From the NCBI GenBank assembly GCA_944324195.1, contig CALUVJ010000006.1, forward strand, positions 1 to 41,759: a stretch of 41,759 bases of DNA, written 5' to 3'. Numbering within the stretch: the first letter of the stretch is position 1; every line of letters starts with the position of its first letter. The translations under genes were made by a program, and so were the position numbers. The stretch comes from Candidatus Gastranaerophilales bacterium (GTDB taxonomy: Bacteria; Cyanobacteriota; Vampirovibrionia; Gastranaerophilales; Gastranaerophilaceae). Positions 1 to 41,759 of the stretch are shown in pieces. Below the pieces are notes generated by a model. The model was given only the letters and a program-made list of their open reading frames with translations, ran no database searches and was not told the origin of the DNA.

Positions 1-50
1 ATTTTAATTAAAATCGTTTATAATAATGAAAGGTAAATTAGGAGGGAAAG

Positions 51-794
51 ATGAAAAAATTATTAGTATTGACATTAGTTACAGGTATGTTTGCTTCAAC
101 AGTAGCGGTTTCTCAGGCTGCAATTCAGGGAAGCGACAGAGGATATATTTCAGTTTCTACAAATGCTAATACTGAAATAGCGCCTGATGTTGCGGAAATT
201 TCTTTTGCAGTTCAGACTTCTGATGCAAAATCAATGCAAAAGGCTACGCAATTAAACAAAGAAGCTTCTGATAAAGTTCTGTCGGTTTTAGGCTCTATGT
301 TGAACCCTAAAAACGGAGATTATATAAAGACTTCTGATTTTAGCGCACAGCCGATTTATACTTATTCCGGAAGCAAACGCAGCTTTGATAAGTATGAAGT
401 TTCAAACAGAGTAATTGTTCATACAAAATCTCTTGATAAAGTTGGCGCGATGATAGATAAGGCAATTGAGGCAGGTGCAACAAATGTTGATAACCTTAAT
501 TTCTCAATTTCAACTTATGATAATCAGTGCAACGAGCTGCTGGGAATTGCAACAAAAAAAGCTACAACAAGGGCAAATTTTCTTGCTAAAAACCTCGGAA
601 CAACCGTAGATGGCGTAAGAAGCTTTGACGTAAGCTGCAACGCAAATAATTACGGCAGCCCGAGATTTTATATGGCTAAAAATATGGTGGCAGACGCGGC
701 TGCTGAAAGCTCTGCAGCTGGAACTTCCACTTCAATCTCCGGCGGTGTAATTAAGATTAATGCAAATGTTAATGCAAGCTTTTTTGTAAAATAA
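51..794 (+). CDS. Secreted SIMPL-domain (DUF541) protein
   Basis: A 247-residue exported protein of the SIMPL/DUF541 family; the biochemical role of this family is poorly defined (envelope or periplasmic, linked to oxidative stress in some bacteria). Residues 1-24 form a clear Sec signal peptide (MKK, hydrophobic core, SQAA cleavage region). The mature part starts with the family hallmark, a segment around residues 33-55 with EIAPDVAEISFAV, followed by the T-SDFSAQPIYTYSG region and a YEVSNRVIVHTK strand. The start is fixed by a strong Shine-Dalgarno (GGAGGG at about 41-46). A TATAAT box at 19-24 is a likely -10, but its -35 would lie outside the window. A strong terminator follows, so it is probably monocistronic. 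Family assignment is confident; function is not. Confidence 0.85.
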   Translation: MKKLLVLTLVTGMFASTVAVSQAAIQGSDRGYISVSTNANTEIAPDVAEISFAVQTSDAKSMQKATQLNKEASDKVLSVLGSMLNPKNGDYIKTSDFSAQPIYTYSGSKRSFDKYEVSNRVIVHTKSLDKVGAMIDKAIEAGATNVDNLNFSISTYDNQCNELLGIATKKATTRANFLAKNLGTTVDGVRSFDVSCNANNYGSPRFYMAKNMVADAAAESSAAGTSTSISGGVIKINANVNASFFVK

Positions 795-812
795 AATGAC
801 AAAACAGTGTAG

Positions 813-840
813 ACGGGCAGTTTAAACTGCCCGTTTTGTA
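813..840 (+). terminator. Rho-independent terminator after the SIMPL gene
   Basis: A perfect 22-nt palindrome at 813-834 (ACGGGCAGTTT and its complement) is followed by TTTTGTATGTT. It ends the SIMPL transcript. The promoter of the next gene begins only about 7 nt after the stem. Confidence 0.85.
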
Positions 841-849
841 TGTTAAAAT
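841..849 (+). promoter_or_regulatory. Extended -10 promoter, leaderless TPR gene
   Basis: TGTTAAAAT is an extended -10 (TGn plus TAAAAT at 844-849). The ATG follows 6 nt later at 856, which is where transcription should begin. No Shine-Dalgarno lies between, so the mRNA is predicted to be leaderless. The position expected for a -35 falls inside the preceding terminator stem, consistent with reliance on the extended -10. Confidence 0.55.
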
Positions 850-855
850 AGAATA

Positions 856-1794
856 ATGAAAGAAAAAAATAAAGTAATCCGAAAAATTTTAAACAGTCTT
901 AACGCAAATGATCTGGAGTATGCCAGAAAAATTATAGAGCGGGATTTAAAGCGCCTGAATTGTGATGATGAATATTATTTTTATCTGGCTTTAATATCAG
1001 AAGATATGAAAGAAAAAAAGGAGCTTTATACAAAGGCAATTGACGCTAATCCTGAATTTTTAGATGCATATATTAACAGAGGGCTTGTGAATAATGAGCT
1101 TGGCGAATACGGGGATTCCATAAAAGATTATAATAAGGCAATAGAGCTGGATAGAAAGTGTGCTCTTGCTTTTAATAACCGCGGATATACTAAATATTTG
1201 CAAGGCGACTACGAAGGTGCGCTAAAAGATTACAATAAAGCGATTATTTTAAATCCAAAATTCCAGATGGCACTTGATAACAAGGCGCTGTTGTTTTCAA
1301 AAGTCTGCATGGAGGATGACAAGGATTTTAGCGAAAATTTTTATCTCAGTCTTGGAATAAAAGAGATAAATGAAGGTCATTTTTTGGAAGCAATCAGAAA
1401 TTTTGATGAATCTTTAAAGTACAATAAAGATAATGAACTTGTCTATTTCTATAAAGGAATTGCTTATCATAGTATAGGCAATGACAAAGAAGCTTACGAT
1501 AACTATACTAAAGCAATAAAATTAAACAAGAATATGACAGACGCGTACTTTAACAGGGGGCAGTTAATTTTTAAGACTAATCCTAAAGAAGCTCTGGATG
1601 ATTTTGTAACTGCCGTTGCGCTGGATCCGAAATTTATAGATGCGTATTATTCAATCGCTGCAATTCAAAAAGATTTAGGGCATTATGAAGCTGCTATAAA
1701 AAATCTTGATAAAATTATAGAACTTGAACCGCAGGCGGTGAATGCAAAGGCATTAAAAAAATTGATTTTGACAAAGTATTTAAAAAATAATTAA
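856..1794 (+). CDS. Tetratricopeptide-repeat protein
   Basis: A 312-residue protein built almost wholly from tetratricopeptide repeats, which are helical-hairpin scaffolds for protein-protein contacts. Repeats are recognisable by the A-x-x-N-x-G, Y-x-x-A-I and L-x-P signature: AYINRGLVNNELGEY, AFNNRGYTKYLQGDY, VYFYKGIAYHSIGND, AYFNRGQLIF and AYYSIAAIQKDLGHY, with L-P or L-D spacers between. No signal peptide or membrane segment is visible, so it is probably cytoplasmic. No catalytic domain is present and the partner is unknown. The start ATG has no Shine-Dalgarno and sits 6 nt after an extended -10, so it is probably translated from a leaderless mRNA. It converges with the small gene on the opposite strand. 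Confidence 0.85.
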   Translation: MKEKNKVIRKILNSLNANDLEYARKIIERDLKRLNCDDEYYFYLALISEDMKEKKELYTKAIDANPEFLDAYINRGLVNNELGEYGDSIKDYNKAIELDRKCALAFNNRGYTKYLQGDYEGALKDYNKAIILNPKFQMALDNKALLFSKVCMEDDKDFSENFYLSLGIKEINEGHFLEAIRNFDESLKYNKDNELVYFYKGIAYHSIGNDKEAYDNYTKAIKLNKNMTDAYFNRGQLIFKTNPKEALDDFVTAVALDPKFIDAYYSIAAIQKDLGHYEAAIKNLDKIIELEPQAVNAKALKKLILTKYLKNN

Positions 1795-1806
1795 AAGTAA
1801 GAATTA

Positions 1807-2073
1807 TTATTTTATAAAACTAAATGCTACGACTTTATCAAAATTAACATGCAGCCAATCGTAGTGCGAACTTGTATATTTATCACAAGTTTGGTTTTCA
1901 TAAACGTCATTAATAAGGCAAAGTGACGCATTTGTAAGGTTTATAAAAAAATCCCTGTTGCACTCTTCGCAATCATAAACCCTGCCGACAATCTGGTAGT
2001 GGTTTGTCAAAATGACAACTTTATCGGAATTTGATTTGTCCATGATTTTTTTAAATTCGTCTGCTCTGTTCAT
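1807..2073 (-). CDS. Small hypothetical protein, possibly Sm-like fold
   Basis: An 88-residue protein of unknown function. After a charged helix (residues 1-17) comes a beta-rich stretch: KVVILTNHYQIVGRVYDCEE, then RDFFINLTNASLCLIND, then DWLHVNFDKVVAFSF at the end. The order V-x-L-T-N-x-x-x-x-x-G-x-V, F-x-x-L-x-x-A and a final I/V-A-F strand resembles small Sm/LSm-like barrels, but I cannot confirm homology by eye. Four cysteines (two in the CEEC pair) are present. The frame is coherent, and it sits between two real genes without overlap. An AGGAT about 9 nt before the ATG is a weak ribosome-binding site. Confidence 0.55.
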   Translation of the reverse strand: MNRADEFKKIMDKSNSDKVVILTNHYQIVGRVYDCEECNRDFFINLTNASLCLINDVYENQTCDKYTSSHYDWLHVNFDKVVAFSFIK

Positions 2074-2140
2074 TACTGTTTTATCCTATATTATGTCTTA
2101 CAAATACAGGATTAATCACCGCATAAAAAATAACAATTGC

Positions 2141-3133
2141 CTAAACTACCATATCATTAAAACTTTTAGAATCATCGTAGTTAAACATGTGGATAAAAGT
2201 ATAGAGCATTCTGGCTGAAAAACGTTTAGTTCCGACTTCAAGCATTGTCCTTAAGGCTTCTTTATTGTTCATAATAAGAACATGGGTTCGGTTGAAAGCA
2301 AGATTGTCATAATAATTTGCCACATTAATTATTTGACTGTATTCAGAAATGTAATCGCTTGACAGTCCTTGCGGATATCCTGAACCGTCATTGTTTTCGT
2401 GGTGTTCTAATGCGACTTTTGCTATTTCTTCCGGAAGTTCAAATTCTTCTTTAATCATTCTATATCCGATTATCGGATGCGCTTTAACTTCATCTTCATT
2501 CATTGTAAGCAGAGCTTGAGAATCGGCAAGATCTATTTTTAATTTTCCGACATCATGTAAAAGTCCTGCAAGAATTACTTGATCAACAGATAAAGCAGAA
2601 TATTCAAGTTTTTTAGCAATTAATCCGGAAACAATTGCAACGTTAAGAGGGTGGCAAAGCTCATATTCGCCTAAAAATCTTAGTTTGGAACCTTTGCCGG
2701 ATTTGTTTAGCTGTTTAAATATTTCGGTTTTCAAAATGCCTATTAACGTATTAAGTTTTAAAAGCCCTTCTTCATAATAACCTTGAATCAGCAAATCAAG
2801 AATTCTTTTGTAAAAATACTTAATTTTTACCTGAGTTTCTGTTTTTATATATCCGTCTTTATTAATTACTGTTTCAAAATCAGAGGGGTCTATTCCTTCA
2901 TAAGAGAAATTTAAAAGCTGGGAAGGTGTGTTACTGTCAGCCTGATCGCTGTTCTCGGCGTTTTCTTCGCTATTAAATTCTTCAGTATATATTTTGACGT
3001 AGTTTTTGAGCATTATAAGCTTGCCGGGAGTTAAAACCTCTCCGGCTTCAAGAATTTTACCCTTATTTTCGGTATACAAATCAAAGGGTAAAACTTTATA
3101 ACTGCTTAGTTCTTTATTAGTAACTATTCTCAT
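2141..3133 (-). CDS. HD-GYP domain phosphodiesterase
   Basis: A 330-residue protein with a C-terminal HD-GYP domain, the family that hydrolyses cyclic di-GMP (or related cyclic dinucleotides). Metal and GYP motifs are intact: H161, HDVGK at 193-197, HP at 219-220 and HHENNDGSGYP at 244-254. The N-terminal segment (about 1-50, including LPFDLYTENKGKILEAGEVL) is a short sensory-type module common ahead of HD-GYP domains. It is joined by an acidic low-complexity linker (about 52-70). There is no membrane segment or receiver domain, so the input is unknown. The gene has its own extended -10 box 7 nt before the ATG and no Shine-Dalgarno. It lies 31 nt downstream of the permease pair on the same strand but appears to be transcribed separately. 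Confidence 0.88.
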   Translation of the reverse strand: MRIVTNKELSSYKVLPFDLYTENKGKILEAGEVLTPGKLIMLKNYVKIYTEEFNSEENAENSDQADSNTPSQLLNFSYEGIDPSDFETVINKDGYIKTETQVKIKYFYKRILDLLIQGYYEEGLLKLNTLIGILKTEIFKQLNKSGKGSKLRFLGEYELCHPLNVAIVSGLIAKKLEYSALSVDQVILAGLLHDVGKLKIDLADSQALLTMNEDEVKAHPIIGYRMIKEEFELPEEIAKVALEHHENNDGSGYPQGLSSDYISEYSQIINVANYYDNLAFNRTHVLIMNNKEALRTMLEVGTKRFSARMLYTFIHMFNYDDSKSFNDMVV

Positions 3134-3140
3134 ACTAAGG

Positions 3141-3149
3141 ATTATAACA
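3141..3149 (-). promoter_or_regulatory. Extended -10 promoter, leaderless HD-GYP gene
   Basis: Read on the minus strand this is TGTTATAAT, a perfect extended -10. The ATG at 3133 begins 7 nt after the hexamer. The 7-nt gap (CCTTAGT) holds no Shine-Dalgarno, so a leaderless start is expected. Confidence 0.6.
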
Positions 3150-3164
3150 CTTTTTTAGCAAAAT

Positions 3165-4709
3165 TCATACATTATCTGTTCTATTTTCTTCTCTGCGTTT
3201 TTCGCTGTAACTGTATCCGGCGTAAATGGCGAGTCCTATAAGCAGCCAGATTATAAAGTATAATGCGGAAGTTGCTTTTGCGCTAAACTTGCAATACATA
3301 AGTCCGAAACAGGTTACTATACCTAATATCGGAAACCACGGACAGAAAGGAACTTTAAACGGACGCTCTCTATCCGGTTCGGTTTTTCTTAAAATCAATA
3401 CCGCAATACAGATAATTATAAATGAAGTAAATGTTCCGAAGTTGCATAATTCTGCCGATATATTCAAATCCATAAATAAGGCGCAAATAATTACAATTAA
3501 ACCTGAAATCCATGTCAAAATATGCGGAGTTTTAAATTTTTCATGTATTTTATTTAAAGATTTCGGCAGGAAATTATCCCTGCTCATTGCAAATAAAATT
3601 CTTGTAGTACCCAATTGATAAATTAATAAAACCGAAGTCAGAGCGCAAAGCGCCCCCATAGAAATTAATCCCGCATACCAGTTTTTACCGATAAATCTCA
3701 TTGCGTGTGCAAGCGGAGCTTGCGTATCAATTGAATTAAAAGGTACTATACCTGTTAAAACAAGTGCTGCGCAGATGTATAGAATTGTACATATCGCAAG
3801 TGTTCCCATAATTGCTACCGGCAAATCTCTCTGCGGATTTTTTGTTTCTTCCGCAGCCGTTGAAATAGCGTCAAACCCAATATATGCAAAAAAGATTACA
3901 AATGCTCCGGTAAAGATTCCTTCCAGACCGTTCGGCGCAAAAGGAGCCCAGTTCTCAGGCTTAATATAAAAAGAGCCCATTACAATAAAAGAAAGGATTA
4001 TAAACATATTTACCCCGACCATTATTGTAGCGACTCTTGTTGATTCTTTTACACCTTTTACAAGAAGAATTGTAAGCAAAAGTACTATTGCAATTGCAGG
4101 TATATTTATTGCAACAGGAATTTCAAGTCCTAAAGGTAAATGTATAAATGGCATCTTATCGTGAACGTCCCAGCCGTATTTGCTACAGATTTCATACATT
4201 GTTCTGTAATCATTTCTGAGCCAGAGAGGACAATTTACAACAAATGCCGGAAGAATATGCTTGAAACCCTTCATAAACTGAACAAAATAACCTGTCCAGG
4301 CACTTGCAACGGTAATATTCCCGATTGCGTATTCAAGCATCAAAATCCAGCCGACCATCCACGCCATAAATTCGCCCATCGTTGCGTAAGTATATGTATA
4401 AGCGCTTCCCGCAACCGGCATCATTGCTGCGATTTCCGAATAGGATAATGCTGAAAAAACACTCGCAACAGCAGCCAGAACCATTGAAATTACAACAGCC
4501 GTTCCTGCGCCTGCTCCGTCAGAACTTCCTACAATTGCACTTCCGATAATTGTAAAAATTCCCGTTCCGACAACCGCTCCAATTCCGAGTACGATTAAAT
4601 CAAATACTCCGAGTGTTTTCTTCAAGCCGGAATTTGCTCCGGCTTCAATTATTTCCTGAGGACTTTTGCATTTTATTAAATTACTTAGTACTGTATTCAA
4701 CTTTTTCAT
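3165..4709 (-). CDS. APC-superfamily amino acid permease (second copy)
   Basis: A 514-residue integral membrane transporter of the amino acid-polyamine-organocation superfamily, closest in pattern to CAT/YfnA-type cationic or general amino-acid permeases. About 12 hydrophobic helices are visible. The substrate-site loop of TM1 is GIGAVVGTGIFTIIG (about residues 41-55). The SEIAAMMPVAGSAYTYTY region and FAYIGFDAISTAAEE (TM6 area) are also diagnostic. A KVPFCPWFPILG loop precedes the last helices. Its start codon lies inside the 3' end of the upstream permease gene (29-nt overlap), so the two are co-transcribed and probably translationally coupled. Substrate cannot be told from sequence alone. 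Confidence 0.9.
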   Translation of the reverse strand: MKKLNTVLSNLIKCKSPQEIIEAGANSGLKKTLGVFDLIVLGIGAVVGTGIFTIIGSAIVGSSDGAGAGTAVVISMVLAAVASVFSALSYSEIAAMMPVAGSAYTYTYATMGEFMAWMVGWILMLEYAIGNITVASAWTGYFVQFMKGFKHILPAFVVNCPLWLRNDYRTMYEICSKYGWDVHDKMPFIHLPLGLEIPVAINIPAIAIVLLLTILLVKGVKESTRVATIMVGVNMFIILSFIVMGSFYIKPENWAPFAPNGLEGIFTGAFVIFFAYIGFDAISTAAEETKNPQRDLPVAIMGTLAICTILYICAALVLTGIVPFNSIDTQAPLAHAMRFIGKNWYAGLISMGALCALTSVLLIYQLGTTRILFAMSRDNFLPKSLNKIHEKFKTPHILTWISGLIVIICALFMDLNISAELCNFGTFTSFIIICIAVLILRKTEPDRERPFKVPFCPWFPILGIVTCFGLMYCKFSAKATSALYFIIWLLIGLAIYAGYSYSEKRREENRTDNV

Positions 4710-6300
4710 TATCTATCGCTATTTCTTTTTCTTCAGCTAATCTTTCAATTCTTCTATTCTTTTGGTACCCATATGAAGCGTAAATCAAGGCGCCCATAAT
4801 TACCCATACAATAAACATTTCCGTTGATAATCTTGCGGTATCGCCTTTTGCAACAATCATTGAAAATACCATTAAGCCGCCGCAGCAGATAATACCGGCG
4901 AGCGGAAACCACGGGCAGAACGGAACTTTGAACGGTCTTTTTCTGTCCGGATCAACTTTTCTTAGAATTAATATCGCAACGCATACAATAATAAACGAAG
5001 TAAATGTTCCGAAGTTGCAGAGTGAAGTTGCAACATTTAAATCCAGAATTAATGTACCCAAAATACCTACAATACCGACAGTTATTGTCAAAATATGAGG
5101 AGTGTTAAATTTAGGGTGAAGTTTCTGGAATACGCTCGGGAGGAAATTATCCCTGCTCATTGCGTACAATACTCTTGTTGCAGCCATGTGCATTACAAGG
5201 AGCACGGAAGTTAAACCCGCAAGCGACCCGATTGAAATCAAACCGGCTACCCAGTTTTGATGAACTACACTCATAGCAAATGCCATTGGAGCTTTGATTA
5301 AACCTTCCGGAATAACTCCGCCGGTTGTAGGCTGCATACCGGTTAAAACAAGAGCAACAAGAACATACACAATGGTTGTTGCAACAAGTGAGCCTAAAAT
5401 ACCAATCGGCAAATCCTTCTGCGGGTTTTTACATTCTTCTGCAGCAGTTGCAATAGCATCAAACCCTATGTATGCAAAAAAGATTATGAATGCGCCCATA
5501 AATATGCCTTCAAACCCGTTTGGCGCAAAAGGTGTCCAGTTTTCAGGCTTAATATAAAACATACCCGTAAGTACAAATAAAGCAATAACGCCGATTTTAA
5601 CCGCAACCATTATTCCTGCCATTTTAGCGGAATCTTTTGTTCCTTTAACTAAGATAGCTGTAATAAGAGCAATCATAATAATTGCCGGAAGATTTATACA
5701 GAAAGGTATTCCTGCAATATGAGGAATTGCGGTGTGATAATCAATTCCCTGCGCGGTATAAGCCGTTACTGCGGATCTGTAATCATCAACAAGCCACAGG
5801 GGCGGATTTGTAATCCAAGCAGGCAGAATATTTGAAAAACCTTTCATAAATTGTACAAAGTGATTTGTCCACGCACAGGCTACTGCGATAAATCCGATTG
5901 CGTATTCAAGCATCAAAATCCATCCGACAATCCACGCTGCAAATTCGCCTAATGTCGCGAAAGTATAAGCGTAAGCACCGCCCGCGACCGGTATCATAGT
6001 GGCAAATTCACTGTAACATAAGGCCGAGAATACACAGGCAATTGCTGCTATTACCATAGAAATAATAAGAGCCGGTCCTGCTCCCGGGCTTGAACCGTCA
6101 GCACTTCCTGCCGCAGCTACACCTACGATTGCAAAAATTCCGGAGCCGATAATCGCACCAACTCCTAAAATAATTAAATCCCATACCCCTAAAGTTTTTT
6201 CCAAACCGCCTTTTTCAGCGTTTGAAAGTGCATCATCCATGTTTTTAAGGGTTAACATTTTTCTCAAAACCTGAGGTAGTGAAAATCTTTTTTCTGCCAT
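4681..6300 (-). CDS. APC-superfamily amino acid permease (first copy)
   Basis: A 539-residue paralogue of the following permease. They share N-terminal GLxKTLGVxDLIxLGxGA, the TM1 loop GVGAIIGSGIFAIVG, the FAYIGFDAIATAAEE segment and the KVPFCPWFP loop. Differences cluster in the external loop around residues 165-200 and in the longer charged C-terminus (EEKEIAIDNEKVEYSTK). The start follows a good Shine-Dalgarno (AAAGGTGAT). It is the first gene of a two-gene operon with the downstream copy. The pair looks like a tandem duplication that has diverged, perhaps in substrate range. A repeat cluster separates it from glyQ upstream. Confidence 0.9.
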   Translation of the reverse strand: MAEKRFSLPQVLRKMLTLKNMDDALSNAEKGGLEKTLGVWDLIILGVGAIIGSGIFAIVGVAAAGSADGSSPGAGPALIISMVIAAIACVFSALCYSEFATMIPVAGGAYAYTFATLGEFAAWIVGWILMLEYAIGFIAVACAWTNHFVQFMKGFSNILPAWITNPPLWLVDDYRSAVTAYTAQGIDYHTAIPHIAGIPFCINLPAIIMIALITAILVKGTKDSAKMAGIMVAVKIGVIALFVLTGMFYIKPENWTPFAPNGFEGIFMGAFIIFFAYIGFDAIATAAEECKNPQKDLPIGILGSLVATTIVYVLVALVLTGMQPTTGGVIPEGLIKAPMAFAMSVVHQNWVAGLISIGSLAGLTSVLLVMHMAATRVLYAMSRDNFLPSVFQKLHPKFNTPHILTITVGIVGILGTLILDLNVATSLCNFGTFTSFIIVCVAILILRKVDPDRKRPFKVPFCPWFPLAGIICCGGLMVFSMIVAKGDTARLSTEMFIVWVIMGALIYASYGYQKNRRIERLAEEKEIAIDNEKVEYSTK

Positions 6301-6353
6301 TTATCACCTTTCTATATATCTAACCGTCTTTATCGGATATTTTGTATTTTATG

Positions 6354-6530
6354 GATTGCTTCGGGCCGTCTTGACTATTCCCTCGCAATGACGCAGAGTT
6401 TGGCGTTAGCAGTATGATGTCATTGCGAGACCCGTCAGGGTCGCGGCAATCCAAATTTTATTTAATTGTCAAATTAGTTATAGATTGCTTCGGGCCGTTC
6501 CGGCTATTCCCCTCGCAATGACGCAGAGTG
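6354..6530. repeat. ATTGC/GCAAT interspersed palindromic repeat cluster (three copies)
   Basis: Two direct copies of a module beginning GATTGCTTCGGGCCG and ending CTCGCAATGACGCAGAGT lie at about 6354-6400 and 6483-6530. An inverted copy (TCATTGCGAG ... CGGCAATCCA) lies at about 6420-6453, so the first two can pair as a long stem. This resembles the ATTGC-GCAAT intergenic repeats scattered through many bacterial genomes. It fills most of the 304-base gap between the permease gene and glyQ; I see no gene there. Confidence 0.75.
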
Positions 6531-6540
6531 TATAACCTGC

Positions 6541-6607
6541 TTAGTCACCCAGTCACTTAATCACTTAGTCACTAATCTATTCACTGCTCACCAGTCACTA
6601 TTCACTA
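6541..6607. repeat. 7-nt-period TCACTTAG tract
   Basis: A run of about nine imperfect heptads of the form TTAGTCAC / TATTCAC / CAGTCAC fills the space up to glyQ. The glyQ stop codon (6605-6607 on the plus strand, CTA) is the last three bases of a TTCACTA unit. The same heptads recur at about 10735, 14119, 17801-17880 and 29440. Confidence 0.8.
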
Positions 6608-7477
6608 TTTAAGCAGCGGGAAGCCCAGTTTTTCGCGCTGCTTGACGTACAGCTGCGCAACCGCGGAGGCCATTGTTCTCACTCTGTTTATGAAATTGAT
6701 ACGTTCATCTTTACTTATTACTCCTCTTGCGTCAAGAAGGTTAAAAGTGTGTGAACATTTCAAAACATAATCATAAGCAGGCAGAACAAGTTCTGCATTT
6801 ATACAATTATCGACTTCTTTTTGGTATGCGTCAAATAACTTGAATAATCTGTCAGCGTCAGAATACTCAAAATTATATTTTGATTGTTCTATTTCGTTTT
6901 GGAGATAAATGTCACCGTATTTCAAAGTATTATTCCACATAATATCAAATACGGATTCCTTGTTCTGAATATACATAGCGATTCTTTCAAGACCGTATGT
7001 AATTTCTAGCGCAACAGGTTTAACCTCTAACCCGCCAACCTGCTGGAAATATGTAAACTGGGTAATTTCCATTCCGTCTAACCAGACTTCCCAGCCTACA
7101 CCTGCAGCGCCGAGAGTCGGAGATTCCCAGTTATCTTCTACAAATCTTACATCGTGTTTGGATAAATCAATTCCCATTGCTTCCAAACTCTTCAAATACA
7201 ATTCCTGTGCGTTATCTGGAGAAGGCTTAAGAATAACCTGATACTGAAAATAATGTCCCAATCTGTTAGGATTCTCGCCGTATCTTGCATCGGTCGGACG
7301 TCTGCAAGGCTCAACCATCGCTGTTGACCACGGTTCAGGTCCGAGTGCTCTTAAAAAAGTCGCCGGATTCATAGTAGAAGCACCTTTTTCTATATCATAA
7401 GGCTGCTGGATTATGCATCCGTAATCTGACCAGAATCTTGATAAGTTAAGTATTAAGTCTTGAAAATTTAACGCCAT
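6605..7477 (-). CDS. glyQ: Glycyl-tRNA synthetase alpha subunit
   Basis: A 290-residue catalytic alpha subunit of the bacterial alpha2-beta2 glycyl-tRNA synthetase, which charges tRNA-Gly. Length and sequence match the family throughout: [14 protein letters not shown] near the start, [54 protein letters not shown] and [10 protein letters not shown]. The beta subunit gene (glyS) is not in this window, so the two are at separate loci, as in cyanobacteria and unlike the usual glyQS operon. The stop codon is embedded in an interspersed heptad repeat. A GGGGGTAAATG box lies upstream of the start at about 7534-7544. Confidence 0.96.
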
Positions 7478-7605
7478 TTATATTCCCAATCTTCTATTGT
7501 ATTTTTTACACTTAATTGATTATACACATAAAAGGGGGTAAATGCAAAGAAATTATTATATTTATGTAAATTTTTGTAAAGCTAAAACAAAAGAAAGCAA
7601 TTCTT

Positions 7606-7627
7606 TGGTATATATATACTTTATATA
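7606..7627 (+). promoter_or_regulatory. Promoter close to the start of the EF-hand gene
   Basis: TGGTATATA (7606-7614) is an extended -10 candidate. It is followed by ATACTTTATATA (7616-7627), a 12-mer that also occurs on the minus strand upstream of the related gene at 39753 (plus-strand 39791-39802). The ATG is at 7631 with no Shine-Dalgarno, so the leader would be only about 10 nt or absent. Confidence 0.4.
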
Positions 7628-7630
7628 AAT

Positions 7631-8809
7631 ATGGCACCGGATATTATTAATATAAATATAAAAAGCGGAGATGGCTTATCATACGCTATAGACAGAAAAC
7701 TTGATGCTGAATTAAAACAGGATGTCAAGTTTAATTTGAGTGAGTGGAATTCAGTATTTAATGTTATAAAAAATGATAAAGCTACTGAGAAAAAGCAATA
7801 TACCGGCGGAGATTCCGATATAAGAGATAATAAACAGTTTGTCGTGCAAGAAGGTAATTATCAGATTACAAAGAGTGCCTGGGATAAAATTGTTGATATG
7901 GCAAAAAAGAAACTTGGTATATCAACAGCTGAGCAGAAAGCCGAAACGGAAGAAACGCCTGAAACAGAGGTTCAGACACAAGAAACCGGGACTAAGTCAG
8001 ATGAAGAAAAGATAAAAAACATTCTTACCGAGGCCGGAATAAATGTAAGTGATGCCGATATGGAAAAGATTAAGTCAAAGTATGGAATGATTCTTACATT
8101 CAATAAACAAAACGGTATAAAAACAGATGAGAAAAACTTAAAAGAAAGAATTGTTAATTATGCAAAGGGTTTAAGATTCCAAAACTTTGAAAAAACAGTG
8201 CTTAATCAGAATGGAGAATATGAAAGTGATTGTTCGGAAGCCAAAACATATGAAGAACTTCATACAAAATATAAACAATTCGGAAAAGAGTATGTAGAGA
8301 CAATGGACCAAGACGGCAACGGGCAGATTGATACTCACGAAATGTTTTATTCCGAATTAACAGCTTTGTATGAAAGCAAGGGTATGACATATCTTCAAGC
8401 TAAAGCAAAAGCTCTTGAAGTTACTAAACAATTTAAAGATTATAATGCAATGAATTTGCCTGAGGAAGGCGAGCCTCTGTACGGTACGGAAGAAGCAGTA
8501 CAATTTACAGACATTTTAGGCAAAATGGGTGTACTTGATGAAGATAAGAATATGAGTTTGTCAGCAGATGAAGCAGCTGCGTATTTAATGGCAATGGCCC
8601 AACTGGATGATGCAAGAAACAATATAACCGCACAGGAAAGCGAAAGAGCAGAATTAGCGATTGCAATGCAAGACTATAGTGTTCAGGATATTATGGAAAT
8701 GCTTGGATGTTCGGAAGAAGAAGCTAACAATATAATTTCAATCAGAACCAGATTTAATAGTAAACTTGCGGATGCAAGAGAGTTTATAAAATTTTACGGT
8801 ATTAAATAA
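7631..8809 (+). CDS. EF-hand protein of a lineage-specific family
   Basis: A 392-residue protein I cannot name. It has no signal peptide and no membrane helix. Two EF-hand calcium loops form a pair in the second half: DQDGNGQIDTHE is a canonical 12-residue loop, and DEDKNMSLSADE has all acidic ligands but Met in place of the usual Gly at position 6. The N-terminal 95 residues contain GDSDIRDNK and a final ITKSAWDKIVDMAKK helix. The middle is acidic and low-complexity (about residues 100-125, ETEETPETEVQT). The D-x-[ND]-...-DNK element also occurs near the N-termini of the proteins at 21129 and 39753, suggesting one family. Calcium binding is inferred from the loops. No Shine-Dalgarno is visible. 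Confidence 0.8.
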   Translation: MAPDIININIKSGDGLSYAIDRKLDAELKQDVKFNLSEWNSVFNVIKNDKATEKKQYTGGDSDIRDNKQFVVQEGNYQITKSAWDKIVDMAKKKLGISTAEQKAETEETPETEVQTQETGTKSDEEKIKNILTEAGINVSDADMEKIKSKYGMILTFNKQNGIKTDEKNLKERIVNYAKGLRFQNFEKTVLNQNGEYESDCSEAKTYEELHTKYKQFGKEYVETMDQDGNGQIDTHEMFYSELTALYESKGMTYLQAKAKALEVTKQFKDYNAMNLPEEGEPLYGTEEAVQFTDILGKMGVLDEDKNMSLSADEAAAYLMAMAQLDDARNNITAQESERAELAIAMQDYSVQDIMEMLGCSEEEANNIISIRTRFNSKLADAREFIKFYGIK

Positions 8810-8812
8810 CAC

Positions 8813-8843
8813 TTGACTGAGAGTTGGTATCAGGATGTACTAT
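8813..8843 (+). promoter_or_regulatory. Promoter of the DXS-like gene
   Basis: TTGACT at 8813-8818 is a good -35. TGTACT (8836-8841, 17-nt spacer) or the overlapping TACTAT is the -10. A Shine-Dalgarno (AAAGGAA) precedes the ATG at 8876, so this gene has an ordinary leader. Confidence 0.55.
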
Positions 8844-8875
8844 ATTTATAGTTAAATAAGAAAGGAACTATAAAT

Positions 8876-10642
8876 ATGGAAACAACACTTATGGTTTTGG
8901 ATAAAGTTAATTCTTCCAAAGACTTAAAAAATCTTAGTATAGAAGAGCTGGATATTTTATCGGGTGAAATTAGAGAGCTGATACTCAAAAAAGTAAATAC
9001 AACAGGAGGGCATCTCGGACCTAATTTGGGTATAGTGGAAGCAACGATAGCACTTCATTATGTCTTTGATACACCTGAGGATAAATTGGTTTTTGATGTT
9101 TCGCATCAATGTTATCCGCATAAAATTTTGACCGGCAGAAAAGAAGGTTTTACAAATCCTGACAAGTATCAAAAATATACCGGCTATACGGCACCGGAAG
9201 AAAGTGAATATGACTTATTCAAAGTCGGACATACTTCTACTTCAGTCAGTCTGGCAACCGGACTTGCAAAAGCAAGAGATTTAAGGGGCGGTAAAGAAAA
9301 TGTAATTGCGCTGATTGGAGACGGTTCTCTAAGCGGCGGCGAAGCTTTTGAAGGGTTGGATAATGCCGCGGCTCTCGGAAGCAATATAATTGTTGTGGTT
9401 AATGATAATGATATGTCTATAGCAGAGAATCAGGGCGGTCTGTATACTAATTTAAAACTGCTGAAAGATACAAACGGGCAGGCTGAATGTAATTTCTTTA
9501 AGTCTCTTGGCTTTGATTATTATTACGTCGATAACGGAAATGATATTGAAAGTTTAATTTCAACATTCAATAAAGTTAAAGATTCCGACCACCCTGTTTT
9601 AGTACACATAAGAACTATTAAGGGTAAGGGCTGCATAGCAGCGGAAACGGATAAAGAACATTATCATTGGATTGTTCCGGGAGAATTGGATAATGATTAT
9701 TCTCCGGCTGTTTCTCAAGAGGAATCTTATGAAAGTATTACTACGGATTACCTTTTGAAAAAACGTGAACAGGATAATTCAATAATTGCAATATCTCCGG
9801 CAACTCCGGGGGTAAGCGGGTTTACAAAAGAGTTTAGAGAAAAGATGGGCAATAATTATACTGACGTAGGTATTGCAGAGCAGCACGCAGTAGCATTTGC
9901 ATCAGGCTTGGCAAAAAATGGCGCAAAACCGGTACTTGCAATAATGAGTTCTTTTATCCAGAGAGCTTATGACCAGCTTTCACAGGATTTGGCATTAAAT
10001 AACAACCCGGCAACGATTCTCGTCTTTTGGGGCGGAATTACCGGTGCGGATGCAACACACCTTACTAAATATGATATTCCTCTAATTGCAAATATTCCAA
10101 ATATTGTATATTTGGCGCCTGTTAATAAGGAAGAATATCTGGCAATGCTTGACTGGGCAACGGAGCAGAGGAATTATTCCGTAGTAATACGTGTCCCTAT
10201 GTGTCAGATGGTTAGTATCGGTAAAAAAGACACTACGGATTATTCAGTATTAAATAAATACCATGTTGCGGAAAGCGGTTCAGAAATCGCAATTTTAGGG
10301 CTCGGTAATTTCTTCCGGCTTGGGCAAAAAGTAAAATCACTTTTGAAAGACAAGCTGGGTATTTCTGCAACTCTAATCAATCCGCGCTACATTACGGGTA
10401 TTGATAAAGAACTTTTGGAAAGTTTGAAGGCTAATCACAGATTGGTTATAACATTAGAGGACGGGGTTTTGGAAGGCGGTTTCGGCGAAAAAATTGCTTC
10501 TTATTACGGAGCTTCCGGCATGAAAGTTATAAATTTCGGGGCATCAAAAGAATTTACCGATAGAGTTCCGCTGGAAGAACTTTATAAACGTTATCACTTA
10601 ACACCGGAATTGATTTTAGAGGATATTCAAAATCTTTTATAA
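8876..10642 (+). CDS. Divergent DXS-like thiamine-diphosphate transketolase
   Basis: A 588-residue protein of the 1-deoxyxylulose-5-phosphate synthase family (COG1154), shorter than typical DXS (about 620-640). Thiamine-diphosphate and catalytic residues are kept: H46 (TGGHLGPNLG), H77 (DVSHQCYPHK), the GDGSLSGGEAFEGLDNA cofactor motif from 148, NDNDMSI at 176, H264, E335 (DVGIAEQHAVAFA), R363 (FIQRAYDQ) and H395 (GADATH). The two arginines that hold the glyceraldehyde-phosphate group in true DXS are missing. The DRAG motif is WGG here (about 385-387) and RYPRG is RVPM (439-442). It may therefore be a DXS-like enzyme with another acceptor rather than the isoprenoid enzyme. It has its own promoter and a strong terminator; no isoprenoid genes are adjacent. 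Confidence 0.85.
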   Translation: METTLMVLDKVNSSKDLKNLSIEELDILSGEIRELILKKVNTTGGHLGPNLGIVEATIALHYVFDTPEDKLVFDVSHQCYPHKILTGRKEGFTNPDKYQKYTGYTAPEESEYDLFKVGHTSTSVSLATGLAKARDLRGGKENVIALIGDGSLSGGEAFEGLDNAAALGSNIIVVVNDNDMSIAENQGGLYTNLKLLKDTNGQAECNFFKSLGFDYYYVDNGNDIESLISTFNKVKDSDHPVLVHIRTIKGKGCIAAETDKEHYHWIVPGELDNDYSPAVSQEESYESITTDYLLKKREQDNSIIAISPATPGVSGFTKEFREKMGNNYTDVGIAEQHAVAFASGLAKNGAKPVLAIMSSFIQRAYDQLSQDLALNNNPATILVFWGGITGADATHLTKYDIPLIANIPNIVYLAPVNKEEYLAMLDWATEQRNYSVVIRVPMCQMVSIGKKDTTDYSVLNKYHVAESGSEIAILGLGNFFRLGQKVKSLLKDKLGISATLINPRYITGIDKELLESLKANHRLVITLEDGVLEGGFGEKIASYYGASGMKVINFGASKEFTDRVPLEELYKRYHLTPELILEDIQNLL

Positions 10643-10660
10643 GAGGTAGACAAAGTCAGA

Positions 10661-10694
10661 GGAAGAAGGCATTGTCCTTCTTCCTTTTTTTTTT
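10661..10694 (+). terminator. Rho-independent terminator after the DXS-like gene
   Basis: GGAAGAAGG (10661-10669), loop CATTGT, CCTTCTTCC (10676-10684), then ten consecutive T. A textbook terminator. Confidence 0.92.
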
Positions 10695-10716
10695 CGGAAC
10701 TTAGTATTGTGGCGAA

Positions 10717-10761
10717 GGGGGTAAATGTATTGGTTTAGTGATTAAGTGACGGAGTGACTAA
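10717..10761. repeat. Composite repeat: GGGGGTAAAT box plus heptad tract
   Basis: GGGGGTAAATGTATTGG at 10717-10733 is followed directly by TTAGTGATTAAGTGA and GGAGTGACTAAGG. On the other strand this reads heptad tract, then CCAATACATTTACCCCC. That is the same order and orientation as the element at about 29440-29484, showing the two modules belong together. Confidence 0.75.
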
Positions 10762-11088
10762 GGGGGGAGGGGAAAATATTTTAATCCTTCCTGCTGGCGA
10801 GGGGAAGAAGCCGGTCCAATACATCCCCCCCTCACCCGCATTCGTAGCTTTCGCTCAGCTTAAGTACCGCTGCGTCCTCTCCCTTGATAGGAGAGGAATT
10901 TTCAGTATAACAGCCCCTCACCCTAACCCTCTCCCCAAAGGGGCGAGGGGAAAAAACAGGCAGCCCAATATATTTACCCCCTTGGGTTATTCGTGGTGTT
11001 GGAAAACCCTTATCAGCACCCTCCCCTGCCCTCCCTCTTTTAGGGAGGGAGTTAAACAGCCGGCCCAATACATTTACCCCCCCCCTCT
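10761..11088. repeat. GC-rich hairpin array ending in CCAATA-ATTTACCCCC boxes
   Basis: Three related units fill this gene-free stretch (the whole gap is 10643-11154). Each has a GC-rich, hairpin-forming half followed by a box: CCAATACATCCCCCC at about 10815, CCCAATATATTTACCCCC at 10964-10981 and CCCAATACATTTACCCCC from 11064. Hairpins include CTCCCC-AAA-GGGGCGAG (about 10930-10950), CTCTCC...GGAGAG (about 10876-10893) and CCCTCCCTCTTTTAGGGAGGG (about 11030). The CCCTCACCCTAACCCTC wording matches a repeat type common in bacterial intergenic space. Base composition is far from that of the neighbouring genes. Open frames here on both strands look accidental. Confidence 0.75.
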
Positions 11089-11154
11089 TGAAATTTATTT
11101 TTGTTAGCAATATAAAAGTATTTGGTAAAATTAATTTTGGGAATATAGATAGTT

Positions 11155-13146
11155 ATGGGAATTTATTTTTTTTCAATAGTCATACTGCTATTAGGAGCTT
11201 TACTTTCTGTTGTAATAAAAGATGATAATAAAAAACTAAAGTCATGCTCTATATGTTCAGTTCTGTCAACAATTTTAACACTAATACCTGCAATATATAC
11301 TATAAAAACAGGTATGCCTTTGCAGATAAGTATATATGCGTCTCCATTATTGGGCTATGTTGATATAGTAATTGATGCATTGTCTGCTTTTTTTCTCATT
11401 GTCATATCAATAATGAGCTCTTTAGGAATAATATATGCTAACGGGTATATGAAGCCTTATTTAAATAAAGGCATGAATATTTCTTCTCATTGTTTTTCTT
11501 TAATGCTGCTTGTTATCTCTATGATGCTGGTCGTTACTGCACAAAATGCATTATTCTTTCTTATAGTTTGGGAAATAATGTCACTTTCATCATTTTTCCT
11601 TGTCATATTTGAAGGTGAAAAAAAAGAAGTTATCAGTGCAGGTATTAAGTATTTAGTTTACATGCATATATCAATGATATTTATATTAGCTGCTATGATA
11701 GTTTTGAATGCTCAAACTGATAGTTTAAGATTCATGGATTATCTTGCGTTTATGCAAAATAACGGTGCGCATGCTAATTTAATATTTGTACTGGCTTTTA
11801 TAGGTTTTGGAATAAAGGCTGGATTTGTTCCTTTTCATAATTGGCTTCCTGAGGCTCACCCTGCTGCACCGAGTCATGTTTCCGGTATAATGTCCGGAAT
11901 TATGATTAAAACAGGTATTTATGGTATTTTGAGATTCCTGTTACTTATCGGCACTCCGTCAAAGATAATTTCTTATGCAGTTTTAGGTGTTGCAGTTATT
12001 TCAGCTTTATACGGAGTTTTGTATGCAATAACTCAACATGATATAAAACGATTACTGGCTTATCACAGTATTGAAAATATCGGTATTATCGGTATAGGTA
12101 TCGGTGCAGGTATGCTTGGACTTGCTTATGATAATACTTTTCTTGCGGTTTTTGGTTTTACGGGCGGTATATTACACATATTAAATCACTCTATATTTAA
12201 AGAATTACTGTTTTTCGCAGCAGGAAGTACGTATTTAAAAACCCATACCAGAAATATTGAACTTATGGGCGGTTTAATAAAGAAAATGCCATATACTGCG
12301 TTATTGTTTATCATCGGTTCTGTTGCAATATGCGGAATCCCGCCTTTTAACGGTTTTATAAGCGAATTTTTAATATACGCCGGTATGATAAAAGGAGTTC
12401 CTGCATCAGGTATAAGTTTATTTATAGTATTGGTACTTTCTATTGCGGCTCTTGCAATGGTAGGAACAATGGCTATGCTTTGTTTCACAAAAGCTTCCGG
12501 TGTAATGTTTTTGGGAAATCCGCGCGGTGTAGACATTGATAATGTTTCGGAAGCTCCTGCAACAATGATTTTCCCGATGACTGTTCTTGCGTTTCTTACA
12601 TTCTTTATCGGAATGTATTCTCAGTATTTTATATCTTACGCATCAATACCGGCTTCAATGTTCACAAATGGAGTGGATGCTGTAGGAGATTTGATTTATT
12701 TATTTGATTTTGTCGGAAATATCGGATGTTACTTTATGTTATTTTTAGCAATTGCGGTTGTAATACTCGTAATAAGGTATGTGCTGGGCATTGGTAAAAA
12801 AACAGAGCGGCATTCAACCTGGGGATGCGGGTATAATCGTCCGAATAATCATATGCAATATACTGCTTCTTCTTATGCGGATCTTTTTATTTCCACATTA
12901 AAACCTTTGTTTAAACGCGTTTCTCATATCAAGAAGCCGAAAGATTTATTCCCGAAAGAGGCATATTATGAGCAGAACATAGAAGATATAGAAGAAGCTT
13001 ATATTGTGAAACCTCTTATTATGTGGGATGAAAAATTCCTTACTAAGTTTGAGCGGATTCAAAATGGTAATATTCAGCAATATATATTATTTGGTTTGAT
13101 ATTTTTAATCTTATCTGTAATCGGTATGATTTATTTTGGGGGTTAG
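11155..13146 (+). CDS. Ehr/hydrogenase-4-type antiporter-like membrane subunit B
   Basis: A 663-residue polytopic protein homologous to HyfB/HycC and to the NuoL/M/N proton-pumping subunits of complex I. About 15-16 membrane helices are visible. The core antiporter-like motif GIKAGFVPFHNWLPEAHPAA, with SHVSGIMSGIMIKTGIYG just after it, lies at about residues 220-258. KRLLAYHSIENIGIIGIG follows at about 300. The soluble tail (about 545-640) with RHSTWGCGYNRPN is typical of HyfB. It is the first gene of the six-gene operon ending at 18636, and its 3' end is 1 nt before the downstream ATG. No clear Shine-Dalgarno is seen. TATAGA at 11144-11149 ends 5 nt before the ATG, so a leaderless start is possible. 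Confidence 0.9.
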   Translation: MGIYFFSIVILLLGALLSVVIKDDNKKLKSCSICSVLSTILTLIPAIYTIKTGMPLQISIYASPLLGYVDIVIDALSAFFLIVISIMSSLGIIYANGYMKPYLNKGMNISSHCFSLMLLVISMMLVVTAQNALFFLIVWEIMSLSSFFLVIFEGEKKEVISAGIKYLVYMHISMIFILAAMIVLNAQTDSLRFMDYLAFMQNNGAHANLIFVLAFIGFGIKAGFVPFHNWLPEAHPAAPSHVSGIMSGIMIKTGIYGILRFLLLIGTPSKIISYAVLGVAVISALYGVLYAITQHDIKRLLAYHSIENIGIIGIGIGAGMLGLAYDNTFLAVFGFTGGILHILNHSIFKELLFFAAGSTYLKTHTRNIELMGGLIKKMPYTALLFIIGSVAICGIPPFNGFISEFLIYAGMIKGVPASGISLFIVLVLSIAALAMVGTMAMLCFTKASGVMFLGNPRGVDIDNVSEAPATMIFPMTVLAFLTFFIGMYSQYFISYASIPASMFTNGVDAVGDLIYLFDFVGNIGCYFMLFLAIAVVILVIRYVLGIGKKTERHSTWGCGYNRPNNHMQYTASSYADLFISTLKPLFKRVSHIKKPKDLFPKEAYYEQNIEDIEEAYIVKPLIMWDEKFLTKFERIQNGNIQQYILFGLIFLILSVIGMIYFGG

Positions 13147-13147
13147 A

Positions 13148-14068
13148 ATGCTAGTTACTTGTTTTAATATATTAATACTATTACTGGTTCCGTTTTTAAT
13201 GACGGGTATTATTAAAAAGACTAAAGCCTTTTGGGCAGGCCGGAAGGGAGTTAGTATTTTTCAGCCGTTATGGGATTTTCTGCGCCTGATGAAAAAAGGG
13301 GCAGTGGTTAGTAATACTACTTCTTGGATATTTAAATACACTCCTGTGATAGGGTTAACAACTGTTATTTTTGCGGCATTATTTGTTCCGATGGCAACAG
13401 GAAAAGCTATAATAAATATTCCTTTTGCTTTTGTTATATTTTCTTATGTGCTCGGTTTGGGGAAATTTTTCTCTTTACTTTCAGCACTTGATACCGGAAG
13501 CAGTTTTGAGGGAATGGGTGCTTCAAGAGAAGCGTGTTTTTCAACCATAGTTGAACCGGCATTTTTCATAACGCTTGCATCGTTAGCAGCATTAACACAA
13601 AATTATAGTTTTGAAAGTTTAAAGTTGATTTTGCAAAATGCGGGCGGTTACGGAGTTTTAATTATAGCTCTTGCGGTTGTTACTTTATTTATAATGCTTT
13701 TAATAGAAGGCTGCAGGGTGCCTGTTGACGATCCGACTACTCATTTGGAATTAACAATGATACATGAAGTTATGATACTTGATAATTCAGGTATTGACTT
13801 AGGTTTAATAACTTGGGGCGCGGCAATTAAAATGTTTTTATTTGAAGCATTGATTGCAAATCTTTTGATACCGCTTTCCTGGGGATGGTGGGAATCTGCG
13901 CTTGCATTTTTGGCAATTGTTTTTATTCTGTCGGTAATAATAGGAACGGTAGAATCGTCTATGGCAAGATTTCGTATGACACATGTATATGAGTTCATTT
14001 TCATAATGTCAATTACGGCCCTATTGATTTTGGCTCTTGTGGTTTACCGCATTTACGGAGGGGGGTAA
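13148..14068 (+). CDS. Ehr/hydrogenase-4-type membrane subunit C (NuoH-like)
   Basis: A 306-residue membrane protein of the HyfC/HycD/NuoH family, which links the soluble electron-transfer arm to the ion-translocating arm. The diagnostic loop EGCRVPVDDPTTHLELTMIH (about residues 190-210) and the GASREACFSTIVEPAFF segment are intact; about 8 helices are seen. I prefer the ATG at 13148, with GGGGGTT 4-5 nt upstream. An upstream TTG at 13136 would overlap the previous gene and lacks a ribosome-binding site. The reading frame ends inside an interspersed GGGGGTAAAT box that supplies the TAA stop and the last glycines (IYGGG). The C-terminus is therefore repeat-derived. Confidence 0.9.
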   Translation: MLVTCFNILILLLVPFLMTGIIKKTKAFWAGRKGVSIFQPLWDFLRLMKKGAVVSNTTSWIFKYTPVIGLTTVIFAALFVPMATGKAIINIPFAFVIFSYVLGLGKFFSLLSALDTGSSFEGMGASREACFSTIVEPAFFITLASLAALTQNYSFESLKLILQNAGGYGVLIIALAVVTLFIMLLIEGCRVPVDDPTTHLELTMIHEVMILDNSGIDLGLITWGAAIKMFLFEALIANLLIPLSWGWWESALAFLAIVFILSVIIGTVESSMARFRMTHVYEFIFIMSITALLILALVVYRIYGGG

Positions 14069-14142
14069 ATATAAGCGAGGTAAATATCCGGGGGTAAAGT
14101 TAGAAATGCTCAAATTTTCTATTCACTGCTCACTATTCACTC
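14061..14142. repeat. GGGGTAAAT boxes and heptad tract between hyfC-like and hyfE-like genes
   Basis: GGGGGTAAAT at 14061-14070 carries the stop codon of the preceding gene. Related boxes follow at about 14077 (GAGGTAAATATCC) and 14090 (GGGGGTAAAG). Then comes the heptad tract CTATTCACTGCTCACTATTC at about 14119-14138. It separates two genes of one operon by 106 nt where the neighbouring junctions are tight. Confidence 0.7.
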
Positions 14143-14174
14143 CCCAAAAAAGAAAGGTAAAATAAGAAGGAAAA

Positions 14175-14882
14175 ATGGAAAATATTTTTATAATTTTATT
14201 GGGATTATCAATGATATACATAGCATCAACAAGCAGGCTGAGAGCACATGTAAATATGCTTATCATGCAAGGTTTGCTCTTGTTTCTGGTATGTCTTGCG
14301 GGGTTTGAAAAAGAACCTTGGTTTAATTGGTCAATGCTTTCGGGAATTGGGGCGATAAAAGCAAATATGCCGCATATTATCGGATTTTTATTTGTTGTGG
14401 TTGAAACTCTTATTGTGAAAGCTTTTGTTATACCGTTGTTTCTTAAAAAAGTTATTAATAAGACGAATGCTCACAGAGATACAGATGCAAATATTCCGCA
14501 TTTTTACTGTTTGGTTATTTCAAGTGTAATTTTGTTTGCGGGATTTTTAATAGCAAATATCGATACACCTGCTTTTAAACTGGTTTCTCCAATGTATTTT
14601 GGTGTTTCAAGTGCAATAATAATAACAAGCTTATGGTTAATAACAATAAAGCATAAAGTTTTATCAAATGTAATCGGTTTTATTACAATGGAAAACGGAA
14701 TCTTTTTATTATCACTTTCTGTTGCAAATGAAATGCCTATTATTGTTAATCTTGGTGTATTGTTGGATATATTCATTGCGGTATTTATTTTGGGAATGCT
14801 TGTTAATGAAATCAGCAATGAGTTTGACGATTTGGAAGTATCACAGTTATCAGATTTGAAGGATTACGAGTACAATGATTAA
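14175..14882 (+). CDS. Ehr/hydrogenase-4-type membrane subunit E
   Basis: A 235-residue membrane protein resembling HyfE, the small membrane subunit of hydrogenase-4-like complexes. Its C-terminal half recalls NuoK (MENGIFLLSLSVANEMPIIV and GVLLDIFIAVFILGMLVNEI). Six to seven hydrophobic helices are visible, with an acidic C-terminal tail. The start follows AAGAAGG. Its 3' end overlaps the next gene by 8 nt, indicating translational coupling. Function follows from the operon: a structural or ion-path subunit of the membrane arm. Confidence 0.82.
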   Translation: MENIFIILLGLSMIYIASTSRLRAHVNMLIMQGLLLFLVCLAGFEKEPWFNWSMLSGIGAIKANMPHIIGFLFVVVETLIVKAFVIPLFLKKVINKTNAHRDTDANIPHFYCLVISSVILFAGFLIANIDTPAFKLVSPMYFGVSSAIIITSLWLITIKHKVLSNVIGFITMENGIFLLSLSVANEMPIIVNLGVLLDIFIAVFILGMLVNEISNEFDDLEVSQLSDLKDYEYND

Positions 14883-16308
14883 TTTAATTTTATTATTTCC
14901 GCTGGCTGCGTGTTTAATATTATTTATATTCAAGAAAAATTTCTTAAATAATTTGTTAGTATGCACGTATGCAGTAATACATTTTCTGGTTTCGGCTGCA
15001 CTATGCTGCGACGTTGATTTTTTGCCAATGATAAAACCATTTCGTTTTTTTGCGGCGGACGATACCAGCAGAGTATTTTTAATGGTTATGTCTATTGTTT
15101 TTCTTGCAGTTGCTGTATATAATATCGGGTATTTAAAAACTGAAAAATCTTTAACAAGAAAATTAAGACATTATACATATATGCTTTTATTTTTTGTATT
15201 TTCAATGACAGGAGCTATTTTAAGCTCAAATTTAGGTATTTCCTGGGTATTTATTGAAGGTACAACCTTGGCAAGCGCTTATTTAATTTATTTTCATAAA
15301 ACAAAACATTCTATTGAAGCTGCTTGGAAGTATGTTTTTATATGTTCTATAGGTATTGCTTTGGCATTTGTCGGTATTATATTGCTTACGGTAGCTACAG
15401 GCGACGTAAATACATTATTTTATAATGATTTGTATGCAAATGCGGCAAGTTTTAATCATTTTTGGCTTAAGTTATCTTTTGTGTTTATATTATTCGGAAT
15501 TGGTACAAAAATGGGACTTGCTCCTGTACATTTTTGGCTTCCTGACGCACATGCAGAAGCTCCGTCTCCGGTTTCGGCGCTTTTATCAGCAGCACTATTA
15601 AATTCAGCTTTTTTGATGATTTTAAATGTATTTAGAGTTATGGTATTTGCGGAATGTGATACGTACGCTAGAATTATGCTTCTTGTAATGGGATTTTTAT
15701 CTTTGTTCGTAACTGCCGTATTTGTATACCATATAAATAATTACAAGAGAATGCTCGCGTATTCTTCAATTGAAAATATGGGTATTCTTGCAATCGGAAC
15801 CGCACTGGGCGGAATAGGAGCTCTTGCTGCTATTATACATATGATAGGGCATTCTTTAATAAAGGCGTCTTTTTTCCTTACTTCAGGTAATATCCTGGAA
15901 AGATACGGTACAAAAAAGATAAAATCAATTACGGGATTGCTTAAAACGGACAGAAAAACCGGCTGGCTGTGGATTATATCCTTTCTCGGAATTGCGGCAT
16001 TTCCGCCGTCAGTCTTGTTTATCAGTGAATTTTTGATGGTGAAAACACTTTTCCTTAAAAAGTATTATATATTGTGTATTTTGTTCCTTTTACTTTTAAC
16101 AATCGTTTTGTACGGGTTGGGCAAAGCTGTTATCAAGATGGCGTTCTCAGCTCCGAAAGAGGATAATGTTCAAAATATATCTACAGAAAAATTCAGTCTG
16201 ACAATGTATATTCCTCAGATGATTATGCTGACAATTGCTTTTATAATTGGTATTTATATGCCGTTTGGTTTTGTCGAGCTGATTATAAACGCAATCAGAG
16301 GGTTTTAG
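14875..16308 (+). CDS. Ehr/hydrogenase-4-type antiporter-like membrane subunit F
   Basis: A 477-residue HyfF/NuoN-M-like subunit, the second antiporter-type protein in the operon. The core motif GTKMGLAPVHFWLPDAHAEA, then PSPVSALLSAALLNSAF, lies around residues 212-248. YKRMLAYSSIENMGILAIG follows at about 290, with HSLIKASFFLTSGNI after that. About 14 helices are seen. It overlaps the preceding gene by 8 nt and is followed 24 nt later by the large-subunit gene. With subunit B it gives two proton/sodium-path candidates. A third antiporter-type gene (HyfD) is not present. Confidence 0.9.
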   Translation: MINLILLFPLAACLILFIFKKNFLNNLLVCTYAVIHFLVSAALCCDVDFLPMIKPFRFFAADDTSRVFLMVMSIVFLAVAVYNIGYLKTEKSLTRKLRHYTYMLLFFVFSMTGAILSSNLGISWVFIEGTTLASAYLIYFHKTKHSIEAAWKYVFICSIGIALAFVGIILLTVATGDVNTLFYNDLYANAASFNHFWLKLSFVFILFGIGTKMGLAPVHFWLPDAHAEAPSPVSALLSAALLNSAFLMILNVFRVMVFAECDTYARIMLLVMGFLSLFVTAVFVYHINNYKRMLAYSSIENMGILAIGTALGGIGALAAIIHMIGHSLIKASFFLTSGNILERYGTKKIKSITGLLKTDRKTGWLWIISFLGIAAFPPSVLFISEFLMVKTLFLKKYYILCILFLLLLTIVLYGLGKAVIKMAFSAPKEDNVQNISTEKFSLTMYIPQMIMLTIAFIIGIYMPFGFVELIINAIRGF

Positions 16309-16332
16309 GTTTAGAATAAAGAAGGTAAACAT

Positions 16333-17796
16333 ATGAATTGGGTAATAACTGAAAATAATAAAAAAATAAACGCTCTTGATATTCCTGCAATATCAATTAG
16401 TGAAATACAGGCCGATGTAGAAAAAATGAAAATGCGTGTTGTCGGTTTTTTCGGTAAACAAGAATTTGAAAATGTAAGACTATATGTTGTAATGGCGGAC
16501 GATAAGATTGGTAAATTATATATTACGTCTGCGATATTTCCTCCTAATGTAAAATCTTATGAATCTTTTACCCAGAAAATGCCGGCTTTTCATATTTTTG
16601 AAAGAGAATTTTATGAAGAATTCGGTATTGAGCCGCTTCATCATCCTTGGTTAAAGCCTGTTCGTCAGAATCAGGACGAGTATCCGTTTTTTGAAATGAA
16701 AGGAGATGAAGTTCATCAGGTTGCAGTCGGTCCTATTCATGCCGGAGTTATTGAACCGGGGCATTTTAGATTTATGTGTATGGGTGAAAAAGTTTATGAT
16801 TTGGAGATAATGCTCGGCTATCAACACAGAGGTGTTGAAGAATTATTTATAAAAAATAATGGTTATAATAACCGTTTGGCTGAGTCTGTTTGCGGAGACT
16901 CCGTTATTGCATATAATATGGCGTATTCTCAGGCAATGGAGGAGTTATCCGGAACAAAGATTTCTTCTAAGGCCCAAATTATCCGTCGTATTGCTCTGGA
17001 AATGGAAAGGGCTGCGATTCATATAGGTGATATGGGTGCAATAGCCGGAGATATGGCATATCTTATGGGTGCATCTATATTTGGTATTACAAGAACGCTT
17101 GTAATCAATACAATGTTAGAAATTTCCGGCAGCCGTTTTGGCAGAGGTTTGATTAATGTTGGCGGTGTGAATTTTGATATTGATGATGAGATGGCTGCAA
17201 AAATTATAAAAATGTTGGATGAGGTTGAAAAAACTGTTGACAGAACAACAAAAGTAATGCTAAAAACGCCTTCTTGCATATCAAGAATGGAAAGAACGGG
17301 TGTTGTCAGCAGAGAAACCGCTAAGTCACTTGGTGCGGTTGGTATGGCAGCACGTTCTTCGGGAGTTGAATTAGATTCAAGATTTGATTTTAATGATAGC
17401 TGGTATATATCTCTTGATGTCCAAAAACCTTTCAAAGCAGCAGGCGACGTTCATTCAAGATTTACGCTCCGTTATAAGGAAATCAAACAATCAATTCAGA
17501 TTATTAAAAAGCTGCTTGCTAAGTTAAAGGAATTTGAATCTGAGCCAATTCTTGTAAAACCGGAACAATCACTCGCTCAGAATTCCTTTGTGGTATCAAT
17601 TGCGGAAGGCTGGCGCGGTGAAGTTGTTCACACAGCAGTTACCGGTGCAAAAGGCGAACTTTTAAGATACAAAATAAAAGATCCGTCTTTCAATAACTGG
17701 TATATGCTTGCGATGGCAGTCAGAAACAACGGTGTTTCGGATTTTCCGCTTTGTAATAAGAGCTTTAATCTGTCATACTGCGGAAACGATTTATAG
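16333..17796 (+). CDS. Large subunit of Ehr-type complex (HyfG/NuoCD-like), NiFe ligands incomplete
   Basis: A 487-residue fusion of a NuoC-like N-terminal domain (about 1-125, with FHIFEREFYEEFGIEPLHHP) and a NuoD/hydrogenase large-subunit domain (about 135-487, with YQHRGVEELF at about 163). True NiFe hydrogenases hold the metal with two CxxC pairs. Here the first site reads ESVCGDS (C187, S190) and the C-terminal site reads DFPLCNKSFNLSYCG (C474, S477, extra C483). One cysteine of each pair is thus replaced by serine. The ending is also too short for the usual protease-processed hydrogenase tail. This fits the energy-converting hydrogenase-related (Ehr) complexes, which lack a canonical NiFe site, better than hydrogenase-4. 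The Shine-Dalgarno AAGAAGG is clear. Confidence 0.88.
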   Translation: MNWVITENNKKINALDIPAISISEIQADVEKMKMRVVGFFGKQEFENVRLYVVMADDKIGKLYITSAIFPPNVKSYESFTQKMPAFHIFEREFYEEFGIEPLHHPWLKPVRQNQDEYPFFEMKGDEVHQVAVGPIHAGVIEPGHFRFMCMGEKVYDLEIMLGYQHRGVEELFIKNNGYNNRLAESVCGDSVIAYNMAYSQAMEELSGTKISSKAQIIRRIALEMERAAIHIGDMGAIAGDMAYLMGASIFGITRTLVINTMLEISGSRFGRGLINVGGVNFDIDDEMAAKIIKMLDEVEKTVDRTTKVMLKTPSCISRMERTGVVSRETAKSLGAVGMAARSSGVELDSRFDFNDSWYISLDVQKPFKAAGDVHSRFTLRYKEIKQSIQIIKKLLAKLKEFESEPILVKPEQSLAQNSFVVSIAEGWRGEVVHTAVTGAKGELLRYKIKDPSFNNWYMLAMAVRNNGVSDFPLCNKSFNLSYCGNDL

Positions 17797-17798
17797 AA

Positions 17799-17880
17799 AA
17801 GTGACTGAGTGATTAAGTGATAAAGATATTAATTTATTAAATCACTTATTCACCTAGTCACTTAGTCACCTAGTCACTTT
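17799..17880. repeat. Inverted heptad repeat between the large and small subunit genes
   Basis: AAGTGACTGAGTGATTAAGT at about 17799-17818 is the imperfect inverse of the run ATCACTTATTCACCTAGTCA near 17841-17860. About 20 of 23 positions pair around an AT-rich loop. A further CTTAGTCACCTAGTCACTT lies downstream. It is the largest gap inside the operon's 3' half and could form an mRNA hairpin just before the Shine-Dalgarno of the next gene (GAGGT at about 17888). Confidence 0.75.
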
Positions 17881-17898
17881 ATAAAAAGAGGTAAAAAA

Positions 17899-18636
17899 AT
17901 GCTATCAGATACAATAAAACTAAAATATTTTCAAGGAAATCAATTTATACCGGATATTCAGAATGCTCCGATGAGGAGTCAGTTTAGAGGATTTCCGGTA
18001 CTAAAGAATTGCGGTAACGTTGATGAGACAGTTTGTCCGACAGGTGCTCTTAAAACAAATCCTTTATCTATAGATTTGGGAAAATGCACTTTGTGCGGGA
18101 ACTGCAAGGGTGAATGCGTAGAATTTACAAATCACTACAAACTTGCGTCGACTTCACGAGAAAAACTTGTTATTACTGAGGGTATGTCTCCTGAAGAGTT
18201 TGAAAAAGCTGCAATTCAATCAAGAAAAGAAATTTTAAGAGTTTTTTCAAAATCTCTTAAATTAAGGCAAGTTTCGGCAGCAGGCTGCAATGGTTGTGAA
18301 ATGGAATTGAATGCTTGTTCCAACTGCAATTTTGATATGGGAAGATTTGGTATCGATTTTGTGGCATCTCCGCGTCATGCAGACGGTATCGTAATTACTG
18401 GCCCGATTTCCGAGAATATGGCTTATGCTCTGGAGGATTGTTATAAATCTACTCCGGATCCTAAAATCGTAATTTTGGCCGGTGCTTGTGCAATTTCTGG
18501 CGGAGTATTTCAAAATTCTTCAAAATTAAACAGAGAATTTTTAGAAAAATACCCTATAGATTTATATATTCCGGGGTGTCCAATTCATCCGTTGACATTT
18601 ATTAACGCTGTACTTGATTTTATATCAAAGAAATAG
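17899..18636 (+). CDS. Ferredoxin-NuoB/HyfI fusion, small subunit of Ehr-type complex
   Basis: A 245-residue protein joining two subunits that are separate (HyfH and HyfI) in E. coli hydrogenase-4. The N-terminal part (about 1-80) is a ferredoxin-like module with one full [4Fe-4S] motif, CTLCGNCKGEC (C63, C66, C69, C73). An upstream degenerate site has only C38 and C46 (CGN...VCPTGAL). The C-terminal part is the NuoB/hydrogenase small-subunit core with the four proximal-cluster cysteines C130 and C133 (GCNGCE), C197 (LAGAC) and C227 (PGCP). It is the last gene of the operon and ends 3 nt from a convergent gene. It would pass electrons between a ferredoxin-type donor and the large subunit. Confidence 0.88.
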   Translation: MLSDTIKLKYFQGNQFIPDIQNAPMRSQFRGFPVLKNCGNVDETVCPTGALKTNPLSIDLGKCTLCGNCKGECVEFTNHYKLASTSREKLVITEGMSPEEFEKAAIQSRKEILRVFSKSLKLRQVSAAGCNGCEMELNACSNCNFDMGRFGIDFVASPRHADGIVITGPISENMAYALEDCYKSTPDPKIVILAGACAISGGVFQNSSKLNREFLEKYPIDLYIPGCPIHPLTFINAVLDFISKK

Positions 18637-18638
18637 TT

Positions 18639-18992
18639 TTATATTCCGAAATAAAGCCGATTAAGTTCCGCAACTGTCATTGCTCCCAGCCGTGATTCCT
18701 CCAGCCGGGTTCTCTCTGACATTTGAGAATCTTGTACACCTTCAAGCGGTTGTATTTTCAGCTCTTGTTTTTGTTCTTCCTGCTGCCGGGTTTGAATTTT
18801 TTGTATTAATTCCGCTTTGGCCTGCTCTAATTTTCCTTTATCAATTTGTTTGTTACCGCTCGGTGCTATTCCAAAGCGCATAAGTTCTTGGAGTATCCTT
18901 AAATACTCAGGATCAGAATAATGATTTATTGCACTAATAGCAGCTACCAAAATTGCACTCCTAAATGTAAAGTTATATAACAAATTATACAT
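18639..18992 (-). CDS. Small hypothetical protein
   Basis: A 117-residue protein I do not recognise. Residues 1-22 form a mildly hydrophobic segment (FRSAILVAAISAI), possibly a membrane helix. Then comes EYLRILQELMRFGIAPSGNK, then a highly charged helical stretch (about 50-85) rich in Lys, Glu and Gln that is probably coiled coil. The end reads MTVAELNRLYFGI. It converges with the last gene of the Ehr-like operon, 2 nt apart. A GGTGG about 12 nt before the ATG is a weak ribosome-binding site. No context points to function. Confidence 0.6.
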   Translation of the reverse strand: MYNLLYNFTFRSAILVAAISAINHYSDPEYLRILQELMRFGIAPSGNKQIDKGKLEQAKAELIQKIQTRQQEEQKQELKIQPLEGVQDSQMSERTRLEESRLGAMTVAELNRLYFGI

Positions 18993-19116
18993 TTAATTAA
19001 TTCCACCAAATGAGTGATTTATAACAGTCAACTGTTAATATCTTTACAAAAATTTACGAATACGATAAAATATAAGAATATTAAGTTAATATTTTGTAAC
19101 AAACTGGCAATAAAAT

Positions 19117-19145
19117 TTGTTTTGGTTTTTTAGATAAAATATAAT
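19117..19145 (+). promoter_or_regulatory. Sigma-70-type promoter of the TpsB-like gene
   Basis: TTGTTT (19117-19122), a 17-nt spacer and TATAAT (19140-19145), about 55 nt before the preferred start codon. Confidence 0.65.
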
Positions 19146-19200
19146 GTCAGGTGTACAGTAATATTACAACCCAATAATGAAATTTAGGAATACGGAAATT

Positions 19201-20979
19201 ATGAAGAAACAATTAGGCTATTTGCTTGCAATTTTATGTCTTTTATCTGTAAATAAAGTATTTGCAGATCCGATGGCGGGTACAGTTTTGCCGGCTCAAG
19301 TTCAAGCCGAGTTAGGCGGGTATAACCCGGGGGCATACAACACAACAGAATTGCAAAATATTAATCATTATGAAGTAGACAAAAGTTATATTCAGTCTTT
19401 TGACGATGTGACAAAAGATGAACAGATTTATGATGCTACAATAGAAGAAAATCAAGCTCGTGAGGGTGTTTTATACAATCCCCACTTCTTATTGCAGAAA
19501 ATAAATTTTGAAGGAAATACACAAATCCCGACTGAAGAGCTTGAAAAATTAGGCTTGGAAGTTTTAGGCGAAGATATTTTCTTTGATGAACTTTTAGAAG
19601 TTTGTCAAAAGGTAACTAATTACTATAGAGCAAAAGGGTATCTGACTTCATATGCAACAGTTCCGCCGCAAAGAATTGTTGATGGTGTTGCTACCATCAA
19701 AATTGTCGAAAGTAAGGTGGGCGAATTAAATATTGAAGGTGAAAAATGGACAAGAGAATGGTACCTTCGTCATATAATTATGGGCAAGGCAGGGCTTAGA
19801 GAAGGTGATGTATTTAACGCTAAAAACCTTCAAAGAGCAATGAAAGAAATTAACCGCGAAGATTATGTGCAGGTACAAACAGAGGTAGAAAGACAACAGG
19901 AAGGTGAAGAAAATACTGCAATAACCTTGAATGTAAGAGACAGATTCCCGGTAAATCTGAATTTCTCATATGATGATTACGGTCGTTCATATACCGGTGC
20001 TCAAAGAGTTTCATTCCTTGTTGGGATGGATAACTTAACAGGTTTGGGCGATAAAATATACGGCGGTACTATTCTATCTTCAGGAGCTACCGGTTGGATG
20101 GCCGGGTATTCACTTCCGGTATCTTCATACGGAACCAGATTGTCGTTCGATTTCTCCGATTCTCATGTAAGATTAGGCGGACCTTACAAGAATTTGAATG
20201 TAAAAGGTAATGCTCAAAGCTATTTCTTCAAATTAACTCAGCCGCTTATCCAAACTGCTAAATCAGATTTAATTTTATATACCGGTTATGATTATGTAAA
20301 TGCAAATACTTCTGCATATATAGCAGGCAATCCTTTAAGATTATCAAATTATAACCTCCACGTATGGCGTTCAGGCTTATATGGTATGACAGATGACAAT
20401 TACGGACGTTGGATTGGTAATTTCGGATTTGATTTCGGTTTGACAGGGGACGGACACGGTGCAATACAAGATACAACATTTGTTAAATTGACTGCCGGCG
20501 CTACCCGTGTACAAAGGTTGTTCGGACGCGGTTTAGGTATTGTAAGAGTTGGCGGTCAATATTCACCTAATAAATTATTTGCAGCAGAACAAATGCAAAT
20601 GGGCGGACCGTATACTTTGAGAGGTTACCAGCCTGCAGAATTAATCGGTGACTATGGTGTTACCGGTACTGTTGAATATCGTTTCCCTGTACCGTTCCTG
20701 GATAGAGTCGCTCCTAAGATTGATGAAAGATTAAAACTGGCTGTGTTCTATGATTGGGGCTGGTTGGGTGAAAATGGAAATATTTATAACTATCCGCAAT
20801 CATTCTTGCATTCAGTTGGTTTCGGAACATATGTTAACTTTACTGATTGGCTGACTGCGCAAATCGGTGTAGGTTTCCCTCTGGGAAGAGATTACAACGA
20901 AAATACTGCAAGATTTTATTTCAGTGTTAATTCAGACTTAGATAGATTAATTCCGCTAAGGAATCCTGAAAAACTGTAG
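19201..20979 (+). CDS. TpsB-type outer-membrane transporter (ShlB/FhaC/HecB family)
   Basis: A 592-residue outer-membrane beta-barrel of the Omp85/two-partner-secretion superfamily, which exports a large TpsA partner across the outer membrane. A signal peptide runs over residues 1-23 (MKKQLGYLLAILCLLSV, cleavage near VFA-DP). Two POTRA domains follow (about 85-245): LLQKINFEGNTQIPTEEL begins the first and VGELNIEGEKWTREW the second. From about 245 the sequence alternates in beta-barrel fashion, with the superfamily YTLRGYQPAEL (VRGY-type, lid-loop) motif at about 470. I chose the ATG at 19201 because AGGAATACGGA precedes it. An in-frame ATG at 19177 would put eight polar residues before the signal. 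No TpsA gene is adjacent. Confidence 0.88.
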   Translation: MKKQLGYLLAILCLLSVNKVFADPMAGTVLPAQVQAELGGYNPGAYNTTELQNINHYEVDKSYIQSFDDVTKDEQIYDATIEENQAREGVLYNPHFLLQKINFEGNTQIPTEELEKLGLEVLGEDIFFDELLEVCQKVTNYYRAKGYLTSYATVPPQRIVDGVATIKIVESKVGELNIEGEKWTREWYLRHIIMGKAGLREGDVFNAKNLQRAMKEINREDYVQVQTEVERQQEGEENTAITLNVRDRFPVNLNFSYDDYGRSYTGAQRVSFLVGMDNLTGLGDKIYGGTILSSGATGWMAGYSLPVSSYGTRLSFDFSDSHVRLGGPYKNLNVKGNAQSYFFKLTQPLIQTAKSDLILYTGYDYVNANTSAYIAGNPLRLSNYNLHVWRSGLYGMTDDNYGRWIGNFGFDFGLTGDGHGAIQDTTFVKLTAGATRVQRLFGRGLGIVRVGGQYSPNKLFAAEQMQMGGPYTLRGYQPAELIGDYGVTGTVEYRFPVPFLDRVAPKIDERLKLAVFYDWGWLGENGNIYNYPQSFLHSVGFGTYVNFTDWLTAQIGVGFPLGRDYNENTARFYFSVNSDLDRLIPLRNPEKL

Positions 20980-20990
20980 TATAGAATAAA

Positions 20991-21039
20991 TACAAAACAA
21001 GGGGGCAAAATTCTTTGAATTTTGCCCCCTTGTTTTGTA
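20991..21039. terminator. Long perfect hairpin after the TpsB-like gene
   Basis: A 23-bp perfect stem (20991-21013 with 21017-21039) closes a 3-nt TTT loop. Its GC core is GGGGGC / GCCCCC, and it ends in TTGTTTTGTAA. Terminator in the plus direction; the symmetric A/T flanks would allow both. Confidence 0.85.
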
Positions 21040-21128
21040 ACAAAATGTAACAATTATGGTAATATTCTTAAAGTTTTACAGATTTGTGCCGTAAATAAAT
21101 ATTGTAAGATGTTTATAAAGGAGTAATT

Positions 21129-21962
21129 ATGCCGGAAATTAATATTAACAATTATGCCCGATTAATAGCACAAAAACTGGATTCTCAGGATAGTAATGCA
21201 GGGGATAATAAAATAGAAGCGTCCATTTGGAATAAATTTGTTGCAGATAAAGGCGGGAAAACTATAAATAATAATATTACATTAGATAATGCCGTAAAAT
21301 CAATATCATCGTATCTTGTAAATAATGCAAAATCTCTCGGAAAATCAGTTGAAGCGTTGGCACAAGAATGGCTTGGCGGAAAACCTGCGTTAAATGCCGA
21401 CAATTTGGCAGCTTCTTTAGCAGAAAACAATCAAAAAGATGTAAAATTGGAAACTGATCCGGACAAAATTAAAGAAAAGCATGAAAAAGCTATGGTAGAA
21501 TTAAAGGCAAAATATAATAAAACTTTAGAAATTGCACAAAAAGAAAAAGCAAGCAACGGTTTAACGTATGAAAAGGCTACGGATATAATGGCTGAGATAA
21601 GACGTAAGTTGAATGATATCAGCTTTGTATTTATTGCTAAAGATGAAAATGATAGAGGGAGCTGGCACCGGAATACAGACGAAGAGTTCATAACTTTATT
21701 AGAACAGGTTTGTAATACACAAAAAGAGTATTCCGAACAATTAAAGCAGCTGCTTCAGGAGTTTAAGAATGCGTACGCTGCCAAAAAAGAATTAGAGGAA
21801 AAATATCCTGATTTAAAAAATTTATCTGCTTTGAAAGCAAGAATTGCCAATAGTGAATACTTTTTTAATCTTTTTGAAGATGCTGCCGATAAAATTAGAG
21901 AGCACCATAATGATATCGCTGAAAACAAAAAAGATACTCAGGAAACCCAAGACAATAACTAG
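21129..21962 (+). CDS. Coiled-coil protein of the EF-hand-like family
   Basis: A 277-residue protein without signal peptide or membrane segment; function unknown. The N-terminal 80 residues (MPEININNYARLIAQKL, then DSNAGDNKIEASIWNKFV) resemble the N-termini of the proteins at 7631 and 39753, including the D-x-N...DNK-I-E element of a degenerate EF loop. Residues about 100-265 are highly charged and helical, with long coiled-coil stretches (KIKEKHEKAMVELKAKYNK and QLKQLLQEFKNAYAAKKELE). A clear Shine-Dalgarno (AAAGGAG) precedes the ATG. It converges with purA with only 2 nt between stop codons. Confidence 0.75.
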   Translation: MPEININNYARLIAQKLDSQDSNAGDNKIEASIWNKFVADKGGKTINNNITLDNAVKSISSYLVNNAKSLGKSVEALAQEWLGGKPALNADNLAASLAENNQKDVKLETDPDKIKEKHEKAMVELKAKYNKTLEIAQKEKASNGLTYEKATDIMAEIRRKLNDISFVFIAKDENDRGSWHRNTDEEFITLLEQVCNTQKEYSEQLKQLLQEFKNAYAAKKELEEKYPDLKNLSALKARIANSEYFFNLFEDAADKIREHHNDIAENKKDTQETQDNN

Positions 21963-21964
21963 AG

Positions 21965-23239
21965 TTACCTTAAAATAGTTTGTTCTCTGTCAGGGCCTAC
22001 ACTTATTATGCCGATAGGGGCTCCTATAAGATCTTCTACTTTTTCTATATATTTTTTTGCGTTTTCCGGTAAATCATTATAGTTTCTTATATTACTGATT
22101 GGTGTTTTCCATCCCGGCATTGTCTCATAGATAGGTTCAAGATACTTGTGAATAAAAATATCTGTCGGGTATGTTGTATAAACTTTATCATTTCTGCAAT
22201 CTTTATAAGCAGTGCAGATTTTTATTTCGTCGAATGTATCAAAAACGTCAATCTTTGTAAGTGCAACATTTGTAATACCGCCTACCAGAACGGCATATTT
22301 CATAATTACAGAGTCAAACCAGCCGCATCTTCTCGGTCTGCCGGTTGTAACCCCGAATTCATGTCCGATATTTTGTATTTTCTTTCCTGTATCATCATTA
22401 AGCTCTGTGACAAAAGGACCTTCTCCTACTCTTGTTACATAAGCTTTGGAAACCCCTATAACCTCTTCTATCATTGCAGGACCGTAGCCGCTTCCTGTTG
22501 CAGCACCGCCGCCGATAGGGTTTGAACTTGTTACAAAAGGATATGTTCCGTAGTCTATGTCCAGCATAACTCCCTGGGCACCTTCAAAAAGGATTTTTTT
22601 ATCTTTGTATCTGTTTAGCATGTCTTGCCATTCAAAGCATACATATGGTTTAAACAGCTCCGCATATTTTTCACAAAGCGAGAGTATACAATCTTTGGTA
22701 TATTCTTCTATACCATAAACATTTTTTAACATTTTATTTTTTAAAGGCAGAATTATATCCAATTTTTCATTTAAAGCTTCAAAAGAATATAAATCCTGTA
22801 TTTTAAAACCTATTCGGTTAACTTTATCTGTATAGGTAGGTCCTATACCTTTTTTTGTGGTTCCGATTTTTCCTTTTCCGGAATGTGTTTCACTGTAACC
22901 GTCTATTTCTATATGATACGGCATTGTAATTGATGCCAGAGGAGAAATCTTTAAATTTTTAAAATTAACTCCTTCGTTTTTAAGTTCGTTAAGCTCTCTT
23001 TCAAAAGATTCCGGGTGTATAACTGTTCCGGCACCCAAAAAACAAATAGTATTATCATATAGTATACCGGAAGGGATAAGATGAAATTTATAAGTCTTGC
23101 CGCCGGTTACGACAGTATGTCCGGCGTTACATCCTCCCTGATATCGGATAATTAAATCAGCTCTGCTGCTGATTAAATCCGTTATTTTTGCTTTACCTTC
23201 ATCACCCCATTGAGCTCCAATGACTACAGTATTTTTCAT
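21965..23239 (-). CDS. purA: Adenylosuccinate synthetase
   Basis: A 424-residue GTP-dependent enzyme converting IMP and aspartate to adenylosuccinate, the first committed step to AMP. The length is normal. Family motifs are all present: GAQWGDEGKAKITD at residues 8-21, YQGGCNAGHTVV, GKGKIGTTKKGIGPTYTDK, FEGAQGVMLDIDYGTYPFVTSSNP, TRVGEGPFVTEL and TTGRPRRCGWFD. A Shine-Dalgarno (GGCGGAGATG) precedes the ATG. A terminator hairpin upstream separates it from the small gene at 23292, so it is transcribed on its own. Confidence 0.97.
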   Translation of the reverse strand: MKNTVVIGAQWGDEGKAKITDLISSRADLIIRYQGGCNAGHTVVTGGKTYKFHLIPSGILYDNTICFLGAGTVIHPESFERELNELKNEGVNFKNLKISPLASITMPYHIEIDGYSETHSGKGKIGTTKKGIGPTYTDKVNRIGFKIQDLYSFEALNEKLDIILPLKNKMLKNVYGIEEYTKDCILSLCEKYAELFKPYVCFEWQDMLNRYKDKKILFEGAQGVMLDIDYGTYPFVTSSNPIGGGAATGSGYGPAMIEEVIGVSKAYVTRVGEGPFVTELNDDTGKKIQNIGHEFGVTTGRPRRCGWFDSVIMKYAVLVGGITNVALTKIDVFDTFDEIKICTAYKDCRNDKVYTTYPTDIFIHKYLEPIYETMPGWKTPISNIRNYNDLPENAKKYIEKVEDLIGAPIGIISVGPDREQTILR

Positions 23240-23258
23240 TAAAACATCTCCGCCTAAA

Positions 23259-23280
23259 AAAGCCGGTTTTTACCGGCTTT
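23259..23280 (-). terminator. Terminator of the small Cys-protein transcript
   Basis: AGCCGGT / ACCGGCT stem (23261-23267 with 23272-23278), flanked by A and T runs. On the minus strand it ends CTTTTTTAGG, between the 69-residue gene and purA. Confidence 0.8.
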
Positions 23281-23291
23281 ATAAAATTTGT

Positions 23292-23501
23292 TTAAGCATT
23301 ATTTGCTTTAGCCTGCTTTGCTTTCGCTTGTTTTGCCTGAACATCAAGCATTGCATTATGTGCCATCATATAGACAGAACATATTTTGTAGTTTTTTAAA
23401 TACCATGCACAATTTTCTTGCATACAAACAATTTCAACTTGAGAGCCGACGCTCATAAGAGGACATAAAGGTATTGCTTTTTCTTGATCACGAGGTGCCA
23501 T
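23292..23501 (-). CDS. Small four-cysteine protein
   Basis: A 69-residue protein of unknown function. Cysteines occur as LCPLMS, then VCMQENCAW, then KICSV, the C-P-x-x-S ... C-x4-C-A-W ... C pattern seen in many small bacterial proteins and suggestive of a metal or Fe-S site. The tail is a simple KQAKAKQAKA repeat. Shine-Dalgarno AGGAGA is well placed. It lies 15 nt downstream of the NfnA-like gene on the same strand and is followed by a terminator. The two are therefore probably one operon, and it may serve that redox enzyme; this is inference. Confidence 0.7.
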   Translation of the reverse strand: MAPRDQEKAIPLCPLMSVGSQVEIVCMQENCAWYLKNYKICSVYMMAHNAMLDVQAKQAKAKQAKANNA

Positions 23502-23516
23502 TAATTATCTCCTATA

Positions 23517-24356
23517 TTATTTATCTGCCATTTTTAACAAGTTACAGTTTTCACTGCGTTTTTGTTCTTGTTCTTTATAAACTTTTGTTCGGTTAATAAC
23601 TTCATCAAAATCGATTTCATGAGCATTAAAATCAGGACCGTCAACACACGCAAATTTTGTTTCGCCGCCGACTGTAATTCTGCAAGCTCCGCACATGCCC
23701 GTACCGTCAACCATAATAGGATTCATGCTTGCTTCGGTGTAAATCTCTTTGTCTCTGGTCATGTCCGCAACAGCCCGCATCATCGGCATAGGCCCTACTG
23801 CTATTGCATAATCAATTTTTTCACTGTTTATAAGTCTCTCGAGAACCTGTGTTACAAATCCCTTTTCTCCTAGCGTACCGTCATCCGTAGTGATAAAGAG
23901 TTCTGTACAAGCATCTTTCATCTTATCTTGCCAGAATATAAGGTCTTTAGTTTTTGCGCCCATAATCATATAAACCTTATTTCCGGCATTCTTAAATGCT
24001 TTTGCTATAAGGTAGCATGGAGCTGCACCGTAACCTCCGGCAAGACAAACTACCGTTCCGTATTTCTTTATATGTGTAGGCTGCCCGAGAGGGCCTACAA
24101 TATCAGGAATTTCATCCCCGACATCCAGGCATGCTAATTTTTTGGTAGAGTAACCAACTGCCATAAATACAAGTGTCAGGGCTCCTGTAGACTTGTCAAC
24201 GTCAGCTATTGTAAGCGGAACTCTTTCTCCTTGTTCTTCTGCCCGAAAAATGATAAACTGCCCTGCCTGAGCATTACGGACAACAAAAGGTGCATCAATA
24301 GTTATTTCGTATTGATTTGGACAAAGCTCTCTTTTTGATAATATTTTATAGCCCAT
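23517..24356 (-). CDS. NfnA/SudB-like ferredoxin:NAD(P) oxidoreductase FAD subunit
   Basis: A 279-residue flavoprotein of the ferredoxin-NADP reductase superfamily, subgroup NfnA/sulfide dehydrogenase subunit B (also close to PyrK). The N-terminal FAD-binding barrel includes GQFIIFRAEEQGERVPLTIA (about 32-51). The NAD(P) domain has CLAGGYGAAPCYLIAKA (about 104-120) and AVGPMPMMRAV (about 186-196). The C-terminal [2Fe-2S] site is DGTGMCGACRITV plus a later FAC, with C222, C225 and C237 as visible ligands. In the known enzyme it works with an NfnB/GltD-like subunit for flavin-based electron bifurcation. No such gene is adjacent, so the partner must be elsewhere. Shine-Dalgarno GAGGAG is present. 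Confidence 0.85.
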   Translation of the reverse strand: MGYKILSKRELCPNQYEITIDAPFVVRNAQAGQFIIFRAEEQGERVPLTIADVDKSTGALTLVFMAVGYSTKKLACLDVGDEIPDIVGPLGQPTHIKKYGTVVCLAGGYGAAPCYLIAKAFKNAGNKVYMIMGAKTKDLIFWQDKMKDACTELFITTDDGTLGEKGFVTQVLERLINSEKIDYAIAVGPMPMMRAVADMTRDKEIYTEASMNPIMVDGTGMCGACRITVGGETKFACVDGPDFNAHEIDFDEVINRTKVYKEQEQKRSENCNLLKMADK

Positions 24357-24424
24357 CTAACTAAGCTCCTCTTACATATAGTATATTACCACAAATATCA
24401 AGCACACTCAATAGAAAACAAAAA

Positions 24425-24451
24425 AAAACCTTTCTAAATTTGAAAGGTTTT
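24425..24451 (-). terminator. Terminator after the rmuC-response regulator operon
   Basis: AAAACCTTTC / GAAAGGTTTT stem with a 7-nt loop; A and T runs flank both sides, so it could act in both directions. It lies 170 nt downstream of the response-regulator stop. The rest of that gap (24452-24622) is AT-rich and I see no gene in it. Confidence 0.75.
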
Positions 24452-24622
24452 GGAATTTTTTTTAATTAATTCCTCATGTGTAGAAGGTTAGTATGTAGGT
24501 TGTATGAAAGGTTTGTATTATGATTGACGTTATATATATATAAAGAATAATAAGTATGCAAAATTGCAAAAATTTCCGGAAGTTTTACAATTCTTTACAT
24601 ATATAGCATACTTTATGAATTT

Positions 24623-25318
24623 TTAAATATTTAATTTATATCCGCCGCCATAAATTGTTTCAATGTATTTTTTTCCGTCAGAAATTTTATCAATCTTGCT
24701 TCTAAGATGTCTTATATGAACTCTTATTGTTTCAACGTTGTCGTCAGGTTCATATCCCCAAATTTCTTTTAATAACCTTGCTCCGGATACCATATTTCCA
24801 TGATTTTGGAATAAAAGATTAAAAATATCATATTCTATAGGAGTTAATTTTTGAACTTTGTCATTAATTTTGACACTGTAACTTTCAGGTATGAGTGTAA
24901 TTTCCTTGTAAGTTAAAAGTTCTCTGACTGCTAAAGATTTTGGTATCTGATTTGTCCGTTTCAAAAGTGCTCTTACACGTACAATAAGTTCATCAATTTC
25001 AAAAGGCTTTGTTAAATAATCATCTACTCCGATATTAAAACCTTCAACTTTGTTATTTAATTCTGATAATGCAGTCAGCATGATAATCGGTGTTTCTGCA
25101 ATTGGCGGATATTGTCTGACTCTTTGAGCCATGGTATAACCGTCAACATCAGGCATCATGATATCTAATATAATTAGTGAAGGCTCTTCCTGTTTAGCCT
25201 TTGCAAAGCCTTCAACCCCGTTGAAGGCTTGAATTACATTATACCCCTGCAATTCCAGGTTTACTTTTATAAGCTCATTTATTGCTATATCATCATCAAC
25301 AACAAGAATTTTAGTCAT
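24623..25318 (-). CDS. OmpR/PhoB-family response regulator
   Basis: A 231-residue two-component regulator. The receiver domain (1-120) has the acidic pocket DDD at 8-10, phosphoacceptor D52 (LDIMMPDVDG), T82 and K104 (LTKPF). The C-terminal winged helix (about 135-231) ends with ETIRVHIRHLRSKID and YIETIYGGGYKLNI, as in OmpR/PhoB proteins that bind DNA repeats. I prefer the ATG at 25318; a GTG at 25330 would add four residues without a ribosome-binding site. The start overlaps the rmuC stop codon by 8 nt, so translation is coupled. No histidine kinase gene lies in the window, so its sensor is unknown. Confidence 0.92.
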   Translation of the reverse strand: MTKILVVDDDIAINELIKVNLELQGYNVIQAFNGVEGFAKAKQEEPSLIILDIMMPDVDGYTMAQRVRQYPPIAETPIIMLTALSELNNKVEGFNIGVDDYLTKPFEIDELIVRVRALLKRTNQIPKSLAVRELLTYKEITLIPESYSVKINDKVQKLTPIEYDIFNLLFQNHGNMVSGARLLKEIWGYEPDDNVETIRVHIRHLRSKIDKISDGKKYIETIYGGGYKLNI

Positions 25319-26498
25319 TTGCAAGCACACTTTCCGGATTTTCTTCTTCTGTTTCTATTAGTAATTTTTCAGGGATTTTTTTATTTGTGCTTATCCCAAA
25401 ATCTTTTAGGGCTTCTACTTGTGAGAAAAGACTCGGTTTATTTTTATTTCCGCGCCTGAAACGGTTAATTGTAGTGTTTAGTTTTTTGTTAACATCATCA
25501 AAGCGTTTTTGAACATCTACTAAATCTTCGCAAAATTGTACAAAAGTTTCGTATAAATTTGTACCTGCACTGACTATTTGCGTTATACTTTCTTTTTGTT
25601 TCTGTTGTGCCATGAGTTGATTTACGAGTCTTATGGTTGCTAAGAGTGAGGATGTTCCGACAATAATAATGTTAGCCTTATAGGCACTGTTTATAAGATC
25701 AGAATCTTCGTATAATAAATTTACGGATGTTTCTACCGGCATGTACATAAGAACAAAATCCGGCTGAGACAAGTCTCCGGCATTTTGATAATTTTTATTT
25801 GCCAAATCTGAAATTCGTTTTTTAACTTCTGTTTTAAAATCTTTGAGTTTAGTTTCATCTTTAATATAATCTAAATAACTTGTAAGAGTTACTTTAGAGT
25901 CGATAATTAAATGGTGGTTATTCGGAAGATTGATAACAATATCAGGTCTTACAATATGTTCCTCGTTATCTTTCAGATTAGCTGATGTCATTACCATTTG
26001 TTTTGAATAGTGTATACCTTCAACCATGCCGCAAGATTGCAAAATTGTATCCAGCAGATTTTCGCCGTAAGAACCTTTTACATTTTGATTTTTTGTCAAT
26101 GCTTCTATAAGATTTTTCGCTTCTTGTTCTATAATTTTGTTATTCTTTTCCAAATTTCCGATTTGTTCGACAATTTTTGTAGTATTTTCTACTCCGGAAA
26201 GGTTAAATTTTTCAACTTTTGCTTTAAATTCACCTAATTCTTTTGTAAGCGGAAGAATTTTTTCTTCAAGAGTTTCTCTGTTTTGTTTTCTGAGATCCTC
26301 CTGTTCATTCTTAATAGTTTCATTTGCAAGTTGTACAAAATCACGCTTAATAATTTCCTGCAATTCTTCAGTTGACTTTGATCTTGCATTTAGTGTTATT
26401 AATTCTTCTTTCAGAGAGATTATTTTTTTTGAATAAATAAAATAAGTCGCTATAAATGTAATTACCGCGCCAAGAACAAATGATAAAACTTCAGTCAC
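25311..26498 (-). CDS. rmuC: RmuC-family protein
   Basis: A 395-residue RmuC homologue, a nuclease-like protein linked in E. coli to limiting recombination at inverted repeats. An N-terminal membrane anchor (about residues 5-24, LSFVLGAVITFIATYFIYS) is followed by a coiled coil (about 25-140). The conserved RmuC domain comes next: KGSYGENLLDTIL at about 144, RPDIVINLPNNHHLIIDSK, DFVLMYMPVE and ANIIIVGTSSLLATIRLV. Start is GTG with an excellent Shine-Dalgarno (AGGAGG). It overlaps the response-regulator gene, an unusual partner. A terminator just upstream separates it from the Bax-inhibitor-like gene. Confidence 0.9.
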   Translation of the reverse strand: MTEVLSFVLGAVITFIATYFIYSKKIISLKEELITLNARSKSTEELQEIIKRDFVQLANETIKNEQEDLRKQNRETLEEKILPLTKELGEFKAKVEKFNLSGVENTTKIVEQIGNLEKNNKIIEQEAKNLIEALTKNQNVKGSYGENLLDTILQSCGMVEGIHYSKQMVMTSANLKDNEEHIVRPDIVINLPNNHHLIIDSKVTLTSYLDYIKDETKLKDFKTEVKKRISDLANKNYQNAGDLSQPDFVLMYMPVETSVNLLYEDSDLINSAYKANIIIVGTSSLLATIRLVNQLMAQQKQKESITQIVSAGTNLYETFVQFCEDLVDVQKRFDDVNKKLNTTINRFRRGNKNKPSLFSQVEALKDFGISTNKKIPEKLLIETEEENPESVLAND

Positions 26499-26514
26499 CT
26501 TATCCTCCTAAAAA

Positions 26515-26545
26515 ATAAGCTTCTTTTATTATAAAAGAAGCTTAT
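26515..26545 (-). terminator. Terminator of the Bax-inhibitor-like gene
   Basis: ATAAGCTTCTTTTAT and its exact complement form a 15-bp inverted repeat. On the minus strand it is followed by six T, just before the rmuC Shine-Dalgarno. Confidence 0.8.
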
Positions 26546-26553
26546 CAAAAAAT

Positions 26554-27279
26554 CTATCTTCTGTCCTGCAGTTTAGCAAGCAGTCTTAATATTTCCATAT
26601 ACAGCCATACTATTGTGACCATAAGTCCGAATGCGCCGTACCATTCCATATCTTTAGGCAGGTAATTTTGTGCACCCCGTTCAATAAAGTCAAAGTCTAT
26701 TATAAGGTTCAGTGCGGCTATTATTACTACAAGTACACTAAATCCTATACCCATCAAAGATGACGAGTTAATTACAGGTACCGCAAAATGGAAAAAGCTT
26801 CCGATAAAATTAACCAAATATATAACCGCAACAGATGCGGTTGCTATAAAAATTACACTTCTGAATTTATCAGTGCATCTGATTAAATTCATTTTATACA
26901 AAATAAGCATAGAAAATAATGCTGCAAAAGTTCCTGCAACGGCCTGAGAAACGATACCCGGGTAAGAAGCTTCAAAAATTGCGGAAATTCCTCCCAGCAG
27001 CATGCCTTCACAAGCGGCATAAACCGGAATTAAGTATTTTATTCTTGTAAAAGCAATTACCAGTGCAAGTATAAAACCGACAATAGCGCCGGCACCTGTA
27101 AGCATCATTGCCAAATCTGTATAACCTAAAGTAAAACGGGACCAGACAAAAGCTGCTGCTGCAACCAATAAAATTCCTAAAAATGCTGTAATTTGAATCG
27201 TACCGTTTATGGTCATCGGTTCCCCTTGCAAAACTCTTTCTTGTTCCGCAAATTTTTCATTTAATATCGGATTAGCCAT
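26554..27279 (-). CDS. Bax inhibitor-1/YccA-family membrane protein
   Basis: A 241-residue integral membrane protein of the Bax inhibitor-1-like (BI-1/YccA, COG4760-type) family. Seven hydrophobic helices are visible after a 25-residue polar N-terminus. Conserved features include the early MTINGTI, the PVYAACEGMLLGGISAIFE helix, a central TATASVAVIYLVNFIG segment and the late IIDFDFIERGAQNYLPKDME loop with its acidic pair. The last helix ends LRLLAKLQDRR. Family members are proposed calcium or pH-sensitive channels or stress factors; the bacterial role is not settled. Monocistronic, with GGAGGGAAT before the ATG. Confidence 0.88.
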   Translation of the reverse strand: MANPILNEKFAEQERVLQGEPMTINGTIQITAFLGILLVAAAAFVWSRFTLGYTDLAMMLTGAGAIVGFILALVIAFTRIKYLIPVYAACEGMLLGGISAIFEASYPGIVSQAVAGTFAALFSMLILYKMNLIRCTDKFRSVIFIATASVAVIYLVNFIGSFFHFAVPVINSSSLMGIGFSVLVVIIAALNLIIDFDFIERGAQNYLPKDMEWYGAFGLMVTIVWLYMEILRLLAKLQDRR

Positions 27280-27356
27280 ATTCCCTCCTTCTAACCTCTA
27301 ATAGAATTATATCATATAAAATTGTTCTATTCGGTGAAATTAATTTTTTTTTAATG

Positions 27357-27362
27357 TAATAT
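27357..27362 (+). promoter_or_regulatory. -10 box of the ABC exporter gene, leaderless start
   Basis: TAATAT ends 6 nt before the GTG start at 27369, the same spacing as at 856 and 29911. No Shine-Dalgarno is present and no convincing -35 is visible. Confidence 0.45.
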
Positions 27363-27368
27363 TTTAAT

Positions 27369-29105
27369 GTGAAAAGATTGAGAACTTTTTTTAAATATTT
27401 CAAAAATAATAAAAGTGCTTTTTACAAGTACTCTTGTTTATCTTTTCTTGTAGGAATTTTGGAACTTTTCGGAGTCGCGCTTACTTATCCTTTTATAATG
27501 AAGCTGCTGGATAAAGAACCTGCGGAAGGGTGGATGAATTCTCCTTTAATTATCGGCGTCGGAATTATAGTACTGTTTTTGCTGAAAAATGCGGTAATGA
27601 TTCTTTATTCTTATCTTCAGGCAAGGTTTACAAAAAATGTCGAAGCGGAGATAAATTTGAGTTTTATGAGATACTTTTTATCTTCACCTTATCAAATAAG
27701 TGCAAAAATTCCCCTTGCAAAGAAAGAAAATATCCTTGGTTTTATTATTCCTAATATTATAAGCAACTACATTTTAAGGCTGCTTAATTTGAATGTAAAC
27801 TTCTTTATCTTTTTTCTGATATCACTTTTTCTGGTGATTAAATTCCCGATTGCGACAATAATTACCTTGCTTTTTGCAGCTTTTCTTATAGCGGTTCAAA
27901 ATTATATATTTAAACCGCGCTTGCTTAAAATATCCGAAAAATTGAGTCGTACATCTGCCCTGTATACCCAGCGGGGAAATGAAGCCATTCTTAATATTAA
28001 AAGTGTAAAAGTTTCGCATAATGAAAAATTCTTTTTTGATAATTATCAATCCGCAATTTATAATTTTTTCAAGATAGGACAGGAAACTTTATTTTTAAGC
28101 ACAATACCGCCGTATATAACGGAACCTTTTATAATAATTTTATTATTTGTACTTCTTTCCGTAATCTCAATAGAAAATTTTTCCCAGCCTGAAAAATTGG
28201 TGGCGTCATTTGCGGTAATTGTTTCTGCAATATTCCGCCTTTCACCGACAATTGCAAGAATTCAGGTGAATTTAAACGGGATAAATTCGATATTGCCGCT
28301 TGTAGATGAGTTTCTTGATTTATGTAAAAATTTTAATATTACTCAGGTAAAAGAATTGGAGCCTGTTGATTATTATCATATGCAAAGTAAAATCGAGTTA
28401 AAAAACATAAATTTCGGATACGAAAAAGATAAATTAACGCTAAAAAATATTAACCTTACTATTAATAAGGGTGATTTTATCGGAATAGCAGGACTCTCAG
28501 GTGCGGGTAAAACAACATTGGCGGATGTAATTTCAGGCCTGCTTATTCCGTCAGACGGAGAGTTTCTTGTAGACGGAAAAATTTTGACAAAACCGCTTCA
28601 TATCGGATATATTCCTCAAGAATTTAGTGTTATAAATGCAACAATTAAGGAAAATGTTATTTTTGGCTCCGCAAAATGTAATGATGAAGATGTTATAAAT
28701 GCCCTTAAAAAAGCGCAGCTTTATGATTTCATTGAGCAGAACTTGAAAGACGGTATTAATTCAAATCCTTTTGTTGATTCGGCGGGATTGTCGCAGGGCC
28801 AGAAACAAAGATTAGCTCTGGCAAGAGCGTTGTATTCAAATCCGGATATTTTAATTTTGGATGAAGCGACTTCGTCTCTGGATCTTAAGACGGAAGATGA
28901 AATCTGCCATATATTAAATGCCTTGAAAGGCGATAAAACAATAATTGCAATCGCTCACAGACTTTCTACCATTAAATCCGCAGATAAGATAGTTTTTATG
29001 AAAAACGCTGAGATATCTGATATCGCAGCGTTTGATGAACTTATAATTAAGAATAATGATTTTAAAGAACTTGTTGATTTATCTAATATAAAATCGGAGT
29101 ATTAA
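27369..29105 (+). CDS. ABC exporter half-transporter (fused permease-ATPase)
   Basis: A 578-residue ABC transporter with six membrane helices (about 15-310) and a C-terminal nucleotide-binding domain. All ATPase motifs are intact: Walker A GLSGAGKTT at about 374, Q-loop YIPQEF at about 415, signature LSQGQKQRLALARAL at about 473, Walker B ILILDEATSSLD at about 493 and H-loop AHRLS. The overall pattern is that of MsbA/PglK-type exporters for lipids, lipid-linked sugars or peptides. It presumably works as a homodimer. Start is GTG with no Shine-Dalgarno and a -10 box 6 nt upstream. It overlaps the convergent 50-residue gene by 4 nt at the stop codons. No glycan genes are adjacent to specify cargo. 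Confidence 0.9.
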   Translation: MKRLRTFFKYFKNNKSAFYKYSCLSFLVGILELFGVALTYPFIMKLLDKEPAEGWMNSPLIIGVGIIVLFLLKNAVMILYSYLQARFTKNVEAEINLSFMRYFLSSPYQISAKIPLAKKENILGFIIPNIISNYILRLLNLNVNFFIFFLISLFLVIKFPIATIITLLFAAFLIAVQNYIFKPRLLKISEKLSRTSALYTQRGNEAILNIKSVKVSHNEKFFFDNYQSAIYNFFKIGQETLFLSTIPPYITEPFIIILLFVLLSVISIENFSQPEKLVASFAVIVSAIFRLSPTIARIQVNLNGINSILPLVDEFLDLCKNFNITQVKELEPVDYYHMQSKIELKNINFGYEKDKLTLKNINLTINKGDFIGIAGLSGAGKTTLADVISGLLIPSDGEFLVDGKILTKPLHIGYIPQEFSVINATIKENVIFGSAKCNDEDVINALKKAQLYDFIEQNLKDGINSNPFVDSAGLSQGQKQRLALARALYSNPDILILDEATSSLDLKTEDEICHILNALKGDKTIIAIAHRLSTIKSADKIVFMKNAEISDIAAFDELIIKNNDFKELVDLSNIKSEY

Positions 29106-29254
29106 AGGACTCTTACTTTGTCCATAATTTGTGTAATTTTTTCTCTAAAAGCATTATCTACAGGCGAAGAAGTGTAGCCTTCTAATCTGGCAGCTTCTTC
29201 TCTTTGAATTAAATCTTTTTCTAATAAAGCCAACTTTCTCAATGCGATATTCAT
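29102..29254 (-). CDS. 50-residue conserved-looking small protein
   Basis: A short gene translated from an ATG at 29254, preceded by a perfect Shine-Dalgarno (AGGAGGTTACC) and a good promoter at 29281-29309. The 50-residue product begins MNIALRKLALLEKDLIQREE, continues through a GYTSSPVDNAFREKI stretch and ends IMDKVRVL. It is helical and charged, with no signal peptide or cysteines. A different frame over the same bases gives a longer ORF (29154-29351), but that one lacks a ribosome-binding site and starts in the terminator region. The stop codon (29102-29104) overlaps that of the ABC exporter. Function unknown; it may be a small regulatory or adaptor protein. Confidence 0.7.
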   Translation of the reverse strand: MNIALRKLALLEKDLIQREEAARLEGYTSSPVDNAFREKITQIMDKVRVL

Positions 29255-29280
29255 GGTAACCTCCTGTCTGTTTACCTTGT

Positions 29281-29309
29281 TTATTAATCTTACATATATA
29301 TAAAGTCAA
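29281..29309 (-). promoter_or_regulatory. Promoter of the 50-residue gene
   Basis: On the minus strand: TTGACT (29304-29309), a 17-nt spacer and TAATAA (29281-29286), then about 26 nt to the ATG with its Shine-Dalgarno. Confidence 0.6.
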
Positions 29310-29354
29310 GAAAAAATGTAAAATTGCCTGTTTTGTAAAGAAATATTGCAAAAT

Positions 29355-29389
29355 AAAAAAGACTGTAACAGTTACATACAGCCTTTTTT
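29355..29389 (-). terminator. Terminator after gloA
   Basis: An imperfect stem (AAAAAAGGCTGTA with TACAGTCTTTTTT on the minus strand, one mismatch) ends in six T. It lies about 95 nt downstream of the gloA stop, after a repeat element. Confidence 0.6.
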
Positions 29390-29399
29390 AAGCCAAAAC

Positions 29400-29485
29400 G
29401 GTTTAAATTCCCTTCACGTTTCACCCTTCACTTCTATTTACTATTCACTGCTCACTATTCACTAACCCAATGCATTTACCCCTAC
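29400..29485. repeat. Composite repeat: heptad tract plus CCCAATGCATTTACCCC box
   Basis: Imperfect heptads (CCCTTCAC, TTTCAC, CTATTTACTATTCACTGC, CTATTCACTAA) run directly into CCCAATGCATTTACCCC at about 29465-29481. The gloA stop codon (plus-strand CTA, 29482-29484) abuts the box. Same order as the element at 10717-10761 on the other strand. Confidence 0.75.
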
Positions 29486-29865
29486 CATTTAACTTGTTCT
29501 ATCAATTCAATTTCATATCCGTCAGGATCTTTTATGAAAGCAATTTTTGAACCCTTGCCCGTTAAATCAAACGGGGGGTAAAGATAGGAATAGCCCAGCT
29601 TATCTATTTTTGTGGTAAAATCATCCAGAGACTCTACCCCAAAAGCAAAATGCCCGAAACCGCTCCCGATATCATAACCGCTTTCCGGAGTTTCGTCATT
29701 ATAAGTTAATTCAATCTGGCAGCAGCCGGATTCGTCTGTTAAGAAGTATAACCAGCAATCATCAAGTCTTTTTTTGTGGTCAAGTTTCATATTTAAAACT
29801 TCCGTGTAAAATTTTAAAGACTCTTCAATATTTTTAACTCTAATCATTGTATGCAAAAATTTCAT
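29482..29865 (-). CDS. gloA: Lactoylglutathione lyase (glyoxalase I)
   Basis: A 127-residue glyoxalase I that isomerises the methylglyoxal-thiol hemithioacetal. The expected metal ligands are all in place: H5 (FLHTMIRV), E52 (QIELTYN), H72 (FGHFAFGV) and E120 (YEIELIEQ). Length and the DPDGYEIELI ending are typical. Shine-Dalgarno GGAGGG precedes the ATG. It is divergently transcribed from the thioesterase gene at 29911 across a 45-nt spacer. Its stop codon touches an interspersed repeat box. Confidence 0.93.
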   Translation of the reverse strand: MKFLHTMIRVKNIEESLKFYTEVLNMKLDHKKRLDDCWLYFLTDESGCCQIELTYNDETPESGYDIGSGFGHFAFGVESLDDFTTKIDKLGYSYLYPPFDLTGKGSKIAFIKDPDGYEIELIEQVKW

Positions 29866-29895
29866 ATTGCCCTCCTTACATTATTGATTATATCA

Positions 29896-29904
29896 TGGTA
29901 GAAT
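29896..29904 (+). promoter_or_regulatory. Extended -10 promoter, leaderless thioesterase operon
   Basis: TGGTAGAAT is an extended -10; TTACAT at 29876-29881 is a possible -35 (17-nt spacer). The ATG at 29911 follows 6 nt after the hexamer, with no Shine-Dalgarno. Confidence 0.6.
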
Positions 29905-29910
29905 AATCAT

Positions 29911-30327
29911 ATGAAACATACATTTGAACAAAAAGTTTATTACTCTGATACGGATTCATTCGGAATTGTCTGGCATGGTTCATATTTAAGGTGGCTTGAA
30001 ATGGGAAGAGTTGACCTTTGTGAATCGGTAGGACTTAATATGCTTGATTTAGAAAAACAGGACATTGTACTTCCGGTTACCAATATGAATATCAGATATA
30101 AAGCTTCAGGCAAACTTAATGACATAGTAATAGTTGAGACAGAGGTTAAAAAAATCACTCCTGTTACAATTATTTTTGAGCAGACAATAAGAAACAAAGA
30201 AAGCGGCAAGTTATTTTTGCAGGCTGAATTTGAAGTTGTAGCGGTTCATAATGACGGCAGATTGCACAGAAGAATGCCTGAAGTTTTGAAAAATGCGTTT
30301 GAAAAGGTACTGTCATGCCCCGTTTAA
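29911..30327 (+). CDS. Acyl-CoA thioesterase, YbgC/4HBT family
   Basis: A 138-residue single hotdog-fold thioesterase. The catalytic signature is near the N-terminus: D15, G18, H22 and Y25 in YSDTDSFGIVWHGSYLRWLE (residues 11-30). This is the form typical of YbgC-like enzymes that hydrolyse short-chain or hydroxybenzoyl acyl-CoA esters. It is first in an operon with a pseudouridine synthase and coaE. Its last 13 nt overlap the next start. It appears to be translated from a leaderless mRNA. Confidence 0.88.
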   Translation: MKHTFEQKVYYSDTDSFGIVWHGSYLRWLEMGRVDLCESVGLNMLDLEKQDIVLPVTNMNIRYKASGKLNDIVIVETEVKKITPVTIIFEQTIRNKESGKLFLQAEFEVVAVHNDGRLHRRMPEVLKNAFEKVLSCPV

Positions 30328-31076
30328 ACAAATATATAGCATCAACAGGAATTTGTTCCAGAAGAAAAGCTGATGAACTTATTCTGGAAGGAAGAGTTCG
30401 CGTTAATGACAGGATTATTGAAGAACTCGGATTTCATGTAAGAGAAAAGGATAAAGTCTATGTGGATAATAAACTTGTAAGACCTCAAAACTTGGAGTAT
30501 TATAAGTTTTTTAAACCCGCAGGATACATAACAACTTCCGAAGATGAAAAAAACAGAAAAACGATTTATGATATAATTCCGCCGGAATTAAAATATCTTA
30601 AACCTGTAGGACGTCTCGATAAAGACTCAACAGGACTTATTATACTTACAAATGACGGAGAACTTATTAATGATATGACGCACCCGTCTGTAAAAGTTCC
30701 CAAGGTTTATCTGGTTCATATTAACGGCAAATTTACACCGGAAGATGCAAAAAAGATGTTTGAAGGTATTGAGATAGAAACTGATACCGGCGAGAAGAAA
30801 ACCGCTTATGCAGAAACTTTTCCGGTAGAAATAGATACAAATTCTTCTGCGGTTCAGGTAACTCTTTATCAGGGAATCAACCGTCAGATAAGAAAAATGT
30901 TTGCAAAATTAGGTTTTGAAGTCGAAAGTTTAAAACGTGTTCAACATGCAACTATTACATTGGAAGGTATGAAACGCGGACAGGTTAAAGCTTTAAAACC
31001 TAAACAGGTTAAGGAACTTAAAAATTATATTGCAAAAATAAAGAGGGAATATGCTCAAAGCAGCAATAACGGGTAA
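30315..31076 (+). CDS. rRNA pseudouridine synthase, RsuA/RluB family
   Basis: A 253-residue enzyme with an N-terminal S4 RNA-binding domain (about 1-60, RLNKYIASTGICSRRKADEL) and the RsuA/RluB catalytic domain. The active-site motif GRLDKDSTGLIILTNDGEL has the nucleophile D102. The QGINRQIRKMFAKLGF segment (about 190-207) is also family-typical. RluB-type (23S) is more likely than RsuA from the overall pattern, but the target base cannot be fixed by eye. It overlaps the preceding gene by 13 nt and coaE by 26 nt, a tightly coupled operon. Confidence 0.9.
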   Translation: MPRLNKYIASTGICSRRKADELILEGRVRVNDRIIEELGFHVREKDKVYVDNKLVRPQNLEYYKFFKPAGYITTSEDEKNRKTIYDIIPPELKYLKPVGRLDKDSTGLIILTNDGELINDMTHPSVKVPKVYLVHINGKFTPEDAKKMFEGIEIETDTGEKKTAYAETFPVEIDTNSSAVQVTLYQGINRQIRKMFAKLGFEVESLKRVQHATITLEGMKRGQVKALKPKQVKELKNYIAKIKREYAQSSNNG

Positions 31077-31608
31077 TATAGCTTCCGGGAAATCTCAGAT
31101 TGAAAGACTTATTTCCGAAAAATATCCTGTTTATGATACTGACAAAATAGCGCATAAAATTCTTGATAATTTAAAGGAGTTTTACGGCTATGATGTTTTT
31201 ATCAACGGAAAGATTGACAGAAAAAAGCTTGGTGAATTGGTTTTTTCTAATCCTGATTTAAAAAAGAAGTTGGAAGAGATTATTCATCCGCAAGTAAAGC
31301 GAGAAATTTTAAAAATTTTTGAACAGAATTTACCTTATGTGTTTATATCGGTGCCGCTCCTGTTTGAAACAGGGTTTGACAGGCTTTTTGATAAAATAAT
31401 ATTCGTATCGGCCGATTCAAGTATAAGGCTTGAACGCCTGATGAAAAGAAATAATTTTTCAGAAAGCGAAGCCTTGCTAAGAATAAATTCACAGGCCGGT
31501 GAAGAAGAAAAGATACAAAAATCAGATTTTGTTATTTATAACAACTCCTCTTTAAATGAACTGGAAAGACAAGTTGCTATTGTAATTAACAAAATAGAAA
31601 ATCTTTAA
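31051..31608 (+). CDS. coaE: Dephospho-CoA kinase
   Basis: A 185-residue kinase for the last step of coenzyme A synthesis. The P-loop is GNIASGKS (G8 to S15); the usual form is GxIGSGKS, so the first variable positions are atypical but the GKS core is intact. YDTDKIAHKIL, LEEIIHPQVK, VPLLFETGF and the lid region RLMKRNNFSESEALLRI are all family features. It is slightly shorter than usual (about 195-205). It starts 26 nt inside the pseudouridine synthase gene and is the last gene of the operon. Confidence 0.92.
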   Translation: MLKAAITGNIASGKSQIERLISEKYPVYDTDKIAHKILDNLKEFYGYDVFINGKIDRKKLGELVFSNPDLKKKLEEIIHPQVKREILKIFEQNLPYVFISVPLLFETGFDRLFDKIIFVSADSSIRLERLMKRNNFSESEALLRINSQAGEEEKIQKSDFVIYNNSSLNELERQVAIVINKIENL

Positions 31609-31620
31609 AAAGAAATAAAT

Positions 31621-32097
31621 TTATCCCTTTTTGGCATATTTCAGAAATATTTGTTCTTTTGTCTGCATCAGTTCTTCAACAATAAGCCATTTACCTGTAG
31701 ACTGTTGTTCAACAATCATATAGGTTTTTAGTTTGTATGTTTCGCCTGAAGGCTGTCTTAATGATGAAACTTTATATTTATTATCTGAAATCTTTGAAAC
31801 TTCAATATTAGTGTAGCTGTTTGTATAGTGTCTTAATTTAGCACCGGCCTGGCCGATTTTCATTTGAGTAATATAAGTTGATGTATTTGTTTCAACATCT
31901 ACCGTAGACCCGTCAGGTTTTACGACCTGTCTTATGATTCTTGCTTTAGGGGAGTACATATCAGCAACAGTAGGGCTGTACGAATTTGCCGCTTTAACAT
32001 AATTGTTAAAAAATTCAGCGGCTTTTTCCTTATTGTCCGCAAAAACAGACAACGATACCCCTGCAAATACTATTATTAATGATAATATTTTTTTCAT
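31621..32097 (-). CDS. Small secreted protein, possibly NTF2-like fold
   Basis: A 158-residue exported protein of unknown function. Residues 1-20 form a Sec signal peptide (MKKILSLIIVFAGVSLSVFA, cleavage before DNK). The mature part begins with a helix (EKAAEFFNNYVKAANS), then alternating strands (ARIIRQVVKPDGSTVDVETN, KYKVSSLRQPSGETY, YMIVEQQSTGKWLIVEELMQ). This order resembles NTF2-like/SnoaL ketosteroid-isomerase-type folds, but that is by pattern only. A Shine-Dalgarno (AGAGG) is present. It converges with coaE and is followed by lysC upstream on the same strand with a 44-nt gap. Confidence 0.7.
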   Translation of the reverse strand: MKKILSLIIVFAGVSLSVFADNKEKAAEFFNNYVKAANSYSPTVADMYSPKARIIRQVVKPDGSTVDVETNTSTYITQMKIGQAGAKLRHYTNSYTNIEVSKISDNKYKVSSLRQPSGETYKLKTYMIVEQQSTGKWLIVEELMQTKEQIFLKYAKKG

Positions 32098-32141
32098 TTT
32101 AACCTCTTCTGGTGTAACGAATTTTATAAAAAAATGTTCAG

Positions 32142-39839: not shown

Positions 39840-41318
39840 TTAATATTTCTTAATAAAATCTTTAAGTGTCTCAATTGAACGTTTTGCCAGAAGCTCTGCT
39901 TTAAGCTTTTTATTTTTCCTGTCTTTTGGGGGTAAATCTTTTGGGGGTAAATCTTTTTGGGGTAAATCTATCGGTGCTACAATTGCCCAGTTTGAATTTG
40001 TCGGCTGGAGAGGTAAATATCTGATAGAATTATCACGCGATGAAATATGCTTCAGGTGTGCGATATCAGTAATATAAAATGTTAAAGCACCGAGCATTGT
40101 TTCTCTCGGAAGGGTGAACAGGCAATCTTCATTTTGCTCCTGCTCTCCTCTCCGGGATGCGGAGCGGAAGGCGGAGAGGGTAGAATTTCTTTGTGAGCTT
40201 TGCGAACTTAGAAATTCGGGAGAGGTTTGAACTCTCTTTGCCATATTTATCCCCGCAAGCATACCTGTTGCAATCGATTCGGTGTATCCTTCCGTACCTG
40301 TTATTTGGCCGGCAAAGAATAGACCTTTTCTTTTTTTGGTCTCTAAAGTCGGGTTGAGTATTTGCGGGCTGTTGATGAATGTATTTCTGTGCATAACCCC
40401 GTACCGTACGATATTTGCATCTTCTAGTCCGGGAATTGAATGAATTAACTCTTTTTGCGCTCCCCATTTAAGATTTGTTTGGAATCCGACAAGGTTAAAC
40501 AGGGTTTTTGCGGAATTATCCTGTCTCAACTGTACTACTGCGTAGTTTTCTGTTCCGACTCTTTTATCAATAAGTCCTACAGGCTTCAGCGGACCGAATC
40601 GTAAGGTGTCAACACCTCTTGAAGCGAGGACTTCTACAGGAAGACAGGATTCAAAGTATTTTGAATTTTTATCAACATCATGCTGCTCAATTCTTGGCGC
40701 GTTTATTAATATATTATAGAAATTTTCATATTCTTCTTTGTTCATAGGGCAATTAATGTATGAAGCTTCGCCTTTATCATATCTTGATGCCCAGAAAGCT
40801 TTATCAAAGTTGATAGAATCAATTTCTACAATAGGAGCAATTGCGTCAAAGAAGTGAAGATGTTCACTCTGCGTAAATTCTTTTATAGCTTCCGCAAACC
40901 GGTCGCTTGTTAACGGGCCGGAAGCTATGATTACGTTACCGTCCGGAATTTCGGTTACTTCTTCCCTTATTAATTCAATATTGGGTTCGGATTCAATCTT
41001 TTCTGTAACCGCCTTGGAAAAATCCTCTCTTGCTATTGCGAGCGCATTTCCTGCCGGGACAGAGTTTTCATAAGCGATTTTAATTAATTCTCCGCCCAAT
41101 ATTTCCATCTCTTTCTTTAAAAGCCCGCTGGCATTCGTTATGTCGGAAGAACCCAGACTGTTTGAACATACAAACTCCCCGCAATCTCCCGTTACGTGAG
41201 CACCCGTGGTCTTATTCGGGCGCATTTCATATAGTTTAACTTTTATCCCTCTTTTAGCAAGCTGCAAGGCTGCTTCCGAACCTGCCAATCCTGCTCCGAT
41301 TATTTTTACTTCTTCCAT
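39840..41318 (-). CDS. trmFO: TrmFO tRNA m5U54 methyltransferase with repeat-derived insertions
   Basis: A 492-residue folate- and FAD-dependent tRNA (uracil-54-C5) methyltransferase; usual length is about 435-450. The N-terminal FAD motif GAGLAGSEAALQLAKRGIKV (residues 7-26), YEMRP, CGEFVCSNSLGSSD, INCPMNKEEYENFY and GQITGTEGYTESIATG are all intact. Two extra segments sit in the C-terminal half. Residues about 365-394 (from TSPEFLSS to GEQEQNE) come from a hairpin-forming repeat. Residues about 450-465 are three DLPxK units encoded by 15-nt repeats. Neither breaks the frame. FAD and fold residues suggest a functional enzyme. Confidence 0.94.
   Translation of the reverse strand: MEEVKIIGAGLAGSEAALQLAKRGIKVKLYEMRPNKTTGAHVTGDCGEFVCSNSLGSSDITNASGLLKKEMEILGGELIKIAYENSVPAGNALAIAREDFSKAVTEKIESEPNIELIREEVTEIPDGNVIIASGPLTSDRFAEAIKEFTQSEHLHFFDAIAPIVEIDSINFDKAFWASRYDKGEASYINCPMNKEEYENFYNILINAPRIEQHDVDKNSKYFESCLPVEVLASRGVDTLRFGPLKPVGLIDKRVGTENYAVVQLRQDNSAKTLFNLVGFQTNLKWGAQKELIHSIPGLEDANIVRYGVMHRNTFINSPQILNPTLETKKRKGLFFAGQITGTEGYTESIATGMLAGINMAKRVQTSPEFLSSQSSQRNSTLSAFRSASRRGEQEQNEDCLFTLPRETMLGALTFYITDIAHLKHISSRDNSIRYLPLQPTNSNWAIVAPIDLPQKDLPPKDLPPKDRKNKKLKAELLAKRSIETLKDFIKKY
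39924..39968. repeat. Three 15-nt tandem repeats inside trmFO
   Basis: TTTTGGGGGTAAATC occurs twice, followed by the variant TTTTTGGGGTAAATC. The core is the same GGGGGTAAAT box seen between genes. On the coding strand each unit reads as Asp-Leu-Pro-(Pro/Gln)-Lys. Confidence 0.85.
40137..40225. repeat. Hairpin-forming insertion inside trmFO
   Basis: It contains CCTCTCC (within 40143-40153) paired with GGAGAGG (40173-40179), then GAATTTCT (40183-40190) paired with AGAAATTC (40210-40217). A final GGGAGAGG follows. Its GC-rich CTCTCC/GGAGAG wording and the GAGCTTTGCGAACTTAG stretch recall the intergenic array at 10840-10895. Confidence 0.7.
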
Positions 41319-41485
41319 AAAATTCCTTTTTGCGGAGATATCTATTCAAACCTCTATAAAAATATTATATAGAGAATAAAATAATAAGTGAAGAGCAGGA
41401 ACAGTCAAGCAGTGTCCTGCAGGCGGCTGGCAATGCGCAAGCGTGTACATTCTGCTGACGGAGTACGTTTTAGCTATGTAAATAA
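41319..41485. other. Gap without a recognised gene
   Basis: Upstream of trmFO. It is AT-rich at first, then a GC-richer part with a possible stem GCAGGA / TCCTGC (about 41396-41421). No tRNA fold, terminator T-run or coding frame was found. Confidence 0.4.
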
Positions 41486-41759
41486 TTAAGAGGGTTTAAA
41501 AAATCCTTTAATCTTATTAATTCCTGCAATTCCGGCTGTTACAAGTGCTACGCCGCCGAAAATTTTGAAGTACAAAGAACGGTTAAATTCTTTTTTCTTT
41601 TTTTCTTTTTCGGCTCCTGCATAAATATCATTATTTATTGCGTTAATTTTTTGCTCAGCTTCTTTTTCGGAGAATAAGTTGTGTTTAGGCAGAACCTCAG
41701 GAGCCTGCGCAACCGAAGTTTTAGGGCGTTTAACTTTTACCTGTGTTGAATAATGTCCT
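41486..41759 (-). CDS. 5'-truncated small protein with C-terminal membrane segment
   Basis: The visible 90 residues run off the window edge, so the start is missing. They comprise a basic stretch (QVKVKRPKTSVAQ), a charged helix with the run AEKEKKKKEFNRS, a hydrophobic segment (FGGVALVTAGIAG) and a short basic tail NKIKGFFKPS. The pattern is that of a small tail-anchored or membrane-associated protein. I do not recognise a family. Confidence 0.6.
   Translation of the reverse strand, partial: GHYSTQVKVKRPKTSVAQAPEVLPKHNLFSEKEAEQKINAINNDIYAGAEKEKKKKEFNRSLYFKIFGGVALVTAGIAGINKIKGFFKPS

Follow-up and report, generated by a model that had tools for sequence, protein, structure and literature searches.

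The window analysed here, a 41,759-nucleotide stretch of Candidatus Gastranaerophilales contig CALUVJ010000006.1, contains an operon with gene order hyfB-hyfC-hyfE-hyfF-hyfG-hyfHI (positions 11155-18636). A sequence-only reading had taken it for an operon of hydrogenase-4 type, and domain searches bear this out, identifying HyfB-, HyfC-, HyfE-, HyfF- and HyfG-like products together with a fused small subunit. The six genes, and the large-subunit motifs discussed below, are as follows:

11155..13146 (+): HyfB-like antiporter-type membrane subunit, 663 aa; Proton_antipo_M domain, best NCBIfam match hydrogenase 4 subunit B
13136..14068 (+): HyfC/NuoH-like membrane anchor subunit, 310 aa; NADHdh domain (PF00146), aligning with HycD, HyfC and NuoH
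14175..14882 (+): HyfE-like membrane subunit, 235 aa; NCBIfam hydrogenase 4 membrane subunit with a score under the cut-off, and a weak NuoK-type match
14875..16308 (+): HyfF-like antiporter-type membrane subunit, 477 aa; Proton_antipo_M domain, best NCBIfam match hydrogenase 4 subunit F
16333..17796 (+): Ehr large subunit, 487 aa; NuoC-like N-terminus and NuoD/HycE-like domain without NiFe site
17899..18636 (+): small subunit, 245 aa; ferredoxin-like N-terminus fused to a NuoB/HyfI-like domain (Oxidored_q6)
16891..16902 (+): first motif, C187-G-D-S190 (CxxC in NiFe relatives)
17752..17763 (+): CNKS 474-477, a conserved family stretch and not a NiFe motif
17773..17784 (+): true second motif, S481-Y-C483-G484 (CxxC in NiFe relatives)

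In the membrane arm, the conserved charged residues of E. coli HyfB have their counterparts in E140, K221, K298 and E404 of the window's HyfB, and the HyfF charged residues E128, K212, K291 and E385 are likewise conserved. These Glu and Lys residues align with E. coli HyfB and HyfF and with the NuoM-type subunit of the same genome, a pattern consistent with ion translocation.

The ORF 5' of hyfB (10754-11107) has no Pfam or NCBIfam match and lies within an internally repeated stretch; it is probably repeat-derived and not a gene. Short tandem/inverted repeats of the GTGACTAAGTGA type occur at 17798-17880, between hyfG and hyfHI, and at 6545-6572 and 10741-10774, with six matches in the window against none expected by chance.

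Motif register and integrity of the large subunit

The large-subunit ORF carries CGDS at 187-190, CNKS at 474-477 and C483, as first described. Domain searches match it to Complex1_49kDa, and among solved structures its top matches are MbhL and the formate hydrogenlyase subunit HycE. The predicted model has a mean pLDDT of 89.8 (below 50 in loops 134-142 and 484-487), and its best structural match is HycE over the full length (TMq 0.87; Z 41).

The sequence-only reading proposed that one cysteine had been lost from each of two NiFe-binding pairs, CGDS and CNKS. This holds for the first pair, but from the second both cysteines are gone, and CNKS is not that pair: the same stretch reads VNKS in relatives with all four cysteines. 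The tail of these relatives is VNKSFNLCYACVDR and that of the window protein is CNKSFNLSYCGNDL, which sets C474 and S477 upstream of the site and puts S481 and G484 on the ligand positions. HycE C241, C244, C531 and C534 align with window C187, S190, S481 and G484, and the structure alignment, which stops at model residue 483 (HycE 533), agrees with the register of the sequence alignment. C474 and S477 are ruled out as metal ligands by this register, and the large subunit has lost three of the four NiFe ligands, not two.

The other residues singled out at first fare unevenly. S190 does occupy a ligand position, but genus members vary there between S, T and, in one case, M, so that it is not a conserved ligand, and S477 lies off the ligand position altogether. 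C483 is present, and common among the energy-converting hydrogenase-related (Ehr) sequences described below (74 of 96), but it stands beside the ligand position. The reported absence of a C-terminal maturation tail is confirmed, with the protein ending at the HycE R537 column, also the end point of complex I subunits.

Sequencing error at both codons had been named as a possible explanation of the altered motifs. It is ruled out, as is a pseudogene, by the recurrence of CGD[S/T/M] and SYCGND in about 30 genomes of the genus and by an omega of about 0.05, a rough value with dS near saturation; the higher value for locus L028 (0.26) is due to an unaligned length difference. The gene is real, intact and strongly constrained.

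Family, replacement pocket and Fe-S clusters

In a tree of 124 rows, obtained by a quick method and including some long branches, 100 Ehr sequences, that of the window among them, fall together in a single clade (SH-aLRT 96), with 13 four-cysteine rows as the sister clade (SH-aLRT 99) and HycE and HyfG outside. Placement within canonical group 4, which the sequence-only reading had admitted as a contrary outcome, was not recovered. The published Geobacter EhrL is not among the rows, and the clade includes Geomonas, Nitrospira and CPR loci, which are taxa, or close kin of taxa, with reported Ehr. The lineage is named after a Gastranaerophilales MAG that stands among the nearest relatives with a name. 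The window thus combines homology to group 4 NiFe hydrogenases, NiFe-binding CxxC pairs that are not conserved, Mrp antiporter-like membrane subunits (HyfB, HyfF) and grouping with large subunits from Ehr-reported taxa, while neither mark of a group 4 NiFe hydrogenase, four cysteines in two CxxC or HypD in the genome, is found. The suggested assignment to Ehr stands on homology and this single clade: the gene encodes an Ehr large subunit, and its host is a gastranaerophilalean 'Melainabacterium'. Ehr complexes in Melainabacteria have already been published (PMC6349859), and Di Rienzi 2013 described, in gut Melainabacteria, a six-subunit complex annotated as a NiFe membrane-bound hydrogenase without hydrogen-binding motifs (PMC3787301). 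The complex itself belongs to this widespread, previously described family; the machine is ordinary, and it is its relatives that give new clues.

Several features of other Ehr loci may be recorded here. A helix-turn-helix/PTS EIIA fusion gene lies directly 5' of hyfB at L094 (1169-1900) and some 25 other loci (L051-L130), in many Ehr operons of other phyla, and is absent at the window's operon; it is a possible regulator. Locus L063 holds two adjoining Ehr types (large subunits at 8515-10386 and 16100-17965), and in L066 the neighbour of an Ehr is a group 4 hydrogenase that has four cysteines and a C-terminal tail (8725-10356 and 17969-19303). Public records label Ehr-type large subunits 'hydrogenase expression protein HypE' or 'nickel-dependent hydrogenase large subunit' (plasmids H12, H16 and H30); H30 (L210, 8875-10440), the one such plasmid sequence read, has no NiFe motifs.

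The former NiFe site does not look simply eroded in this family. Residues I140, E141, D189, E383 and R428 are invariant in 97 aligned Ehr rows, and S481 and G484 in all 96 rows with letters there. Judged from these alignments, E141, D189, S/T190, R428, S481-Y482 and G484 constitute a conserved putative replacement pocket, which looks like a specific feature and not decay. The hydrogenase-type glutamate is retained, E141 aligning with HycE E193. C187 is a local state within Ehr, its column holding C in 11, A in 70, S in 14 and T in 2 of the 97 rows.

The pocket also bears on whether the complex could be a ferredoxin-fed quinone reductase resembling complex I, as the fold and C-terminal end shared with complex I 49-kDa subunits might suggest. 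Where complex I has its quinone-binding histidine in the beta1-beta2 loop, 97/97 Ehr rows carry Ile (I140 in the window), and the column of the quinone tyrosine is Gly or Ser/Thr (G188); His38 and Tyr87 (Thermus numbering) are absent from the window protein, which argues against a complex-I-type quinone site. Among the 58 genus genomes, moreover, the futalosine-pathway MqnA/D family was found in none, MenA above the cut-off in none and MenD above the cut-off in one, the sub-cut-off MenA matches being of another prenyltransferase type. Quinone reduction is therefore very unlikely.

In the window's small subunit two [4Fe-4S] cysteine sets are complete, C46/C63/C66/C69 and the proximal set C130/C133/C197/C227, the latter with hydrogenase-like C130-x2-C133 spacing and C197 and C227 retained; a third cluster, found in most relatives, is missing. 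This arrangement weighs on a second candidate function, that of a sulfane sulfur reductase of the MBS kind, a related complex that combines a degraded NiFe site with an ion-pumping arm (PMC7684303). The MBS proximal cluster rests on three cysteines, and MBS has no MbhL E21-type glutamate while keeping C85 and C385 (PMC7684303); the three-cysteine, shortened-loop cluster is absent from the window, where all four cysteines and E141 are kept. The early comparison with Mbx/MBS is thus apt as a general likeness and fails on proximal-cluster coordination and the glutamate, and an MBS-like activity is highly improbable.

Both cluster sets are retained in about 90 of 95 Ehr relatives. The proximal ligands have been lost in five Ehr lineages (L069, L109, L123, L055/L056 and L208), each locus having one NuoB-like ORF:

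L069, 10378-11184: small subunit with proximal cysteines lost
L109, 10208-11158: likewise, with two of the four proximal cysteines retained
L123, 3071-3661: proximal cysteines lost
L055, 8564-9604: proximal cysteines lost
L056, 10612-11436: proximal cysteines lost
L208, 10263-11135: proximal cysteines lost; Allomeiothermus plasmid copy, first loop changed too

In the four lineages scored no pocket residue has changed, a finding that fits awkwardly with the delivery of electrons to that site.

The four-cysteine sister clade was matched in 12 of 289 class genomes, to which L044 adds a thirteenth, its large subunit being split over two ORFs on a draft contig:

L042, 9303-16623 (-): sister-clade locus
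L043, 3580-10836 (+): sister-clade locus
L044, 86-4911 (+): sister-clade locus
L194-L205: sister-clade loci

Its large subunit keeps four NiFe-type cysteines (CG[ML]C, CY[AS]C) and has no tail. In all 13 genomes the proximal [4Fe-4S] cysteines are lost from the small subunit (NAEE, GDGAC, PG[ND]PP), and none of the 13 has HypD. The clade would thus appear to hold a metal site with neither electron wire nor NiFe maturation, and the four cysteines may bind another metal. An ArsR-type regulator accompanies nine of the 13 loci and a GPR1/FUN34/YaaH family protein eight; SulP or carbonic anhydrase genes lie near the operon in single loci only.

These two observations are what a non-redox enzyme would explain, one in which the pocket reaction needs no proximal-cluster electrons and is coupled to ion translocation: ligands have been lost five times in Ehr with the pocket unchanged in the four lineages scored, and the sister clade keeps its four-cysteine site without cluster or HypD. 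Yet the window and some 90 of its 95 relatives keep both cluster sets, and such conservation would not be expected of clusters that serve no purpose; L109 still has half of its ligands, and L208 has an altered first loop as well. We regard such an enzyme as unlikely, and would give no better odds to the proposal that both Ehr and its sister lack an oxidoreductase at the former NiFe site and are non-redox and ion-coupled, with a dispensable wire.

HypD and FeFe hydrogenase across genus and order

HypD builds the Fe(CN)2CO unit. It was found in 0/58 genus genomes and 0/192 order genomes, with control genomes detected, the window genome being 84% complete and its relatives mostly >90%; for HypD, the observation that no hyp/maturation gene is nearby thus extends to all the order genomes searched. 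With the four-cysteine site lost and HypD absent, the complex is predicted, as first proposed, to carry out no H2 chemistry. The idea of a genuine NiFe hydrogenase disguised by sequencing errors has in its favour the overall homology to HycE and HyfG, but is already contradicted by the altered motifs, which recur across phyla and in about 30 genomes of the genus, and by the order-wide lack of HypD, leaving it a negligible chance.

NiFe hydrogenases are reported in koala-gut Gastranaerophilales by Soo 2014 (PMC4040986). Because HypD is missing from all the order genomes searched, we infer that these are Ehr complexes, as the present data suggest; if so, the oxygen-tolerance argument resting on them would not stand.

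Ehr is present in 60 of the 192 order genomes. The FeFe hydrogenase domain is missing in 26, which fall in four genera, six of them identified through absence from the listed FeFe matches; all 26 carry Ehr, against 34 of the 166 FeFe-positive genomes (raw Fisher p 7e-16, the genomes not being independent). On the genus tree of 57 genomes, 29 have Ehr only, 23 FeFe only, three both and two neither, a near-exclusion (Fisher 2e-10, kinship ignored) that five changes in Ehr and three in FeFe suffice to explain; independent pairs are not significant, in a test without power. We treat the exclusion as a lead, with few independent switches; it fits an H2-independent electron outlet.

The same counts bear on the direction of flow. 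Run in reverse, Ehr would use proton-motive force to reduce ferredoxin, supplying FeFe hydrogenase and other ferredoxin users, a direction considered by Di Rienzi 2013 for the same gut Melainabacteria complex (PMC3787301) and in keeping with the reversibility that group 4 relatives can show. The 26 order genomes with Ehr and without FeFe hydrogenase mean that feeding the latter cannot be the general role of Ehr; they do not argue against other users. We consider reverse operation unlikely.

Proposed function and relation to known systems

The complex combines homology to group 4 hydrogenases and complex I with an intact antiporter-type arm, two complete [4Fe-4S] sets and no NiFe site. We favour, with a probability of roughly 60%, a six-subunit membrane-bound Ehr complex that pumps ions and is fed by ferredoxin. 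Reduced ferredoxin would feed electrons into the small-subunit Fe-S clusters, which would pass them to the former NiFe site; there an acceptor, neither H+ nor a complex-I-type quinone, would be reduced, and coupling via HyfC would drive ion export by HyfB and HyfF. Within the Gastranaerophilales, Ehr may provide an H2-independent outlet for ferredoxin electrons, and FeFe hydrogenase would then be dispensable in some lineages. The sequence shows the subunits, the cluster cysteines and the pocket; donor, acceptor and direction of electron flow we infer. Against this ion pump stand the five lineages with proximal ligands lost and the operon neighbourhoods, which were searched for a donor/acceptor module and revealed no consistently conserved adjoining redox partner.

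What is new here is the presence of Ehr in every FeFe-negative order genome, with few independent switches; the fivefold loss of proximal Fe-S ligands beside an unchanged pocket in four lineages; and a sister clade with four cysteines but without proximal cluster and HypD. Ehr is found across many bacterial phyla, and testable predictions on its function follow from the corrected register, from a pocket that is invariant and seems separable from the wire, and from the association with FeFe loss.

With described Ehr complexes (PMC6349859, PMC3787301) the window shares the subunit set, the NiFe ligand loss and the antiporter-type membrane arm; its genus differs from Ehr at large in having C187 where most have Ala and in lacking one of two small-subunit ferredoxin-type clusters. 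Compared with E. coli formate hydrogenlyase and hydrogenase 4 (HycE, HyfG), it keeps the Arg canopy and the beta1-beta2 Glu but lacks three of the four NiFe cysteines, the canopy Asp (now N479), the C-terminal tail and HypD. Respiratory complex I (NuoD/NDUFS2) resembles it in fold, membrane-arm logic and C-terminal end position, whereas the quinone His/Tyr are absent from the window protein; the same genome encodes a separate complex I NuoD (L045). The MBS/MBX sulfane reductase of Pyrococcus is likewise group 4 kin, its NiFe site degraded and its arm pumping ions (PMC7684303), in contrast to which the window's complex keeps the E21-type glutamate (E141) and all four proximal-cluster cysteines.

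Follow-up and report, generated by a model that had tools for sequence, protein, structure and literature searches.

The window analysed here is the whole 41,759-nt stretch, contig C6 of a draft assembly of a Candidatus Gastranaerophilales bacterium (genome G000; 1.84 Mb in 115 contigs, 84.48% complete), and every same-genus assembly with which it was compared is also a draft. The features on which the analysis turns are the following:

39843-41318, minus strand: trmFO, 492 aa, FADH2-oxidising methylenetetrahydrofolate--tRNA-(uracil-54-C5)-methyltransferase
40113-40229, minus strand: lengthened linker with insertion, 117 nt, 39 codons against 7 in relatives
40147-40225, minus strand: long-form palindrome of 79 nt with two hairpins (GAATTTCT...AGAAATTC and CCTCTCCG...CGGAGAGG)
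39922-39969, minus strand: 15-bp tandem expansion encoding DLPQK-DLPPK-DLPPK (TRF score 89, period 15, 3.2 copies); one unit in relatives
10916-10934, plus strand: short-form palindrome copy in an intergenic repeat mosaic of the window

The trmFO gene, its linker and its DLPxK block

Against the equivalog model NF003739 (cut-off 262) the trmFO product scored 597.6 bits, and against TIGR00137 (cut-off 428.65) 558.8 bits; the T. thermophilus TrmFO structure 3g5q matched it with an E value of 2.7e-119. The open frame is intact across the insertion with both flanks in frame, which, together with the equivalog match, bears out the sequence-only reading that the frame and core motifs of this gene are kept. 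The lengthened linker starts after INMAKRV, at the junction of the FAD-binding part and the C-terminal part of the enzyme, and contains 39 residues. Between INMAxR(V/I) and LPxETMLG the linker measured exactly 7 residues (21 nt) in 104 of the 107 TrmFO rows that covered it. Several families of Gastranaerophilales are represented among the 104, as are 17 rows (L245-L261) almost entirely from Bacillota. The exceptions were the window, with 39 residues, and L034 and L182, the same contig of genome G023 recorded twice, with 20. These rows were drawn from 110 TrmFO loci, of which a first alignment took 89 and a later one recovered 18 of the remaining 21, all with 7 residues; L042 and L062 end before the site, L244 was not recovered, and the same contig is included twice in the pairs L034/L182, L037/L183, L039/L184 and L051/L187.

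A linker of 117 nt against one of 21 nt corresponds to a net gain of 96 nt, or 32 residues, composed of the 79-nt element plus 17 nt, and the trmFO protein matches of most same-genus relatives show a gap from query residue about 365 to about 400. This is in keeping with the in-frame hairpin element of about 30 extra residues that had been proposed from the letters of the window, and the polarity of the change is that of an insertion. The alternative, that the extra segment is an old part of TrmFO which other lineages have lost, is opposed by the matches of its DNA to dispersed repeats elsewhere in the genome and by the linker of exactly 7 residues in 104 of the 107 rows; no point in favour of such an ancestry was found, and we regard it as hardly credible. 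The sequence-only reading had itself named conservation of the segment in distant TrmFO proteins as the result that would speak against it, and none was found: the distant rows, Bacillota included, have 7 residues, so that result did not arise.

The gene still appears to be under constraint with the insert in place. At codons where the relatives G002 and G029 agree, silent changes on the G000 branch numbered 51 upstream of the insert and 12 downstream of it, against 4 and 1 replacement changes, respectively; branch counts were chosen over ratios because dS was saturated or undefined for most pairs. Judged from these substitutions, trmFO still looks functional. Two TrmFO genes were present in G002 (G002:C119 and G002:C40), one of which may be accounted for by the 8% contamination of that assembly.

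The predicted TrmFO structure had a mean pLDDT of 78, with averages per block of ten of 63, 49 and 57 over residues 371-400. Values below 50 were obtained for the DLPxK segment (residues 453-459) and also at residues 156-158 and 214-224, both outside the inserts, such that low confidence is not limited to the insert. The closest solved structures were T. thermophilus TrmFO entries with TM-scores of 0.54-0.63 and an rmsd of about 12, and the placement of domains in the model is therefore rough. The low model confidence, equalled in some conserved stretches, suggests that the inserted segment may resemble a flexible loop. The earlier proposal that the element makes new peptide segments holds as coding potential of the trmFO insert only.

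Of 89 rows, the window has a DLPxK segment of 16 residues, and in the other 88 the segment measures 5-8. Many relatives carry the codons GATTTACCNAAAAAA (DLPKK) once at the block site, G029 has a single DLPPK there, and the two occurrences of the 14-mer GATTTACCCCCAAA in the own genome both lie within the block. With at most one mismatch allowed, the window contains 13 sites of the GGGGGTAAAT box where 2.67 would be expected and no shuffle gave more than 9; four of the 13 lie in trmFO and nine elsewhere, and the box is also found in intergenic mosaics. The 45-nt block had been taken for an inserted box of this intergenic type; the tandem repeat is real, but its origin as an inserted box was rejected, as relatives already have GATTTACCNAAAAAA or DLPPK codons once. 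With a single DLPKK or DLPPK unit in relatives, the favoured reading of the 15-bp unit is tandem repetition of ancestral sequence, and its likeness to GGGGGTAAAT is best put down to coincidence and one or two base changes. The DLPxK run would thus be an event separate from the hairpin insertion, probably a slippage-type expansion of a 15-bp unit of ancestral codons.

A modular palindrome family and a second linker insertion

The trmFO element is confirmed as a palindromic repeat dispersed genome-wide: a search of the own genome at E<=1 gave 35 matches, one of them the trmFO copy itself. It was present in 20 of the 57 genomes searched (own included), all of one genus, and among 30 own-genome long-form copies, for which ORFs of at least 60 aa were checked by eye, only the trmFO copy lies within a recognisable gene. 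The surrounding 126-nt stretch (40120-40245) folded better than 200 of 200 shuffles (z -3.49). Compensated changes were seen in 8 of 23 consensus pairs among 12 long-form copies, representing few independent events because several of these copies are near-identical tandem ones. An Rfam scan of the window gave no matches at the gathering threshold. Several long-core copies (L005-L007, L009, L011, L012 and L014) have another dispersed repeat, CATTGCGAG...GCAATCC in form, upstream of the core.

The short palindrome, at no more than one mismatch, was found in 46 of 58 genus genomes, in which a reversed-pattern control had no matches. In a set of 292 genomes drawn from the whole phylum, the own family among them, 82 had it, and none of the matches listed there was to the control. 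Copies were read in a non-random sample that comprised one locus each for 30 genomes plus stretches around exact matches of six genomes; every one of the 14 G000 matches was also taken in, as were 16 of the 28 G023 matches. This sample yielded 108 distinct short-form copies from 100 loci, with the right arm present in 95. A copy was considered intragenic if spanned by an ORF of at least 150 aa that extended 40 aa or more beyond it in both directions; 14 ORF rows spanned a copy, and after three rows (L285 twice, and L434) were dropped as repeat-only by eye, 11 of the 108 copies lay in gene-like ORFs, with most sampled copies outside them. Eight of the 11 are read as PHPNPL (two of these being one AlaRS site) and one each as PSPQPSP, LTPTLS and, in reverse, ERARVRV. 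One forward consensus frame contains a stop (TAA), so the frame preference is a bias and not a rule. The one-mismatch match at L456, an LTLTL segment without the right arm, can be chance.

Retention of the element for a nucleic-acid role (an mRNA hairpin, attenuation or DNA structure), with the peptide as a by-product, would fit the conserved two-hairpin fold and its compensated pairs. We nevertheless consider it improbable, given that copies are read in several frames and that three other intragenic copies fold unevenly (z -1.24, -2.85 and -0.92), the fold therefore not being uniformly strong.

Within the window, the intergenic repeat mosaic at 10640-11110 combines the short palindrome with ATTTACCCCC boxes at 10972 and 11072 and GGGGGTAAAT at 10717. 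Arrays of an 8/16-bp TCACTTAG/TCACCTAG unit at 17842-17879, 6540-6577 and 10728-10762, also seen inverted, represent another dispersed repeat. A perfect 23-bp inverted repeat with a 3-nt loop (20991-21039), just past the ORF at 19177-20979, is probably a terminator, and two neighbouring minus-strand ORFs at 3165-6300 contain stretches that are 71-72% identical at the DNA level and separated by 1573 bp, likely a tandem gene duplication.

The linker of the G023 trmFO has 13 extra residues (GLTPHPNPLLEER), in frame, which derive from a shorter palindrome, CCTCACCCTAACCCTCTCC-TCGA-GGAGAGG, a different member of the same modular family. The window and G023 elements share the outer modules CCTC[A/T]CCC, CCCTCTCC and GGAGAGG, and the long form has the GAATTTCT...AGAAATTC hairpin at the place of TAA in the short form. 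A TrmFO tree of 32 rows, with the insert columns left out, placed G000 with G002 and G029 (95/89) and G023 outside, with support of 88/49 for G000 plus G002. The tree needs two changes (starred branches), and one change sufficed in 1% of 200 bootstrap trees; shuffling the labels was uninformative because, with two rows labelled, chance alone produces two changes (500/500). This favours two separate linker insertions, in G000 and in G023, a conclusion that rests on one gene tree. The outer modules and linker common to both elements could also point to a single insertion in the G000/G023 ancestor, remodelled by repeat exchange and then either removed precisely from the other genomes or passed on through gene exchange, but this would require exact excision in both G002 and G029 in addition to overriding the two changes forced by the tree, and appears unlikely.

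In-frame copies in other conserved genes

In-frame insertions in conserved genes, judged against homologues without the copy, were found in TrmFO, AlaRS, PrmC, MnmE and PgeF. The AlaRS of G029 has a 14-residue in-frame copy that is absent from 20 other rows covering the site (one masked there), and the own-genome AlaRS (L430 2-2377, minus strand, contig C92) carries an in-frame short palindrome at the same site. In PrmC, G077 has an in-frame copy and G002 a diverged one, and 22 other rows have none; solved homologues concur for AlaRS (14-residue gap) and PrmC (12-residue gap). An in-frame MnmE copy in G020 and G008 is absent from 20 other MnmE rows, with no net gain against distant solved homologues. 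The PgeF copy, of the long-core type, was found in G008 and is absent from 12 other genus genomes, although a long loop occupies this position in representatives of other families in the order. The parallel with Rickettsia palindromic elements drawn in the sequence-only reading is apt, and extends beyond the one gene for which it was made.

Further candidates are an MBL hydrolase of G023, with 9 extra residues against 2xf4, and a TIGR03936 protein of G018, with about 20 extra residues against its profile. Several others were not counted: LpxK of G004, for which the solved homologue aligns to residue 220 and the insert lies at 240; PheT of G023, which gained about 2 residues against a distant solved homologue; HydF of G008, with no gain against its profile; a 158-aa ORF of G023 with no NCBIfam matches at E<=1e-10; and a fused ORF of G009 that contains a copy and that resembles DUF559 plus an epimerase. 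Outside the class but within the phylum, similar palindromes occur in long ORFs of L452, L453 and L455, which presumably resemble cobalamin or restriction genes.

These copies also bear on the prospect that the repeat was misjoined into trmFO during assembly of the draft genome. Several repeat copies do lie at contig ends (e.g. C4:8-60 and C55:30-105), so the repeat does trouble assembly. A chimera is nonetheless very improbable in view of the frame kept across both trmFO flanks, the AlaRS insertion at one site in the separate assemblies of G000 and G029, and the PrmC copy in G077 with its diverged counterpart in G002.

Mobility, known systems and interpretation

A Y1_Tnp (PF01797) gene was found in 31 of 56 genus genomes. 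The short palindrome, with up to three mismatches, occurred at none of the 23 Y1-transposase loci read (22 distinct); at one of these, part of the long core was matched with a single mismatch, and a ATTTACCCCC box was present at three. A RAYT-like Y1 transposase was therefore rejected as the mover: the genes exist, but the loci read are without the short palindrome. No target-site duplication was seen by eye at the copies read, and GTAG or its complement lay within 12 nt on the left of 1 of 108 copies, as did CGTC or its complement (1 of 108).

The genus resembles REP/RAYT systems in having short palindromes, which can number tens in one genome, together with Y1_Tnp genes; unlike in those systems, in which REPs flank the RAYT gene, the 23 Y1_Tnp loci read here are not accompanied by the short palindrome. 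As regards MITEs, a right arm was seen in 95 of 108 copies, and no duplication by eye. The palindromic elements of Rickettsia (RPE) and those of Wolbachia (WPE), an alphaproteobacterial endosymbiont, offer a likeness of behaviour only: a dispersed palindrome in frame in unrelated genes in the former, and in-frame insertion with the gene apparently active in the latter. A 2002 Rickettsia paper is said to call in-frame palindromes "a unique but recurrent feature" in its title. The host lineage here, by contrast, is Gastranaerophilales. The elements described here are about 35-80 nt long as against the ~150 bp given in a review of RPE, which also places nearly half of RPE within genes; here, gene-like ORFs contain 11 of the 108 short copies sampled. 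RPE are described as dispersed palindromic DNA that also occurs in frame inside unrelated metabolic genes (PMC10969869, PMC3733652), a similar evolution in other prokaryotes is called conceivable (PMC10969869), and in-frame WPE insertions are described as apparently leaving genes active (PMC4224334). No report of palindromes in Gastranaerophilales genes was found in the literature searched.

Taken together, we estimate a probability of roughly 0.88 that a non-coding, REP/MITE-like modular palindrome was inserted in frame in the trmFO linker and is tolerated there, the DLPxK run being a separate tandem expansion. Under this reading, a non-coding palindrome of the modular family would spread through the genome and would have entered the trmFO linker at a length and in a frame that keep the gene open, and the enzyme would tolerate the added ~32-residue segment, perhaps at near-neutrality, while selection continues. 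Insertions that break genes would presumably be purged, whereas copies landing in tolerant loops with a frame-keeping length would survive, so that the copies seen in genes would be the in-frame ones in tolerant loops.

In-frame palindromes in core genes, known from Rickettsia and Wolbachia, are now found in a gut lineage of Cyanobacteriota. A wider claim, that a modular palindrome family present in the Cyanobacteriota at large has time and again, and independently, entered the same permissive loops of core translation and tRNA enzymes, and that the lengthening of loops by dispersed palindromes is thus a general process, still under way, by which proteins change outside the Rickettsiales, is possible, and we advance it tentatively as a view that has somewhat less than an even chance of being right. 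Close relatives with and without each insert provide several before-and-after pairs, which allow direct measurement of the cost, the tolerance and the possible use of a newly acquired peptide.
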